Shown one piece after another: positions 1 through 56,985 of a stretch of DNA of 56,985 nucleotides. The position numbers and the translations under genes are program-made. How positions within the stretch are numbered: position 1 is the first letter of the stretch; the number at the start of each line of letters is the position of its first letter. Under the pieces are notes generated by a model, which did no database searches, was not told the DNA's origin, and saw only the letters and a program-made list of their open reading frames with translations. Source of the stretch: a virus; IMG/VR virus record IMGVR_UViG_3300033153_003349, positions 1-56,985 of that record, one strand, 5' to 3'.

Positions 1-261
1 AGGGATATAAGCAACATGAGCCTTACCTATAAAAGGTAACATATGATGCTCACACATAGAGTACAATTCTATATCCCTTAACACAATCATTTGGTCGTAC
101 TTCTCTGCATCAAAAGTTGTTAAAATATCTCCTGGGTCTACATCATATCCAGAATAAATTTCTCTCCAACTTCTTATTACTCTCCCTGGAGTTTCAACTA
201 AACCTTCTCTCCCAGGAGAAGGGTCAATATATTCAATAATATCTTTAATTCGGCTTTCCAA
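1..261 (-). CDS. folE: GTP cyclohydrolase I (FolE), partial (3' end outside window)
   Basis: First enzyme of the preQ0/folate route; the family converts GTP to dihydroneopterin triphosphate. The 87 visible codons contain the family's N-terminal signature ([11 protein letters not shown], then WREIYSGY) and the zinc/active-site stretch [13 protein letters not shown], with Cys70 and His72-His73 as expected ligands. The remaining C-terminal part lies beyond base 1. I chose a TTG start at 261 because AGGAGG (273-268) sits 6 nt before it. An in-frame ATG at 276 overlaps the upstream stop (ATGA) but has no good binding site and would bury the AGGAGG inside the gene. It lies in one transcription unit with queE, queD and queC, which supports a role in 7-deazaguanine synthesis rather than folate. 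Identification is strong; only the start is uncertain. Confidence 0.92.
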
Positions 262-272
262 GTGACTCCTCC

Positions 273-617
273 TCATTTTTCTTGCTTTGCTTCATAGCGA
301 AACGAAAAACAACAACAGCCAATGAAACTATTCCTGTTAAAAACCCTAACGTAATTTTCTTTTAAAACTTTTATGATACCTTCTTTAATTTTTGTTCCAT
401 CGTGCATTGTGATATCTATAAAAGCAGTATGTTCTTTAAGTTGTGTGATCATTTCTACCATTATAACTCCTTCAACTATACCTTCTGGAGCACCAGGAAA
501 TTTTTGCATATCAACCGATTGACAAATAGTTACTATATCAAAACGTTTCGTGTCAATAATAAAAGGGTCTGACATTCGGTCTTTTTTGGGGAACAACAAC
601 TTAAAGAATTTTCTCAC
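273..617 (-). CDS. hypothetical protein, 114 aa
   Basis: I do not recognise this protein. It starts with GTG at 617, preceded by GGAGG about 7 nt upstream. The N-terminus is basic and hydrophobic ([11 protein letters not shown]), the middle is mixed alpha/beta in character, and the C-terminal region contains an odd Cys-Cys-Cys run (IGCCCFSF). It overlaps the end of a 57-aa reading frame upstream by 17 nt, and its stop overlaps the alternative ATG of folE. Its place inside the preQ0 gene cluster makes a link to that pathway or to DNA modification possible, but nothing in the sequence shows it. Confidence 0.65.
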
Positions 618-774
618 CCTTAAACCTCCAATATTTTTCGATAACTTTTATGATACTGTCAATACATTTAGTTCGATTGTCACGTTTAAGACCAGGGCGA
701 TTAAGATTATCAGTACTCAAAACTTCAAGTGCTTCTAAAATACCTTTTCTTACTTTAGGTATATCAACAATCAT
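601..774 (-). CDS. small hypothetical protein, 57 aa
   Basis: A short reading frame that fills the gap between queE and the 114-aa gene. It starts at ATG 774, whose ATGA overlaps the TGA stop of queE (773-771), and ends with TAA at 601-603, overlapping the next gene. The protein begins MIVDIPKVRKGILEALEVL and is lysine/arginine-rich with likely helices (DSIIKVIEKYWRF). The tight overlaps at both ends are typical of real genes in this phage, and no other frame explains the gap. No family recognised. Confidence 0.6.
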   Translation of the reverse strand: MIVDIPKVRKGILEALEVLSTDNLNRPGLKRDNRTKCIDSIIKVIEKYWRFKGEKIL

Positions 775-1499
775 TTTTCTACTTCTCCCTCAGGCCAAAC
801 GTATTTGTGTATCTGTAGATTCAAAGATGTCGCATTTCTGTACTGGTCGGCCATAATCCACTCTGCTAAAACTTTCATATCCATTTCCCCATACACAGGA
901 CTGACAGCAAAATGTATGACATCTGAATAAGAACCTAATATCTTTCCTACATTATTGATAAACCTATCTCGTACAACAACCATCTCATCCCAGTCATCTT
1001 TATTCGCAATAACAAATTTAACGATTAACTTCTTATCCAAAGGCTGTAAATTCCGAATAGAGTTCATTATATCTACAGGGTCAAGCATCATATCTCGCAT
1101 ACCCGAACCTTTTAATTTGAAATCGAAAACCCAATAATCTACTTCCATAGGTTCAAACACTTTAATCGAACCGCTTGTCTCTATGGCTATAGTGTACTGT
1201 CCTTTGGGACGGGAATCTCTCAATTGTTTAATCAGTCCTGCTAAACCCCTTTGCTGAAGTAAAGGCTCCCCTCCCGTTATCACAATATTATTTAACTTGT
1301 GTCCATGTATACTATTAACGATATGGTCTACATATTGAAGTTTCCCCGTTTTCCCTTCTAAAGCATAGGGGGTATCACACCAATCGCATCGTAAATGACA
1401 CCCTGCTAATCGAATGAACAATGTAGGCATACCTTGAATAATACCTATCTCTCCATTAAGTGTAGGAAAGATACTATAAATATTTAATTTGAGTTCCAT
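771..1499 (-). CDS. queE: 7-carboxy-7-deazaguanine synthase (QueE), radical SAM
   Basis: QueE converts 6-carboxy-tetrahydropterin (the QueD product) to 7-carboxy-7-deazaguanine, using S-adenosylmethionine and a 4Fe-4S cluster. The protein is 242 aa, a normal length for the family. It has the cluster motif as C34-HLR-C38-DW-C41-DT, the N-terminal SIFPTLNGEIG segment, and the SAM-binding ITGGEPLLQQ stretch at about residues 73-82. The ATG at 1499 is preceded by AAGGGG. Its start overlaps the preceding coiled-coil gene by 16 nt and its stop overlaps the 57-aa frame. With folE, queD and queC it completes the preQ0 pathway. Identification is secure from motif and context. Confidence 0.95.
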   Translation of the reverse strand: MELKLNIYSIFPTLNGEIGIIQGMPTLFIRLAGCHLRCDWCDTPYALEGKTGKLQYVDHIVNSIHGHKLNNIVITGGEPLLQQRGLAGLIKQLRDSRPKGQYTIAIETSGSIKVFEPMEVDYWVFDFKLKGSGMRDMMLDPVDIMNSIRNLQPLDKKLIVKFVIANKDDWDEMVVVRDRFINNVGKILGSYSDVIHFAVSPVYGEMDMKVLAEWIMADQYRNATSLNLQIHKYVWPEGEVEK

Positions 1500-1819
1500 A
1501 CTAACCCCTTATTCGCTAAAAAAGAATGAACGTCAACAACCCTTACTTCAACTTCTGTGTCAGATGTTTTATGTAGAAGAAATAAAGCTGACTCTAATTC
1601 AGGAAACAATTCTTGAACTCCTAACCTAACAGATTCATTAATAATTTTCATATTATTAACAGCTTCATTATATTGTTTTATGAGCTCATGATACATCTCT
1701 CTAGCTTTATTCACTTCTTTCTCTGCTGAAGCCTGATTTTCCAACAACTCTATAAAAGAATCTAATAGGTCAAAAAATTCTGGATTATCCTTTTTATTCA
1801 CTATAGGAGTTTTTGTCAT
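1484..1819 (-). CDS. hypothetical helical protein, 111 aa
   Basis: No family recognised. The sequence is largely alpha-helical and probably coiled-coil between about residues 15 and 65 (FFDLLDSFIELLENQAS, then a long Glu/Lys/Asn-rich stretch). A more mixed C-terminal domain follows, ending VVDVHSFLANKGLVWNSN. The ATG at 1819 overlaps the QueD stop in ATGA, and the end overlaps the QueE start by 16 nt, so it is translationally coupled between two preQ0 genes. It could be an accessory factor of that pathway, but this is only suggested by position. Confidence 0.7.
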   Translation of the reverse strand: MTKTPIVNKKDNPEFFDLLDSFIELLENQASAEKEVNKAREMYHELIKQYNEAVNNMKIINESVRLGVQELFPELESALFLLHKTSDTEVEVRVVDVHSFLANKGLVWNSN

Positions 1820-2307
1820 CTAGGCACCACCAACTCTGCATAACTGTTACTGGTTTCCCAAACCCTTATTTTAATAAGTCCGTCACCGATAGCACTCTTC
1901 AAAATCTTACGGACAAGGAAAACACACATATTCTCAGCAGTAGTAGACCAGAATATCTGACCAGTACCTGGTACTCCTACAGGAGTATCATCAAGAATCT
2001 CTATCCTACGAGTATGAATATCTTCCATTTCAAAAGCTGCTTTAGCATCTTCATCTTGTAAAATATGCTCCGCAGAATTAAGATTATGATGGTCTATAAA
2101 CTGATTTAAAATACTCCCCACGTGAGTTTTAATATCACCGAAATCTATTATAATCCCAGGATAGGCTTGATAATCTAGCGGAGGACCAAAAGTAACTTCT
2201 ATTACTGCGTTGTGCCCATGCTCTCTACCACACTTCCCGTTATAGTTCGGTAATATATGACCATAACTTACTTCAAATTTCTTTGTTACTGTTACCTGTT
2301 CTCTCAT
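1816..2307 (-). CDS. queD: 6-carboxy-tetrahydropterin synthase (QueD)
   Basis: QueD, of the 6-pyruvoyl-tetrahydropterin synthase family, turns dihydroneopterin triphosphate (the FolE product) into 6-carboxy-tetrahydropterin. I chose the ATG at 2307 because AAGGAG lies about 8 nt upstream; a longer frame reaches 2349 but has no such site. In the 163-aa protein the zinc ligands are probably His17 (SYGH), His30 and His32 (EHGH). The likely nucleophile Cys26 lies in KCGREHGH. Further family signatures are IIIDFGDIK, DHHNLN, TTAEN and the C-terminal VWET. It lies 13 nt downstream of the clamp-loader gene and overlaps the next gene. Confidence 0.93.
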   Translation of the reverse strand: MREQVTVTKKFEVSYGHILPNYNGKCGREHGHNAVIEVTFGPPLDYQAYPGIIIDFGDIKTHVGSILNQFIDHHNLNSAEHILQDEDAKAAFEMEDIHTRRIEILDDTPVGVPGTGQIFWSTTAENMCVFLVRKILKSAIGDGLIKIRVWETSNSYAELVVPR

Positions 2308-2320
2308 GATAATACTCCTT

Positions 2321-3253
2321 TTAAGTTTCTGTTGTGTATAATGCTTCATAGGCTGCTTTAACCAACCCAGGTTTTCCTACATAATATAATGAAGGAGTAA
2401 AGGCATCCATTATTAAATAAGCTCTGCCTTCAGCTGCTTTAGTCTTAGCATTCAATAATACCTTTGACATATATCCTAAAATAGCCCTACGAGAAGACTC
2501 AGGGTCATCTGTTAAATTAGTTATAAGTCTAGCTATCACTTCCCATTTTTTCATAGCTATTAATGCCCTACATAATTCTATTACTGAATTTTGTTCCTCT
2601 GCTACCCTCCTTGCCATTTCCACAGCATCGTCTTTATTCAAACCTATTGTTTTTTCTAACATTGTCAAAGCTGCCCGTGGGGAACCTAAAGAATCACTAG
2701 CAATAATATCTAATACTTCAGGAAACGGTCTTGACCTCTCCTTACGAGAAATAGTTTTAACAAGCATTTTAATTTCATCTTCATTTAAAAAATCTACTAC
2801 ATAAGTGACACACCTATTCCTGGTTGTTTCTAACAGCTTCTCAGGATTGGTAGTAGCCAATATAAAATAAACATGAGACGGTGCTGATTCTAATGTCTTA
2901 AGTAAAGCATTTTCAGCCTCTGTAGTAAGCATATGACATTCGTCTAAAAACCAAACCCGTACATCTCCAGAAATAGGCTTCATGCCTACATTCCTTCTGA
3001 TTTTACGTATAGCCTCTATACCTCTGTCATCTGCCGTATCCATCTCAATAAAATCACGGTCACCGCAACCTAACTCATCTTTAACTATCTTAGCCAGAGT
3101 AGTCTTACCGCAACCACTTGGTCCTGTAAACAAAAACGATTGAGGAATTTCTGCTCTATCCCTTGTGAATATCTTCTGTAAAGATTTAATAGTAGCAGTA
3201 TTCCCTATCATATCTTCAAAATCTATAGGTCTGTATTTGTTATATAATGACAC
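2321..3253 (-). CDS. clamp-loader AAA+ ATPase, DnaX (gamma/tau)-like
   Basis: The 310-aa protein resembles the AAA+ part of DNA polymerase III gamma/tau, which opens and loads the sliding clamp. Visible motifs are the N-terminal YNKYRP box (residues 4-9), Walker A GPSGCGKT (44-51) and Walker B WFLDECHML (about 101-109). The sensor-1 region ILATTN is followed by TRNRC, where the usual SRC arginine-finger motif has Asn in place of Ser. A helical collar-like C-terminus follows; there is no tau-type extension. The start is GTG at 3253 with AAGGAGG just upstream. It is unusual to find it between queC and queD. No clamp or polymerase gene is seen in the window, so it may serve a phage clamp encoded elsewhere or the host clamp. 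Confidence 0.88.
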   Translation of the reverse strand: MSLYNKYRPIDFEDMIGNTATIKSLQKIFTRDRAEIPQSFLFTGPSGCGKTTLAKIVKDELGCGDRDFIEMDTADDRGIEAIRKIRRNVGMKPISGDVRVWFLDECHMLTTEAENALLKTLESAPSHVYFILATTNPEKLLETTRNRCVTYVVDFLNEDEIKMLVKTISRKERSRPFPEVLDIIASDSLGSPRAALTMLEKTIGLNKDDAVEMARRVAEEQNSVIELCRALIAMKKWEVIARLITNLTDDPESSRRAILGYMSKVLLNAKTKAAEGRAYLIMDAFTPSLYYVGKPGLVKAAYEALYTTET

Positions 3254-3278
3254 TTAGCCTCCTTTTGTATAGAAATAA

Positions 3279-3292
3279 TTTAATAAATTATA
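3279..3292 (-). promoter_or_regulatory. AT-rich gap motif, copy 1 (contains TATAAT on the coding strand)
   Basis: On the plus strand this is TTTAATAAATTATA; on the coding strand it reads TATAATTTATTAAA. The same 14-mer occurs again at 10720-10733 and near-copies occur in the other non-coding gaps of the early region. TATAAT fits a sigma70 -10 box, but no convincing -35 box lies 17 nt upstream. It lies 26-39 nt before the GTG start of the clamp-loader gene. Promoter or operator is an inference from position and recurrence. Confidence 0.5.
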
Positions 3293-3308
3293 ATTTAAGA
3301 AACAACAC

Positions 3309-4043
3309 TTATTTTAACTCAAGAAATTCTTTGTAGCCGTTTGCTCTTATCTTACAGGCTGGACAACTCCCGCAACCATACCCCCAATCATGTCTTTTGG
3401 TTCTATCCCCTACATAACAAGTATGAGTATCTTCTATAATATCTTGAAGATAACCTAAATCATCAGCAAGTTTAAATGTCTGTGCTTTGGATAAATACAT
3501 TAGAGGAGTTTTAATAATAAAATTTGAAGAATCAAGACCTTCTCTAATTGTATGTGTCATTGCAGACACAACATTTTTTCTACAATCAGGATAACCAGAA
3601 TAATCAGTCTCACATACTCCTGTATATACAATATCTATTCCATTCAATCTTGCTATCGTTCCTGCTATCAGATAAAAGAATAAATTCCTGCCTGGAACAA
3701 AAGATACAGGAAGATTTGGAAATATAGGGTGACTACCTTCTATGTCCGCTGAAGGTTCTGTTAATCCAGACGGCACTTGTGAAAGAAAATCGAAAGGAAC
3801 CTCAAGAATAGGTATGCTGAACTTCTGTGCCCACATATCTACCATTTCTTTTTCTACCTTATGTCTTTGTCCATAATCAACAAATATTAAAAATCTTACA
3901 ATCGTTTCTTTCATAGCTACTAACAACGTGGTAACAGAATCCTGTCCACCGCTTATTAAAACAACTGATTCTCTCATCTTATCATATTCTCCTTCTTCTG
4001 GTCTATCGTCTACAGGCCACATAAAATTATCTTCAATTCCCAT
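3309..4043 (-). CDS. queC: 7-cyano-7-deazaguanine (preQ0) synthase (QueC)
   Basis: QueC converts 7-carboxy-7-deazaguanine to preQ0 with ATP and ammonia. The 244-aa protein has the PP-loop ISGGQDS (30-36), the mid-region SFVPGRN and the C-terminal zinc cysteines in CGSCPACKIRANGY. The first zinc cysteine (CYVGD) is 14 residues before the Cys trio, longer than the 8 in E. coli QueC, so there is a small insertion. The N-terminus carries about 22 extra residues before the usual start. I kept this start because AAGGAGGAG is 7 nt upstream, whereas the internal Met23 has only distant AAGGAG. It is the free-standing enzyme, not a fusion with an amidotransferase domain. Confidence 0.95.
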   Translation of the reverse strand: MGIEDNFMWPVDDRPEEGEYDKMRESVVLISGGQDSVTTLLVAMKETIVRFLIFVDYGQRHKVEKEMVDMWAQKFSIPILEVPFDFLSQVPSGLTEPSADIEGSHPIFPNLPVSFVPGRNLFFYLIAGTIARLNGIDIVYTGVCETDYSGYPDCRKNVVSAMTHTIREGLDSSNFIIKTPLMYLSKAQTFKLADDLGYLQDIIEDTHTCYVGDRTKRHDWGYGCGSCPACKIRANGYKEFLELK

Positions 4044-4044
4044 C

Positions 4045-4653
4045 TCATTTCTCCTCCTTGGTTCTGCTTCCGTTTTTCTTTAATTTAATCACGTTATCTA
4101 CATTCCCTATAAATGCAGTTACGTGAGTAACCATTACTAATTGTAACCTCAATTTGAGACAGACTTTCTCAAGAATTTTTTGCGTACTCTCCTGTAGGTT
4201 CCGACTCAAGTTCTTAAAGGGTTCATCGAAAAAAAGTATCGGTGCTGACTTATCTTTATTGAGACTCCAAAGAGATAAGCGTAAGGCAAACGAAACAACA
4301 TCAACAACTCCTCCCCCTACAGAATTCATAGGTTCAAGATACATCTCTCCTCTCCTCAAATATATATAAGCCTCACTCTGGTTTCTCTTTGTTTGAAAAT
4401 CTATCTCTACAGTATAAGGGTCATCGAATATAGCAGACAAACAAAGATTAGATATTTCAGTGATATGTAATATCATTTCATTTTGTACTAACGTGGCTGC
4501 TTCTTGTAGAATATACTGCGCCTCATATAAATTTTCAATCTTATTCTCCCCATGAAGAATATTTTTTTTCATTTCTCTTAATTTTTGTTTAGAAAAATCT
4601 CTTTTAACTATGAGACTATCATATCTAGTAAATAACGATTCTATTTCTGTCAT
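4045..4653 (-). CDS. SMC/Rad50-like ATPase, C-terminal half
   Basis: The 202-aa protein holds only the C-terminal half of an SbcC/Rad50-type ATPase. It has a leading coiled-coil (about 1-60), the ABC signature region MNSVGGGVVDVVSFALRL (about 109-126), Walker B PILFFDEPF followed by a D-loop-like KNLS, and a switch histidine in MVTHV. There is no Walker A here; that lies in the separate gene at 5801-6868. The two halves should pair to form a complete ATPase head, as the two ends of Rad50 do in one chain. Its start overlaps the small coil gene by 4 nt. The function in double-strand end processing is inferred from the adjacent Mre11-like gene. Confidence 0.85.
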   Translation of the reverse strand: MTEIESLFTRYDSLIVKRDFSKQKLREMKKNILHGENKIENLYEAQYILQEAATLVQNEMILHITEISNLCLSAIFDDPYTVEIDFQTKRNQSEAYIYLRRGEMYLEPMNSVGGGVVDVVSFALRLSLWSLNKDKSAPILFFDEPFKNLSRNLQESTQKILEKVCLKLRLQLVMVTHVTAFIGNVDNVIKLKKNGSRTKEEK

Positions 4654-4901
4654 TGCTTCTTCTCTATCTTCTCTAATTGAAGTTCAATTAAATCTAAATC
4701 CTTATCAATAGAATCTTCAAGAGAAATAATTTCTTTATCATATTTTTTCATTTTCAATCTTACATCATCAAGACCTCTGCAATTAAACTTCTCTTTAAGA
4801 GTTATATTCAATTGCTTAAGCTGCCCTTCAATGCTATCTCTCTCAGATTTAGCTTTACTGACTCGTTCTCTTACTCCAAATAACTTATCTTCATAGCTCA
4901 T
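4650..4901 (-). CDS. small coiled-coil protein between split Rad50 parts
   Basis: An 83-aa protein that is almost entirely predicted coiled-coil by eye (heptad-like SKAKSERDSIEGQLKQLN and later ISLEDSIDKDLDLIEL). It has one Cys in FNCRGLDD. The ATG at 4901 has AGGAGG 5 nt upstream. It lies between the Mre11-like gene and the C-terminal ATPase half, and its end overlaps the latter by 4 nt. The simplest reading is that it supplies the returning arm of the Rad50 coiled-coil as a separate polypeptide. That is an inference; the sequence alone only shows a coil. Confidence 0.7.
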   Translation of the reverse strand: MSYEDKLFGVRERVSKAKSERDSIEGQLKQLNITLKEKFNCRGLDDVRLKMKKYDKEIISLEDSIDKDLDLIELQLEKIEKKQ

Positions 4902-4902
4902 A

Positions 4903-5808
4903 CTAACCTCCTACTGTTTTTATGACATCATCTATCTCTTCTTTAACTTCTTCTTTCACATCATTCTGTTTAATTATATTAGCTAATACAATATCATAAT
5001 CTATAGACACATCAATATCTGCATCAAATTTATCTACAAATTTTTCCATTCGTTCTGTATGTTCATGTTCCTGTTCTAATGCTTCAGTAGTCCATTCAGC
5101 TTCAACATCTATTTGATGTGATGACAACTCTTGTGTTTCCGTATCGTAAAGCCAGATAAGAGAATGTAATTTATGCTCACCGTAATCTGTTCTCATAATA
5201 GGCCCAGTATTCAAAATTACAGGCTTCTGTTTACTATCAACAAAAGGAGTATGAATATCCGAACAAACTATTAAGTCCATATCTGGATACATCTTACGTA
5301 TTTCTTTAGCAGAGAAGGCTGTTTGATGCCACGGAGGAGGCTGATTTTCGTATACAGGGGCGTGCATTATAGCTATGTTATTGATATCCTTAAGACGCTT
5401 TGATTCTTTCTGTGCTTCTTGTATCTCTCCCTTCCAAGGGATAGGGTATATAGTGGTATAATATTTAGGAAAAAATTTAGCCTCACTGAATATCTCTATC
5501 TTACCAGCAGCAGCTAACACATTAAGAGGAGATGATTCAATAAACTTCATATTATTTCCTGGAAGGTCATGATTCCCAGGAACAACTTTCATAAAAGGAA
5601 TCCATTTCATCAACCACGCATAATAATAATTAGAATTTCTTACTGTGTCAAACAAATCTCCTGCACAAAAAATTTCTGCATCATGTTCCATAGAGAAAGA
5701 ATTAAGAAAATCAAGTTTACTTGCTTGTATCTCTAACCAATCTCCTCCCCTAGACCTGGGAGCTTTCTCTCCTAAATGTACATCACCTATAAAAATAAGT
5801 TTACTCAT
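4903..5808 (-). CDS. Mre11/SbcD-like metallophosphoesterase nuclease
   Basis: A 301-aa calcineurin-type phosphoesterase, the nuclease partner of Rad50/SbcC (T4 gp47 family). Metal-binding motifs appear in the right order: GDVHLG (8-13), GDLFD (about 51-55), GNHD (about 79-82), HAP (about 150) and SDIHTP (about 182-187). The last is a variant of the usual GHxH-type motif. The C-terminal about 60 residues are acidic and helical. The ATG at 5808 lies in the overlap with the upstream ATPase half and has AAAGGA upstream. It is placed between the two halves of the Rad50-like ATPase, which is a notable arrangement. Expected role: resection of DNA ends for recombination. Confidence 0.9.
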   Translation of the reverse strand: MSKLIFIGDVHLGEKAPRSRGGDWLEIQASKLDFLNSFSMEHDAEIFCAGDLFDTVRNSNYYYAWLMKWIPFMKVVPGNHDLPGNNMKFIESSPLNVLAAAGKIEIFSEAKFFPKYYTTIYPIPWKGEIQEAQKESKRLKDINNIAIMHAPVYENQPPPWHQTAFSAKEIRKMYPDMDLIVCSDIHTPFVDSKQKPVILNTGPIMRTDYGEHKLHSLIWLYDTETQELSSHQIDVEAEWTTEALEQEHEHTERMEKFVDKFDADIDVSIDYDIVLANIIKQNDVKEEVKEEIDDVIKTVGG

Positions 5809-6868
5809 GATTATGTCCTTTCCTTATCCGTGATTTACATACAGGACAAAACCTCAATTTACTAAAAATTTCATCATAATTTTCTTGAGACTCTTTTAAT
5901 TCTTTTGCAGCTGAACGTTTCTCCTGTTGTAAAGCTATTAACTTTTTCTTCAGTATTGAAAGGTCTGCTTCTTCTTGACGCAAGACTTTAACTTTTTCAA
6001 TACTTTCTTCTATTGGTTTAATAGACTTTGTTTGAGCTATAACATCTGAAAGATACTTAAACTGTTTACTATAATCAGACAATTGTACAGCTAAATATTT
6101 CATCTGCTGTTGCTCTTCATAAAGCCTGTTTTTTTCTGTCACATTTTTATACAAAGCAGTTAAGACATCATCTAATTTATCTATATCTTCATAAACATCT
6201 ATATCTTCAAGTAAACATTCTACATCTTCAAAAATATTCGCAAGTTGTATTGACTTGTTTACTATTTTATTTTTCTTCTCATAATTAATCTTTAGCTCAC
6301 CAATAGAATCTTCAATATCTCCTAACCCTTGAAATGTTTTTAATTGACCTTTAAATTGGTCCTTTTCTTTCTCATAAAAAACAATTGAAGATTTTGTTTC
6401 TCTAACTCGTGAGTTTATCTCTTTAACATATTCATCTATACGAGACAAATCAACAATCTTGTTTAAAAACTTCGCCCTATCTCCTGGTTTCATAGATAAT
6501 AAAAACGGTGAGTCCATCTGCTTTTGGATGTTAATATCTTGGATGGACAAGATGGAGGTTAGAACTTCTGGAACACCTTGCCCGAAAGACGAGATTTCCT
6601 CACCGTTTATTATATATAAATTTTCTTTGTCACTTTTTAACCTAGTGATTTCATGTTCACCAACTGTAGCAGTAACAGACGTTGTTCCTCCCCATGAACT
6701 CCTGTAAGAATCGCCTGATGGCTTATTAAAAAACAACCAATACAACGCTCGTAAAACAGAGGACTTACCTGTGTCACTTTGTCCTACTATAACATTAATC
6801 CCATCTTCAAATTCTAATGTAGTTCGTTTGTGGGATTCAAAGTTTTTAATCGTTAGCTTATCAATCAT
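5801..6868 (-). CDS. SMC/Rad50-like ATPase, N-terminal half ending in a zinc-hook motif
   Basis: The 355-aa protein starts MIDKLTIKNFESHKRTTL, a typical RecF/SMC N-terminus. It has Walker A GQSDTGKSS (about 29-37) and then long coiled-coil from about residue 150 to 335. It stops 9-10 residues after CPVC (about 344-347), the signature of the Rad50 zinc hook. The returning coil and C-terminal head are missing here; they appear as separate genes at 4650-4901 and 4045-4653. Start and stop overlap both neighbours by a few bases, so translation is coupled. Known family role: ATP-driven control of Mre11-type nuclease. That the halves reassemble is an inference. Confidence 0.88.
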   Translation of the reverse strand: MIDKLTIKNFESHKRTTLEFEDGINVIVGQSDTGKSSVLRALYWLFFNKPSGDSYRSSWGGTTSVTATVGEHEITRLKSDKENLYIINGEEISSFGQGVPEVLTSILSIQDINIQKQMDSPFLLSMKPGDRAKFLNKIVDLSRIDEYVKEINSRVRETKSSIVFYEKEKDQFKGQLKTFQGLGDIEDSIGELKINYEKKNKIVNKSIQLANIFEDVECLLEDIDVYEDIDKLDDVLTALYKNVTEKNRLYEEQQQMKYLAVQLSDYSKQFKYLSDVIAQTKSIKPIEESIEKVKVLRQEEADLSILKKKLIALQQEKRSAAKELKESQENYDEIFSKLRFCPVCKSRIRKGHNHE

Positions 6869-7430
6869 CTATCCACTCTCCTGTTCTAAACGGAATGTGA
6901 TTCCACCAGTTTAATAAATTTTCAAAATTCATGACAGCATAATGGATAGATGTATTTCCTGCATCTCTGAGCATCATTACCCTGCCTTTGTTCTGTCCAA
7001 ATGTACGTACAGCTTTCCCGTAATCACTCCAAGGAAATATAACAAAGGTTTCTTTCCTATTCCTTCTGACAATAAGCATAACAGACTGACGTTTAGCGTA
7101 TCTCTTTTCACCTTCTGCTTTCTCTAACCATTTGAACACTACCGACAAAGATTTGTAATCAACAAAACTTAACAACTCAATATCTTTTGTGTACCCCCGC
7201 TTAAGCTCAAGTAAAAAGTAATCAATAAAAGGTTTTCCATCATCATCTATGAATGTTAAATCTCCATAGCTCCCTGCCGTAGACTTGCCTGACTTTTGTC
7301 GTTGGGTAGCCCTACCTCCTGATTGAGAAGTCCTCCAAAATATATCATCTCTCAAATCTTCTGTCCACCAAAGAGATAATTGTTTTGAAATCTCTCTCTC
7401 GAACTCACCACCTTTTAAACTCTTCCCCAT
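6861..7430 (-). CDS. probable PD-(D/E)XK nuclease-like protein
   Basis: A 189-aa protein with an N-terminal helix GEFEREISKQLSLWW. It then has GDLTFIDDDGKPFIDYFLLELKR, in which GD-L and the later E-L-K fit the PD-(D/E)XK catalytic core (Asp, Glu-x-Lys). The rest has alternating strands (VMLIVRRN, ETFVIFPW) as expected for this fold. The ATG at 7430 follows the upstream stop directly and has GGGAGAAG as binding site. It sits between RecA-like and Rad50-like genes, so a Holliday-junction resolvase or other recombination nuclease is the best guess. The family cannot be fixed without a profile search. Confidence 0.6.
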   Translation of the reverse strand: MGKSLKGGEFEREISKQLSLWWTEDLRDDIFWRTSQSGGRATQRQKSGKSTAGSYGDLTFIDDDGKPFIDYFLLELKRGYTKDIELLSFVDYKSLSVVFKWLEKAEGEKRYAKRQSVMLIVRRNRKETFVIFPWSDYGKAVRTFGQNKGRVMMLRDAGNTSIHYAVMNFENLLNWWNHIPFRTGEWIDD

Positions 7431-7673
7431 TTAACTTCTCCCAAAATTTATGTCAGTACGTTCATCCTTACGAACTATCTTGATGTTGTCACCTTTAACT
7501 CTTAAACTATACCGCTTATCGTCACGAGTTTTAATATCAATAAATCCGTTCTTAAGAGATTTGACTTCTCCATAACCGCAATTCATCTCAAATTCTTTTG
7601 TTCGAATTGTTATCCAGGCAGGTTCTTCAGCACACAAAATTGTAACTCTACTATCTTTGAATTCTACTAGCAT
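7431..7673 (-). CDS. hypothetical protein, 80 aa
   Basis: Not recognised. The ATG at 7673 is chosen because AAGGAGG lies 5 nt upstream; the frame is open 21 nt further but without a binding site. The protein is beta-rich with many charged residues (DIKTRDDKRYSLRVKGDNIKIVRKD), suggesting a small barrel-like or nucleic-acid-binding domain. It is located directly downstream of the recA-like gene and directly upstream of the putative nuclease, so a recombination accessory role is possible. Confidence 0.65.
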   Translation of the reverse strand: MLVEFKDSRVTILCAEEPAWITIRTKEFEMNCGYGEVKSLKNGFIDIKTRDDKRYSLRVKGDNIKIVRKDERTDINFGRS

Positions 7674-7683
7674 ATTGGCCTCC

Positions 7684-8742
7684 TTATTGTTCAAATCTTT
7701 TCTTTCTATCTAATTTAAGGTCACCCTCAATTTCTCTCCACAATTTCTGACAAAAACGTTTTACTTTTCGTTCAAGATTATTTTCTTCTATATGTTCTAT
7801 GAGCTTTGCTCTTGTCATTTCTACATCTAATCCGAGAGCTTTGATTGTTCTCCCTGTTTTCTTCCAATACTTATCTAGCACAAGAAAATCAATCATAGAA
7901 CCTATATCATCTATCCCTAAATCATTATAAATATTAAATTCAAAACTTCGCTTCTTTCCTGTGTATTTATTTTTCGTTATCTTTGCTCTGACACTACTAC
8001 CTACAACCCGCTTCCACTTTTCATTTTTAATCCCTCCCAGAAAAGCTAACCAGATTATTATAGAACAATAGAAATCAAGAGCTGCCCCTCCTGTCCTATA
8101 CTTCTTAGGCTCAAATGGGCCTGCCCCTATCTTATCTCTTGTCTGAGAAATTATTACTAATAAATTACCTGACTCCTCAAATTCTCGTTTAGTCTTACGA
8201 AAAAATTCACTCATGTACTTAGCTTTTTCAGCCTTGTAACTAGCCCCCAGGTCAGCTTCTTTCCCTGCATCTACCGCTTTCAAAAATTTATCCTGACGAG
8301 CAATCTCTTCATCAGAAGTTAAAGCATCCAAGGAATCTAAAATATATATAAAAGGTTTACCTACTTTGAGTAACCGATTTACATTAGTTATTAAATTTTG
8401 AACTGTGTTAGAATATACAGCTTCTTCATCTAAATAATATGGCGGGCGTATTCTTTCACTACCTACTTCCCCAAATAGATATTCCATATCAAAAGAATTA
8501 GCGGCTTCCACATCATCATAGATAAGTTCATAATCATTATAATTCTCAATATTTGCTACTGTAGCTAATACTGTCAAAGCTAAAATTGTTTTTCCTGTGT
8601 GACTATCTCCGACTATATTGACTACAGTTCCTGGTTTAAATGCTCCTCTACCATTATCCGTGCAAGCTATGTCAAACATAGATACACCAGAGGGAATAGG
8701 GGTCCAACCAGTGGACCCCTTTGTTTGAGATTTCTCTTTCAT
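7684..8742 (-). CDS. RecA/UvsX-like recombinase
   Basis: A 352-aa strand-exchange recombinase. Motifs: GSTGWTPIPSGVSMFDIAC near the N-terminus, Walker A GDSHTGKT (about residues 44-51), Walker B FIYILDSLDAL, and VIISQTRDKIG in the L1/L2 region. A helical, basic C-terminus follows. I start at ATG 8742 because AAGGGA is about 5 nt upstream; a GTG start at 8787 would overlap the ssDNA-binding protein gene by 29 nt and lacks support. It follows a UvsY-like mediator and an ssDNA-binding protein, the T4 arrangement of partners. Expected to drive recombination and recombination-dependent replication on ssDNA. Confidence 0.92.
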   Translation of the reverse strand: MKEKSQTKGSTGWTPIPSGVSMFDIACTDNGRGAFKPGTVVNIVGDSHTGKTILALTVLATVANIENYNDYELIYDDVEAANSFDMEYLFGEVGSERIRPPYYLDEEAVYSNTVQNLITNVNRLLKVGKPFIYILDSLDALTSDEEIARQDKFLKAVDAGKEADLGASYKAEKAKYMSEFFRKTKREFEESGNLLVIISQTRDKIGAGPFEPKKYRTGGAALDFYCSIIIWLAFLGGIKNEKWKRVVGSSVRAKITKNKYTGKKRSFEFNIYNDLGIDDIGSMIDFLVLDKYWKKTGRTIKALGLDVEMTRAKLIEHIEENNLERKVKRFCQKLWREIEGDLKLDRKKRFEQ

Positions 8743-8758
8743 AACTTCCCTTATTTCC

Positions 8759-9895
8759 TTAATCAAGTTCGTCGAACGCATTACCACATTCTACCCAAAA
8801 TTCACAATCAGGACAAGCATTAGGGAAAGACTCAAAGTCTTTCGCAAACTCTCCATCTTCAGGACATTCAGGATGAGAAAGCAAAGATTTTCCTTTTTTA
8901 TCTTTCTTAGGTTCATCTTCTTTCTCTTTCCTGTTACGTCTGGACGACCTATCCCTCTTGGGAGGTTTCTCTTCTTCTTCAGTCTCTTCTTCTTCTTCTT
9001 TCTCCTCAGGTTCTTCTTCTTTCTCTTTCCTGTTCCTTCTTGAACTCCTGTCTCTCTTCGGTGGTTTCTCTTCTTTCTCCTCAGGCTCATCCTCAGGTTC
9101 TTCTTCTTTCTCTTCTTCTTTCACCTTATCAGCTGTCTCCCCACGCTTACGAGGGTCACGTTTCCTTTTCCGTGACTCAGGCTCTTCTTCTTCATCTTCA
9201 ATCTCATGAAAAACCTTTTCTATCTGCTCATAAGATAATATCTCAAGTAAGGCATCAAGGTCATACACATCATCAAGAATTTCTTCGTCTATATCATCTC
9301 TTTCTTTGAAGTCTATTCTATCAGCAACGAAATAAGGATTACCATCAAATTTCTCTTCTTTAAATCTAACCGTAACAGTATATCCTTCTTCCAATTCAGG
9401 AAAAGCAGCAAATTCTTCATCTACTATATCTAATTCATCTGAAAGCACTTTACCAAAACTTGCTTTAGAATAATCAAACAAATAGATAGTGTCATCACCT
9501 TTAAGCATAACATTAAACAACTGTTTTGCCTGAGCTTTCAACTTACCTACAATAATCTTATTTTTCTTATATTCTTTGGCAAGCTCATCCCGTTCTTCAC
9601 AAATAGGACACTTTTTCCCTATCGACCGTGGGCAAACAATATCCTGTTTCTTGACACCCATGTACCTGTGTAAGCCATACTCCCTATCCCACCAAAGTTC
9701 ACCCTTCTCTGCATCAGGGTGGTTATTAACTTGGACTTCATACATTAAGAAATCCAATTCCTTTGTTCCTGCTTCGATATCAAGTATCTTAATACCTTTA
9801 GGAAGGATAAGATGACTAGCAAATCCTGAACCTCTCGCATCTTTCTGTGCTTTCTGACGTATGCGATCTCTCATTGAGCTGCGTTTTTTACTCAT
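8759..9895 (-). CDS. single-stranded DNA-binding protein, gp32-like, with long acidic/basic repeat tail
   Basis: A 378-aa protein. The N-terminal about 230 residues look like a T4 gp32-type ssDNA-binding core with a zinc-finger-like motif CPRSIGKKCPIC, followed by LFNVMLKGDDTIYLFDYSK. From about residue 235 to 345 comes a low-complexity Glu/Lys/Arg tail. It contains two copies of a 33-residue unit with the core PPKRDRSSRRNRKEKE. The C-terminus is not the usual short acidic tip but a second cysteine group (HPECPEDGEF, then ACPDCEFWVEC). It lies between the UvsY-like and RecA-like genes. The gp32-like role is inferred from the zinc motif, acidic region and context. Confidence 0.78.
   Translation of the reverse strand: MSKKRSSMRDRIRQKAQKDARGSGFASHLILPKGIKILDIEAGTKELDFLMYEVQVNNHPDAEKGELWWDREYGLHRYMGVKKQDIVCPRSIGKKCPICEERDELAKEYKKNKIIVGKLKAQAKQLFNVMLKGDDTIYLFDYSKASFGKVLSDELDIVDEEFAAFPELEEGYTVTVRFKEEKFDGNPYFVADRIDFKERDDIDEEILDDVYDLDALLEILSYEQIEKVFHEIEDEEEEPESRKRKRDPRKRGETADKVKEEEKEEEPEDEPEEKEEKPPKRDRSSRRNRKEKEEEPEEKEEEEETEEEEKPPKRDRSSRRNRKEKEDEPKKDKKGKSLLSHPECPEDGEFAKDFESFPNACPDCEFWVECGNAFDELD
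8910..9075 (-). repeat. 99-bp imperfect direct repeat in the ssDNA-binding protein gene
   Basis: Two in-frame copies starting near 8910 and 9009 encode the PPKRDRSSRRNRKEKE unit and flanking Glu/Lys runs. The codons differ at several third positions, so the duplication is not recent or is under protein-level selection. Confidence 0.75.
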
Positions 9896-10410
9896 TATTC
9901 ATCTCTCTTTCTGCGTGTTCTACGCTTGATTTTTTCTTTCACTCTATCATCTTTTTCTTTTTGAAGGTCATTCCTAGAGCCTAATGTTTCATCACTCTCT
10001 GGAGCAGCAAAATATTTTTGTCCGTGGAGTTTAACTAGATGGGACAAAGCATCTTTCCTTTGTTCAAAAGCCCGTAAAGCAACTTTCAACATTTCTACAC
10101 TTTCCTGTACTGTCCGTACTTCCCCCTCAGCCTCTCGATATTCTGGATGTGTTATAATGACACTCTCAATAACCTTTTCAGTTATCTTAACACCCTTGCC
10201 TATATACTCAACAGGTGTAGCTCTTACGGACAACCCCAAATCAGCCATCACTATATCTTTATTCCTTACAACGTGAGCCAATTCTATTTTTTGTCTTTCT
10301 AATTCCTCAGCATACTTTAAGAAAAGCTGAGGTTGATTAAGCCATTCAACATCAAGCATATCGGGGTCAATTTTTATTTCTTCCCGAAAATCAAACGAAT
10401 CTTTTCCCAT
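9895..10410 (-). CDS. UvsY-like recombination mediator (putative)
   Basis: A 171-aa mostly helical protein. The layout matches T4 UvsY: an N-terminal acidic segment (DFREEIKIDPDMLDVEWLNQ), a helix (LKYAEELERQKIELAHVV), a basic middle, and a repeated-helix C-half (VQESVEMLKVALRAFEQRKDALSHLVKLHGQKYFA). It ends in a very basic tail (KEKIKRRTRRKRDE) not present in T4. UvsY helps the recombinase replace ssDNA-binding protein on ssDNA; the gene lies directly upstream of ssDNA-binding and RecA-like genes. The match is by eye on pattern and position, so confidence is moderate. Confidence 0.6.
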   Translation of the reverse strand: MGKDSFDFREEIKIDPDMLDVEWLNQPQLFLKYAEELERQKIELAHVVRNKDIVMADLGLSVRATPVEYIGKGVKITEKVIESVIITHPEYREAEGEVRTVQESVEMLKVALRAFEQRKDALSHLVKLHGQKYFAAPESDETLGSRNDLQKEKDDRVKEKIKRRTRRKRDE

Positions 10411-10706
10411 AAAGTTCTCCCTTTAATTTTAGGTAACAATTCAAATATATACGGCTCATCTAAACAAATAATTTGATTATCCGTTATACGTACTCTTAAA
10501 CCTTTCATTACTTTTTCTATTTCATCAATAAACTTTTGTTTCCCTTTCTGAAAAATTCCTGAATTATATATTGTCCTTATTAAAACAATACGAGTACCAT
10601 CTTCATTATAAGTCATAACTTCCATATTGCGTGCAAAAACTTCGTCAGTAATAACCTTCTGTAATAATTGATTAGTCACAATAAGCATCTTTGGTTCTTC
10701 TGGCAT
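10374..10706 (-). CDS. hypothetical protein, 110 aa
   Basis: Not recognised. ATG 10706 is preceded by AAGGAG with 5 nt spacing; GTG 10712 is too close to that site. It looks alpha/beta, with strands (TRIVLIRTIYN, QIICLDEPYIFELL) and helices (FIDEIEKVMKGL), and ends with a basic segment (IRLIFGKK). It overlaps the UvsY-like gene by 37 nt. It is the first gene after the gap at 10707-10793, which holds two copies of the AT-rich motif, so it probably heads the recombination transcription unit. Confidence 0.7.
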   Translation of the reverse strand: MPEEPKMLIVTNQLLQKVITDEVFARNMEVMTYNEDGTRIVLIRTIYNSGIFQKGKQKFIDEIEKVMKGLRVRITDNQIICLDEPYIFELLPKIKGRTLWEKIRLIFGKK

Positions 10707-10719
10707 GGGCACTCCTTTA

Positions 10720-10733
10720 TTTAATAAATTATA
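10720..10733 (-). promoter_or_regulatory. AT-rich gap motif, copy 2 (identical 14-mer)
   Basis: TTTAATAAATTATA on the plus strand, identical over 14 bases to 3279-3292. It lies 13-27 nt upstream of the ATG at 10706. On the coding strand both copies have TTAAAATAA and AAGTGT further upstream, which extends the similarity beyond the core. Candidate phage promoter or operator. Confidence 0.55.
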
Positions 10734-10776
10734 TTTAGATAAATATACACTTAATTATTTTAACAAACAAGCATCA

Positions 10777-10790
10777 TTTAATAAATTTTT
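10777..10790 (-). promoter_or_regulatory. AT-rich gap motif, copy 3 (partial)
   Basis: TTTAATAAATT matches the first 11 bases of the core, followed by TTT instead of ATA, so it lacks TATAAT. It sits in the same 87-bp gap as copy 2, about 44 nt further upstream and just downstream of the helicase stop. A tandem regulator site is possible; in such AT-rich DNA chance cannot be excluded for this copy alone. Confidence 0.35.
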
Positions 10791-10793
10791 AAA

Positions 10794-12323
10794 TTAAAAA
10801 CTATCAGTAAAAGCCCTCCCCGCAGGTAAGAACTGAAGCACAGTCACATATTTTGTCAAGGAACTAGCCCCTTCTCTGACTAATATTACATTCCAACGCA
10901 TCACAGATTTCTCTTTTTCTTTCTCTGTTTGATTAATCCCTAACATAGCTGTCACATGACTGTACTTCCTTTTATCCTCTGAAAAATTAGACCTATCTAA
11001 TAACTGTTTATCATAACTTTCTGCATTGGTTTGTGTTCCTGCTATTACTAATGAATCCCAGTCTTGCGAGAATCGTCTAGTACCCATCCAAGAAGCATTA
11101 ATACCATCTCTCAACTGTCCTCCTGTAGGCGGTACATGGTCCATAATATCTATATAATCTATCACAATTATCTCAGGAATAAAATTTTCAGTATCTTTCC
11201 AATGCTGTAACTTCGATTCCATTTCATTAAGAGTTAAAGTCCCATTGGAATAATGTTCTACTTTGAATTTCTTTCCTCTTGTCAATTTGTTATTCCAAAA
11301 CTTCATTTTATCGTATGCTTCCATCCAACCTATCTCTGGGACATCTACATCTTCATACCAATACGTAGGTTTAAAATTTTCAAAATCTTTATTCTTTCTA
11401 CATACATCACAAGTTTGATACCCCATTTCTTTTGCTTGCTTGTACTCAAATAATGTTCCTGCATCTTCGTCATCTATTATGTCTACATCATTAATCTTAC
11501 AAGCTAACTTACAAAAATTCTGTTGGTTAGCAATACAATCTATGATAGGTTTCTTCTGTTGTCCTGTATACTGAAGGTCATAGTTTCCTCTTGTAAAATA
11601 TACACCCATACGCCTTATAAATTGTTCTCTGGTTAAATCCCCTGCCTCAAAGTAAGCTACATTATTTCCCTGCCTCCACCCTGTAAAAGCCATGTTCATC
11701 AAGTGCCAAGTCTTTCCCGATTTCTCAGCTCCCATTACTCCTACAAACCCCCCTTTAATCAAATGAGGATTAACCATTCTACCATAGGCTCCTGGGAATC
11801 TTATTAAAGGTTCTGTTACAGACTCAAAAGCTCTACGTACAGCATCAGGGTCATTAAATATATCTCTCCGTGCTTCCACTTCTTTTTGTTTATGTTTAAA
11901 TTCGTTTACTATCTTTTCACAATTCTCTTGCTTGTCATTATCTAAAGCAACTTTTAAATCATCTCTTAATTGTTCAATCTCTCGTCTATGGAAGTAATCA
12001 AACGATTCCTTAACTACATAATCCACATTTATATTATCAAATTTTTCGTATTCTTTTTCATAGCTATATAACAAATCACCGACAAGCTCTACACGGTCAT
12101 CATCTTCACCTAATTTCTTAGCCCATCTATCATAATATAAAAGAATGTCAGCTTTCGGTGCTTCTTTATATAGCTTGTAATGTTCCATGCACCAACCTAC
12201 TACTACCTTTGAAAAACTATCCTGTATAAAACTAGATTTATACCTGGGTCTAATTCTTTTTATAAAAGAAGTGTTCCTTATCATAGAAAGTGTTAATCTT
12301 CGTTCAATATACTCGTTCTGCAT
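10794..12323 (-). CDS. DnaB-like replicative helicase
   Basis: A 509-aa RecA-fold helicase. The N-terminal about 180 residues are helical, like the DnaB primase-interacting domain. Then come Walker A GAEKSGKT, AYFEAGDLTREQFIRRM, Walker B EIIVIDYIDIMD and a late GTQTNAES sensor region. Unusual for the family is a mid-domain insertion with cysteines (NFCKLACKIND and TCDVCRKNKDF) that may bind zinc. The ATG at 12323 has a weak AGG upstream. With the primase at 13606-14508 it should form the phage primosome that unwinds the replication fork. Confidence 0.88.
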   Translation of the reverse strand: MQNEYIERRLTLSMIRNTSFIKRIRPRYKSSFIQDSFSKVVVGWCMEHYKLYKEAPKADILLYYDRWAKKLGEDDDRVELVGDLLYSYEKEYEKFDNINVDYVVKESFDYFHRREIEQLRDDLKVALDNDKQENCEKIVNEFKHKQKEVEARRDIFNDPDAVRRAFESVTEPLIRFPGAYGRMVNPHLIKGGFVGVMGAEKSGKTWHLMNMAFTGWRQGNNVAYFEAGDLTREQFIRRMGVYFTRGNYDLQYTGQQKKPIIDCIANQQNFCKLACKINDVDIIDDEDAGTLFEYKQAKEMGYQTCDVCRKNKDFENFKPTYWYEDVDVPEIGWMEAYDKMKFWNNKLTRGKKFKVEHYSNGTLTLNEMESKLQHWKDTENFIPEIIVIDYIDIMDHVPPTGGQLRDGINASWMGTRRFSQDWDSLVIAGTQTNAESYDKQLLDRSNFSEDKRKYSHVTAMLGINQTEKEKEKSVMRWNVILVREGASSLTKYVTVLQFLPAGRAFTDSF

Positions 12324-12408
12324 ATTAGCCTATTTTCCTTTATTTTAGAGTAAAAACGACCGCATATAAGCGATGAGGAGAGCATCTCATTACAGGAGCT
12401 ATGCCCTG
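12324..12408. other. 85-bp non-coding gap upstream of the helicase
   Basis: I see no gene, strong hairpin or copy of the AT-rich motif here. A 16-codon frame exists on the minus strand but has no binding site. Confidence 0.4.
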
Positions 12409-13164
12409 CTATGTCTTGTTTAAATCCACTTTTGTCTGTTTCTCGTAATGCTTTAGAAACCTCTTGAAGATAGTCTTACCTGGATACATTAAAGATGCAG
12501 TTAATTTTCCCCATCCTTTATACTCAGAAAAGACAAAATCTATATACATATCAAGGAATGTAAAATAATTCGGACATAAATTATAATCAATTAAATCTTT
12601 TTTCTCTTTATAAAATTCTCTTATTTTCTGAATAAGTATTACTATGCGAGAAGTGTCTTCAATATCTATACCCCTACAGGCATCAAGATTACCTTGAACA
12701 TATATAACTTTTTGTTGCATAGATACTGATAACTTTTCTATGGCTTGTCGTTTCCTTACTTCGTATTTCATAGGAGGAGGCTTATGAAAATAAAGAAAGA
12801 ACCAAGAATTATCGTAATAAGGGTCATAAATCAATTTATGCAATGCCCCTAAATTAGTTTTGTCCATAGGATAATAATCAGGATTAAAGACAAGAGAAAG
12901 ATGGTCTATACCTTTCATAATATCTTTATCAGTTAGAGGCTTAGTAATTAATCTTATATCTACATCATTCCATTCACACCAAGTGTAAAATTTCTCCCCA
13001 AAATACTTGTGCATCTGACCCTTACGCATAGCACTAAAATATTTGAGAGCTTTCTTGTATGTCTGCTTCTTTGAGTTCTTGTGTTTCGTTACATAAGGAA
13101 ATTTATTCCAGTACTCAACTAAATTACTTTTAAGAAGAATACTCAAACCTAATCCATTTACCAT
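12409..13164 (-). CDS. hypothetical protein in replication block (possible initiator or helicase loader)
   Basis: A 251-aa protein I do not recognise. It is rich in Lys, Tyr and Phe, mostly helical, with a basic N-terminal half (KHKNSKKQTYKKALKYFSAMRKGQMHKYF). There is no P-loop. It lies directly upstream of the DnaB-like helicase and overlaps the small HTH gene by 7 nt. The position between primase/HTH and helicase is where many phages place an initiator or loader, so that role is a guess from context only. Confidence 0.7.
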   Translation of the reverse strand: MVNGLGLSILLKSNLVEYWNKFPYVTKHKNSKKQTYKKALKYFSAMRKGQMHKYFGEKFYTWCEWNDVDIRLITKPLTDKDIMKGIDHLSLVFNPDYYPMDKTNLGALHKLIYDPYYDNSWFFLYFHKPPPMKYEVRKRQAIEKLSVSMQQKVIYVQGNLDACRGIDIEDTSRIVILIQKIREFYKEKKDLIDYNLCPNYFTFLDMYIDFVFSEYKGWGKLTASLMYPGKTIFKRFLKHYEKQTKVDLNKT

Positions 13165-13358
13165 GTTATACGCCCCACCATCCTTAAGGCTTTTTCAATA
13201 GATAATCTTTGGTCTTTCTTTCTGATGTCTCTTTCTCCTGACTCATACATACTAATATAAGCCTGTGGTACACCAGACCTCTTTGCTAATTTCGTTTGAG
13301 TCCAATTTCTCATTGCTCTCGCAACAATTAATGTGACCTGTCCTATTGGTCCACTCAT
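13158..13358 (-). CDS. small Cro/CI-type HTH DNA-binding protein
   Basis: A 66-aa XRE-family helix-turn-helix protein: WTQTKLAKRSGVPQAYISMY followed by ESGERDIRKKD and a closing helix. ATG 13358 is chosen because it overlaps the upstream stop (GTATGA) with GTGAGG just before it; a longer frame would overlap the upstream gene by 76 nt. Single-domain proteins of this kind are transcription regulators. Because this one sits in a replication operon of a phage with no visible lysogeny genes, it more likely regulates early/late timing or a host gene than lysogeny. Its DNA target is unknown; the recurrent AT-rich motif is one candidate. Confidence 0.85.
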   Translation of the reverse strand: MSGPIGQVTLIVARAMRNWTQTKLAKRSGVPQAYISMYESGERDIRKKDQRLSIEKALRMVGRITW

Positions 13359-13609
13359 ACAATCCTCACTTTCTTCATACAATTCGGACAATAAGTCCAT
13401 TGAATATGTTTGTCTGTTAATATCCCGCACTCCGAAACAAGCTCATCCTTATCAATTAAATCTTGATGAGTACCCCATTCTGGAGTACTATACTCACAAA
13501 ATCTGTTAAGCAATAAATGATTAACTACAGTTTTTGCAACTATCATTTCATGAGATTCTGTTTTAAAATTCTTTGTTAAAAAATCCTGTATATCTTTAGG
13601 AAAAATCAT
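13355..13609 (-). CDS. hypothetical protein with CPNC motif, 84 aa
   Basis: ATG 13609 overlaps the primase stop (GTATGA) and has GGAGG 5 nt upstream. The protein has a helical N-half (FPKDIQDFLTKNF) and a C-terminal TYCPNCMKKVRIV, half of a possible zinc site, with another Cys (VSEC) about 17 residues before. No family recognised. It is coupled to primase upstream and to the HTH protein downstream. Confidence 0.7.
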   Translation of the reverse strand: MIFPKDIQDFLTKNFKTESHEMIVAKTVVNHLLLNRFCEYSTPEWGTHQDLIDKDELVSECGILTDKHIQWTYCPNCMKKVRIV

Positions 13610-14508
13610 ACTATCCTCCACTCCTTCATTAACATTCTTGCTTGGTTAGATGTTAAATCAGCAGGGTCACCCTTGTGTTCTGCATCACGTATAACCCCTG
13701 TTTTCTTCCCAAACCCTAACAAAGTTTTATATAATATGTCAGCCATTTCCTGTGCATATATATCATTGTTATCGAAGTAAACATATACTTCATCGAAAGA
13801 CAACATCATCTTTAATTGTGCATGAGTAAATTTAGTTCCATAGGTAGCTACTGCTCCCATCCCTAACCGCCACACATCTGTTACTCCCTCAACAACAATT
13901 ATCTTACTCCCAGGAACATTATCAAATCCGTAAAGAGTATCTTTTAAATCCATTACGGATTCTTCATTTGGAAGAGAGTAATACCTGAGTTTCTTTTGTT
14001 TGGTTATATCCCTGCCCTGTAGATTTACTAACTTCCCTTTGCTCATAATAGGAACGATAATTCTATTCTTCCACATATCATCTGCTAAGTGAGAAGAACC
14101 TAATATACCGTAAACAAACTCTATTTCATCAGGGTCAAAGAACCTTTGTAAAAGATAAGTTTTATGTCTATCAGTTATCTTACCTACATGGTCTGGGATA
14201 GTAATAAATTTAGCTTTCCTTATTTCATCTGTCAAAGAAGAAGGTAAAAAATCTGTCTCATATGAATAGACAACTGGCATTAACTGACCACGTGACAACC
14301 CTGCTAACAACTCCAACGTATCAAAAAACTTATGTCCTCCGCAATGCCAACAACTAAATGACTTCTTCTTAGGATTCATACCTAGATGATAATTATCCGA
14401 TTTACAGTACGGACATTCTCTAATCTGAACCCAACCCTTAGATGAATGATGATGCTGTGTTGTTTGGTCTATATTATAATCCTTACAAAAGCGAAGTATA
14501 TCAAACAT
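13606..14508 (-). CDS. DnaG-type primase (zinc ribbon + TOPRIM)
   Basis: A 300-aa primase without a helicase domain. The N-terminal zinc ribbon is CPYC...CWHC (about residues 33-55), preceded by two His. The core has WKNRIIVPIMSKGKLVNLQGRD, and TOPRIM motifs are VVEGVTDVWRLG and VYVYFDNNDIYAQ. The acidic pair in the last is spaced D-N-N-D rather than the usual D-x-D. ATG 14508 is taken from the TAATG overlap with the upstream gene, with GGAAGG before it. It should synthesise RNA primers for the DnaB-like helicase encoded two kilobases downstream. Confidence 0.9.
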   Translation of the reverse strand: MFDILRFCKDYNIDQTTQHHHSSKGWVQIRECPYCKSDNYHLGMNPKKKSFSCWHCGGHKFFDTLELLAGLSRGQLMPVVYSYETDFLPSSLTDEIRKAKFITIPDHVGKITDRHKTYLLQRFFDPDEIEFVYGILGSSHLADDMWKNRIIVPIMSKGKLVNLQGRDITKQKKLRYYSLPNEESVMDLKDTLYGFDNVPGSKIIVVEGVTDVWRLGMGAVATYGTKFTHAQLKMMLSFDEVYVYFDNNDIYAQEMADILYKTLLGFGKKTGVIRDAEHKGDPADLTSNQARMLMKEWRIV

Positions 14509-14711
14509 TAAACCTTCCAATCTGTAGTGGTTGTTAATTTAACGGAAGTGGCTATCTTTCTTTTCTCCCTATGGGTAAATACATTCACCCACTCTGCTGT
14601 AAATTGATTTATAGTTATCCCATGCTTTTCCCACATATCTTGTACAAACTTTTGGACCTCCTTATGTACAACCATTTCTTTTACTTGTGTTTCTTCATCA
14701 TACTCTTGCAC
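14508..14711 (-). CDS. small hypothetical protein, 67 aa
   Basis: Starts at GTG 14711, one base after the stop of the exported-protein gene, with no clear binding site; translation may be coupled. The sequence is helical and charged (VHKEVQKFVQDMWEKHGI) with a Thr-rich C-terminus. It ends in the TAATG overlap with the primase start. No family recognised. Confidence 0.6.
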   Translation of the reverse strand: MQEYDEETQVKEMVVHKEVQKFVQDMWEKHGITINQFTAEWVNVFTHREKRKIATSVKLTTTTDWKV

Positions 14712-14712
14712 C

Positions 14713-15051
14713 CTAACCGTCCAATCTTCCGCTTATATACCCACCGCTTAAATATTGGTATCTCCACTGACTACCATTCTTATAAATGATTACTTTAATC
14801 TTTCCTCCTCCTGACTTAAAACTTACTTCATATTCTATCCAAGGGAAGTAAGATTTATACTCATTGGACTGCCACCCCCAAGCATTGTAAGAATAATCAT
14901 TAGTAATATACTTCCAACCGTCTGTCCTGTAAGCTATCTGAATCTTGTTTACTGCTCCCTGCAAAATATCTACTTCATATGAGTAAACATCTTGGGCCTG
15001 AACTCTACTAACAACAGCTAAGAACAATATAAAAAGAACTAATTTTTTCAT
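14713..15051 (-). CDS. exported hypothetical protein, 112 aa
   Basis: The N-terminus MKKLVLFILFLAVVSRVQAQ is a clear signal peptide with probable cleavage after AQA (about residue 19-20). The mature part (about 92 aa) is rich in Tyr, Trp and Gly (NAWGWQSNEYKSYFPWIEY) and looks beta-rich. The ATG at 15051 has AAGGAGG 5 nt upstream. It overlaps the SNF2 helicase stop by 4 nt. A periplasmic or outer-membrane role such as blocking superinfection is possible, but no family is recognised. A secreted product inside a replication operon is unusual. Confidence 0.75.
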   Translation of the reverse strand: MKKLVLFILFLAVVSRVQAQDVYSYEVDILQGAVNKIQIAYRTDGWKYITNDYSYNAWGWQSNEYKSYFPWIEYEVSFKSGGGKIKVIIYKNGSQWRYQYLSGGYISGRLDG

Positions 15052-16556
15052 GATACCTCCTTAAGTAAGTTAGTCAACATATCAAATTCTTCGGAGGGTA
15101 AACCTCCGTCAATAATATTATCAACAATCGCCTGTTTCTTTTTTAACAATTCAAGTATAGGTTCTTCAATTGTATCTTTACCTAATATATAATATACACT
15201 GACTTGTCTCTCTTGTGAAATCCTATGCGCTCTATCACTGCCTTGTACGTGCAATGCTGGATTCCAACCTAACTCTAAATGAGCTACATAAGCTGAGGCT
15301 GTCAATGTTATCCCCACTCCTGCTGCTTTGAGCTGCCCTATAAACAAAGGATATTTATTATTAGTTTGAAATTCCTTCTCTACCTCTCTTCTTTCAGAAG
15401 CACTAACAGAACCGTCTATCACAAGACAACGACCTTTAAAATGCTCAGCTAAAGTAATAATAAATTCTGTATGGATAGCAAAGACTATTAACTTCTCACC
15501 AGAAGCAAGGAAATCCTCTATCCATTGTATTACATAAGGCAACTTCCCTTTGAATATAATCTGTTTTAAATACTCTATCTGAGCTAATGCTTGGGCTCTC
15601 GATGCTCTCGTCAATCTCTTGCTCTTGGTAGGTTTGTTCTTCTTAATCCAATTGAGAAAATCGGATTTAGCAAAGTCGTAATCACTTCTTGTCGTGATGT
15701 CCATAGGAATTTCTGTGACTACCTTATCGGGGAGTTCTTTGAGCACTTCTTTTTTCCTTCTACGAACCATTAAGTTATTAACTAAGATATGATGTAACTC
15801 GTCTGTTCTAGCAGACCCAGTCATATCCCAACCAAACTTCCCATGCTTTAAGTCACAATATCTTTTAGCAAAGTACCAACGATTTTTAAACAACCCAGGG
15901 TATAACATATTGATTGTTGTCCAAATCTCTATAGGTCTATTCTCAATAGGTGTTCCACTCAATGCAAGAATATTAGAGATGCCTTTACTCAAATGAACCG
16001 TAGCTTTAGTTCTCTCAGAAGTATTATTCTTTATATAATGACTCTCATCTAAAATAAGTGTACTCCAGTTATACTCTTCAAGACGTTTGCCCCATCCTTC
16101 TTTTGATAAAACCTTCTTAATGACCTTTCTCTTATTCTTTCTGGTAACAATTGTGATTATCTTCCATCCCTGCGCTAAAGCTCTTATGAGTGCATCTCCC
16201 CTAGCCAACCTCTTTTTAGTATCAGCGATAACATCGTAATTAATAATAACTACTTCAGCATAAATGTCTGTGATTTCTCTACCGCTTATCACTTGTACCT
16301 GGATGTTATCCCCTAACCACTCATGTATTTTTTCTTCCCACATATACTTAACTGTTACTGGGCAAATAATAAGTACAGGGTAATGAGTATCATCCATAGA
16401 AAGGAAAGCTAATGACTGTATAGTCTTACCTAGACCCATATCGTCAGCCAATAGAACTCTCTTTTCAAACAGGTAAGCCTTTCTCAAGAACTGTCTCTGG
16501 AAAGGCATTAACCTGTTATATATATCCCTTGGTACAAGTGCGCTGGTGTTCTGCAT
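15048..16556 (-). CDS. SNF2-family DNA helicase/translocase
   Basis: A 502-aa compact SNF2 protein, similar in layout to SMARCAL1-type and phage helicases. Motif I is ADDMGLGKT (about 37-45), Ia region VLIICPVTV, motif II LILDESHYIK, motif III LALSGTPIENRP, then the C-terminal lobe with IDGSVSASERR, LKAAGVGITLTAS and motif VI GSDRAHRISQ. No nuclease domain is fused. Such proteins remodel forks or reanneal DNA, the same task class as T4 UvsW, which would fit the recombination-dependent replication set here. ATG 16556 overlaps the DUF932 stop (TAATG). Confidence 0.9.
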   Translation of the reverse strand: MQNTSALVPRDIYNRLMPFQRQFLRKAYLFEKRVLLADDMGLGKTIQSLAFLSMDDTHYPVLIICPVTVKYMWEEKIHEWLGDNIQVQVISGREITDIYAEVVIINYDVIADTKKRLARGDALIRALAQGWKIITIVTRKNKRKVIKKVLSKEGWGKRLEEYNWSTLILDESHYIKNNTSERTKATVHLSKGISNILALSGTPIENRPIEIWTTINMLYPGLFKNRWYFAKRYCDLKHGKFGWDMTGSARTDELHHILVNNLMVRRRKKEVLKELPDKVVTEIPMDITTRSDYDFAKSDFLNWIKKNKPTKSKRLTRASRAQALAQIEYLKQIIFKGKLPYVIQWIEDFLASGEKLIVFAIHTEFIITLAEHFKGRCLVIDGSVSASERREVEKEFQTNNKYPLFIGQLKAAGVGITLTASAYVAHLELGWNPALHVQGSDRAHRISQERQVSVYYILGKDTIEEPILELLKKKQAIVDNIIDGGLPSEEFDMLTNLLKEVS

Positions 16557-17593
16557 TAGTTTAAGATGTTCAAAGATGCGTCAAATGCTTTTTGTCGCAA
16601 CGTTGAAGAACCACTCCTTTGGTTTATAATTAGATGTTCAAACCTATCTTCCCTGTCACCTCTGATAGTCTTGTAATGGTCTACATATTCTGTGACAGCA
16701 TTGTAGGCTCCGTACAAAGTTCCTTTGGTAGCTTTAACTTCATTAATCGTTTCCGAAGTCTCAAATATATCTACCAATTGTTTCCTGGTGTTCTCCGTTC
16801 TAGCAGGAGCTACCATAGCCTCAGTGTCACCGCCCTTTGCTACAGGGTCAGGCAGGACAAGTTTAAAGTACTTATTAATAAGACTAGCATTCATTTTAAA
16901 GCCCGCCATCTCACCGAAATATTCTTTAGCGTGTCGGTAGTACTCAGAAGTAATCTTCAATACCCTGCGAGCTTCTGACACTCTTTCTTGTGCGTTTTTA
17001 GTATGACGTACTTTTACTAATGAACTCCCGCTAAATCCTAAAGCGAACCTGAGAGTATTATGACAAACTACCCGTATAGGGGTTAAAGCTATTGTGATAG
17101 GAGATGTGCCATCATGCGAATTAGTAAAGAGAAGGAACTTTTCAATTGGGTCTCCCTTTACCTTTACATAATCAGGCATCTTACCCATCACCCACATAAT
17201 CCTGCCGTCACTAATTACTCCCGCACTTTCATAAATCATAGAACCTTCCGTTACAATCTCTTCAAAGATATTGAAAGCATTATCGTTCTGATAAGGTTCG
17301 TATCTGTCTCCTACCACTCCCAAATGCTGTTCGGTATCAGTACGGATTGTTTCAAAGGTTCTCGGAACTCTCATGTATCTTTTCTTGATAGCTCCGTCTG
17401 CTCTAATCAAGTTCCTGTGCATATACAAAGGCTTCTTGACTACTTCGTAATCCAGTCCAGACATTTCCAGAAGTTCTTCTTTGTCCATCAGTCTTCCAAA
17501 GTTAATACCTAATCCATGCCAAGCGGGTTGGTATTCAGAATGAACAAAAGCTGCCTTTCCTGTTTTCTCATTTACTGCTAGGTCGTGTGACAT
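16556..17593 (-). CDS. DUF932 (phage/plasmid-like) protein
   Basis: A 345-aa protein of the DUF932 family found on phages and plasmids. Recognisable stretches are AFVHSEYQPAWHGLG near the N-terminus, DRYEPYQNDNAFNIFEEI, LLFTNSHDGTSPITIALTPIRVVCHNTL, and RQKAFDASLNIL at the end. The biochemical role of the family is not established. The ATG at 17593 has AAGGAGG 5 nt upstream. It is the first gene after a 339-bp gap with two hairpins and the AT-rich motif, so it probably starts the replication operon. Confidence 0.88.
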   Translation of the reverse strand: MSHDLAVNEKTGKAAFVHSEYQPAWHGLGINFGRLMDKEELLEMSGLDYEVVKKPLYMHRNLIRADGAIKKRYMRVPRTFETIRTDTEQHLGVVGDRYEPYQNDNAFNIFEEIVTEGSMIYESAGVISDGRIMWVMGKMPDYVKVKGDPIEKFLLFTNSHDGTSPITIALTPIRVVCHNTLRFALGFSGSSLVKVRHTKNAQERVSEARRVLKITSEYYRHAKEYFGEMAGFKMNASLINKYFKLVLPDPVAKGGDTEAMVAPARTENTRKQLVDIFETSETINEVKATKGTLYGAYNAVTEYVDHYKTIRGDREDRFEHLIINQRSGSSTLRQKAFDASLNILN

Positions 17594-17655
17594 ATGGCCT
17601 CCTTATTTAGTTAATTGTTTTGGGTCTAGCCCTTTATCTATAACTAATATAACTA

Positions 17656-17694
17656 ATAATTTATTAAAAAGCAACTATTAATTAATAAATTATA
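17656..17694 (-). promoter_or_regulatory. paired inverted copies of the AT-rich gap motif
   Basis: Plus-strand TTAATAAATTATA at 17682-17694 (13 of 14 core bases, with TATAAT on the coding strand). The same core in opposite orientation lies at 17656-17668 (ATAATTTATTAAA). The two face each other across 13 bp, making an inverted repeat about 63 nt upstream of the DUF932 start. A dimer-binding operator or promoter is a reasonable inference. Confidence 0.5.
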
Positions 17695-17705
17695 ATTAAA
17701 TTTTA

Positions 17706-17738
17706 CTCAAAAAGAAAGGGCATAATCACTACGCCCTT
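17706..17738 (-). terminator. hairpin with T-run (terminator or attenuator)
   Basis: Arms AAGGGCATA (17716-17724) and TACGCCCTT (17730-17738) pair over 9 bp with one wobble and a 5-nt loop. On the coding strand the hairpin is followed by TCTTTTTG. It is the second hairpin between the 17933-18313 gene and DUF932, placed just before the putative promoter, so it may be a backup terminator. Confidence 0.7.
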
Positions 17739-17823
17739 CCTAATTTATAACCCAATCTCAATACCCGCTAAGGTACTGTAATATAAGGAATAAAGAAAAG
17801 GCATACAAGAATGATTTTTAAAG
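17739..17823. other. rest of the 339-bp gap 17594-17932
   Basis: Apart from the two hairpins and the paired AT-rich motif, I see no gene or strong repeat in this gap. No candidate frame has a binding site. The layout is gene end, strong terminator, weak hairpin, AT motif, 60-nt leader, DUF932 start. Confidence 0.5.
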
Positions 17824-17865
17824 GAAAATAAAAAAGGGTTCAGTCGTCTAATTCTGAACCCTTTT
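17824..17865 (-). terminator. strong Rho-independent terminator
   Basis: Perfect 12-bp stem AAAAGGGTTCAG / CTGAACCCTTTT (17832-17843 with 17854-17865) with a 10-nt loop. On the coding strand it runs into a T-rich tract (TTTTTTATTTTCC). It lies 67 nt beyond the stop of the exported-protein gene at 17933-18313, so it ends that transcript. Confidence 0.88.
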
Positions 17866-17932
17866 GAATCTTACATAAAATAACTCACATTATTGTGATA
17901 TTAATATACTTTTTACACTCCGTTGAAGAGAT

Positions 17933-18313
17933 TTAAAGTCCCTCCAGCGGTTTACCTTCCATGGCTATTGTGGTTTTAATTAGTATAATTTTCTTACTGT
18001 TAAAGTTGTCAGTAGGCGGGTCACTCGTACTTCTCATCACTAAGTAATGTATTGTCGCCTTGTCCTGACTCGTAGCAAACGGATAATCTTCATATTTGTC
18101 CGCTTTCGCTATGCTTTGCTCAATCGACATTACATCTAATTGAACAGCTGGACTCTGCTCCAGAACCATTTCTAAAGTTATGCTCTGTTCTTGGTCCGTG
18201 ATTACTGCACCCAATGTGGGCTCACCTCCTATCTCATTCCCTGTTCGGTAGCTTCCTGCAAAGACTACCAAAAAGGAAAATAAAATAAAGGCGAATAACA
18301 TTAATTTTTTCAT
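17933..18313 (-). CDS. exported hypothetical protein, 126 aa
   Basis: N-terminus MKKLMLFAFILFSFLVVFAG is a signal peptide with probable cleavage near VFAG (about residue 19-20). The mature part has no cysteines, is acidic in its middle and ends PLEGL. Segments such as ATIHYLVMRSTSDPP and KKIILIKTTIAMEGKP suggest a small beta domain. ATG 18313 has AAGGAGG about 9 nt upstream. It stands alone between a gap with the AT-rich motif and a strong terminator, so it is likely a single-gene unit expressed early. No family recognised. Confidence 0.75.
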   Translation of the reverse strand: MKKLMLFAFILFSFLVVFAGSYRTGNEIGGEPTLGAVITDQEQSITLEMVLEQSPAVQLDVMSIEQSIAKADKYEDYPFATSQDKATIHYLVMRSTSDPPTDNFNSKKIILIKTTIAMEGKPLEGL

Positions 18314-18380
18314 AGGCTATGCCTCCTTTGGTTAGTGGTTAATAACTGGTTACTTAATTCGGTAACTCGATAAAATAAAG

Positions 18381-18394
18381 TTAATAAATTATTA
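18381..18394 (-). promoter_or_regulatory. AT-rich gap motif, copy in the gap before the exported gene
   Basis: Plus-strand TTAATAAATTATTA shares the TTAATAAATTAT core (12 bases) with the other copies. On the coding strand it reads TAATAATTTATTAA, about 68 nt upstream of the ATG at 18313. TTGCAT lies shortly upstream on the coding strand, but the spacing to a -10 box is not convincing. Confidence 0.4.
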
Positions 18395-18441
18395 ATTAAG
18401 ATGCAAGTCTTTTTTTGCTTCATAGGAAAATAGTTTATACA

Positions 18442-18972
18442 TCAACTCCCTCTATACAAGCCTAATGCTCTGGCTACCTTCGTTTTTTCGTACTCCACTC
18501 TCCCCTTCTCCCTTACAGCCCGTTCTTTATTATACTTTGCGCCCTGGTTAGCTAGGCTGTCGGCTAACTCATTGTATCTGTTACCGCTATGTGCCTTAAC
18601 CCATTTGAACGTAACATCATGCTCCTGTGTAAGCTGATATATTTGTTTTATAAGGTCTAGGTTCTTGATACCTTTATTAATACCTACTCTCCAGTTATGT
18701 CTCTTCCATTCCCTAACCCATTTGCTCATAGAGTTTACTACATACTTACTATCAGAGACTATCGTGACCTGATACTTTTTGCCCTCATGTGAAATCGCCT
18801 GCAAAAACTTCAACACCGCTGTAAACTCCATTCTGTTATTGGTGGATGTTAAAGCTCCTCCGTATTGTATCAATTGTATAGCTCCTAATGAAACAAATCC
18901 CCAACCCCCATTCCCAGGATTAGGTACACAACTGCCATCAGTGTAAACTCTTATAGTTTTGGATTCTGCCAT
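18442..18972 (-). CDS. rnhA: ribonuclease HI
   Basis: Degrades the RNA strand of RNA-DNA hybrids; in phages it removes primers. The 176-aa protein has all catalytic residues: Asp12 (YTDGS), Glu49 (RMEF), Asp74 (SDSKYV) and Asp138 (NELAD), plus His128 in VKAHSG. The basic handle segment WVREWKRHNWR is present. A basic C-terminal extension of about 25 residues follows the normal end. ATG 18972 has AAGGAG 3-4 nt upstream. It is the first gene after the late/early boundary gap. Confidence 0.95.
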   Translation of the reverse strand: MAESKTIRVYTDGSCVPNPGNGGWGFVSLGAIQLIQYGGALTSTNNRMEFTAVLKFLQAISHEGKKYQVTIVSDSKYVVNSMSKWVREWKRHNWRVGINKGIKNLDLIKQIYQLTQEHDVTFKWVKAHSGNRYNELADSLANQGAKYNKERAVREKGRVEYEKTKVARALGLYRGS

Positions 18973-19310
18973 AGACTCCTTACTCGCTTTGCTCGTTTAA
19001 TTACTTTTTTTAATTGCATGAAAGATATGTGAGAAAGGTATCTTAACTCCCCCTATGATTAACATATGAAAGAGATAGATACCTGAAACAAAACTTATGA
19101 AATGACTGTTTCATTTTGGTGTAGCTATTAATATCTCGTTATGAGATACAACTTCTTCTGGTCGCTACTTTTAAATCTGACCTTGCCGTTATTGAAGAAC
19201 CCCGTTTTTACGGCATGACTCTATTGCTTATAAAACGACAGTACGTAAAATTCAGCAAATCTCTGAGCTTAGTACTGATACGGTTTGTCTCGTATCGCAT
19301 AAATTATACA
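18973..19310. other. non-coding region between tail genes and RNase HI
   Basis: This is the largest gap in the window (413 bp in all, to 19385), with no supported gene. It holds three inverted repeats: TATCTC-GTTAT-GAGATA (19132-19148), GATACG-8-CGTATC (19277-19296), and TGCCGT-20-ACGGCA (19184-19215). ATAAATTATA at 19299-19308 matches 10 bases of the recurrent AT-rich motif (TATAAT on the coding strand). It could be a promoter/operator region, a replication origin or a structured RNA; the sequence alone does not decide. Confidence 0.5.
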
Positions 19311-19353
19311 AATAAAAAAGGACAAAAGCAAGCAAAATTTTGCCTCTGTCCTT
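19311..19353 (-). terminator. Rho-independent terminator after the tail operon
   Basis: Outer arms AAGGACA (19318-19324) and TGTCCTT (19347-19353), with an inner palindrome GCAAAATTTTGC, followed on the coding strand by TTTTTTATTTG. It lies 33 nt past the stop of the last tail gene at 19386, closing the late operon. Confidence 0.82.
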
Positions 19354-19385
19354 GACATATTGGGGGAGTAAGAAGTGGATTTATG

Positions 19386-20429
19386 TTACGATTCTATCTC
19401 AACTAAGACAGCAATATCATATGCAGAGATTTCATCTATACCTCCTGCATCTGAAATGAGTTCTATCTTAACACCTATTTTATTATTAGCAACAAATCCA
19501 AAAGGATTAGTTAAAGTGAATCCTCCTTTATCTACTCCTGCTCCTGAATCTAAATTAACTGTTAAGACCATAGTTTTGTCAGCCCCATTTAATAACATAG
19601 TTACTTTTAAATCACTGTTAGCAGGAGGTCCAACAGCAGAAGCACTAAATTGTACTGATACCCCAGTGACATTTCCTGCTCTAAACATTCTATACCCTAA
19701 AGTATTATCAGCCCCATCTACTGTCTGTGCTATCTCTGAGGCATCTCCTCCAGAATCAGCTGTAAGAGCAGCATTATGCCCAAAGTGTAAATGTGACCTT
19801 GCTCCTTTAGCATTTAACGTTTGGAGATTAACTATGTCCAAATCATCAGAAGGGTCTTTCACTCTTGCTCTTCCTGCACTATCCCTTTTCATTATAGCAA
19901 AGCCAGTATCAGCACTAGTAGCATTAATTACTTCAAGCCTTGTAGGATTAATCCACCCATACGTTGCTATATTATCACCAGAGATAGGAGCTTCAACATT
20001 TGCTCTCCCATTAGCATCTCTAATGAGTAATTTATTTGCTGAATTAGCAGAAGTAGCATCATCTAATTTAGTTTTATCAGATGTAGACATAAAACCAGGA
20101 TTGGTTATACTGGCTTCTCCATGAACTCCTGTTCCTACAGAACCTACGTGACCTACAGGAGCAAAAGCTGAAGGTAAATTACCTCCAACTGTTTTAGCAT
20201 CTAAATCCCATTGAGTAGATAATAATGCTTCCCACGTTCCTGGAGTAGATGTGTGTTTCTCAAACATTGCATTCCCAGCATTCCAACGTATAGTTCCTAC
20301 TGGAGGATAATTAGTATCTGTGAACAAAGTAAAATCCATTACAGCTAAAGCATCAACCCTTGCTTGGACTTCATCCCATACTGAATCATAATCTAAAACA
20401 CCGTCTGGTTTTAACCAATTATTAGCCAT
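19386..20429 (-). CDS. tail fibre-like structural protein, 347 aa
   Basis: Last gene of the tail operon, right after the J-like tip protein. The N-terminal part contains a short fibre-type stretch (YPPVGTIRWNAGNAMFEKHTS and WDLDAKTVGG). It then has TSDKTKLDDATSANSANKLLIRDANGR and two further copies of the DSAGRARV/DANGRANV type, typical of trimeric fibre shafts. The C-terminal about 110 residues look like a beta-sandwich (SVQFSASAVG through VLVEIES). ATG 20429 has AAAGGAG upstream. Probably a side or tip fibre that contacts the host. Confidence 0.75.
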   Translation of the reverse strand: MANNWLKPDGVLDYDSVWDEVQARVDALAVMDFTLFTDTNYPPVGTIRWNAGNAMFEKHTSTPGTWEALLSTQWDLDAKTVGGNLPSAFAPVGHVGSVGTGVHGEASITNPGFMSTSDKTKLDDATSANSANKLLIRDANGRANVEAPISGDNIATYGWINPTRLEVINATSADTGFAIMKRDSAGRARVKDPSDDLDIVNLQTLNAKGARSHLHFGHNAALTADSGGDASEIAQTVDGADNTLGYRMFRAGNVTGVSVQFSASAVGPPANSDLKVTMLLNGADKTMVLTVNLDSGAGVDKGGFTLTNPFGFVANNKIGVKIELISDAGGIDEISAYDIAVLVEIES

Positions 20430-20430
20430 A

Positions 20431-23400
20431 CTAAACTCCTTTTATAAAATAAGTAAAAGCCCCACCATCGTCTACTATCTCCCAAGTGGCTGGGGCTATA
20501 TCTAACATATGTACCATAAAGCCTGTCGGGTTTGGTATATCTTTATAATCAGCTAACATTGTCGCACCTGGATATTCAGTACCTTCAACTGTTAATGTAA
20601 TAATATCAATATCAAGAAAGTCTGCCATAGGAATCCATACACCAGCCCATACATAATCCTCATCAGTCGTTACAGTTAATGTAGTACTACCATCCACACT
20701 AGAATAAGTTTTAGCTGCTGAATGTTCATCAGTAAAGAAACGGTAATAACAAGTAAGATTGGATGGCAAGGTTCCTGTATATGGCTTATCATAGTTAGCT
20801 AAAATGTTTGCATCACTAACTCCTAATCCTGGCCATATTCTAAATTCAACAGTAATGAGGTCCATTAAGACATCAACATTAGCATTATCATCTTCCCTGT
20901 CCATCTTTTTGCCTAAGATTAAATCCCCTCCACCTCCAGGGTCACCAATAGATACATCTCCAATAATACCTCCTGGTTGTCCATTAACATAAAACAAACC
21001 ATCACCAGAACCACTGTCGGCTTTCCAAGCAATATGAACTAACTCTCCAACAGGCACTTCTTGACTTCCTTGCTCAGAAGAAAAGTTTGTTCCTCCACCA
21101 TCATTCCAATAAAATGTAGGATATAATTTTCCTCCAGAAATAATAACTCCTAAACCAAATACATAATCTTGTGCAAGAAGATACCACTTAGCACTAACAC
21201 CACCTGTTGGTATCTTTGGAATGATACCTATCCATTCAACTGTGTAATCTGTAGCATCAATAAGGTCAAAAGAAACATGAGGACCACCACTCCTGTCTGC
21301 AAAACAATTAGACGACTTAACCAATGACAAAGCACTAACAGGATTGGCAAAATCACTTTCGTCAAGTAGCTGATTCATATTATCAATATATCCTGAATCA
21401 AGTTTTTCTTGTACGAAAAGACGAGCTTTCCAATCTTGTACTTGAACAATTTGTTTGTCGTTAGCTAAATCAATAGTGAGCTTATATCGAACATATCTAA
21501 AATTTGATGTGAATATAGATTGTGTATTATCGTATGTAGTCCACACAGAATTATCAGGACTTGTTTCTATTTTTGGTGTTACTGTATATGTTCCTGTCCC
21601 AGTTATTAACATAGTATTAAATTCAAAAGATATAGTAGCTGCTTCAACAATTGCTTGATAATCTATTTGTTCCTGATAATATACTGCATCTGCTGTGACC
21701 TTAGAAGGTGTCAAGAAATGACTATATCCTGCTGTTGATTTAGCATCTGTATTAGCCCAATCGAATCCAGCAGGTTCAAATACTCCATCCCAACTTGTTT
21801 GTTCATACTGTAAACGAGACCCAAACAAAAGAATATTATCACCGTCTGCTACTGTTGTTTTCCTATACAGATTTGTCCACACTCCGACATAAGCAGAAGT
21901 TATTGTAATTCCTGTCCCACCTTTAAAGTCTGACTCATGTAAATCTAATAATTGAAAATTAGGTGGTTGATTTACTTCTACGATTACACTTTTTTCAGTT
22001 CCCTCATTACCTACTAAATCAACAGGAACAATCCAATATGTTTTTTCTCCTCCGTCTAACTCAAATATATTAGAAAATGTGGTAGAACTAAACCCTATCT
22101 CCGTGGCGGACACAAAAACATCACCACGTAATACTTTATAACCTAATGTTTCAATAGTTCCCGTACCATCCTCTGTCCATTGTAACAATACATTATTGTC
22201 AAGAACAGTAGCTTTCACTGTAAGAATCGAAGCCAGATTTATAGGAACATCTACAATAGACTCAATACCTTCTATCCCTGCATCATCTACAGCCCTAACC
22301 CACCAATATCTATCTTGAGCTTTTTCTATTCGTTTAGAGTACGCAGTAGTATTAACTGATGTCTTTAAGTTCAATGCACTAAATGTATCTGTATCGCTTG
22401 AAAAGATTTCGTAATAATTTACTTTAAAAGTGTTGTTTATAAGTGACCAAGTTAAAGTCATAGTAGCTTTATCTATTGTAGCTTTCAATCCACTTATACC
22501 AGAAAAGTTAATTTCTATCACAGTAGAAGCCATATTACTACTTTCAATATTGGAAGTATCTATAGCTTTAATCCCAAATGTATAATGTCCAGGAGGATTT
22601 AACAAACCTAAATCTGTTTCATTAGCTTTTCCTCTCCAAAGAAAATCTAAATTATCCCAACCTAAGCCAGGAGGATTCCCTGGGTCGTATGCAGGACTAA
22701 CTCTTATTTCATATTCATCTCTGTCTGCATCTAAAATATGAGTCCATCTTCCTTTAAGTTTATTGTCCTCCATAAATACAGAAAAATTCTCAACATCGCT
22801 TGGAGGATATTCTTTACCTATTACATATACAGTGGTTGCATCAGACCATGCAGAAGGTTTATTGTAAATAGATATACTTCTTACCTGGACTTCTACTCTA
22901 TCTTCAGGACTTACATCTGTTAATCTTATAAATGTATTATCAGGAGTTGTCTTAACATATTTATAGGTTAGCCCAGAAGAATATATTGATTTATATCTTA
23001 ACTCTACAGCACCGACTATAACGCCTGACCTATTTAAACTATATACTACCGTTACGCTTGCCTTGAAACTGCCGTCTATGTCTTTTATCAGAGTTGCAGA
23101 GTTACTATTAACAGCAATAAGCACAGGCACAGGAGGAACTAGGTTTGTCAAATCTAACGGACTAGTAGTTCCAGGGTCATACTCAGGTATAGGGTCAGTA
23201 TGCGAATCCAATATAGAAGGAGCTTCATCTACCAAAGTTAATGTAGCACTTAAGTTCTGATGATATTCTATTTGTGTTACTTTACAACGGACATCTACAG
23301 AACCATAGACACCAAAGATAAACAAATCACCTATATTAATTTTAGCTACATCAATAGTAGCAGTAAATTCAGTAATATTTATTCCTGGTGCTAATGTTAC

Positions 23401-25779
23401 TTCAGAGGATAACTGTTCATTCTCTTCTGTCCTTATTGTCACTCCGTATGTCTCTAATCCATCATTACCTAACTCTTCATCAGAAGTGATAGTAACTTGT
23501 CCTCCTCCTATATCATTAATAGCTTTTATTCTTCCAGGCTTCATACCTACAAGAATAGTATCATGAGAAAGAGTGACTAAATCTCCTCTGTTGCAAGTAA
23601 GGTTTTCAAAATCTAAATCTATTGTAAATACTTCAGGGCGTAAGAGCATAGAGGCTAAATGATATCTTCCTTCTCTGTAAGCCTGCTCATGTGATGTAAC
23701 TCCTTTAGTTTCAAGGTCGTTTATAATGACAGCTTTTTCTAAGCCATCTGAACCGTCTGCATTATATTCATCATTATAAGCAACAATATCATCCTCTTCC
23801 CATTTTAAAGGATTGATATATTTAACTCTTAAAGCATGAGGAACATCTCCAAAGTTTTTAACAGAACTAAAGTTGACAGAGTTTCTTTGAGTTAACATCT
23901 GTATAGGGGTTTGCCCTGCTAAATCTCTGACTATAGTAAACAAGCCCTCTACAATATTCCAACTAGCAAAACCAGTTGTAGCTACAGAGCGCATACGCTC
24001 AAACATTGTCTCCTGTTGTAACTCTACCCAGTTGTATTCTATTCCTTGCTCATCACACCATGCTCCCCAATCATATATAGCTTGTAAATCTAATCTATTA
24101 TCAGGTATAGGAAATTCATTCTGTATGCCTGTTAATACATCAAGAAATATCCATGCAGGATTAGCCGTTAACTTATAAGCGAATGTTGAAGGAGTATCTA
24201 AATATCGTAAATAACTTTTAGTGATTATATTGACATTATCTAAACTTCCTGATAATTGGTCAGTAGCCAATATCTTATAAGACATAAGTAAAACATTATC
24301 AAGAAGGAAAGGAGGATTCTGTTCAAAGGAACGTAAGAATATCCATTTAAAATCAGTATAAATTCTATACCAAGAAGGAATACTCTGTTCAGTCCAAGTA
24401 CCTATACGATAAATTAATACATCATATTGTTCTCCTGGAGTCTGAGAAGTATCTGCTATATTAAATTCTATGTGTTCTTGAAACGGGTCTTTAGTATTAT
24501 CCCAAAATGTTTTCTTGGTTACAAATTCCCAGGTTCCTTCTGAACTAACCAATGTTCCTATAGGAGCTATATACACATAAACTTCAACTCCCATGTAACT
24601 CGTTGGCCCTTCTTTCGATAATTGATTAAGCCCTGTATAGAAAGCAAACTCAACTCTTACATTAGGCACTCCGTACTGAGTAGACCTAACAGCCCATGAC
24701 TCTATAGGTACACCCGCATCTACTTGTGGCCACCATAAATCAGTAGGCACAGGGTCACCTGGGTCAAATAAAGCAACTGTTGAAAACATTGTTCTTCCAT
24801 CAAGTGTTACTGAATCTCTGTTCTCACTGTTACTTGCTGAATTACTAAACTCTTCTGAAAAGTTTTCTTGTTTGACAATATTCTTATAAAGGTCAATACT
24901 TTCCATAAATCCTATTTCTATTTCCCAGGAGTTATAAAGAGTAATAGCTGAGTTACCTATCTTTATTGTTTGGCTATCCCATTGAGAAGTAATATCAAGA
25001 ATAGTATCATCATTATATATCTTAACAACTGTAAGCACACCCTCTTCATCCGAAACCATCTTAATGGATTTTACATCTGTAGAACCACTAAGTCCCATAA
25101 TCCATTGACCGATCTCTAAAGAAGCATACCCAAGGCATAACAACCCTACAATGAATTGTCCGTAAGATTTATCTTCCATCCCCATAACCCATTTACCGTC
25201 TATAATCTCAACACTAGATAACCCAAAATCAGTATAAGACTGAGCAGCTAGGGGAGGAGCAAAGCGATATTCCCCATAAACTTTAGGAATTGGTTTGTAT
25301 GGTGTAGCTACATTTTTCTGTCCTGAAAATGTAGGTTTAGTAGATACATCATCAGTAGTAGGAATCTGAGGAGGAAACAAAACACTGACTAACATATTTC
25401 CTGCAATACCTACAACCGCAGTTATGACTCCCTGTGCAACAAGACTATTAGTCCAGAGTATTCCTGTTGCTCCTGCTAAAAAACCAGCGGTAGCTATGGC
25501 TCCTGCCAATACTACTAGCTGAGCAACCATAGACAAAACTTCTTTACCACTACCTCCATCACCCCCGCCTTCAGGAATACGATATATATTAATTAAATCA
25601 CCAGGTTTAACAGCGTAGTCCCAATCGAGAAGTTCAAAACTATTTAATGTTATCTTGTAAACATTCTGGTCAACTCCAGTTAAAAACTGACCCAGATTAG
25701 TTCCCTCAGTCAATACCGCACGAAAAACTTCAGAGGAAAATAAGTTTGGTTTTGCAATTACTTGAACATTATCCGACAT
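20431..25779 (-). CDS. J-like tail tip / central fibre protein, 1782 aa
   Basis: The largest gene in the window. The N-terminal about 90 residues resemble tail tip proteins. A glycine/alanine-rich hydrophobic stretch (about 80-140) follows, as in lambda gpI-like regions, then GQKNVATPYKPIPKVYGEYR, a typical J-family segment. The middle to about residue 860 fits the J hub domain. Between about 880 and 1300 there are several fibronectin-III-like modules (for example YYEIFSSDTDTF, RYWWVRAVDDAGIEG). Near 1490-1690 comes a concanavalin/LamG-like domain (TVEWIGIIPKIPTGG, AWKADSGSGDGLFYVNGQPG). It should form the tail tip that recognises the host and opens the ejection path. It overlaps the NlpC/P60 gene by 11 nt. 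Confidence 0.88.
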   Translation of the reverse strand: MSDNVQVIAKPNLFSSEVFRAVLTEGTNLGQFLTGVDQNVYKITLNSFELLDWDYAVKPGDLINIYRIPEGGGDGGSGKEVLSMVAQLVVLAGAIATAGFLAGATGILWTNSLVAQGVITAVVGIAGNMLVSVLFPPQIPTTDDVSTKPTFSGQKNVATPYKPIPKVYGEYRFAPPLAAQSYTDFGLSSVEIIDGKWVMGMEDKSYGQFIVGLLCLGYASLEIGQWIMGLSGSTDVKSIKMVSDEEGVLTVVKIYNDDTILDITSQWDSQTIKIGNSAITLYNSWEIEIGFMESIDLYKNIVKQENFSEEFSNSASNSENRDSVTLDGRTMFSTVALFDPGDPVPTDLWWPQVDAGVPIESWAVRSTQYGVPNVRVEFAFYTGLNQLSKEGPTSYMGVEVYVYIAPIGTLVSSEGTWEFVTKKTFWDNTKDPFQEHIEFNIADTSQTPGEQYDVLIYRIGTWTEQSIPSWYRIYTDFKWIFLRSFEQNPPFLLDNVLLMSYKILATDQLSGSLDNVNIITKSYLRYLDTPSTFAYKLTANPAWIFLDVLTGIQNEFPIPDNRLDLQAIYDWGAWCDEQGIEYNWVELQQETMFERMRSVATTGFASWNIVEGLFTIVRDLAGQTPIQMLTQRNSVNFSSVKNFGDVPHALRVKYINPLKWEEDDIVAYNDEYNADGSDGLEKAVIINDLETKGVTSHEQAYREGRYHLASMLLRPEVFTIDLDFENLTCNRGDLVTLSHDTILVGMKPGRIKAINDIGGGQVTITSDEELGNDGLETYGVTIRTEENEQLSSEVTLAPGINITEFTATIDVAKINIGDLFIFGVYGSVDVRCKVTQIEYHQNLSATLTLVDEAPSILDSHTDPIPEYDPGTTSPLDLTNLVPPVPVLIAVNSNSATLIKDIDGSFKASVTVVYSLNRSGVIVGAVELRYKSIYSSGLTYKYVKTTPDNTFIRLTDVSPEDRVEVQVRSISIYNKPSAWSDATTVYVIGKEYPPSDVENFSVFMEDNKLKGRWTHILDADRDEYEIRVSPAYDPGNPPGLGWDNLDFLWRGKANETDLGLLNPPGHYTFGIKAIDTSNIESSNMASTVIEINFSGISGLKATIDKATMTLTWSLINNTFKVNYYEIFSSDTDTFSALNLKTSVNTTAYSKRIEKAQDRYWWVRAVDDAGIEGIESIVDVPINLASILTVKATVLDNNVLLQWTEDGTGTIETLGYKVLRGDVFVSATEIGFSSTTFSNIFELDGGEKTYWIVPVDLVGNEGTEKSVIVEVNQPPNFQLLDLHESDFKGGTGITITSAYVGVWTNLYRKTTVADGDNILLFGSRLQYEQTSWDGVFEPAGFDWANTDAKSTAGYSHFLTPSKVTADAVYYQEQIDYQAIVEAATISFEFNTMLITGTGTYTVTPKIETSPDNSVWTTYDNTQSIFTSNFRYVRYKLTIDLANDKQIVQVQDWKARLFVQEKLDSGYIDNMNQLLDESDFANPVSALSLVKSSNCFADRSGGPHVSFDLIDATDYTVEWIGIIPKIPTGGVSAKWYLLAQDYVFGLGVIISGGKLYPTFYWNDGGGTNFSSEQGSQEVPVGELVHIAWKADSGSGDGLFYVNGQPGGIIGDVSIGDPGGGGDLILGKKMDREDDNANVDVLMDLITVEFRIWPGLGVSDANILANYDKPYTGTLPSNLTCYYRFFTDEHSAAKTYSSVDGSTTLTVTTDEDYVWAGVWIPMADFLDIDIITLTVEGTEYPGATMLADYKDIPNPTGFMVHMLDIAPATWEIVDDGGAFTYFIKGV

Positions 25780-26158
25780 AACGATAGAATCCTTCAGTTC
25801 TCTTATTCCATTTTATTGATTTATATCGTTCCAAACATGAGTCTTTACCTTTCACTGTATGTATCATAAATTCCGAATCTATAATAAGCCCTACATGAGC
25901 AGCCATATTTCTTACTTGGAATACTATACAATCACCTAGTTTAGGTTGTGTAACTTTCTCCCAATACCTGTGCATATTAACATAGAATAACTTTTCAATA
26001 GTTAAGCTATCTTTATCATCACCATAATCTCCTACATAAGGATGAAGGATATGTAATTCTTTTGAAAGAATTAGTTTAACTAACCCCCAACAATCAGCTC
26101 CTTTTAAGGATTCCCCGTGGTGGACAAAAGGTATGCCAATATACTTTTCAATATTCAT
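25769..26158 (-). CDS. NlpC/P60-family tail tip peptidase
   Basis: A 129-aa cysteine peptidase domain, equivalent to lambda gpK, used in tail tip assembly and probably in cutting host peptidoglycan during DNA entry. The catalytic Cys23 is in GADCWGLV and the catalytic His in AAHVGLII, with the third polar residue expected in the MIHTV region. There is no N-terminal Mov34/JAMM domain, which lambda gpK has. It sits directly upstream of the J-like gene, the lambda order. The ATG is part of TAATG at 26158. Confidence 0.88.
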   Translation of the reverse strand: MNIEKYIGIPFVHHGESLKGADCWGLVKLILSKELHILHPYVGDYGDDKDSLTIEKLFYVNMHRYWEKVTQPKLGDCIVFQVRNMAAHVGLIIDSEFMIHTVKGKDSCLERYKSIKWNKRTEGFYRYVG

Positions 26159-26817
26159 TACGGCAATTCTTTAGTATACTGTCCAAATGAGCCTAACGTA
26201 TCTATTTCATAATGAGCATCAAATTCTTTTACAAGTACAGCCGTTGCTAAAGGGTCAGCCCCTGCAAACTCACCGCTTGTATTTCCTGTATCTCTGTACA
26301 GTTTAAAATCAAGCATTCCACTAACCCCTGTAAATACCGATAAATCAATTTCAGGGAAAGTAGCTATTTGATTCAAACTACCTGATACATAAGGAAAGAC
26401 ATTTGCAGTAATAGGTGATAACACCCAAGCTGTGGCAGTGGCACTCCCTTGAGGTTGTATTCTATACCCAATTAAAAAATTGGGTAAATTGTCCGCAGTT
26501 TGTTCGTAATGTAAATGAGGATGAAGAGGGCTACCTACCCTAGTAGCATGAGCTAATTGAGCAATATGATGGGCAGCATTAATATTATCATAATCTGCAT
26601 CGGAAGCAAACGTATAACCTAAATCATCATAGTCATAAGCTACCTTTGTTTGTGCTGGGTTTAAAGCTTCAGCATTAGCAGGGAATTTTAAATCTTCAAA
26701 AACAGTAGCCTCTCCTCTGAGGATAAATTCTCCATTTTCGTTAAGTTCTATGTACCTTTTCACAGTTCTAAGTACACGACCTATCTTAATCGTTTTTTCA
26801 TGAATTTTTTCTAACAT
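26158..26817 (-). CDS. tail tip-associated structural protein, 219 aa
   Basis: Not firmly recognised. The protein has an N-terminal strand-rich part, then ATRVGSPLHPHLHYEQT and a beta-rich C-terminal half (WVLSPITANVFPYVSG, MLDFKLYRDTGNTSGEF, VKEFDAHYEIDTLGS). A cluster of histidines (about 85-110) could bind metal. It is inserted between the DUF1833-like tail protein and the NlpC/P60 peptidase, so it is probably a tail tip component. ATG 26817 has AAGGAG upstream. Confidence 0.7.
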   Translation of the reverse strand: MLEKIHEKTIKIGRVLRTVKRYIELNENGEFILRGEATVFEDLKFPANAEALNPAQTKVAYDYDDLGYTFASDADYDNINAAHHIAQLAHATRVGSPLHPHLHYEQTADNLPNFLIGYRIQPQGSATATAWVLSPITANVFPYVSGSLNQIATFPEIDLSVFTGVSGMLDFKLYRDTGNTSGEFAGADPLATAVLVKEFDAHYEIDTLGSFGQYTKELP

Positions 26818-26830
26818 CTTTTCTCCTTTT

Positions 26831-27328
26831 TTATGATATTAATCCTGGTGCTGTTTGTCTATCGAATACATCTTTAGTTGCTTTTTGAGTTAGGTAGTTA
26901 TCTTCATAACCTAACTGTGCTGTCATAGTCAATCTATCGTATGTTACACTTTTTATTTTAAACCCACCTATAGTTATTTCTGATGCTACAATATAATCTA
27001 ATGTGTCAGGGTCAATAGATTTCCTAACAATCTCCAAAGTAACATCAGGAGATTTAGATAAATTTCGGATTATATTTGTTATCTGTTGGTCAACAACATC
27101 TATAGACAATTTAGTCATGGGTGATGTTTCTTCTTCTTCCCCTGGTAACTCAACTTTAAAAGGATAACCTAAATAAGTATCACCGTTGTAATCTAAATCA
27201 GTATTATCATTAACAAAGAACAAAGGATTATCAAAAGAATCGTCATCAATAGTAAGCAATGACAAAAAAATTTCTCCTGTCTCTTGTGATAATAATGCTT
27301 TTAATCCGTCAGCGGATAATACCCTCAT
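26831..27328 (-). CDS. DUF1833-like tail protein (lambda gpL position)
   Basis: A 165-aa protein with a DUF1833-like pattern: FLSLLTIDDDSFDNPLFFVN, the DLDYNGDTYLGYPF segment, and LPGEEEETSPMTKLSIDVVD. The ending has TMTAQLGYEDN. In phages with lambda-like tails this family lies between the tape measure and the J gene, at the place of gpM/gpL. No Fe-S cysteines are present, unlike lambda gpL. ATG 27328 has GAGGAG 5 nt upstream and overlaps the previous gene's stop. Confidence 0.75.
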   Translation of the reverse strand: MRVLSADGLKALLSQETGEIFLSLLTIDDDSFDNPLFFVNDNTDLDYNGDTYLGYPFKVELPGEEEETSPMTKLSIDVVDQQITNIIRNLSKSPDVTLEIVRKSIDPDTLDYIVASEITIGGFKIKSVTYDRLTMTAQLGYEDNYLTQKATKDVFDRQTAPGLIS

Positions 27329-27666
27329 GGCATCTCCTCTATTATAAACGTTATTCTATATGACACAGGCGTTATAGGCTTGACGTCAGGAGTATTCTTA
27401 AACCGTACAGCATTAGTAAAGTAAGCCCAATCAAATGTAAGAGAACCTCCCTGTAACGTATTAAGATAAAAATCATTAAACACATCTAATATAGCCACTG
27501 TGGGAACAATAATAGAACAAGACCAATCACTAGTTCCCGCACTAAACCTACGTCTTACTTTAGCTGGACCAATATCCATCTTACTCCGAATACTCTGAGT
27601 CTGAAGCTTTGTACTATGATTACTTATTAAAGGATATTGGGGAAGTGTTACTGGCCAAGTTGACAT
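27325..27666 (-). CDS. minor tail protein (lambda gpM-like)
   Basis: A 113-aa protein starting MSTWPVTLPQYPL, with LQTQSIRSKMDIGPAKVRRRFS and a DVFNDFYLNTLQGGSLTFDW segment. This pattern is common in a family of small minor tail proteins located right after the tape measure. The predicted role is joining the tape measure end to the tip complex. The ATG is part of the TAATG overlap with the tape measure stop at 27666. Confidence 0.75.
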   Translation of the reverse strand: MSTWPVTLPQYPLISNHSTKLQTQSIRSKMDIGPAKVRRRFSAGTSDWSCSIIVPTVAILDVFNDFYLNTLQGGSLTFDWAYFTNAVRFKNTPDVKPITPVSYRITFIIEEMP

Positions 27667-30032
27667 TATCTGACCCCTCTTCTTGAATTATAATTTGTTT
27701 TCATTGTTCTATCCATCGAACCATCAGACATAGCTGCTTTCATCTCACTGCGTATCAAAACTTGAATCTGTCTTTGTCCGTCTGGACCTGTAGACTCAGT
27801 GACTTCTGGAGGTTCTCCTCCTGTCCTTTGGTCGATAATATTAATAACCGTACCACCTATAGACTTTCCTTTAGGAATGACTTGTTCACCTTTTTGTAGT
27901 ATAGCTCTGTACTCATCTGCAAATAAACCATCATGCAATCTGGGTATGCTTCTTTGCCTAAATGAATGTCCTGAACCTTGATGCCCTACTCCGTACCCTG
28001 CGGAAGCGTTTGTTGAATAATGTCTAGTTGCGGAGTCACTAACATTAGTATTATATGAACCATCTACTGTTGGTCCTCCAGGAAATAACCCATTAATAAT
28101 TTTTTGTACAATCATTATTCTTATCATAGATTGCAAAATTTCCTCAAGAACTTTAGTAGCTATCTCCCCTATACCTTCCCAACCTTTAGCAGCAGACATA
28201 AACAAATCAGTAAATCCTTGTTCTACTGAACTTAGAATAACTTGAGTCACTTCCGCCCATCTATCATTTATATCTCTTGTTTTTTCTGCAAACTTTTCTG
28301 CTCCTGCTGTTATCCCATCCCACATTGTTTGGTTGGTTCCCGTCATGCGTTCTAATTTATTCTGTATCTCATCGTAGTCTTTTAAAGCCATAGCTAATTT
28401 ATGATTATATAAAGCACCTTCTTCATTAACCCCGTCTAATAAAGTATTCCATTGTTTCCCTTGGATAAGAATTTCTAATCCTCTATTAGATATACCTGAA
28501 TATTCATTTTTTAATTGTTTAACTCTGACTGTAGCTTCCTTGGTTTTATCATTTAACTCTTCCATCATTCGTTGAAGATCAGTTTTCTTTCCTTTTTTCC
28601 CCATACCACGTTCAGGAGCTTTGCCTGTAGAAAGGTCTCCAAATTCTAATTTGAAAGCTTTTATCTTTTTAAGTGTTTCATCAAATTTTTTCTTTAACTC
28701 TTCAAGACCGCCTCTAAAATCAGTAAAATCTCCTTCCTCAAGACCAGCAAGTTCAATTATAGCATCTTTCACATTTCCTATTTCATCAATTACTCCTCCC
28801 ATAGTATTCTTCATAAGAGACATAGGATTAAGATTAGAAGCTGTTCCAAATAAATTCCACAGTTTAACTATAGGACTATTATTACCAAATTTTACTTTTA
28901 ATAATTGATAGGCTTCTTCTTTCATATCAGCTAATTTTTCTGACATAGTTTGGACAGCCAATGCAGCCATAATAGGTGCAGGGCCAAGAACAATAGAAGC
29001 TATAAGACCTACCGCTTTCACTTCAGGAGGTAATTTATTATAAACTTCTATCATAGGCTTAATTCCATAATTATAAATAGCCATTAATAAAGGACTAAAT
29101 AAATCAATAATAGAAGCTGCTCCAAGAATTATATCAAACAAATTTGCTGCTAATTGCTGAACAAATTTTGTTGTAAAATTAGCAAGGCTATCCATATTAG
29201 ATTCAAAGAATTGCATAAAAACTGTTAACCCTGCTTTCAATCCTGAAAAAAGGTCACCTTCCATTACAGCCCTTTGAAATCTCCACCACCTATCTTTCAT
29301 CATCTCCATGACACCAAACCAGGTACTCATCATAGCTTTAGAAGTTCCTCCGAATCTTTCAGCTAATTCTTCAAAGATAGCATTAAGACCTTCCGTGGCT
29401 GTGATTCCTGTTCGGTTCATATTCTTTAAGGCTTCACCTGTTAATCCTAATTTCTTTTTTAAGATATCATAGATAGGTACACCATGCTCTGCTAACTGCC
29501 TCATCTCTTCACCAGCAATCTTCCCTTTAGATGCCATCTGTCCTAACGCTCTTGATATCCCCTGGAATGTTTGTACGGAACCACCTAAAGCAGAAACAGT
29601 ATCAAGTATAGCTTCCATTTGTTTCTCAGTAGGCTTTAAACCCATTGCTGTTAATTTCCTATACTGATTAACTGCCTCCTCTGTATTTATAGGCATATTC
29701 TTTGCCCACATATCTAATCGATCAAAAGTAGCTTGACCCTTAGCCATGTCTCTTTCAAGACTCATCATTGATATTCTTAATTTCTCTACGGATTCAGCAG
29801 TGTGGAGAAAATCTTTAGCTATTCTGCCTACCATTCTGCCTGCCCTAAAAGCAAGAAAACCCATAGCTCCTGCCATTAACATAGAAGAAGATTTAACTTT
29901 CTTACTTGTCTTAGTCACAGTTTTCCCAAATTTTTCAACTTCTTTCCCTGCCTGTTTAAAGCCCATAACAAGTTGATTATTTTGAGAAGTAATCTTAACA
30001 GCTATGCCACCAATTACATATTCACCAGCCAT
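27666..30032 (-). CDS. tail tape measure protein, 788 aa
   Basis: Determines tail length; it fills the tail tube and is ejected with the DNA. The N-terminal third carries the tape-measure domain signature (LRISMMSLERDMAKGQATFD, AVNQYRKLTAMGLKPTE, and GKIAGEEMRQLAEHGVPIYDIL). Hydrophobic helices occur around 300-370 (AVGLIASIVLGPAPIMAALAV). A coiled-coil runs from about 455 to 600, and a flexible Gly/Ser/His-rich part precedes the C-terminus. A 788-aa helical rod predicts a tail of roughly 110-120 nm at about 0.15 nm per residue. It follows the G/GT chaperones, as usual. Confidence 0.93.
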   Translation of the reverse strand: MAGEYVIGGIAVKITSQNNQLVMGFKQAGKEVEKFGKTVTKTSKKVKSSSMLMAGAMGFLAFRAGRMVGRIAKDFLHTAESVEKLRISMMSLERDMAKGQATFDRLDMWAKNMPINTEEAVNQYRKLTAMGLKPTEKQMEAILDTVSALGGSVQTFQGISRALGQMASKGKIAGEEMRQLAEHGVPIYDILKKKLGLTGEALKNMNRTGITATEGLNAIFEELAERFGGTSKAMMSTWFGVMEMMKDRWWRFQRAVMEGDLFSGLKAGLTVFMQFFESNMDSLANFTTKFVQQLAANLFDIILGAASIIDLFSPLLMAIYNYGIKPMIEVYNKLPPEVKAVGLIASIVLGPAPIMAALAVQTMSEKLADMKEEAYQLLKVKFGNNSPIVKLWNLFGTASNLNPMSLMKNTMGGVIDEIGNVKDAIIELAGLEEGDFTDFRGGLEELKKKFDETLKKIKAFKLEFGDLSTGKAPERGMGKKGKKTDLQRMMEELNDKTKEATVRVKQLKNEYSGISNRGLEILIQGKQWNTLLDGVNEEGALYNHKLAMALKDYDEIQNKLERMTGTNQTMWDGITAGAEKFAEKTRDINDRWAEVTQVILSSVEQGFTDLFMSAAKGWEGIGEIATKVLEEILQSMIRIMIVQKIINGLFPGGPTVDGSYNTNVSDSATRHYSTNASAGYGVGHQGSGHSFRQRSIPRLHDGLFADEYRAILQKGEQVIPKGKSIGGTVINIIDQRTGGEPPEVTESTGPDGQRQIQVLIRSEMKAAMSDGSMDRTMKTNYNSRRGVR

Positions 30033-30382
30033 TATTTTCTCCTGGTTAAAGCTCTGTGCATATCAGTAATGATTTGCTTTAAGTATTCAGTACTTCTTTT
30101 CTTTTTCTTTGGTTTAGCGTTGGGAACAAAATCTCGTAAATCAAAACGAGGCATAAACTTAACAGGGTCAATCTTAGCTTTTTTACCCCCAGCAGAAACA
30201 GCAATAACATGAGCTAACATACCAAAACGAATATCTTGTCTAACAGTACCGAATGGTTCAGTAAGATAATACATTTCCCATTCCGCCATTTCCGTTGCCG
30301 ACATTCTGTTCAACATATCTTCTCTCGTCATTCCTAATGCGAGAGCAAGACGATACTGAAAAATCTTACTCCCGCTTATCAG
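30032..30382 (-). CDS. tail assembly chaperone, T part of the G-T frameshift fusion (DUF4035-like)
   Basis: This region is translated by a -1 ribosomal frameshift out of the G gene, giving a G-T protein of about 252 aa. A plain frame with an ATG at 30331 exists, but the same frame is open upstream to the shift site and encodes LISGSKIFQYRLALALG before that Met. This makes a natural start of the family pattern LALxLGMTREDMLNRMSATEMAEWE. The C-terminus is basic (KPKKKKRSTEYLKQI). The T domain binds the tail tube protein in lambda. There is no ribosome binding site for the ATG at 30331. Confidence 0.85.
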   Translation of the reverse strand: MISGSKIFQYRLALALGMTREDMLNRMSATEMAEWEMYYLTEPFGTVRQDIRFGMLAHVIAVSAGGKKAKIDPVKFMPRFDLRDFVPNAKPKKKKRSTEYLKQIITDMHRALTRRK

Positions 30383-30388
30383 TTTTTT
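30339..30388 (-). promoter_or_regulatory. programmed -1 frameshift signal (slippery heptamer and stem)
   Basis: Coding-strand A AAA AAC (30388-30382) lies in the G reading frame just before its TGA. After a 6-nt spacer (TGATAA) comes a 12-bp stem: GCGGGAGTAAGA (30375-30364) pairs with TCTTGCTCTCGC (30350-30339) over all 12 positions with two G-U pairs and a 13-nt loop. Slippery site, spacer and stem match known -1 frameshift signals. Confidence 0.88.
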
Positions 30389-30789
30389 GCTGTGTTCTCT
30401 TTTGCTTTCTCACCTATACCATTCAATATTGAAGCAACTTCCCAGATTTCATTAACTGCTGTTCCAGCTTTCCGTTCTAATTTTTCTTGGTCTGTATCTC
30501 TGAATAATCTAACACCTTGTTCATCAACAACACAAAGAATCATTAGACGTACTCTTGCTCCTGAGATATCACTTTTAGAATCAACTACCTTACCCTCTTC
30601 ATCTTTAATAGTTTCTGTATGGTCTAGCATATGTTGTTCAAAAGCATCTTTCTCTTTAGCTGTTAAAGTTCTGACTCTAACAGCTTTTCCTCCCCATGCC
30701 TCAACATTAACAACGTCATATTTTAAATCATCAATATTAAATATGTCGCTCTTAGACATGAATTTCTGTGGTGATTTTTCTTTAGTCAT
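30379..30789 (-). CDS. tail assembly chaperone G (lambda gpG-like)
   Basis: A 136-aa protein that in this class of phage coats the tape measure during tail assembly. It contains GGKAVRVRTLTAKEKDAFEQ and ISGARVRLMILCVVDEQG, a pattern common to such chaperones, and ends EKAKENTAKN at a TGA. Most ribosomes should stop here; a minority slip at the A AAA AAC site and continue into the T part. ATG 30789 has GAGGAG about 9 nt upstream. It is placed between the tail tube and tape measure genes, as in lambda. Confidence 0.88.
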   Translation of the reverse strand: MTKEKSPQKFMSKSDIFNIDDLKYDVVNVEAWGGKAVRVRTLTAKEKDAFEQHMLDHTETIKDEEGKVVDSKSDISGARVRLMILCVVDEQGVRLFRDTDQEKLERKAGTAVNEIWEVASILNGIGEKAKENTAKN

Positions 30790-30813
30790 TTTGTACGCTC
30801 CTCAACGTTTAAA

Positions 30814-31497
30814 TTAACCTGTTTGGTCAAACGAGCTTGACCCACTTACTTTCAATGTGACATCAGCTACTACTTTATCAGCAGTAGGAACATTCGGGGG
30901 AATATCTGTCACGATAGCATCAAATTTCCAAGTAGTCGGATTAGCTACATCATCTGGTAAAACAATCTTCCACCGTTTAGGAGATAAGTCTCTTTCAAAC
31001 TTTCTCTTAATAGCAGAATATCCGATGTAACCAAAATTCATTTGGAAAGAAGCCTCTCCACCGTCTTTAAGACCAGAGATAAATTCACGATAAAAATCTG
31101 TACTACCCATGTGAGTAGTATCTACGGTTTCTTTAGTAGGACTTACAGGAACGATGTCATTAATTTCTCCGAGTTCTGCCCAGATTTCATCTTCGTCCAC
31201 TAATGTAATTTCCCCACCAGATACCCAATCACCATAAAGAGTTGAATCAATAGCTACATCTCCTGGAGTAAGAATTTCAAAAGTAGTCGATGTCGCATTG
31301 GCTACTTTGTATAAATTACCATTTAACTCTACCATACCTACAACGTCTTCAATGTAGATAATCATATCATCTACAATGTCGCCTATATCATCAACTCCAA
31401 TCACACATTGTGCTGCTTTAGTAGCACTCGTGATTAAATTTAATCCATAGGTGTCATAGTATAGTTTGGTTCCGATTCCCAAAAAAGCATTAGACAT
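30814..31497 (-). CDS. major tail tube protein with inserted FCCH-like domain
   Basis: A 227-aa tail tube protein. The outer parts (MSNAFLGIGTKLYYD at the start; TVDTTHMGSTDFYREFISGLKDGG and KRWKIVLPDDVA through VADVTLKVSG at the end) follow the common tube-protein fold. Residues about 28-98 (IGVDDIGDIVDDMIIYIEDV, then MVELNGNLYKVANATSTTFEI, then WVSGGEI) look like an inserted small beta domain. It resembles the FCCH-type repeat seen in other phage virion proteins. The inserted domain probably faces outwards on the tube. ATG 31497 has AAGGAGG upstream. Confidence 0.85.
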   Translation of the reverse strand: MSNAFLGIGTKLYYDTYGLNLITSATKAAQCVIGVDDIGDIVDDMIIYIEDVVGMVELNGNLYKVANATSTTFEILTPGDVAIDSTLYGDWVSGGEITLVDEDEIWAELGEINDIVPVSPTKETVDTTHMGSTDFYREFISGLKDGGEASFQMNFGYIGYSAIKRKFERDLSPKRWKIVLPDDVANPTTWKFDAIVTDIPPNVPTADKVVADVTLKVSGSSSFDQTG

Positions 31498-31511
31498 AAA
31501 AGCCTCCTTAA

Positions 31512-31910
31512 TTATTTAGGTTGAATTTGTATTAAAAAATTAATTGTAAATTGTGACCGTTTATCATCATCTTGACTTAATACGAATGGACCAGAAAACT
31601 TCTGTATTCCTACCACGTGCCATTCTTTAGCCTGTGCATCAGTAAAATCAAAATTAACATTCTTATCTAGTAACTCAACAAGATTCGTACATTTTAAATA
31701 CCCTATAGTATAATCAAAGTCTCTTACATAAACTTGAGCAGTAGGATATTCGTATTCATATAACCTTTCAGACATTTTAGAAGGAGCAGTATCATGAATA
31801 ACAATAATATTATGTGGGCTAGGAGGAGCAGAACTAATAAATAAATCAGTTCCGAATACTCCCATAGCAGCATCTTCTATTATTTTTTGAAACACCGCAG
31901 ATACTCTCAT
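31512..31910 (-). CDS. tail terminator-like protein (lambda gpU position)
   Basis: A 132-aa protein with a helix-strand pattern (VFQKIIEDAAMGVF, then YEYPTAQVYVRDFDYTIG, ending QFTINFLIQIQPK). It sits between the HK97 gp10-like protein and the tail tube, the usual place of the tail terminator, which caps the tube and joins it to the head. Sequence similarity is too weak for a firm call, so this rests mainly on order and size. Start is in the TAATG overlap at 31910. Confidence 0.6.
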   Translation of the reverse strand: MRVSAVFQKIIEDAAMGVFGTDLFISSAPPSPHNIIVIHDTAPSKMSERLYEYEYPTAQVYVRDFDYTIGYLKCTNLVELLDKNVNFDFTDAQAKEWHVVGIQKFSGPFVLSQDDDKRSQFTINFLIQIQPK

Positions 31911-32440
31911 TAACTTAAAGCCTTTCTTCCTGAAGCTACCATAAGTCTAACTACATCATCAGCTAAATTTAATGTTGGGTCTTGAAGGTAATGAGGTTTC
32001 CTCCCCCCAGGATGATGATAAGTTAATGTTTCATGTTGGTCTGCTGCATACTCCGCACTATAGGCAATAACAAAACCAAAGTTACCTTTGGTTAACATGG
32101 ACAAATCACCTTTAGCTACTTCCCTATTCTGGCTAGTATTCTCAGCAGTACGAGCAACTTTAGCTTCAAAAGCTGCATCACCTTTAGCCCTAAATACTGT
32201 TTGTCTTGATGCTTGTCTTGTTATAAACGACCTACGTGGACCCATAAAGACTATAAACCCAGAAGCTCTTAAATTTCCTGTCTTAAGTGGCACTTCCTGG
32301 GCTGATTTCCTTAAAATAAGCAACCCACCTTGTAACATACCCTTTGCAGTATGATTCTCCACATCAGCCAATTTCCTCTGTAGATGCTTAACCGCTTGGG
32401 CTATGCCTTTTATCTCTATGTTTATCATCGGATTGCTCAT
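31910..32440 (-). CDS. HK97 gp10-like neck/tail completion protein
   Basis: A 176-aa protein with the gp10 family layout. It has an N-terminal helix (GIAQAVKHLQRKLADVE), AQEVPLKTGNLRASGFI, and FVIAYSAEYAADQHE, which closely fits the family's GxxYAxYVExG-type site. ATG 32440 is taken from the TAATG overlap with the preceding stop; the frame is open to GTG 32449. Such proteins form part of the head-tail joint. Confidence 0.8.
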   Translation of the reverse strand: MSNPMINIEIKGIAQAVKHLQRKLADVENHTAKGMLQGGLLILRKSAQEVPLKTGNLRASGFIVFMGPRRSFITRQASRQTVFRAKGDAAFEAKVARTAENTSQNREVAKGDLSMLTKGNFGFVIAYSAEYAADQHETLTYHHPGGRKPHYLQDPTLNLADDVVRLMVASGRKALS

Positions 32441-32778
32441 TACACCCACGCCTTATAAAAAACTGTAACACCTCTGATGCTATCACCTCTTAAAACATCT
32501 AAAATCTTTTCTGCTCCTTCAACTTGTCTTGGGTCTGTTTCTTTAGATACTCCTTCAAAAAGATACCCTTCGTTTTTAAGTTCAGAAGTAGACCAGATTT
32601 GTGCTTTAGAAGTAATATTCGATTGCATTTCTGAATCTAATAAAACAGTACTCTGTCTCCAATGTCCTTTTATTATGACAGGCTCACTTGGAACTATTTG
32701 ATTGTATCCATCTTTAGCATCTGGAGGCCAGTAAGTTAAATCTACGTATCGTCTAGTGACTTCTCTTAATAAGCTCAT
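32440..32778 (-). CDS. head-tail joining protein (head closure-like)
   Basis: A 112-aa protein (MSLLREVTRRYVDLTYWPPD...; IIKGHWRQSTVLLDSEMQS) located between the adaptor and gp10-like genes. Size, order and beta-rich character fit head closure (stopper) proteins. The start overlaps the previous stop in ATGA. The direct family signature is weak, so the call leans on order. Confidence 0.6.
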   Translation of the reverse strand: MSLLREVTRRYVDLTYWPPDAKDGYNQIVPSEPVIIKGHWRQSTVLLDSEMQSNITSKAQIWSTSELKNEGYLFEGVSKETDPRQVEGAEKILDVLRGDSIRGVTVFYKAWV

Positions 32779-33137
32779 AATACCTCAATAGACATTTGAG
32801 TTCTTTTACCACTTAACTTCTTTAAAATACCTGAAGGGTCAAGAAGGATTGCTTGCTGTCCATATTCAGTCTGTTCTAACCCTTTCCCTATCACACTATA
32901 ATACTTTTCTTTGATATCTTCTATCTGGATTTCACCTGCCCTGCGATTTTTAATAGTCGCAAAATGACAGGTTAACCAAATCCCAATTTCGGACAAGAGG
33001 CTATCACTGATTCCTATGTCGAGGAGGTACTGCTCTATGAGAGCTAAACTGGTAGCCTCAAAGTTTTTAAATTCTTTTTGGTCGATGTCTCCATCGTAAG
33101 TATCTTGTACCCTCTGAATAGGAATAGCAACAGCCAT
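32775..33137 (-). CDS. head-tail adaptor protein (DUF4054/gp6-like)
   Basis: A 120-aa protein with helical segments (ATSLALIEQYLLDIGISDSLL, GIWLTCHFATIKNRR) and IEDIKEKYYSV. The DUF4054-like pattern is typical of the first connector below the portal. ATG 33137 is preferred because GGAGG lies 5 nt before it; the ATG 12 nt upstream has no site. It follows the capsid gene block and precedes the closure protein. Confidence 0.7.
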   Translation of the reverse strand: MAVAIPIQRVQDTYDGDIDQKEFKNFEATSLALIEQYLLDIGISDSLLSEIGIWLTCHFATIKNRRAGEIQIEDIKEKYYSVIGKGLEQTEYGQQAILLDPSGILKKLSGKRTQMSIEVL

Positions 33138-33167
33138 CTTGTCCTCCATGGAATTTGGAGATAAGGA

Positions 33168-33488
33168 TTATTTGTCCTCATCTCCAGGTTTTGTTTCATC
33201 ACCTTTTTCTTCTTCTTCAGTGATTTCTTCACCTTCGGTTTCATCTTCTTTTCCGACAAACCCTTTGGATTTAGCTGCTGCTTTGGCGGCTACTGTTTTG
33301 GCTTTCTCTTGCTCTTGCTCATACTCAAGAGGAACAACTCTTCCTTCAACTACAAGCTCAGCAACATCAGCTTTCTTGCCTACATAAAAAATTTCACCAG
33401 CTACTGCACGACCTTTTTTCCCACCAGGTGTTGTATATAAATGAACCCCAGCTTTAAGGCGATAACCATATTTTCTATCACGTGCCAT
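33168..33488 (-). CDS. hypothetical protein with acidic tail, 106 aa
   Basis: Located between the major capsid gene and the first connector gene. The first 55 residues form a small basic beta domain (YGYRLKAGVHLYTTPGGKKG, RVVPLEYEQEQEK). Then come an Ala/Lys helix and an acidic end (ETEGEEITEEEEKGDE). Similar small proteins occur at this place in many phages, but no role is established. ATG 33488 has GAGGAG upstream. Confidence 0.7.
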   Translation of the reverse strand: MARDRKYGYRLKAGVHLYTTPGGKKGRAVAGEIFYVGKKADVAELVVEGRVVPLEYEQEQEKAKTVAAKAAAKSKGFVGKEDETEGEEITEEEEKGDETKPGDEDK

Positions 33489-33512
33489 AAAAAACTCCTC
33501 AACTGTTAAATG

Positions 33513-34502
33513 TTATGCTGCGGACCAATCGAAAATCGGACAAATACCGTTTCCGTCTACTTTCAAACGAGGAACCATAGAACCGATAACCTTGAACCGT
33601 GTTTCCATACCACCAACCTCATCCCACTGAATATTAACAACATCAGAAGCAATTGCAATATCTACAGTTTGACGACTCATCTCAACAACAGACAAATGGT
33701 CATTGGTAATTTGAGAAGAAGGCTTAATAGCAGCGATTTCCTCATTATCAAGAATACGTTTTAACAAAGTTCTTTCGGACTCAGCTTTATAATCCTCACG
33801 GAGAGACTTCATCCAATTTAAAGGTACATAAAAACTGTAAGGTCCATCGGATTCAAGCAAATCTGCCTGAGCTAAAACGGCCTGTACATCAGTAAGAATC
33901 TGAGCGGCAGTTGCAGTTCCGTCCCAAGCACCACCAGCAAGAGTGCCAGTAACTCGTGAAGGGAATGTGAAATAGCCGTAGATTAAACGACCAGAAACAT
34001 TCAGACTAACACCATTAAACAACATATTTTCAATGGCTTGGAAAACCTTTTTACTTGCTGCCTCTGATTGCAGGGTATCAAGAGAAGTTCCATGATTCCT
34101 TGCAGCCATAATGCGTCTGATGTCGTAACGAAAATCTTTGTAGATTAACGGAACAGGAACACCATCAAGGTCAAAGGTCAGAGTATCTTCTCTCGCTTGC
34201 GAGGAAGGACTCATACTAATTGTAGCAGGGGTTATATCATTAATTCTTTCCCACTCTGCCATCACAACACCAATATTGCCCAGGTTGTATGTGAGGCTCC
34301 TGGAGATTAAATCCTCTACAGCATTCAAAGTAACTTTCCGCAATTCAACAAGAGTACGGTCAAGGAGCAACCATTCATCTTTCCGAAGCAAAGAGTTAGT
34401 TCTCATACCCACAGAATCTAATTCCATATTGTTCACCAGCAAACGTCTCATCACGCTTTGGCTGAAGAAGTTACCTGTTAAAGGCGCATATAATTCGTTC
34501 AT
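33513..34502 (-). CDS. major capsid protein, HK97 fold, encapsulin-like
   Basis: Forms the icosahedral shell. The 329-aa sequence has an N-terminal region (LTGNFFSQSVMRRLLVNNMEL) and then DLISRSLTYNLGNIGVVMAEWERIND. The family-like middle is PLIYKDFRYDIRRIMAARNHGTSLDT, followed by SFYVPLNWMKSLREDYKAESERTL, and the end GNGICPIFDWSA. The pattern is that of encapsulin-like (linocin-related) phage capsid proteins rather than lambda or HK97 proteins with a cleaved delta domain. It follows the decoration and protease/scaffold genes. ATG 34502 has AAGGAGGAG upstream. Confidence 0.9.
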   Translation of the reverse strand: MNELYAPLTGNFFSQSVMRRLLVNNMELDSVGMRTNSLLRKDEWLLLDRTLVELRKVTLNAVEDLISRSLTYNLGNIGVVMAEWERINDITPATISMSPSSQAREDTLTFDLDGVPVPLIYKDFRYDIRRIMAARNHGTSLDTLQSEAASKKVFQAIENMLFNGVSLNVSGRLIYGYFTFPSRVTGTLAGGAWDGTATAAQILTDVQAVLAQADLLESDGPYSFYVPLNWMKSLREDYKAESERTLLKRILDNEEIAAIKPSSQITNDHLSVVEMSRQTVDIAIASDVVNIQWDEVGGMETRFKVIGSMVPRLKVDGNGICPIFDWSAA

Positions 34503-34512
34503 CTTCTCCTCC

Positions 34513-34935
34513 TTACAGGATTTCTACAACAATGCGAGCTTCAGCACTTGTTGTGGTTACGGCTTCTTTAGCAATAGCTACAGCAACATCAGAACCTACA
34601 GCTTTCAAGAAACCTCCAGTGGTGAAAGAAAGAATAGCACCAATGGCGATTGTTTGTGATTGTGCTAAAATAGCACTAACTTCGTCACCTTGGCGGAAAA
34701 CACCATAATGCACATTTTCTTCAGGCTCGTAAGCGTGATCAATATCATCACCCAACATACCATTTTCCAAAGCGAAAGACTTAGCATAAACAGTAGCTAC
34801 AGAAGCAATCAAAGCCCCTGTACTATCTTCCACAACACCTATCCCAGGAAGAATGGTGACGGCAGCTTTTGCAGGCAATTCCTTGTGAATCGGAATACCT
34901 TTAATGGTGACGGTTTCATAAGTTGTCTTTGACAT
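34513..34935 (-). CDS. capsid decoration-like protein, 140 aa
   Basis: The protein is short, with few aromatic residues and beta-rich. It has FRQGDEVSAILAQSQTIAIGAILSF followed by GGFLKAV and AEARIVVEIL, like small head-decoration or cement proteins. It lies directly upstream of the major capsid gene. ATG 34935 is favoured since GGAGG is 6 nt before it; a TTG at 34941 is also in frame. Confidence 0.7.
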   Translation of the reverse strand: MSKTTYETVTIKGIPIHKELPAKAAVTILPGIGVVEDSTGALIASVATVYAKSFALENGMLGDDIDHAYEPEENVHYGVFRQGDEVSAILAQSQTIAIGAILSFTTGGFLKAVGSDVAVAIAKEAVTTTSAEARIVVEIL

Positions 34936-34947
34936 CGTCAACCTCCA

Positions 34948-36438
34948 TTAATTTTTGTTAATATCAGCTTTAATGACACTTGGGGGGGCAGGCATATCTT
35001 CCGTGTTGTTATCCACGTTCGCCATTGGTCCGCCAAAGCCAAAAAAGTTTTGATCTGGGGAGATGCCTGAGTCCTGCAACATTTTCTCAAGAATGTTGAC
35101 TTCTAATGCTTCCAACACTTCTTTAGAAAACTGGTTGTTAGGTACAAGCGTTAATTGTGCGACTAACTGAGTCTTTCTCTCATTAGTCTTGTTTGCCTCA
35201 AGAACCTTAGACACAGTTTCGGAAACTGTATCGCTGACGATTTTAGCAACATCGTTAGCAGTCAAAGGCTTTACTTCTGAATCATCTGCTTTTGCAGGCT
35301 CAGCTTTCGCAGGCTCAGCTTCAGCATTTACTTCAGGAGTAACAGGCGGGGTAGAATCAGCTTGATTAGCTTTGGGTGGCTCCTCTGTGGAGGCAGGAGC
35401 AACTTCCATCTTATCCAGCTGTTCTTCATTCAACGACATAAGCCATTCTCTGTCACCTTCGACAAATTTTGTACTTTCGCAGTTGATTAGCAAATCCACT
35501 TTTTCTTTCATGGGTTCGCCTCCTTTTTGGTTAATGGTTAAAGGTTCGTATGTTACGACCTTCTTAACTTCAGTTTTATCACTTCCTAAATCTACTTTAT
35601 CATCAGCACTAATCTGATAAGATACTCTAAAGAACTTACCATCTACTTTATAAAGTACATAACTATTATACACATCTGCAAGCCAAAAATCGAAAGTTTC
35701 CACATTCTCTAGTTTAGCCACAGAATCATATAAAAGAGAAGTAATCTGATCGAAACTTAATTCATTAACGAAAGGCTGTTCCCTTAAATCATTCGTAGCA
35801 GGAACAACTATTTCTTCTTTGGAAATTACATCTTTCAATTTGTCCAAAAGTGACTTCTTCACATCATTACCCTCCTTTACATTTGTACGTGGAGCACCAC
35901 ATCCATCCTCTATACTACACGCCCCTTTAGCAAAAGGCAATAAAGCAAGGTGGTCTGGTACCATATTTCTTTGTATTCCTTTATACGTCTTTCCTTGTTC
36001 AGTTCCTCCTACAGCTTCTATCTGACTGAAGTACCCAGTAGAAACTTCAAGATTGTTATCATCTAACTTTGCCCGTATCTGCGTAAAAACTTCATCGTCT
36101 GAATCTAGCTTTTCTTTTTCAATCCAAAGATTACCTTTTAATTTCTTACCTTCTATTTTAGCATCAAAAAAGAATCCTGCAGAGTCATTAATAATCCCTG
36201 GTTTTTTAGCAGAGATATGGTCACCATTTATATTAACAGGGTGACCTATAGGCAGGGGTATTCCGTTCCAGGAATCAACCCATCTACCGAACTCTTCTTC
36301 AAGAGCAAGCCATCCATTAACAACTTGTTCCTGTAAAGCCACAACTGGAATAAGATAGTAATCAAGACCATTCATAGAATCAGTCTTAAAATCCCCCATT
36401 CCTACTTGTGAGTTTCTAAAAATTAATTGATTAATCAT
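34948..36438 (-). CDS. DUF2213-like prohead protease fused to scaffold region
   Basis: A 496-aa protein. The first about 200 residues follow the DUF2213-type protease pattern: GIPLPIGHPVN, a possible catalytic Ser in NNLEVSTGYFSQI, and RNMVPDHLALLPFAKGACS. A linker follows, and then the C-terminal about 150 residues are Ala/Glu/Pro-rich (EAEPAKAEPAKADDSEVKP) with a coiled-coil (AKIVSDTVSETVSKVLEAN). This is the character of an internal scaffold. One gene thus probably supplies both protease and scaffold. Capsid cleavage is not visible in the capsid sequence itself. ATG 36438 has AGGAG upstream. Confidence 0.8.
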   Translation of the reverse strand: MINQLIFRNSQVGMGDFKTDSMNGLDYYLIPVVALQEQVVNGWLALEEEFGRWVDSWNGIPLPIGHPVNINGDHISAKKPGIINDSAGFFFDAKIEGKKLKGNLWIEKEKLDSDDEVFTQIRAKLDDNNLEVSTGYFSQIEAVGGTEQGKTYKGIQRNMVPDHLALLPFAKGACSIEDGCGAPRTNVKEGNDVKKSLLDKLKDVISKEEIVVPATNDLREQPFVNELSFDQITSLLYDSVAKLENVETFDFWLADVYNSYVLYKVDGKFFRVSYQISADDKVDLGSDKTEVKKVVTYEPLTINQKGGEPMKEKVDLLINCESTKFVEGDREWLMSLNEEQLDKMEVAPASTEEPPKANQADSTPPVTPEVNAEAEPAKAEPAKADDSEVKPLTANDVAKIVSDTVSETVSKVLEANKTNERKTQLVAQLTLVPNNQFSKEVLEALEVNILEKMLQDSGISPDQNFFGFGGPMANVDNNTEDMPAPPSVIKADINKN

Positions 36439-37336
36439 AAGATTCTCCTAAAATTTGTTTCGCTTCTCTATCATACGGTAACCATGCACACCTACAATTT
36501 GGATGTACAGGAATCACTCCTCTTGCTTCTGCTATAGTAAAGATGGGTTTATTATCTCGTATCTTCTGACACACAGGACATACACCAAACCCTGCCGTAG
36601 TAAATTCAACATCTAATTCTACATCATAAACTCCAAAAGATTCAAAGTTATTAAGAGTAGCTTCAGCATGAGCTCTTATGATTTCTGTCCTTGCTAAAAC
36701 TCTTGATCTTGTCAACCCAATAGCATCAACTCTATTTACTAAATTCCTTGCTATCAATGCAGGACTATGCCCTCTTGCCATTCCATCTGTTAAAGTTCTT
36801 GCAATTTGTTGTGACATAGCAGAAGTAACCCCCCGCAACTCTTCAAAGGTTCTCGTATATAACAAACCTAATCTATCAATATGTATAGGAAATCTTATAA
36901 GGTCTTCAAACATAGGTAAAACAACTGTGGAGGCTACAACACCCCCCAACAATGAAGTGGCAGACCTAAGACCTCTTTCATATCCTTTCGATATATAAGC
37001 GTCTGCCCACCAGTCACCCCCTATAACAGCCTGAGGATTTAGTGTTGTTAATTCAAATATTCCTAATCGAATTTGTTCTTCTAGCCAAATAATAAAAGCA
37101 GCAACCTTTTCAGGGTCATTTAAGAATTGGAATTGTCTAGGTACTAAATCTTGTTGAATAAAAGGATTCGTTCTAGGTAACAAGCCGAAAACATCTTGAG
37201 TAGTAATAGCAAATATAATACGTTTCTTTAACCACAAGAACCGTCTATTCATTTCTAGAACAAATTGATTCCGTATAGTTAAAGTACGGGTAGGGTCACC
37301 CTTCTTTATTATAGCATTAACTTGAATCTGTTCCAT
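36431..37336 (-). CDS. minor head protein (SPP1 gp7 / Mu gpF family)
   Basis: A 301-aa protein with the Mu F/SPP1 gp7 pattern. It has a helical N-half, then TRSRVLARTEIIRAHAEATL and a zinc-type motif CPVCQKIRDN...HPNCRCAW at about 254-288. This family sits at the portal vertex, and a few copies go into the head with the DNA. It directly follows the portal gene, with TAATG overlap at 37336. The C-terminal DUF-type cysteine cluster makes the identification firm. Confidence 0.9.
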   Translation of the reverse strand: MEQIQVNAIIKKGDPTRTLTIRNQFVLEMNRRFLWLKKRIIFAITTQDVFGLLPRTNPFIQQDLVPRQFQFLNDPEKVAAFIIWLEEQIRLGIFELTTLNPQAVIGGDWWADAYISKGYERGLRSATSLLGGVVASTVVLPMFEDLIRFPIHIDRLGLLYTRTFEELRGVTSAMSQQIARTLTDGMARGHSPALIARNLVNRVDAIGLTRSRVLARTEIIRAHAEATLNNFESFGVYDVELDVEFTTAGFGVCPVCQKIRDNKPIFTIAEARGVIPVHPNCRCAWLPYDREAKQILGESYD

Positions 37337-38862
37337 TATCTTTTGCCTTGCCTTGCTCTTACTACTTCACTGACAGGATTATTTCTATCCTCTACTGGGA
37401 GTGTTCCTTGGTCTAACTCCATTTTCTTTAAATCAGCTTCCATTTGCTTTTCTTCTTTTTCAAGTTCTTTGGCTCTTTCTTCTCTTTCCTTTTCAATCTT
37501 TTTCATTATATCAGGAGTAACACCTAAAAACTCAGTAAGAAAAACATTGGGAGGAAGAATATCTTCAGAGCCTTCTGCTCTTGAATAATTAGCGAGTGAC
37601 TCTGTTTGTATTCTGACTAAATTTGCTTTGTCTTTCGCACTAGGTAAATATATATCAGGCCATTCGACTACATATGCTACATCAGGAACAATTTCATATT
37701 CTTGTAAATGATTAACAAATGCTTTTAATATCCATGGGTCTGCAAAATCTTCTCGTCTTTCATCAACAGCACTTCTCCAATTTTTATCATCTTGTTCTGA
37801 AGAAGCCTCTCCTCCTCCGCTACCCGTCAATAACCTTATTGGCATCTTTGTTGTTCCTGCTACTATACTTAATAATACTTGATAATGGTCTGCTGGAGAA
37901 GATAACTGAGGAGTTATACTATCAACACTAATTCCTTGTAACTTTAAATACCGTCTGAGTCCGTGCATAAACTCATCAATTTCTACACCCATTTGAGCAC
38001 GCTTTTCATCAGTTAATTCTGCATCTGCATCAGCATTAAAAGCTAAACCAAAGAAAGCTCCTTGCCAATACATCTCCGCAGAACCTCCAACTACTTTCTG
38101 TATATCAAGAAAACGATTAAATATTGCTTGCAAAGCAGGGATACCAAATATATCATCTTCAAGTAATCCTTCTGCTACATGGAGAACTCTTGAAGCATGA
38201 ACTAATGCTTTTGCTGGAAGATTTGATTTTCTAGGAATACCCCCAGGTATGGCTGCTATATCTGTGGTACTAAAAGTTATCTCATAAATTTCAGGCTTGC
38301 CGTAGTTGTCACTTCGTTTATCTGTATTATACGCTTTAATCTCTGCATGGTTCTGACCTCTTGGAAGTAAGTATAGTAACTTAGCTTTTTTAGTAAGAGG
38401 TTTTTTCAAAGAACCTGTATCTTCAGTTACATCATTAAAGCCCATATATAATGCAGCATACTCACCTATACGACTTAATTTATCAACTCTATTAAAGTAA
38501 GAATAAATTTTTTGTTCCTCAACTAGAGTTGTCCATGCCTCATTAAATTTATTACTTTCTTCAAATTTCTTTTCTTTTTCATACACAAGAGGTTTATCTC
38601 TCCAAGTAGCATCTGGGTAAGCATCTATAACTCTTGAAGCTAAATCCCCTCTTTTATAAAGGTCATAAAAATATTCATAAATTAACCTAGTAGGGTACCC
38701 AAGTGATTCATAATAATTTCGTTTACCATCAAACCCCATAAGACCTGAATCCATCATAGCTCTTAAATCCATACGAGGAATTAATGTAGATTCATTAGCT
38801 GCCATAGCCTTCATAGTTAATGAATCTTTTACATCTCTTGGGTTTATTACTCTTGTTTTCAT
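37336..38862 (-). CDS. portal protein (DUF1073 family)
   Basis: A 508-aa portal: the dodecameric ring through which DNA enters. The DUF1073-type pattern includes YEYFYDLYKRGDLASRVID, ALYMGFNDV, IYEITFSTTD, VHASRVLHVAEG and LTGSGGGEASSEQDDKNW. The C-terminal about 60 residues are a charged coil (IEKEREERAKELEKEEKQME). I start at ATG 38862, in a TAATG overlap with the terminase stop; an in-frame TTG at 38868 is less likely. It lies between terminase and the minor head protein, as is usual. Confidence 0.9.
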   Translation of the reverse strand: MKTRVINPRDVKDSLTMKAMAANESTLIPRMDLRAMMDSGLMGFDGKRNYYESLGYPTRLIYEYFYDLYKRGDLASRVIDAYPDATWRDKPLVYEKEKKFEESNKFNEAWTTLVEEQKIYSYFNRVDKLSRIGEYAALYMGFNDVTEDTGSLKKPLTKKAKLLYLLPRGQNHAEIKAYNTDKRSDNYGKPEIYEITFSTTDIAAIPGGIPRKSNLPAKALVHASRVLHVAEGLLEDDIFGIPALQAIFNRFLDIQKVVGGSAEMYWQGAFFGLAFNADADAELTDEKRAQMGVEIDEFMHGLRRYLKLQGISVDSITPQLSSPADHYQVLLSIVAGTTKMPIRLLTGSGGGEASSEQDDKNWRSAVDERREDFADPWILKAFVNHLQEYEIVPDVAYVVEWPDIYLPSAKDKANLVRIQTESLANYSRAEGSEDILPPNVFLTEFLGVTPDIMKKIEKEREERAKELEKEEKQMEADLKKMELDQGTLPVEDRNNPVSEVVRARQGKR

Positions 38863-40358
38863 TACCAAGTACCTGCTTTCTTAGTTTTGAATAATCCGTT
38901 AAAAGCACCTATAAAAGCAACAACTATATCATCATGGACAGTTTCTGGAAAGTCCTCAATCTCTTTTAAGAATTGATAGTTCCATTTGCCTTCAATAATT
39001 TTTATGTTATTTGCTTTAGCTTGGGCTGCCACAGGTCTAACCATCGCCTCAGTCTTTGTTATCTTTGGCTTTGCTTTTGCGTTATACCCTAATAATTTTC
39101 TGATTAAATGTTGCACTTCGGTTTTCCCACTAGCTGCTGGTTCTTGCTCTAAATGAATATGGGTTCTTTGTGTATCTTGTTTGGCTGTATTTAAAATCCT
39201 GGTTTCAACTATTCCTGGGTTCTCCCTAAAACGTACCATGTCATGTACGTACAAAAACCCATCATAATCTATACTCATCTTAATGCCTACTGTCCAGTCA
39301 GGGTCAGGATTCTTTTCACTCTTTGCTGTGGCTGCTCTATCCCAAAACCTTACTGTCTTTTTCATCCTTGCAGGAAGCGCAGGAAGGATTTCAAACATAT
39401 CCTTTTTAAAATACATACCCGCACTTGGTCTGACATTCCAGTTACCTTTGCGTAACCGCATGAAGTCAATATAACCTAAAGAATTAAGATTAGCAACATA
39501 AGATGGGTCTTTTTCGATTAACTTTTTATTGTCTTCCAGACGAGCATGAATGAATGTTATTGTCTTTACGTTCTGGTCGATAGCTTCTTGGAATGTAACT
39601 TCGTAGCTCTTAGAGTATAGTTCTAAATAATCATTCCATATATCTAATAGCTCATCCATTGTGTTATACTGATTCCATTCGCCTTTATCTACAATCATAA
39701 AACGAACAATCCCACAACGTTCTTTGATTACATACCCATCTGTTTCTTTATTATCGGGAGTATCATATATCCACCAGTCAATTAGCTCTCTTACAAACGA
39801 ATCAGGGTCAGGATTACAAGTAGCCCGTACCAACCCACGGACACCAGACATAGACCTGTTTCTTGAAAGTAAATAAGTAAACTGGGTTTTAGTAAAATGT
39901 GTTAATTCATCAAATCCGATGTAAGCATAAGCCCCGCCCTGGTGGTCAAGTTTATTCTTCTCATGCTCTAAATGTGAAAAGGTTATTTTTGCTATAACCT
40001 TTTCTTGTTTTTCATCTGTATGAAATCTCCACTGCAAATCCGAAACTCGCATCTCAGCATTATCAAAATTAGAATACATTTCAATAGCACCGTCCCACAA
40101 ACCTCCTGGAGTCTTAATCTGCTTAGAAGTACGTCTAAATATGATAGCATCAAAACTAGGAATACCTACATAAGCTAAAGGAATAAACTCAAGACCCCAA
40201 GATTTACCTCCTCCTGCCTCACCTCCATATATAACTATGTCGGCAAGAGAAGCCACGAACTCTGTCTGTGGACCTTCCTGGGGTTCTATTATCTCAACAT
40301 CTTCCCCATAGTCCTGGACGTCAGTTTCATATTGTATTACTTGGGCAGCGACACTCAT
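38862..40358 (-). CDS. terminase large subunit
   Basis: The 498-aa packaging motor. The ATPase part has Walker A GGEAGGGKS (about 45-53), the arginine-rich IIFRRTSKQ, Walker B AYAYIGFDELTHF and motif III RATCNPD. The nuclease part has FWDRAATAKSEKNPDPDWT with the expected acidic residues, then EQEPAASGKTE and a late HDDIVVAF. It uses the head end of the gene order next to the portal. No small terminase gene is visible upstream, where the lysis amidase stands instead. ATG 40358 directly follows the amidase stop. Confidence 0.95.
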   Translation of the reverse strand: MSVAAQVIQYETDVQDYGEDVEIIEPQEGPQTEFVASLADIVIYGGEAGGGKSWGLEFIPLAYVGIPSFDAIIFRRTSKQIKTPGGLWDGAIEMYSNFDNAEMRVSDLQWRFHTDEKQEKVIAKITFSHLEHEKNKLDHQGGAYAYIGFDELTHFTKTQFTYLLSRNRSMSGVRGLVRATCNPDPDSFVRELIDWWIYDTPDNKETDGYVIKERCGIVRFMIVDKGEWNQYNTMDELLDIWNDYLELYSKSYEVTFQEAIDQNVKTITFIHARLEDNKKLIEKDPSYVANLNSLGYIDFMRLRKGNWNVRPSAGMYFKKDMFEILPALPARMKKTVRFWDRAATAKSEKNPDPDWTVGIKMSIDYDGFLYVHDMVRFRENPGIVETRILNTAKQDTQRTHIHLEQEPAASGKTEVQHLIRKLLGYNAKAKPKITKTEAMVRPVAAQAKANNIKIIEGKWNYQFLKEIEDFPETVHDDIVVAFIGAFNGLFKTKKAGTW

Positions 40359-41009
40359 TTAGACTTTATTCCTTTTTCTTTTATGTCCTGATTCTTCCCG
40401 TTCTACAAAATCATCAAGTTCTTTTGGTTCTTTTGTTATTTTCTTTGCTCCGAAGTATTTGTCAAGACCTTTAACAACGGCATCAACAAATCCTTGTTTA
40501 TATTTATCGGATAAAAGTAAATCACGATCTAAAGGATTAGACAAAAACCCCATCTCTATCAAAATGGAAGGCATCTTTGTATCACTCAAAACAGTAAAAT
40601 TAGCTTCACGGATTTTACTCCATTTACTTTCTCGGTCTGCTTCTGTTTTATAAACTTCATAAATTTTGGGGAAAATTGCTTCCGCTAACTTCTTTCCTTT
40701 TTCAGAACCGAAGTAATGGAATATATGACAACCGTGAGGACGCTCTGTAACGTATGAATCGCAATGTAACGATATAAAGATGTCCGTATCGTATCCATTT
40801 GCAACAGAAGCTCTATCACCTAGCTGCAAAGTACGGTCATGTAGTCGGGTAGTTCTCGCTATATACCCTTTTTCTCTTAAACCGACATCAAGAGCCTTTA
40901 AATAGTCTAAGGTGATATCTTTTTCTTTTGCTCCTCGGTGAACAGTTCCTGGGTCATCTCCCCCATGTCCTGCGTCAATAGTAATGCTGCTGTCTTTTCT
41001 GTCTGTCAT
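40359..41009 (-). CDS. endolysin: zinc N-acetylmuramoyl-L-alanine amidase (Amidase_3)
   Basis: Cuts the amide bond between MurNAc and the peptide stem of peptidoglycan. The 216-aa protein has the zinc ligands His15 (DAGHGG), Glu29 (AKEKDITLD) and His82 (SLHCDS), plus the catalytic glutamate in LIEMGFLSN (about 150). A lysine/arginine-rich tail of about 30 residues (EPKELDDFVEREESGHKRKR) follows the domain. There is no signal peptide, so it would need a holin. ATG 41009 has GGAGG upstream. The neighbouring u-spanin and membrane genes make a lysis cassette. Confidence 0.92.
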   Translation of the reverse strand: MTDRKDSSITIDAGHGGDDPGTVHRGAKEKDITLDYLKALDVGLREKGYIARTTRLHDRTLQLGDRASVANGYDTDIFISLHCDSYVTERPHGCHIFHYFGSEKGKKLAEAIFPKIYEVYKTEADRESKWSKIREANFTVLSDTKMPSILIEMGFLSNPLDRDLLLSDKYKQGFVDAVVKGLDKYFGAKKITKEPKELDDFVEREESGHKRKRNKV

Positions 41010-41012
41010 GAT

Positions 41013-41366
41013 TTATGCCTCCGAATTGTTTGTTTTACGCCTTGCTCGTTTATCACTTGTTCTTGTGTACAAAAGCCAGAAAGAAAGAATTAACTGAGCT
41101 ATCATAATAACAATTATGTTCCTCCCCATTCCTGACATATCCTGTCTAAACTCTGTATTAAGTCTCACAGCCGTAACTAACCCATCTTTGTCTCCTATAC
41201 CAGTAAACATAACTAAATCAAATTTATCATTTAATTTATCAAGTTTAGCATTCAAGGCTTTATGTGATAAATCATTTCTCTCTATAAACTTGTCCATATG
41301 AACAGGCTTATTTGTCTGTCCTGATAAAATTCCTGCAAATAATATTACTGCTAATATCCACTTCAT
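41013..41366 (-). CDS. small membrane protein of lysis cassette, 117 aa
   Basis: N-terminal hydrophobic segment MKWILAVILFAGILSGQ (signal peptide or anchor), a charged coiled middle (HMDKFIERNDLSHKALNAKLDKLNDKFDL), and a transmembrane segment near the C-terminus (NIIVIMIAQLILSFWLL). A basic tail ends the protein. The layout would fit a holin, antiholin or spanin accessory, but no family is recognised. It lies between the u-spanin candidate and the amidase, with only 2-3 nt to each. Confidence 0.65.
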   Translation of the reverse strand: MKWILAVILFAGILSGQTNKPVHMDKFIERNDLSHKALNAKLDKLNDKFDLVMFTGIGDKDGLVTAVRLNTEFRQDMSGMGRNIIVIMIAQLILSFWLLYTRTSDKRARRKTNNSEA

Positions 41367-41368
41367 AA

Positions 41369-41938
41369 TTACCCCTTCCTTGATGGGAGAAATTTAAAAA
41401 TCCCTACCCCAATAATAATAAGAACCACTAACCCGATTAAACCATTAAGGAGACTTTCCCAAACAGTTTCTTGATTCTCTTTGTATATTCTATTCTCTGC
41501 CTCAAGTTCTTTTATATATCTTTTATCCTCAGCAGAGCTGACTTCTACAGAACCATCAATAATCGTAGATGTATCTTTCAAAAAGGTAGTTAATGGGTCC
41601 ATCCTTAAAAATTGTGAAAATTTACCTCTGGAATAATAATTATGAGAAACAACACCGACAACGCCATAAGGAATATCAATAGTATGTCTCATCACACTTT
41701 CCCATGTTAATCCTGTTCCTACTTCTTTTTTAGTAGTATCACTGACAAAAAAAGTATCTTGTGGTAAATATTTAATTTCTATGGTATGCACCGTGTCCAC
41801 TGGTGTACTACGAATCCTGTCCAATTCTAATTCAGCGTGCTGGAGGTCTTTCTCTAACTGTACGTATTCCACAGTAGATATACAAGAACGACCACAACCC
41901 CCAAGCAGCAATAAAAGAAATACCCAATACCACCTCAT
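41369..41938 (-). CDS. putative unimolecular spanin (u-spanin)
   Basis: A 189-aa protein with a lipoprotein signal (VFLLLLLGGC; the Cys would be lipid-modified and anchored in the outer membrane) and a C-terminal transmembrane segment (LLNGLIGLVVLIIIGVGIF) with a basic end. The region between them is a periplasmic ectodomain. This two-anchor plan is that of a u-spanin such as T1 gp11, which links both membranes and fuses them in the last step of lysis. It implies an outer membrane in the host. It sits in the lysis cassette; the ATG overlaps the previous stop with GGAGG before it. Confidence 0.75.
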   Translation of the reverse strand: MRWYWVFLLLLLGGCGRSCISTVEYVQLEKDLQHAELELDRIRSTPVDTVHTIEIKYLPQDTFFVSDTTKKEVGTGLTWESVMRHTIDIPYGVVGVVSHNYYSRGKFSQFLRMDPLTTFLKDTSTIIDGSVEVSSAEDKRYIKELEAENRIYKENQETVWESLLNGLIGLVVLIIIGVGIFKFLPSRKG

Positions 41939-42282
41939 CTTAATCCTCCAATCTTATCCAATACAGCCCCTATAAATTTGTTCACCAAATCTTTCCCTCC
42001 AAATTTATATATAGCTTCTGAAACTGAATAGATAATAATAAATTGTAAAATCCAATCCTGATAACCTTCTATAGTTTTAAATGATGCCTCATTAAATTCT
42101 ACAAACAACCCAGATATGCCTATTCCAGAAAGTAAAGAAATCATACGCATAGTAAATATATACCATGGCCTTCTCGTTTTTCCTTTTCTGTTTGTAGTAA
42201 TAACTCCCATAAAAGAAGATAAAATCAATCCTGCAATTAAACTTTCATAAATTGGGTATGCTTCCCATAATCTTTCAAACAT
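41935..42282 (-). CDS. membrane protein, holin candidate, 115 aa
   Basis: Three hydrophobic segments: LIAGLILSSFMGVI, MISLLSGIGISGLFV and WILQFIIIYSVSEAIY, separated by basic loops (RKGKTRRPWY). Size and topology fit a class I type holin, and it precedes the spanin and amidase genes. No family signature was recognised. ATG 42282 has AAAGGAAA upstream. Its stop overlaps the spanin start. Confidence 0.6.
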   Translation of the reverse strand: MFERLWEAYPIYESLIAGLILSSFMGVITTNRKGKTRRPWYIFTMRMISLLSGIGISGLFVEFNEASFKTIEGYQDWILQFIIIYSVSEAIYKFGGKDLVNKFIGAVLDKIGGLR

Positions 42283-42658
42283 TTTTAATTTTCCTTTCTA
42301 TCCACTTGTATATTCTGATTATAGCTTCATAAACTCTAACAAATATACTATGTTTTAGGTACCATTTAAAGGATTTAATTTCTTCTTGCCAAAATAACGA
42401 ATGAATCACATCAAATCCTATCAAGTGCATAATTAGATAATGCCATATAAAATCCCAATCATTTGTCTCGTAACCATACAAGCATAGGACACTCATACCA
42501 GCTATCCATTTAATTATCTTTGCTTGAATTCTTAAATTCTTTATCCAATCATAATCTGCTAAAGGAGCCATCATTCTTGAATATCGAGAATCATGAAAAG
42601 CTAATCCGATAATAAAAACAGCAGCTACATAATATCTATATATAATCAAGTATTCCAT
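42275..42658 (-). CDS. membrane protein, 127 aa
   Basis: Contains about three hydrophobic stretches (YLIIYRYYVAAVFIIGLA, IKWIAGMSVLCLYGY, WHYLIMHLIGFDVIHSLF) and a basic C-terminus (RIYKWIERKIKNV). ATG 42658 lies in the TGATG overlap with the fibre stop; a TTG at 42664 is in frame. Start of the lysis cassette. It might be a second holin or antiholin; the sequence does not decide. Confidence 0.6.
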   Translation of the reverse strand: MEYLIIYRYYVAAVFIIGLAFHDSRYSRMMAPLADYDWIKNLRIQAKIIKWIAGMSVLCLYGYETNDWDFIWHYLIMHLIGFDVIHSLFWQEEIKSFKWYLKHSIFVRVYEAIIRIYKWIERKIKNV

Positions 42659-45600
42659 CAACAAATCCCTTCATCTTCTATAGTAATCACTTCCGCTGTA
42701 TCTTCCACAACAATTATCTCTGGGACAAAAATCTTTACTTCCATACAAATAGAATTAAAATTTCCTAAGATAAGGAACGTTCCATTCAATGTACCTACAC
42801 CCTCCAACAATCCTGATAACTGTCCTATAGATTTAGCATCACTAGTTAGTGTTCCTGCCCCTGAAAAACTTGAAGACAAACCACCAACACCTACCAGCCC
42901 AGCAAGTAATTCTCCTGCACCAACTAAATCGGATGATAAAACCCCAACAGATTTTAAATCACCAGTAAGAGTACCCACCCCTGCTAATACAGTTGATAAA
43001 ATGCCTTCAACAGAACTATCTGATAATGTCCCAGTAAGATTACCTATCCCTTCCATAAGCACTGATAACAATCCAGTAGATTTTACATTACCAGTCAGTG
43101 TTCCCACACCTGCCATAATAACAGCTAAACCACCAGACCCATCGACAAGTATCCCAGTCAATCCTCCTACACCATCAAGACTTGATATTAATATCCCTAT
43201 ACTTTTTAAATCACCAGTAAATGTTCCTACACCATCAATAGTAATAGACAATTCACCTACACCATCTAAACTACCTGTTAACTCACCTATTCCATTTATA
43301 GTAGCTAATAATCTACCTATACCTTTCAAATCTCCTGTGTAAGTTCCAACTCCATTAGCAGTAAGAGACAATACTCCAACAGATTTAGCATCACCTGTCA
43401 GTGTTCCGATTCCTGCCATTATTGTTGATAGAGCATCTTCAGCATCATTATATAAAGTACCTGTTAAATCACCAAGACCTATTAAAGTAGATAACAATTC
43501 ACCTAATCCTTTAAGGTCTCCAGTGTAAGCTCCTACACCATCTGTACTCATAGATAATGCACCCACACTTTTAACATCACCAATCAATGCCCCTATACCA
43601 TTAGCAGTAAGAGACAATACGCCTACTGATTTAGCATCGCCAGTTAATCCTCCAATACCAGCCATTACAGTAGATAAAGCATCTATGAAAATATATTCAT
43701 AAGCACCTATATCCCAATTATCTCCCTGTGGTCTAGATACCCCATCAATATCATCATCAAATAAACCAGATAAATCTACTCCATTATTAACTGGAGGACT
43801 CTCAGCATCATTTGGTTTATGACTAGAATTTAAGTCGGGGTCAATTTCATAACCATTAGCACCTGGAGTAGGAGCATTAGCAACGTCTGCATCAAACCAA
43901 ATATTATAATCTACATTCTCAGTCCATGCACCAGTTACATTCAACATCGGAGCATCAGTTGTAGTGCATACTACTATATTATTCTTAAAATTAAGAGTGC
44001 ATCCAGACAAACTTGTATCAAATACCGTTACGTTGCCTTGTATCTGACTACCCGCAAGAATTGTATTATTATAAATATTTATAGTTGTATTTGCCTGACA
44101 AGTTTTAAATTTGATTAATGCTTTAACATAATCGTGACCATTAATTACATTATTATATACACTCCAAGTTCCAGACGCATCTTCTAAAAATACGCCTTGT
44201 GAATCAACTGGGTCGGTATTATCTAAATCAAAATAATTATATCTTATAATGCCATTACCACCAGCAGTTCCTTGATTTCTTTGAAAAGCATCGTTATGAC
44301 CAGAACCACTATTTAATATTCTAATGGTGGAATACTCTAAGATAATATTAGTATTCGCCTGAACTTGCATACCATCAGTTTGATTACTACTATTGGTAAC
44401 TGTTGTAAAATCGTAATATCTGATTGTGATATTGGTATTATCAAATATTCTCATTCCAATAGTCTCAGAGTCGTGGTATTTGATATGGTCAATAGTTACA
44501 TTGTCGGTATGTTCACATCGTACTGCATAGGTGGTAGGGTCTGTAACAGTCATACGAGACACTGTGACATAATCTGGTCCGGGATCAAGATCAATACCAT
44601 AATCCCTTGTACCTTCACCATCAATGATCACTTCTCCATCGTGGTCTTGGTCTATTCCTTTTTTAATTGTAATTAGGTTCCCTGCTGTACCACTGGCTGT
44701 TGGGGTCAGAGTTTCTAAGTAAGTTTTTGAAGTACTACCTCCTGAAATATAGACTGTATCGGCAGGAGATACAGAACCCCAATTTATATCAGCGAAAGAT
44801 TCCCATGCGTTAATCCATGAGGTTCCAGCGTTTGTTCCTGTTGCACCATTATCTACATACCAATTTGTTCCTGCGCTTTCAAAAACACCAGTTAAAGAAC
44901 CAACACCATCAGTAAGTAAAGACAACACACCAACAGATTTAGCATCACCAGTTAATGAACCAATCCCAGCCATAGTAGTTGATAAGTTTCCTGCTACTCC
45001 TGTTCCTAAAGTTCCTGATAATCCCCCTGTTCCTGCCATTGTAGTTGATAATATGCCTACGGATTTAGCATCACCAGTTAAGGAACCAACCCCTGCCATA
45101 GTTGTAGAGAGAGCATCATCACCACCTAAATCCTCAATAGAACCAAAAGTAATAAACCCAGCCGTATTAAAAAAGTTGTCGTGGTTTGCAGAAACCCAAT
45201 CCGCATTTCTATCTATACTATGAATTCTAAATTCAGCAATTTCTATATCGGAACAATTACTGGAACTGCTTTGTCCTGTGGCTAAATACCATACATCATT
45301 TGATATACTATTAGCATCTGTGTTTGTGCCGTCTGCAACACCATCCATATAATATTTTAATTCGTCTGTTCCAGTACCTTCTCTAACAGCAACCGCATGA
45401 TGATAATTTATTGAATCAGGCCAGAGAGAATCTGCTGGTCTATCATCACCACTATATACACCCCAATAAGTATTAGCATCATCTAACTTGAGGTTAAAAC
45501 TTGGTGAGTATTGTCCATTCCCAAAAATACCTTCCCAAGTATTACCATTATCAGATATACGTTTTACCAATGCTTCAAAAGTATAATTTCCCGTTCCAAT

Positions 45601-47370
45601 CCCATGAGCAACTGTTGATGCTGACCTTTGAATATCGTTCCCATCAAAATAAGAATACCTGCCTATTGGTCCACCAATTTGATTATTTTGTGCATCACCC
45701 AAAGTAACTGTTGTGAAGTTAATTCCATTAGAAGTTCTATCATTCCAATCTCTAAAAGCTATTACTGTCTCATGGTATTGGTCGTAAGCATTATATTGAC
45801 CATAGGTTGAATCTACCGCTGGTTTTGTAGCTCCGACTTTCCCCCACCACATATATATAATCGTATCAACAGTTGAAGAAACTGCTGGTATTTTAACAGC
45901 TATTTCAAGAATACCATTAGCAGGAGTATTATCAGGAACACACGCCCGTATATCAACAGGAATTTCAGTTGTTCCTGCTGAATCAGATGTAAACCTAATA
46001 TCATTACCACCACTAATCATAGACCTTGTACCATCGGCATCCAATGGTCCATTTACTTGTGTTAATACGGAATCATAATCTTCATCAAATACTAAGGTCC
46101 AATTAGACAGATTAGAACCTATATCATCACTCTCAATAGTTATAGGAATCTTAAATAACCAACCAGTAGGAAAAGAAGCCCCATCACCCAAAGTGCCTGT
46201 TAAAGAACCAACTCCTGCCATTGTGGTTGATAAAACTCCAACAGACTTTACATCACCTGTTAAAGAACCAATTCCTGCCATTGTGGTTGATAAGGCATCA
46301 TCACCGTCTAAATCCTCAATTGTACTAAAAGTTAAAAACCCAGCTATATTAAAAAAGGATTTGTAGTTAGCATTTTGCCAAGAAGCACTTCGGTCTGTTA
46401 GATGAATCCTTGCCTCTGAAATGCTAACATCTCCACCATATTTCCCAGTCGTATTCCTGCCTGACCCTAAGTGCATTTGAAGGTCATCTCTTACGGTATT
46501 GCTATTACTATCAGTACCATCAGCAGACCCATCATGATAAAATAAAATTTCATCATCCCCTGTACCTATTCTTGTTGCAAATTGATGATGATAATTTGCA
46601 TCAAAAGGCCAATACCAACCCGACTGCAAATTGGATGTATTAATATTTATACCAGAGGACTGAGAGTTTATCTCCTGAAACACACCTATTCCACCGTATG
46701 ACTGCCCCATCCAGCCCTGATATGTTTCCCCTGTATCTGTATCTCCTAAAAGAACACCCTCAACTGAAAAATTGCCCGTTCCTATACTTTGAAACGAAAA
46801 ATCCTCTGTTGTTCTTTGAACATCACTCACTGTAAATACACTTTGACGACCAAGTGGTCCACCAGTTTGTGCTATTAATGGTGTCCCATAATAATCATCA
46901 TCAAAATCAACACCATAACTTGTTCTATCAACCCAAGTACGCATATCCATAACCATAATATGGTCAGCATCATACGCATTGTATTGACCATAGGTAGCAT
47001 CAACAGCAGGTTTTGTAGCCCCTGCCTTACCCCACCAAAAGTATATAACTGTATCTACTGTACTGGAAACAAAAGGAACTTTGGCTGCTATCTCAAGTTC
47101 CCCATTAGCTGGTGTGTTATCTATCACTGCTGTTCGTATATCAACAGGAATTTCGGTATTGCCATCCGTATCGGTACTCATACGAATATCATTACCGCCA
47201 TTAATCATGGAACGGGTTCCATCGGCATCCAATGGACCATCGACCTGTGTAAATACAGAATTAAATGCTTGGTCAAATACTAATGTCCAATCAGTTAAAT
47301 CGGCAGATACATCAGTACTTTCAATAGTTATAGAAAGTCTATGCTTATACCCATCAGCAAGGAGGCCCAA
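42658..47370 (-). CDS. 1570-aa fibre with DUF2341-like modules, beta-helix and glycine repeats
   Basis: An adhesion or structural protein built from modules. Residues about 5-345 and about 400-745 are two copies of a DUF2341/LamG-like beta-sandwich (YKHRLSITIESTD and FKIPITIESDDIGS; both have YFWWGK- or YMWWGK-type sites and TKPAVD). About 830-1225 is a right-handed beta-helix-like region (YGIDLDPGPDYVTVSRMTV). Three blocks of repeats, consensus LSTTMAGVGSLTGDAKSVG, join and follow the modules. TTG 47370 is the likely start; no in-frame ATG lies near, and GGTGG precedes it. It is encoded upstream of the lysis cassette. Ends with an acidic tail. Confidence 0.82.
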   Translation of the reverse strand: MGLLADGYKHRLSITIESTDVSADLTDWTLVFDQAFNSVFTQVDGPLDADGTRSMINGGNDIRMSTDTDGNTEIPVDIRTAVIDNTPANGELEIAAKVPFVSSTVDTVIYFWWGKAGATKPAVDATYGQYNAYDADHIMVMDMRTWVDRTSYGVDFDDDYYGTPLIAQTGGPLGRQSVFTVSDVQRTTEDFSFQSIGTGNFSVEGVLLGDTDTGETYQGWMGQSYGGIGVFQEINSQSSGININTSNLQSGWYWPFDANYHHQFATRIGTGDDEILFYHDGSADGTDSNSNTVRDDLQMHLGSGRNTTGKYGGDVSISEARIHLTDRSASWQNANYKSFFNIAGFLTFSTIEDLDGDDALSTTMAGIGSLTGDVKSVGVLSTTMAGVGSLTGTLGDGASFPTGWLFKIPITIESDDIGSNLSNWTLVFDEDYDSVLTQVNGPLDADGTRSMISGGNDIRFTSDSAGTTEIPVDIRACVPDNTPANGILEIAVKIPAVSSTVDTIIYMWWGKVGATKPAVDSTYGQYNAYDQYHETVIAFRDWNDRTSNGINFTTVTLGDAQNNQIGGPIGRYSYFDGNDIQRSASTVAHGIGTGNYTFEALVKRISDNGNTWEGIFGNGQYSPSFNLKLDDANTYWGVYSGDDRPADSLWPDSINYHHAVAVREGTGTDELKYYMDGVADGTNTDANSISNDVWYLATGQSSSSNCSDIEIAEFRIHSIDRNADWVSANHDNFFNTAGFITFGSIEDLGGDDALSTTMAGVGSLTGDAKSVGILSTTMAGTGGLSGTLGTGVAGNLSTTMAGIGSLTGDAKSVGVLSLLTDGVGSLTGVFESAGTNWYVDNGATGTNAGTSWINAWESFADINWGSVSPADTVYISGGSTSKTYLETLTPTASGTAGNLITIKKGIDQDHDGEVIIDGEGTRDYGIDLDPGPDYVTVSRMTVTDPTTYAVRCEHTDNVTIDHIKYHDSETIGMRIFDNTNITIRYYDFTTVTNSSNQTDGMQVQANTNIILEYSTIRILNSGSGHNDAFQRNQGTAGGNGIIRYNYFDLDNTDPVDSQGVFLEDASGTWSVYNNVINGHDYVKALIKFKTCQANTTINIYNNTILAGSQIQGNVTVFDTSLSGCTLNFKNNIVVCTTTDAPMLNVTGAWTENVDYNIWFDADVANAPTPGANGYEIDPDLNSSHKPNDAESPPVNNGVDLSGLFDDDIDGVSRPQGDNWDIGAYEYIFIDALSTVMAGIGGLTGDAKSVGVLSLTANGIGALIGDVKSVGALSMSTDGVGAYTGDLKGLGELLSTLIGLGDLTGTLYNDAEDALSTIMAGIGTLTGDAKSVGVLSLTANGVGTYTGDLKGIGRLLATINGIGELTGSLDGVGELSITIDGVGTFTGDLKSIGILISSLDGVGGLTGILVDGSGGLAVIMAGVGTLTGNVKSTGLLSVLMEGIGNLTGTLSDSSVEGILSTVLAGVGTLTGDLKSVGVLSSDLVGAGELLAGLVGVGGLSSSFSGAGTLTSDAKSIGQLSGLLEGVGTLNGTFLILGNFNSICMEVKIFVPEIIVVEDTAEVITIEDEGIC
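42775..43685 (-). repeat. C-terminal array of about 60-bp repeats in the 1570-aa fibre gene
   Basis: Around 15 tandem units of about 20 codons with consensus LSxxMAGVGxLTGDxKSVG. Shorter blocks of the same unit lie at about 44885-45115 (after the second DUF2341 module) and about 46190-46300 (after the first). Gly, Thr and hydrophobic positions are fixed; DNA is diverged between units. Confidence 0.85.
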
Positions 47371-47374
47371 TTAT

Positions 47375-47858
47375 TTATCCACCCATTTGCATAATAATAT
47401 CTGATGTCTCATCCAACTGTCTTGTGGTAAGAACCTTCGTGGTAGGATTTTGCTCAAATGTAAAACCCACAATGACATCTTTCCCTGTATCTGGTTCATT
47501 AGGAATATAAGTTCTTACAACCCCAGACAGTGTTTTATAATCAGCAGCTACAATGGAAAACCCCTGATTCGGGAACATAGAAATTAATTCTTCCCTAACT
47601 TCAGTTAAAAAGATATTCTGGTCTGTCTTTAATGTTGAAACAGGGATATTATCTTTATAAAATGATTCTTCTGTTCCCGTAGGGTCAGTGACATAGAAAT
47701 ATACATTCCTATGAACAGCCGTATCATTCGCTACATCCAAGATATTCTGAGCATACACCTCAGTACCATTAGGAAGTGGAGATTGATCCATAGCAACAGG
47801 TGGACCTACTAAACTATGGTTTGCTTGCTAAATCCACAAGCAGTTCTGATTTAGTCAT
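47375..47858 (-). CDS. structural protein, probably frameshifted near the N-terminus
   Basis: The body (138 aa from ATG 47791) starts MDQSPLPNGTEVYAQN, but that ATG has no binding site. A good site (GGAGG) precedes ATG 47858, which opens MTKSELLVDLASKP and then hits TAG (47816-47814). The body frame is open upstream into SLVGPPVAMDQSP. The two halves together look like one protein (MTKSELLVDL...VGPPV...GTEVYAQ...FYVTDPTGTEESF). They are joined by a +1 shift at CCA TAG, or by one missing or extra base. This may be a programmed shift, a mutation or a sequencing error. Neighbours are fibre genes, so a structural role is likely. Confidence 0.6.
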
Positions 47859-47861
47859 TTT

Positions 47862-48323
47862 TTAATCCTCCGTAAATACACAAGCATCAGCAGCAAATGT
47901 AGGAGTGACCCCACTACCAACTACAAGGTCAGGACAAGTCCCAGAATAAAATATCTTTCCTGCCCCAGACAAGAGATACCCTGCTGATATATGGGTAATA
48001 GTGGCTCCTGTTCCTCCTGTACCTAATGGGAACGCTAAAGATGCTGTATTTTTGCCAGTAGCAGGTGAAACGCCAGAACTAATAGTCCATTTTGTATCAT
48101 CCCTTACAACTGCTAAACGAGTATAACCAACATACTCTCCAGTGGTTACTTCATTTGTTTCCTGGTCTCCTGCCTCTCCAGGGTCAGATGTATGTAACGC
48201 TATGAAAATATCCCCATCTACTGTACTACCAACCAAACCAGTAGCATCACCAATTAACGGAAGAGGAATGTTGTTAAGAATTAAATCCAACATCTGTTCT
48301 TGAAAAACTCTACCTTTTGACAT
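47862..48323 (-). CDS. phage tail fibre-like protein, 153 aa
   Basis: The sequence matches a common small phage structural family: FQEQMLDLILNNIPLPLI, FIALHTSDPGEAGDQETNE, YTRLAVVRDDTKWTIS, ITHISAGYLLSGAGKIFYSG, and an end GVTPTFAADACVFTED. Proteins of this family are annotated as tail fibre or virion components; their exact place is not known. ATG 48323 has AAAGGAG upstream. It ends 3 nt before the next start. Confidence 0.8.
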   Translation of the reverse strand: MSKGRVFQEQMLDLILNNIPLPLIGDATGLVGSTVDGDIFIALHTSDPGEAGDQETNEVTTGEYVGYTRLAVVRDDTKWTISSGVSPATGKNTASLAFPLGTGGTGATITHISAGYLLSGAGKIFYSGTCPDLVVGSGVTPTFAADACVFTED

Positions 48324-48335
48324 TTTATATCTCCT

Positions 48336-48608
48336 TTATGAAATTAAATAATCTATTAATAGTTTAACTAACACACCAGCACCAGTACCGAAAGCAACAG
48401 GGAGTAAATCAAGTCCTGCCTGCTTAAACGTCTGTCCTGTTTTCTTTTTATTCATGAGCTGGTAAAATTTGTACATTACACCAAGCCCGAAAGCACCAAC
48501 CGCAGAATTATACATGGGTGCGCCAAGAAAATTAGCTACTACGACAATTAATAAAGCCACGATAAAATGATAAACTATAACCCTTTGTTCTTTTAAAAAT
48601 TCTAACAT
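48336..48608 (-). CDS. small membrane protein, 90 aa
   Basis: Three hydrophobic stretches (VYHFIVALLIVVVANFLG, NSAVGAFGLGVMYKFY, LDLLPVAFGTGAGVLVKLLI) with a basic loop (MNKKKTGQTF). Holin-like in size, but located among fibre genes, 6 kb upstream of the endolysin. ATG 48608 has AAGGGG upstream. No family recognised. Confidence 0.65.
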   Translation of the reverse strand: MLEFLKEQRVIVYHFIVALLIVVVANFLGAPMYNSAVGAFGLGVMYKFYQLMNKKKTGQTFKQAGLDLLPVAFGTGAGVLVKLLIDYLIS

Positions 48609-48623
48609 TTTAAACCCCTTCTT

Positions 48624-48956
48624 TTAAAGTATAAAAAATATTCCAATTAACATTCCAATACCTATCCCTATAAATCCTAAAAACATATCCCACTTATCAA
48701 ATTTACCTTCAGAAGTAAAGAACGCTGACGGAAACCATCCCCAATCCTTAATCCTTTCTGTATCGGAATAAAGCACTTTGTACCTGTCCCATATTTCATA
48801 AAGAAAAGGAGACATCACAACTATAGCAAGTAAAATAACAAGTGCAATTTTTGGGTAAAACGTAACCCAAAACCAAAGCAGGATCATTACTAGTGGTCCC
48901 AATAAATGAACATAAGCTGACTTGTTCGGAAAAATCTTTTTCCATAATTCTTTCAT
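48624..48956 (-). CDS. membrane protein, 110 aa
   Basis: About three transmembrane segments: LLGPLVMILLWFWVTFY, IALVILLAIVVMSPFLYEIW and MFLGFIGIGIGMLIGIFFIL, with a soluble middle (WDRYKVLYSDTERIKDWG). ATG 48956 has AAGGAGAG upstream. Paired with the 90-aa membrane protein downstream; the two may act together, for example as holin and antiholin. No family recognised. Confidence 0.65.
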   Translation of the reverse strand: MKELWKKIFPNKSAYVHLLGPLVMILLWFWVTFYPKIALVILLAIVVMSPFLYEIWDRYKVLYSDTERIKDWGWFPSAFFTSEGKFDKWDMFLGFIGIGIGMLIGIFFIL

Positions 48957-48977
48957 TTTAACTCTCCTTAGTTAGTA

Positions 48978-51761
48978 TTATTTGCCTATCATAAATATAG
49001 ATAAAGTAACATCTCTCAATATTAAATTTCTTGAATTTGTAGTTGTGGTTCTTGCCCACAATTCCACTGTATCACCAATAGCCAAATCAACTATTCCAGA
49101 AGCATGCATAGAACCAACATCTGCTACTGTTCCTATTGCCCTTTCTGTGTGAACATTCGTTTTTCCCGTTGCTCCATCATTTACAAATAATTGTATTTCA
49201 AAAGTTGTAGACACAGTGCCAGTCACAACCATAGATACATTCACCATATATTTACCAGCAACAAGTATTGTTAAATGATCATTAGTATGATCGGGTGTTA
49301 CCCCCTCTGATAACCCATCAGTATCAAAATACAAAAATTGATACCAAATATCCTTTGTACTCAATACAGTAGAAGAACCATTTTCAAGAACAGTTAATTC
49401 ACCATAACAAAGGTTTAATGCTTTAATATTTTCATGTATATATTTACCACCAACGGAACTTGTAACACCATTAAAAAGTAATTTAGAAACCTCCCCCTCA
49501 TAAACAATACCATCGTAAACGATATTAACTAAATGTTGTCCACTCAATAACTCCGTACCCCAAAAATTAAGATATTCATCTGGAACTAAATCATTAAAGA
49601 ATGAAAGTTTGCCAGATGGTATATTAAACTGAATAAAATATAAATGATCCACACCACTCATTGTATATGAATGATAAAGGACATCATCAACATAGAGCTT
49701 AAAATCATTTCCTTTTTTATCTAATGTTAATTTTACTTCTGAACCAACATCTATTCCTGTTGCTACAATTGATGATGCAAGAGAATCTGTTTCTAATTCT
49801 AATTCCCCTGAATATTTCAATCTATAACTTATAAATTCATTAAAAGGATCACTTGAAAAAACAATGTAAGAACTATTTAAACCACCAACACTTAAATCAA
49901 TAAAATAACCACCATTAAAATTTATAAATTCTTTTCCCGATGTTACTGGTGTGATATCATAACCAGAAGCATCAATATTAAATTCTAATGTGTTCTCAAA
50001 TACAGCTTCCCTGACATCTTGCTTATCAGAATTTAAAGCAAATAGTTCACCTTCCTGAACATCAACTATTGGGAAATTATCAACCAACGTAACAGCTTTA
50101 TCAATCTTAGAATCTATCTTTTCATTTACAGTAGTCGTATCATCATAAGCAACTAAATCACCTGTTGTTTTGATATTTTTATGTTCTGCAAAATAATCTG
50201 CTCTATACCACGCACTTAATTGAGGTGCTGGTTGTTGCTCCATTACAACACCTTCTACTGAGATAAATTTAAAAAGATTATCTCCTATTACAGCAGAGTC
50301 ACCAGATTCTTGTTCATAAGTGCAGTTAAGCCAATCACCCATCAAATAAAACACATCTCCTGCTGTTCCTTTAACATCAATACCTTGAGGGTCAGTAGGG
50401 GCTTCACCTGTTAAATCATCTGTGTGGATTAATACATCATCTTGATAAACAGTAAAAACTTCTCCTGTTTTTCTGAGTTCTATTTTAACAATACTCTCAT
50501 TAATATAAGAACCTATAACAACATCAGTAACATTATGAGTAGAATAAACAATTTGATTATTATATGTACGAATCCAAATAAAATAATTTAACCCAAAAAC
50601 AATATCTGTGAATGCTAAAGTTCCTATTTTTTGTATATCATTTAATCTCATCTTTATTGTTGACGACCAATTAGTTACTCCCGCTAAAGTTGTTACTCGA
50701 TATGTTGTATGGTTGTCTCCTTCAACCAATTCCAACATTACCGCATCTTCTTGAATTACTTCTCTGACATCCTGCTTATCAGAATTTAAAGCATACAACT
50801 CACCTTCTTCCACACCAGAAGTAGGGAAATTATCAACTAAGTTTACTTTAGCTAATGCTTTGATATTTTTATAAGTAATTGATTTTATATATAAGGAATA
50901 ATCTCCTGCCCAAATAAAACTATCATAGCCTGCAAGATCATTATAAACAACCCCATTTAAATCTATTTGAGTAATTGGGTTATTATCAATATTATCAATA
51001 TTAATTAAATCATCTAAAAATATTACAGGAGAACCAGACCCCGTAGTAAACCTAAGTTCATTTAACTTATGGTGACTGACATCAAGAGTAGCAGTATGTT
51101 TTAATACCCCATCCACATAAATTTTAACTTCCAACCCTATTTTCACAAACGACAATAAAAATTCCTGATCTTCTGGATAAGCCCCACTTTCAACAACCAA
51201 ATCACCATTATCAATTATTTTACCCTGTCCTCCAACATTTATATAATAGATACCCCCAAGACCATCACCAAATGTTATTTTAAAAGATTGAGTAAACCCA
51301 AGATAAGCTGGCATATAAAGTTTAACACTAAATGTGGCATTAATTTGATCTGGAGAATCTGTGTGGGAAAACCGAGCTTCTTGATCTGAATCTAAAGAAA
51401 ATATTTTAACATATTCAATATCTGTAACTTCTTTTACATTCTGTTTATCAGAATTAAGAGCATACAACTCCCCCTCTTGAACATCAACAACTGGGAAATT
51501 ATCAACCAACTTAACTTTGGCTGGTAAATCTATAGATGTAAAGGTTATAGTAACATACTGAGTACCATCCCATACATACCTCTTAGTCATATTACCAGCA
51601 TCTACATCAGACTGTAATTGGATAGCCTGTCCTTTTACTCTACTATCAATAGGAATATCATTTAAAGTATTTAAAATAGTGTCAGCATCTAAAGGTGAAT
51701 CCCCAGCAGCATATAACCCCGCTTGTATTGGGGTGGCCTTATCTCTAAAATCATTTACCAT
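48978..51761 (-). CDS. modular tail fibre, 927 aa, with C1q-like C-terminus
   Basis: Three repeats of about 225-250 residues. Each has a marker segment (LVDNFPVVDVQEGELYALNS, LVDNFPTSGVEEGELYALNS or LVDNFPIVDVQEGELFALNS, followed by DKQ-V-E) and then a LamG/concanavalin-like beta-sandwich with EVKIYVDGVLKH- or DFKLYVDDVLYH-type sites. The C-terminal about 140 residues (YFDTDGLSEGVTPDHTNDHL, VAGKYMVNVSMVVTG, LFVNDG) resemble a C1q/TNF-like trimeric head used for receptor binding. N-terminal region about 1-90 likely attaches to the virion. ATG 51761 has GAAAGG upstream. Sugar or protein binding is an inference from the folds. Confidence 0.8.
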   Translation of the reverse strand: MVNDFRDKATPIQAGLYAAGDSPLDADTILNTLNDIPIDSRVKGQAIQLQSDVDAGNMTKRYVWDGTQYVTITFTSIDLPAKVKLVDNFPVVDVQEGELYALNSDKQNVKEVTDIEYVKIFSLDSDQEARFSHTDSPDQINATFSVKLYMPAYLGFTQSFKITFGDGLGGIYYINVGGQGKIIDNGDLVVESGAYPEDQEFLLSFVKIGLEVKIYVDGVLKHTATLDVSHHKLNELRFTTGSGSPVIFLDDLINIDNIDNNPITQIDLNGVVYNDLAGYDSFIWAGDYSLYIKSITYKNIKALAKVNLVDNFPTSGVEEGELYALNSDKQDVREVIQEDAVMLELVEGDNHTTYRVTTLAGVTNWSSTIKMRLNDIQKIGTLAFTDIVFGLNYFIWIRTYNNQIVYSTHNVTDVVIGSYINESIVKIELRKTGEVFTVYQDDVLIHTDDLTGEAPTDPQGIDVKGTAGDVFYLMGDWLNCTYEQESGDSAVIGDNLFKFISVEGVVMEQQPAPQLSAWYRADYFAEHKNIKTTGDLVAYDDTTTVNEKIDSKIDKAVTLVDNFPIVDVQEGELFALNSDKQDVREAVFENTLEFNIDASGYDITPVTSGKEFINFNGGYFIDLSVGGLNSSYIVFSSDPFNEFISYRLKYSGELELETDSLASSIVATGIDVGSEVKLTLDKKGNDFKLYVDDVLYHSYTMSGVDHLYFIQFNIPSGKLSFFNDLVPDEYLNFWGTELLSGQHLVNIVYDGIVYEGEVSKLLFNGVTSSVGGKYIHENIKALNLCYGELTVLENGSSTVLSTKDIWYQFLYFDTDGLSEGVTPDHTNDHLTILVAGKYMVNVSMVVTGTVSTTFEIQLFVNDGATGKTNVHTERAIGTVADVGSMHASGIVDLAIGDTVELWARTTTTNSRNLILRDVTLSIFMIGK
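50014..51509 (-). repeat. dispersed 74-bp repeat (three copies) in the 927-aa fibre gene
   Basis: Copies at 50014-50087, 50767-50840 and 51436-51509 share most bases and encode the LVDNFP...EGELxALNSDKQ segment. Spacing is about 753 and 669 bp. DNA identity is much higher than in the intervening beta-sandwich parts. Confidence 0.85.
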
Positions 51762-51764
51762 GAT

Positions 51765-52430
51765 TTACCTTTCAAAAGTATAAGTTAAAGGTTCACTTAT
51801 TTTATCTGTTGATTGGTACACATAACAAAGAATACTATCAATAGTTTCTTCATATAATGTAAAAGCAGCCAACGCACTTACTTCATTTAAAATAATATCA
51901 TTTAATTCCCCAAGAGCTTTCTCAAAAGCATAATAAACATATTGTGGAGTTCCTGCCGTATCATAAGAAACAACTCTTGTTTCATGGGGAGCTAATTGTT
52001 TAGCAAAAGCAGCTTCCAGTTCTGCCCCAGTCAATGTAGCAGCTTCATCTAATCCCCAATAATATATCCGCAAAGAACTGACTGCTACATCTATAGCAAT
52101 TAAATCCCTCACGAAAAACTCTACCTGGTCTGTTAATTGCAGATTGGTACCTGTTGCAGTATCATAAACTGCTACAATAGTAAAATACCTATATTCAGGA
52201 ATCCCTTGCTCAGATAAAGCTAAATCATCATTGGATAAAGAAACCTTTACAACAGATGCAGGAGTGATAGAAACTCCCTCTCTATTATTTATTATATTCC
52301 CATCTTTATCAACCAAAGACCATATAATAGATTTTGGCACAAGTTCTACTCCATCATCATCTTTAAAAGTTGATTGGAAAGTTATGGAACTTCTTTCATT
52401 AACAATGATATTTGTAGTAGCTACTGTCAT
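51765..52430 (-). CDS. virion-associated protein, Ig-like N-terminus, 221 aa
   Basis: N-terminal about 110 residues look like an Ig-type domain (SSITFQSTFKDDDGVELVPK, YFTIVAVYDTATGTNLQL). The C-terminal half is different: IYYWGLDEAATLTGAELEA, then KALGELNDIILNEVSALA and IDSILCYVYQS. No family recognised. Located 3 nt upstream of the 927-aa fibre; probably a fibre attachment or accessory protein. ATG 52430 has GGGAG upstream. Confidence 0.68.
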   Translation of the reverse strand: MTVATTNIIVNERSSITFQSTFKDDDGVELVPKSIIWSLVDKDGNIINNREGVSITPASVVKVSLSNDDLALSEQGIPEYRYFTIVAVYDTATGTNLQLTDQVEFFVRDLIAIDVAVSSLRIYYWGLDEAATLTGAELEAAFAKQLAPHETRVVSYDTAGTPQYVYYAFEKALGELNDIILNEVSALAAFTLYEETIDSILCYVYQSTDKISEPLTYTFER

Positions 52431-52432
52431 AA

Positions 52433-52699
52433 TTAACTCCCACGTATATTTCTATATTTTATTAATATTGACACACCAGGAATCTTTTCTTCTACTTCAA
52501 CTCCTAGTTTTGTTTTTATAGTTTGTATCAAATCATTTATACAATTAATTTCCATACTACCATAATTTGCTATCTCTATTGCTAATTCTGGTTGAAAAAC
52601 TGTAGTACATATAAATCCTTTCTTAATCAGCTCTACTATTAAAGCACCCCAAGAATCACCCCAAGAGTTCCCCCAAGAATTTCCCCATGCGCTACCCAT
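52433..52699 (-). CDS. small protein with WGNSWG repeats, 88 aa
   Basis: Starts with ATG 52699 (TAATG overlap) as MGSAWGNSWGNSWGDSWGAL, three to four W-G-N/D-S units, followed by a more normal helical/strand part (LIVELIKKGFICTTVFQPEL, NDLIQTIKTKLGVEVEEKI). The Trp/Gly repeats suggest a short adhesive or membrane-active segment, as in some phage virion proteins, but no function is known. A frame open to 52714 has no better start. Confidence 0.65.
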   Translation of the reverse strand: MGSAWGNSWGNSWGDSWGALIVELIKKGFICTTVFQPELAIEIANYGSMEINCINDLIQTIKTKLGVEVEEKIPGVSILIKYRNIRGS

Positions 52700-53193
52700 T
52701 ATGCAGGATTCCAAGGAGTAAGGTCAGAACCATCGCCTGTAAGGTCTTGTCCTCTGACTTTAATAATATTAGCATCAACAACGCCTCCTCCTTCAGCAGT
52801 CAGGATAGTTGCTTGTATAGGAACATAAAAACGAACCCGCACAGTATAATCTCCCAGGGTATCAACGAATGGGTCGAGCGTTGTATCGCCATCAACGAGC
52901 AATGCCCCACCGATTATATTAAGAATATGGTCAGCCTCCTGAGGGCGTACCCGCCAGCCGTTACGCAGATAAGCGTACAACGGAGCTATTTCCCCAGGAG
53001 CAGTATCATCTCCTCCAATGACCCGATAAAGAAAACCAAACTTATTCAATCTGATAGCACCAATATCTAAAGCATCTGACTGCCAATCCTCTTTAGCATC
53101 ACTGTAAAGGTCTACACGCACATCAAGAGTAGTAACTCCAGCGTTGCAAATGATAAGTTTGTTAACTGTATCAAATGTAACCTTGACAGCCAT
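52699..53193 (-). CDS. virion structural protein, 164 aa
   Basis: Beta-rich protein with a pattern common in phage structural genes: VRVDLYSDAKEDWQSD, LYAYLRNGWRVRPQEADHIL, NIIGGALLVDGDTTLDPFVD and YTVRVRFYVPIQAT. Family members lie near fibre genes. Its exact role is unknown. ATG 53193 has CGGAG 6 nt upstream; stop overlaps the next start. Confidence 0.72.
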   Translation of the reverse strand: MAVKVTFDTVNKLIICNAGVTTLDVRVDLYSDAKEDWQSDALDIGAIRLNKFGFLYRVIGGDDTAPGEIAPLYAYLRNGWRVRPQEADHILNIIGGALLVDGDTTLDPFVDTLGDYTVRVRFYVPIQATILTAEGGGVVDANIIKVRGQDLTGDGSDLTPWNPA

Positions 53194-53648
53194 TAGTTAC
53201 TCCGCTTTGCTTCTTCTTCTTTAGCTTTCAAATCTTTTACTTTTTTCTTAGCCTTCTTTTCTGATTGAAGAATGTCGTTGGCCTTCTGTGCTAATGTTTC
53301 AGGAGTATCACCTTTTTCAACGACAACTGTGACCCGTCTCATTAATTGACTGTGTTCTTGGTAAATACTCCACAATCTTTTAACAATTTGAATTTTAGGA
53401 TTTACTGCCCCTATATCCCAGCCATCGGCCCAATTCTCTACATTCTCCGCACCTTCCATAGCAAGAATCATTTTAGCGATTTCCCAATGCTTCTTTTCGG
53501 CTTTTGCTCCACCACCTCTTTCATTCTGGCAACGAAACATAGCATATCTAATATCATGCCTTTTTTGAGAATCATCTTTGGATAGAGAATCCTTTAACTT
53601 ATCAAAGTCTCCCCGTTCCCAATGGTCAATACTTTTAATCTTTTGCAT
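53193..53648 (-). CDS. hypothetical protein, 151 aa
   Basis: A charged, helical protein (FDKLKDSLSKDDSQKRHDIRY), followed by WEIAKMILAMEGAENVENWA and a very Lys-rich C-terminus (KKAKKKVKDLKAKEEEAKRS). It sits between two structural proteins. The conserved-looking VTVVVEKGDTPETLAQKAND segment may be a short domain. No family recognised. ATG 53648 has AAGGAAAGG upstream. Confidence 0.68.
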   Translation of the reverse strand: MQKIKSIDHWERGDFDKLKDSLSKDDSQKRHDIRYAMFRCQNERGGGAKAEKKHWEIAKMILAMEGAENVENWADGWDIGAVNPKIQIVKRLWSIYQEHSQLMRRVTVVVEKGDTPETLAQKANDILQSEKKAKKKVKDLKAKEEEAKRSN

Positions 53649-53666
53649 TATATATCCTTTCCTTGA

Positions 53667-55244
53667 TTAAGGATTAGAAAAGTTAAGTTCGTCTGGAGCA
53701 TTCAACGGGAAATTAAGTCCAGTGTTTTCAGTTATAGTAAATTCTCCTTCAACCCACTCAGCACCGTCAAGACCCATACCGACAAGAATAATAATTGCAT
53801 CAGTTCCAGGTGTTCTTCCTCCCTGAATGTTTCCTGCGTAATCAAAGGTAAAAGCTATTGTTCCAGTAGCAATCGCTCCAGTAATATCAGCATCCCCATC
53901 ATCTTTAACAAGGAGAGCCGTGGCACTATCAAATGCGTTTCCGTTTGCATCTTTAAAGTACATCCAATATTTAGCATTAGTATCATCTATAAGAGCCTGA
54001 TTAAATACCATGTTCCCCGCAGATATGAACGGATAGGTTCTTAACGTAGAAGTAATAGGAACATCTTCAGAATCAAGACCTCCTCCATCTACTGTAATAT
54101 CATGTAGCTTTATCTTGTCCGTAAAATTTGGGTCGAAGTCATCAAAGCAAACTCCATCCCATCCATGAAGGTCTGTACCAATAAAATAAGAAAGACGAAC
54201 AGCAACATTCCCATTTACCACCCCATACCCAAGAGTTTCACCATCATCATTAATATCATTAGTCTGTCTGTTCTTATTTTGAGTAAAAGCATAATTTTGT
54301 TCGGTATCAGCTTTATTTGTTGGATTAGAAACAACTGCTCTATTAAAAGCATAATAACCAGTACCAACTTGTCTTTCTCCTTCATAAGCTACAAATGTTC
54401 CTGTTCCACCTTCATTTGTATAATCAATAACTCCTGCTGCATCAAGAGTACCAGGAACAGAACATCTAAACCAACGGTCAGCCTCGTCTTGGCCCACCTC
54501 ATCTTGTGTATAAGATTTTTCTGCTGCGGATTCAAAAGTATGTCCTATATAATATTGAAGCTCCATTGATTGAAAAGGCTCATTCGCTCCTTCCACATAA
54601 GTATCATCGTAAGTAGGATTCATTGAGTTATCAGTCGAATTAGCCAAAGGCAAACGATATGCAATATATGTTAATGCTGAATACCCCTGCTCTTTAAGTA
54701 TATCATATTCATCATAAGTCTTTAACTCCTCACGAAGGAAAGCCTTATTATAAGTACGGAAATCATTAACACCTTCATCGTTAATCTGAATAGCCTCGTT
54801 TAGCTGTCCAGTAGAACCGAAGGGAACAGCCGTTTCAGTAAAACCAGCTGCCGTGGTATAATACCCTTGGTCAACGTCATCATCATCAAATGTGCCTAAC
54901 GAAATGAAACAAGCCCATTCATCAAGGTCTACTTCTTGCCACCCTGCATCACGAAGTAAATCTCTTGTTGTTGCGTCAGCCCAAGTCCAACTATTCCTAA
55001 TTACATACTTTGCTTCATAAATAGGTTTAATTGGGAACCGATACCTGTTCAAGAATAAACCAGAATCAAGTCTCCACTCCTCTTTACTAAATGAATACAT
55101 AGCTTGTAAGGCTACCCCCGAAGCAGAGCGTGGGGCTGTATCTGTCAAATTCCCTGCTGCTATCAACTGCATTGTTTTTGAACCAGGAACAAATACTACT
55201 TCTACTCCTTGATTCAACTGGTCAGGATCAACTATTTTTGGCAT
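53667..55244 (-). CDS. virion structural protein, 525 aa
   Basis: Begins MPKIVDPDQLNQGVEVVFVP and contains strand-rich repeats of the type YYTTAAGFTETAVPFGSTG and YFIGTDLHGWDGVCFDDFDP. The N-terminal 120 residues (SFSKEEWRLDSGLFLNRYRF) match a pattern of large phage virion proteins encoded next to fibres. The C-terminal part has an Ig-like look. No enzymatic motif seen. ATG 55244 has AAGGAG upstream. Function is unknown; size and neighbours suggest a tail or capsid surface protein. Confidence 0.72.
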   Translation of the reverse strand: MPKIVDPDQLNQGVEVVFVPGSKTMQLIAAGNLTDTAPRSASGVALQAMYSFSKEEWRLDSGLFLNRYRFPIKPIYEAKYVIRNSWTWADATTRDLLRDAGWQEVDLDEWACFISLGTFDDDDVDQGYYTTAAGFTETAVPFGSTGQLNEAIQINDEGVNDFRTYNKAFLREELKTYDEYDILKEQGYSALTYIAYRLPLANSTDNSMNPTYDDTYVEGANEPFQSMELQYYIGHTFESAAEKSYTQDEVGQDEADRWFRCSVPGTLDAAGVIDYTNEGGTGTFVAYEGERQVGTGYYAFNRAVVSNPTNKADTEQNYAFTQNKNRQTNDINDDGETLGYGVVNGNVAVRLSYFIGTDLHGWDGVCFDDFDPNFTDKIKLHDITVDGGGLDSEDVPITSTLRTYPFISAGNMVFNQALIDDTNAKYWMYFKDANGNAFDSATALLVKDDGDADITGAIATGTIAFTFDYAGNIQGGRTPGTDAIIILVGMGLDGAEWVEGEFTITENTGLNFPLNAPDELNFSNP

Positions 55245-55261
55245 TTTCTATCTCCTTAATA

Positions 55262-56851
55262 TTATGGATTACTATATGTTGGGTCTGCTACTAAAGCTCC
55301 TGGTACTGATTTATCTCCTATTAATAATGTATAAGAATAATAACTACCTATTTCTGGGTCATAATCAAGATGAATAAACAATAAGTCAACAACAACACCT
55401 ACTTCAGCAGAACCAAAACTATATAGCACATCTCCACTTGAATTATCTACACGATACATCTCTGACCTATCAGATACTTTTATAATTGAAACTGCTGTAT
55501 TTGTCGGCAATCCTGTAATAGTTAATGACGATGGTGATAATAATGTAATTAGCCCAGGGTTCTCATTTTTATATTGAGCATTAGATGTTCCACTATTTCC
55601 TACCTCTATTGTATTAGCTTGAGTATTTTCTATATCATAACTACTTATTCCATCTGTACCAGAAAATGTAATATCATACAAAGTAATATCTATATCTGCT
55701 GAAACTGAAATCCCATTATCTGTGGGACTAATAATATCTCCGTACTTGACATTGAATGTAGCACTAGATACGGTAAATACATCTGAACTTGCTAGAATAC
55801 TTTTCCATCTTTCAATTTTAAACGTATTACAAGTAATCACTCCATGGTTAACAAATTGTGTACTAATAGATTCAAAATTTGCTCCCGTTAACGTAGGCCA
55901 CTTAATTGTTCCTACATCATTGAATGACCCTCCATAAACTTGTAATTTATCTATATTAGCATCATCAAAGTCAACAGTACATAAATTAGTAGAACCTAAA
56001 TCATATATTTCAACTCCAGCTAATCCATCACTACCAGACAAAGTTCCAGCTACATAATTAGTGGTTGTACTTGTGTGACCTACTACATTCCACTTATACA
56101 GGGTAGACAACCTATTTGAGTTAGTTCCATCTCCTAAATAACTAGCTTCAAAAAATACCTTAGAATTAGTGTCTACAAAGTCAACGTGCAGAGTACCAGC
56201 AGAAGAACCCCATATAATTCCTGTACGAACTACATATACATCAGGAAGTAATTCAACAAACAAGCCGTATCTATTTGAAAGAGTAGCATCCCAATCAGCT
56301 AGCTCCTTACAACCAATTGCATCAGAAACACCCGATGTGATAGAATATTCATCAAACATAAATAAATTATCAAACCAGACATTTTCTTTAATAGCCTTGG
56401 ATGTTGTTTTGAACTGTACTCCCATGTATCTATGAATAGATGGGTCATAAGTCCCAGAAGATGCTTGAGCCGTTGCTCCTTCATGTACTGTATATACTTG
56501 AAACCCATTATAGGCTATATTACTTGTATCATAACCCCCAACGTAAAAAGTCTTTGAATTCCCGTTTATATCTTCAAGGATGATTCTTACACCGCCGTTT
56601 ACTCTTGAATCAAATGCACCCGCTACAAACCCAAGAAAACCAAAATGCTTGTCCGTTACATCAACACCGCCTGCTCCACCTTGGTCATACTGTGCTACTG
56701 AGGAAGTAGTGTTGGATACTTTTAATTTAAGGGAACCAGGAGTACCCCCGCCTTCAGCATAAAGGTCAGTATCTAGTAAACCAGTACCGCCGTCCATTCC
56801 ATCGGAATCACAATCAAATATTTTAGTTACGCCTGTAGGAGCAATAGCCAT
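55262..56851 (-). CDS. virion structural protein, beta-rich, 529 aa
   Basis: Starts MAIAPTGVTKIFDCDSDGMD; the first 180 residues form a beta-sandwich of LamG-like appearance (DKHFGFLGFVAGAFDSRV, HRYMGVQFKTTSKAIKENVW). The middle (about 190-420) has short repeating strands, possibly a beta-helix (VDFDDANIDKLQVYGGSFND). The C-terminal part has a small domain with YSYTLLIGDKS. ATG 56851 follows AGG and lies 5 nt after the preceding stop. Probably a virion surface protein; the family is not recognised. Confidence 0.7.
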   Translation of the reverse strand: MAIAPTGVTKIFDCDSDGMDGGTGLLDTDLYAEGGGTPGSLKLKVSNTTSSVAQYDQGGAGGVDVTDKHFGFLGFVAGAFDSRVNGGVRIILEDINGNSKTFYVGGYDTSNIAYNGFQVYTVHEGATAQASSGTYDPSIHRYMGVQFKTTSKAIKENVWFDNLFMFDEYSITSGVSDAIGCKELADWDATLSNRYGLFVELLPDVYVVRTGIIWGSSAGTLHVDFVDTNSKVFFEASYLGDGTNSNRLSTLYKWNVVGHTSTTTNYVAGTLSGSDGLAGVEIYDLGSTNLCTVDFDDANIDKLQVYGGSFNDVGTIKWPTLTGANFESISTQFVNHGVITCNTFKIERWKSILASSDVFTVSSATFNVKYGDIISPTDNGISVSADIDITLYDITFSGTDGISSYDIENTQANTIEVGNSGTSNAQYKNENPGLITLLSPSSLTITGLPTNTAVSIIKVSDRSEMYRVDNSSGDVLYSFGSAEVGVVVDLLFIHLDYDPEIGSYYSYTLLIGDKSVPGALVADPTYSNP

Positions 56852-56856
56852 TTCAT

Positions 56857-56985
56857 TTACCTGTTACGTTCATATAAAGCGATTATAGTTGCTGTATCTG
56901 AAAACATATCTTCTATAGGTATTGTCACCCAAATCTCATCTAATCTTGAAGTTAGCCAATCAAGCATAGGGGAGTAAATCTGACC
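56857..56985 (-). CDS. C-terminal end of a gene, truncated at the window edge
   Basis: Only the last 42 residues are inside the window: they include MLDWLTSRLDEIWVTIP and end LYERNR before TAA at 56859-56857. The frame is open to the edge. No family can be given from so little. It is followed after 5 nt by the ATG of the 529-aa gene. Confidence 0.6.
   Translation of the reverse strand, partial: GQIYSPMLDWLTSRLDEIWVTIPIEDMFSDTATIIALYERNR

Follow-up and report, generated by a model that had tools for sequence, protein, structure and literature searches.

A predicted lambda-type G/GT tail assembly chaperone pair joined by programmed -1 ribosomal frameshifting in an environmental phage

The IMG/VR virus contig analysed here, taken over its whole length of 56,985 nt (positions 1-56985, referred to as the window), encodes, with little room for doubt, a lambda-type pair of tail assembly chaperones, G and G-T, which, judged from the sequence, would be produced by programmed -1 ribosomal frameshifting. 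A preliminary description of this DNA had proposed the same reading, and it is supported by the gene order, the protein families, the slip site, the open -1 frame and a downstream hairpin. The predicted signal and the genes around it consist of the following elements.

30379..30789, minus strand: G, predicted tail assembly chaperone, zero-frame product of 136 aa
30382..30388, minus strand: slippery heptamer A AAA AAC in the G frame, from direct sequence and the same heptamer in relatives
30379..30381, minus strand: G stop codon TGA, immediately 3' of the heptamer, from direct sequence
30032..30382, minus strand: T domain read after the -1 shift, 116 residues, completing the 252-aa G-T fusion
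30329..30331, minus strand: ATG that a plain annotation would choose as the start of T (99 aa), probably not the real start
30339..30375, minus strand: 13-pair hairpin, putative and probable frameshift stimulator, from RNAfold, shuffles and synonymous resampling
30814..31497, minus strand: tail tube protein, upstream neighbour (PF16461 and phrog_158)
27666..30032, minus strand: tape measure protein of 788 aa, downstream neighbour (PF20155 TMP_3, E 3.4e-24)

The 3' end of G reads GCA AAA AAC TGA, and direct inspection bears out the claim that a slippery heptamer lies at 30388-30382 just before the TGA. The -1 frame, which encodes T, is open from 30409, upstream of the heptamer, to a stop codon ending at 30032. 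A lambda-type G/GT frameshift is characterised by an X XXY YYZ heptamer towards the 3' end of the G frame and by a T frame at -1 that is open back to the slip site, and both are seen here. The products, which had been predicted at 136 and about 252 aa, were computed to have 136 and 252 aa, with calculated masses of 15.4 kDa for G and 28.8 kDa for the -1 fusion. A plus-strand open reading frame of 141 aa (30392-30817) runs antisense to G and displaced it in the greedy ORF listing, in which it was the sole plus-strand frame kept. As all other frames kept in this listing are on the minus strand, the antisense frame is very probably spurious; being 5 aa longer than G, it could lead automatic gene callers astray.

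The protein families are those expected for such a pair. G belongs to a tail assembly chaperone family by its match to phrog_344 (E 3.9e-24), and its Pfam match to PF06222 Phage_TAC_1 reaches 24.5 bits, half a bit short of the cut-off of 25. T belongs, like lambda T, to PF06223 Phage_tail_T (54.7 bits, cut-off 25.9), and a single 224-aa profile, phrog_14766, spans both G and T. The order is tail tube, G, T, tape measure, so that two overlapping frames lie between the tail tube and tape measure genes. Thus, the gene order and family pattern invoked earlier hold by Pfam and PHROG matches to G, T and their neighbours. No solved structure related to G by sequence was found.

Elsewhere in the window, the large terminase subunit (38862-40358, minus strand) is nearest to those of Rhizobium phages and archaeal Methanoculleus viruses, with about 41-42% identity. 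Three minus-strand frames of 1570, 525 and 529 aa (42658-47370, 53667-55244 and 55262-56851) had no PHROG match at E up to 1e-5 and no Pfam match at E up to 1e-3. A fourth of 927 aa (48978-51761, minus strand) showed a weak, sub-threshold match to the BclA C-terminal domain near its C-terminus and is perhaps a fibre or surface protein. The window has no terminal repeats of 15-299 bases, no tRNA and no Rfam match.

A heptamer of this kind could in principle occur by chance, and the G+C content of 36% makes such heptamers not impossible in this genome. Across the 17,942 codon positions that the ORFs of the window have outside G, A AAA AAC stands in frame once; X XXY YYZ heptamers of any kind are found at 0.6% of positions. 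By simple arithmetic, an overlap of about 10 codons would be expected to hold some heptamer in about 6% of cases and A AAA AAC in about 0.06%. The case rests on the position of the heptamer and its conservation, not on the heptamer alone, and conservation is the stronger argument.

Conservation was assessed by scanning viral and genome contigs with a degenerate DNA pattern that encodes the T motif E-W-x-x-Y-x-x-x-E-P-F-G and by verifying the matches with an HMM derived from eight T domains. This resulted in 153 distinct loci, and at 147 of them an upstream frame of 80 codons or more is present; these and the following three counts include the window itself. T overlaps G in the -1 frame at 141 of the 147 loci, and the overlap holds an X XXY YYZ heptamer in 138 of these 141 and A AAA AAC in 108 of them. 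The remaining six loci look, at least in part, like wrong choices of the upstream frame by the script; in one of them, AAAAAAC can be seen past the stop that the script had picked. The distance from the heptamer to the F-x-F-R-L-A residues of T is 8 codons in 87 of 110 non-redundant relatives, 7 codons in nine, which is the class of the window, and 9 codons in another nine. Scans of viral contigs with single proteins (T, G, major capsid protein and tape measure protein) found no close relatives.

Among named phages, tblastn with the fusion retrieved 27 phage records, all with less than 60% identity. As in the window, A AAA AAC followed by a stop ends G in Psymv2, AbIPP1 and Pmp1; in Mcat7 the stop after this heptamer comes one codon later, Mcat15 has A AAA AAG, and Dubu and phiSASD1 have G GGA AAC. 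In all seven phages, T is in the -1 frame and open back to the site. G and T are annotated as joined genes in Dubu, phiSASD1 and Jflix2 and separately in several others, e.g. Psymv2 and lambda. Four further phages, Madraxi, REQ1, Shagrat and P1312, lack an X XXY YYZ heptamer in the last part of G, though their T is at -1 and overlapping. They read TCTTTC or GATTTC where Jflix2 has GGGTTTC, and they may use a non-canonical slip site.

These substitutions also bear on the mechanism by which the frames are joined. The slip site of the window is a run of A, which could suggest transcriptional slippage on the six-A run in place of ribosomal slippage. Six A are short for efficient slippage of RNA polymerase. 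The occurrence of G GGA AAC in relatives also speaks against transcriptional slippage, since this heptamer preserves the tRNA re-pairing of X XXY YYZ but contains no long homopolymer. Furthermore, the final C of the heptamer is kept in most relatives, and a downstream hairpin at ribosomal spacing would be left unexplained. Transcriptional slippage is therefore regarded as highly improbable, and ribosomal slippage is the reading followed below.

Another way to obtain a T protein would be separate initiation at the ATG at 30331 through coupling to, or reinitiation after, termination of G, in which case the heptamer would be coincidental. An ATG is indeed present 48 nt past the G stop, and the separate annotation of G and T in phages such as Psymv2 and lambda fits this possibility. 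Earlier, this ATG had been described as having no binding site. This holds in so far as no Shine-Dalgarno match is found at a workable distance; it needs amending in that an AGGA is present, which abuts the ATG without spacing. G and the tape measure gene have AGGAG at 8 and 6 nt, respectively. Since several other genes of the window also have no Shine-Dalgarno sequence, its absence at this ATG is weak evidence by itself. The relatives are more informative. The residues LISGSKIFQYRLALALG are correctly given in the preliminary description as preceding Met 30331 in the T frame. T residues ahead of the ATG (F-x-x-R-L-A-x-x-L-G) are conserved in all relatives, and the match of T to phrog_337 begins at residue 7, ahead of this Met. 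An ATG within the first 22 T codons is found in only 32 of the 110 non-redundant relatives, which argues that separate initiation is not the route of this family into T. Together with the nearly fixed distance between heptamer and T, this makes the slip site, and not the ATG, the conserved entry to T. With residues conserved upstream of an ATG that is not itself conserved, an independent start of T is extremely unlikely.

Entry into T by a ribosomal -1 shift may be stimulated by RNA structure. The heptamer is followed by a spacer of 6 nt (TGATAA) and then by GCGGGAGTAAGA, which can form 12 pairs with TCTTGCTCTCGC, 10 of them Watson-Crick and two G-U, confirming the stem and spacer proposed earlier. 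RNAfold adds one further G-U pair, resulting in 13 pairs with an 11-nt loop and -19.2 kcal/mol. This hairpin is more stable than dinucleotide shuffles (z -2.9; two of 200 shuffles fold as well) and than synonymous codon resampling (z -4.1). No Shine-Dalgarno-like stimulator is present 5-20 nt upstream of the heptamer in the window; among relatives, 80 were observed against 65.5 expected (n=113).

With its nearest relatives below 60% identity, the hairpin of the window is not open to column-wise covariation, and because the register of the helix varies among relatives, a null of synonymous codons was used in its place. The 59 nt after the heptamer were compared with synonymous resampling of the T codons. 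Across 105 relatives, which are not fully independent, and with a rough codon null, the folding of this region is stabler than the null predicts (mean z -1.38, p 3e-13); the 34 relatives in which the stop directly follows the heptamer have a mean z of -2.25. An uninterrupted helix of at least 8 pairs that links the R-L-A codons to the bases preceding F occurs in 23 of the 105 relatives against about three expected, with the best register picked per sequence in the observed and null sets alike. The hairpin tendency is strongest where the stop directly follows the heptamer. The preliminary description had made the persistence of heptamer and stem in relatives a check on the frameshift. The heptamer is indeed kept at 138 of the 141 surveyed loci with the -1 overlap and in Psymv2, AbIPP1, Pmp1 and Mcat7, whereas the stem is a significant tendency that not every relative shows.

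The small number of such helices and their variable register could be taken to mean that the frameshift is real and the hairpin a mere by-product of codon choice without a role. This is unlikely given the excess of folding stability over synonymous resampling, both in the family and in the window, and the surplus of long helices. The stem is probably a recurrent, non-universal element under selection, as the resampling suggests. We tentatively propose, at somewhat less than even odds, that in the branch with A AAA AAC plus stop the hairpin that covers the R-L-A codons of T has been selected as a recurrent part of the signal, forming a two-part variant of the lambda signal that would compensate for a heptamer that is weak in bacteria.

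The anatomy of the site, the protein families and the conservation of slip site and -1 relation are read directly from sequence. From these elements we infer that ribosomes slip in vivo, how efficiently they do so, what the hairpin contributes and that both proteins act as chaperones. Most ribosomes would translate G and terminate at the TGA at 30381-30379. A minority would pause at the hairpin while tRNA-Lys occupies AAA and tRNA-Asn occupies AAC; the two tRNAs would slip back by one base and re-pair on AAA AAA. Reading would then continue with CTG ATA AGC through T to 30032, yielding the 252-aa fusion. It counts against this scheme that A AAA AAC is reported to shift less readily in E. coli than A AAA AAG does (PMC5009743). 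In lambda, low-level -1 frameshifting yields G and GT at about 30:1 (molar ratio); the tape measure protein is bound by G and the tail tube protein by the T part, and neither of the two chaperones remains in the virion (PMC5009743). By analogy, the tape measure protein would be coated by many copies of G and few of G-T, with the T domain recruiting the tail tube protein.

For one environmental phage, this amounts to an annotation correction, with T as part of a joined 252-aa G-T product and not a 99-aa gene. The survey adds more than 100 G-T overlaps from metagenomes that show almost no variation in the slip site or in its distance from the T motif. Frameshift predictors could be trained on this clean set, and it could serve to test under which conditions signals of this type rely on a hairpin.

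The arrangement as such is ordinary and textbook, being already known from lambda and many relatives; the hairpin in the subgroup with a stop after A AAA AAC is the sole point of mild interest left. Closest in anatomy are Psychrobacter phage Psymv2, Acinetobacter phage AbIPP1 and Pasteurella phage Pmp1, which share the A AAA AAC followed by the G stop and the -1 frame open to the site, but whose T proteins are only about 28 to 30% identical and are annotated as separate genes. The Streptomyces phages Dubu and phiSASD1 share the overlap, the -1 relation and a heptamer right before the stop, annotated there as a joined product, and differ in the heptamer itself, G GGA AAC. With dnaX-type signals, which have a stem-loop 5-8 nt after the heptamer, the window has in common its 13-pair stem-loop at 6 nt, but not an upstream Shine-Dalgarno-like stimulator; the window signal is not filed under the dnaX type, and the comparison concerns the mode of working only.

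The gene order is the same as in lambda, where T likewise overlaps G and is joined to it through a -1 shift close to the 3' end of G, which is predicted here from sequence. Lambda T scores 54.1 bits with the same PF06223 model, against 54.7 bits for T of the window. In contrast, lambda G belongs to PF06894 and G of the window to Phage_TAC_1/phrog_344, and the lambda heptamer, G GGA AAG, differs from A AAA AAC. A further difference is the stop directly after the heptamer followed by a strong, simple hairpin. In the account given in PMC5009743, the programmed -1 frameshift of lambda goes back to Levin, Hendrix and Casjens (1993) and Xu, Hendrix and Duda (2004). For a tail chaperone cluster, 7% frameshifting has been measured by others (PMC3711429), and the heptamer of the window, A_AAA_AAC, is also the g-t shift site of the haloarchaeal virus HCTV-2 (PMC5009743).
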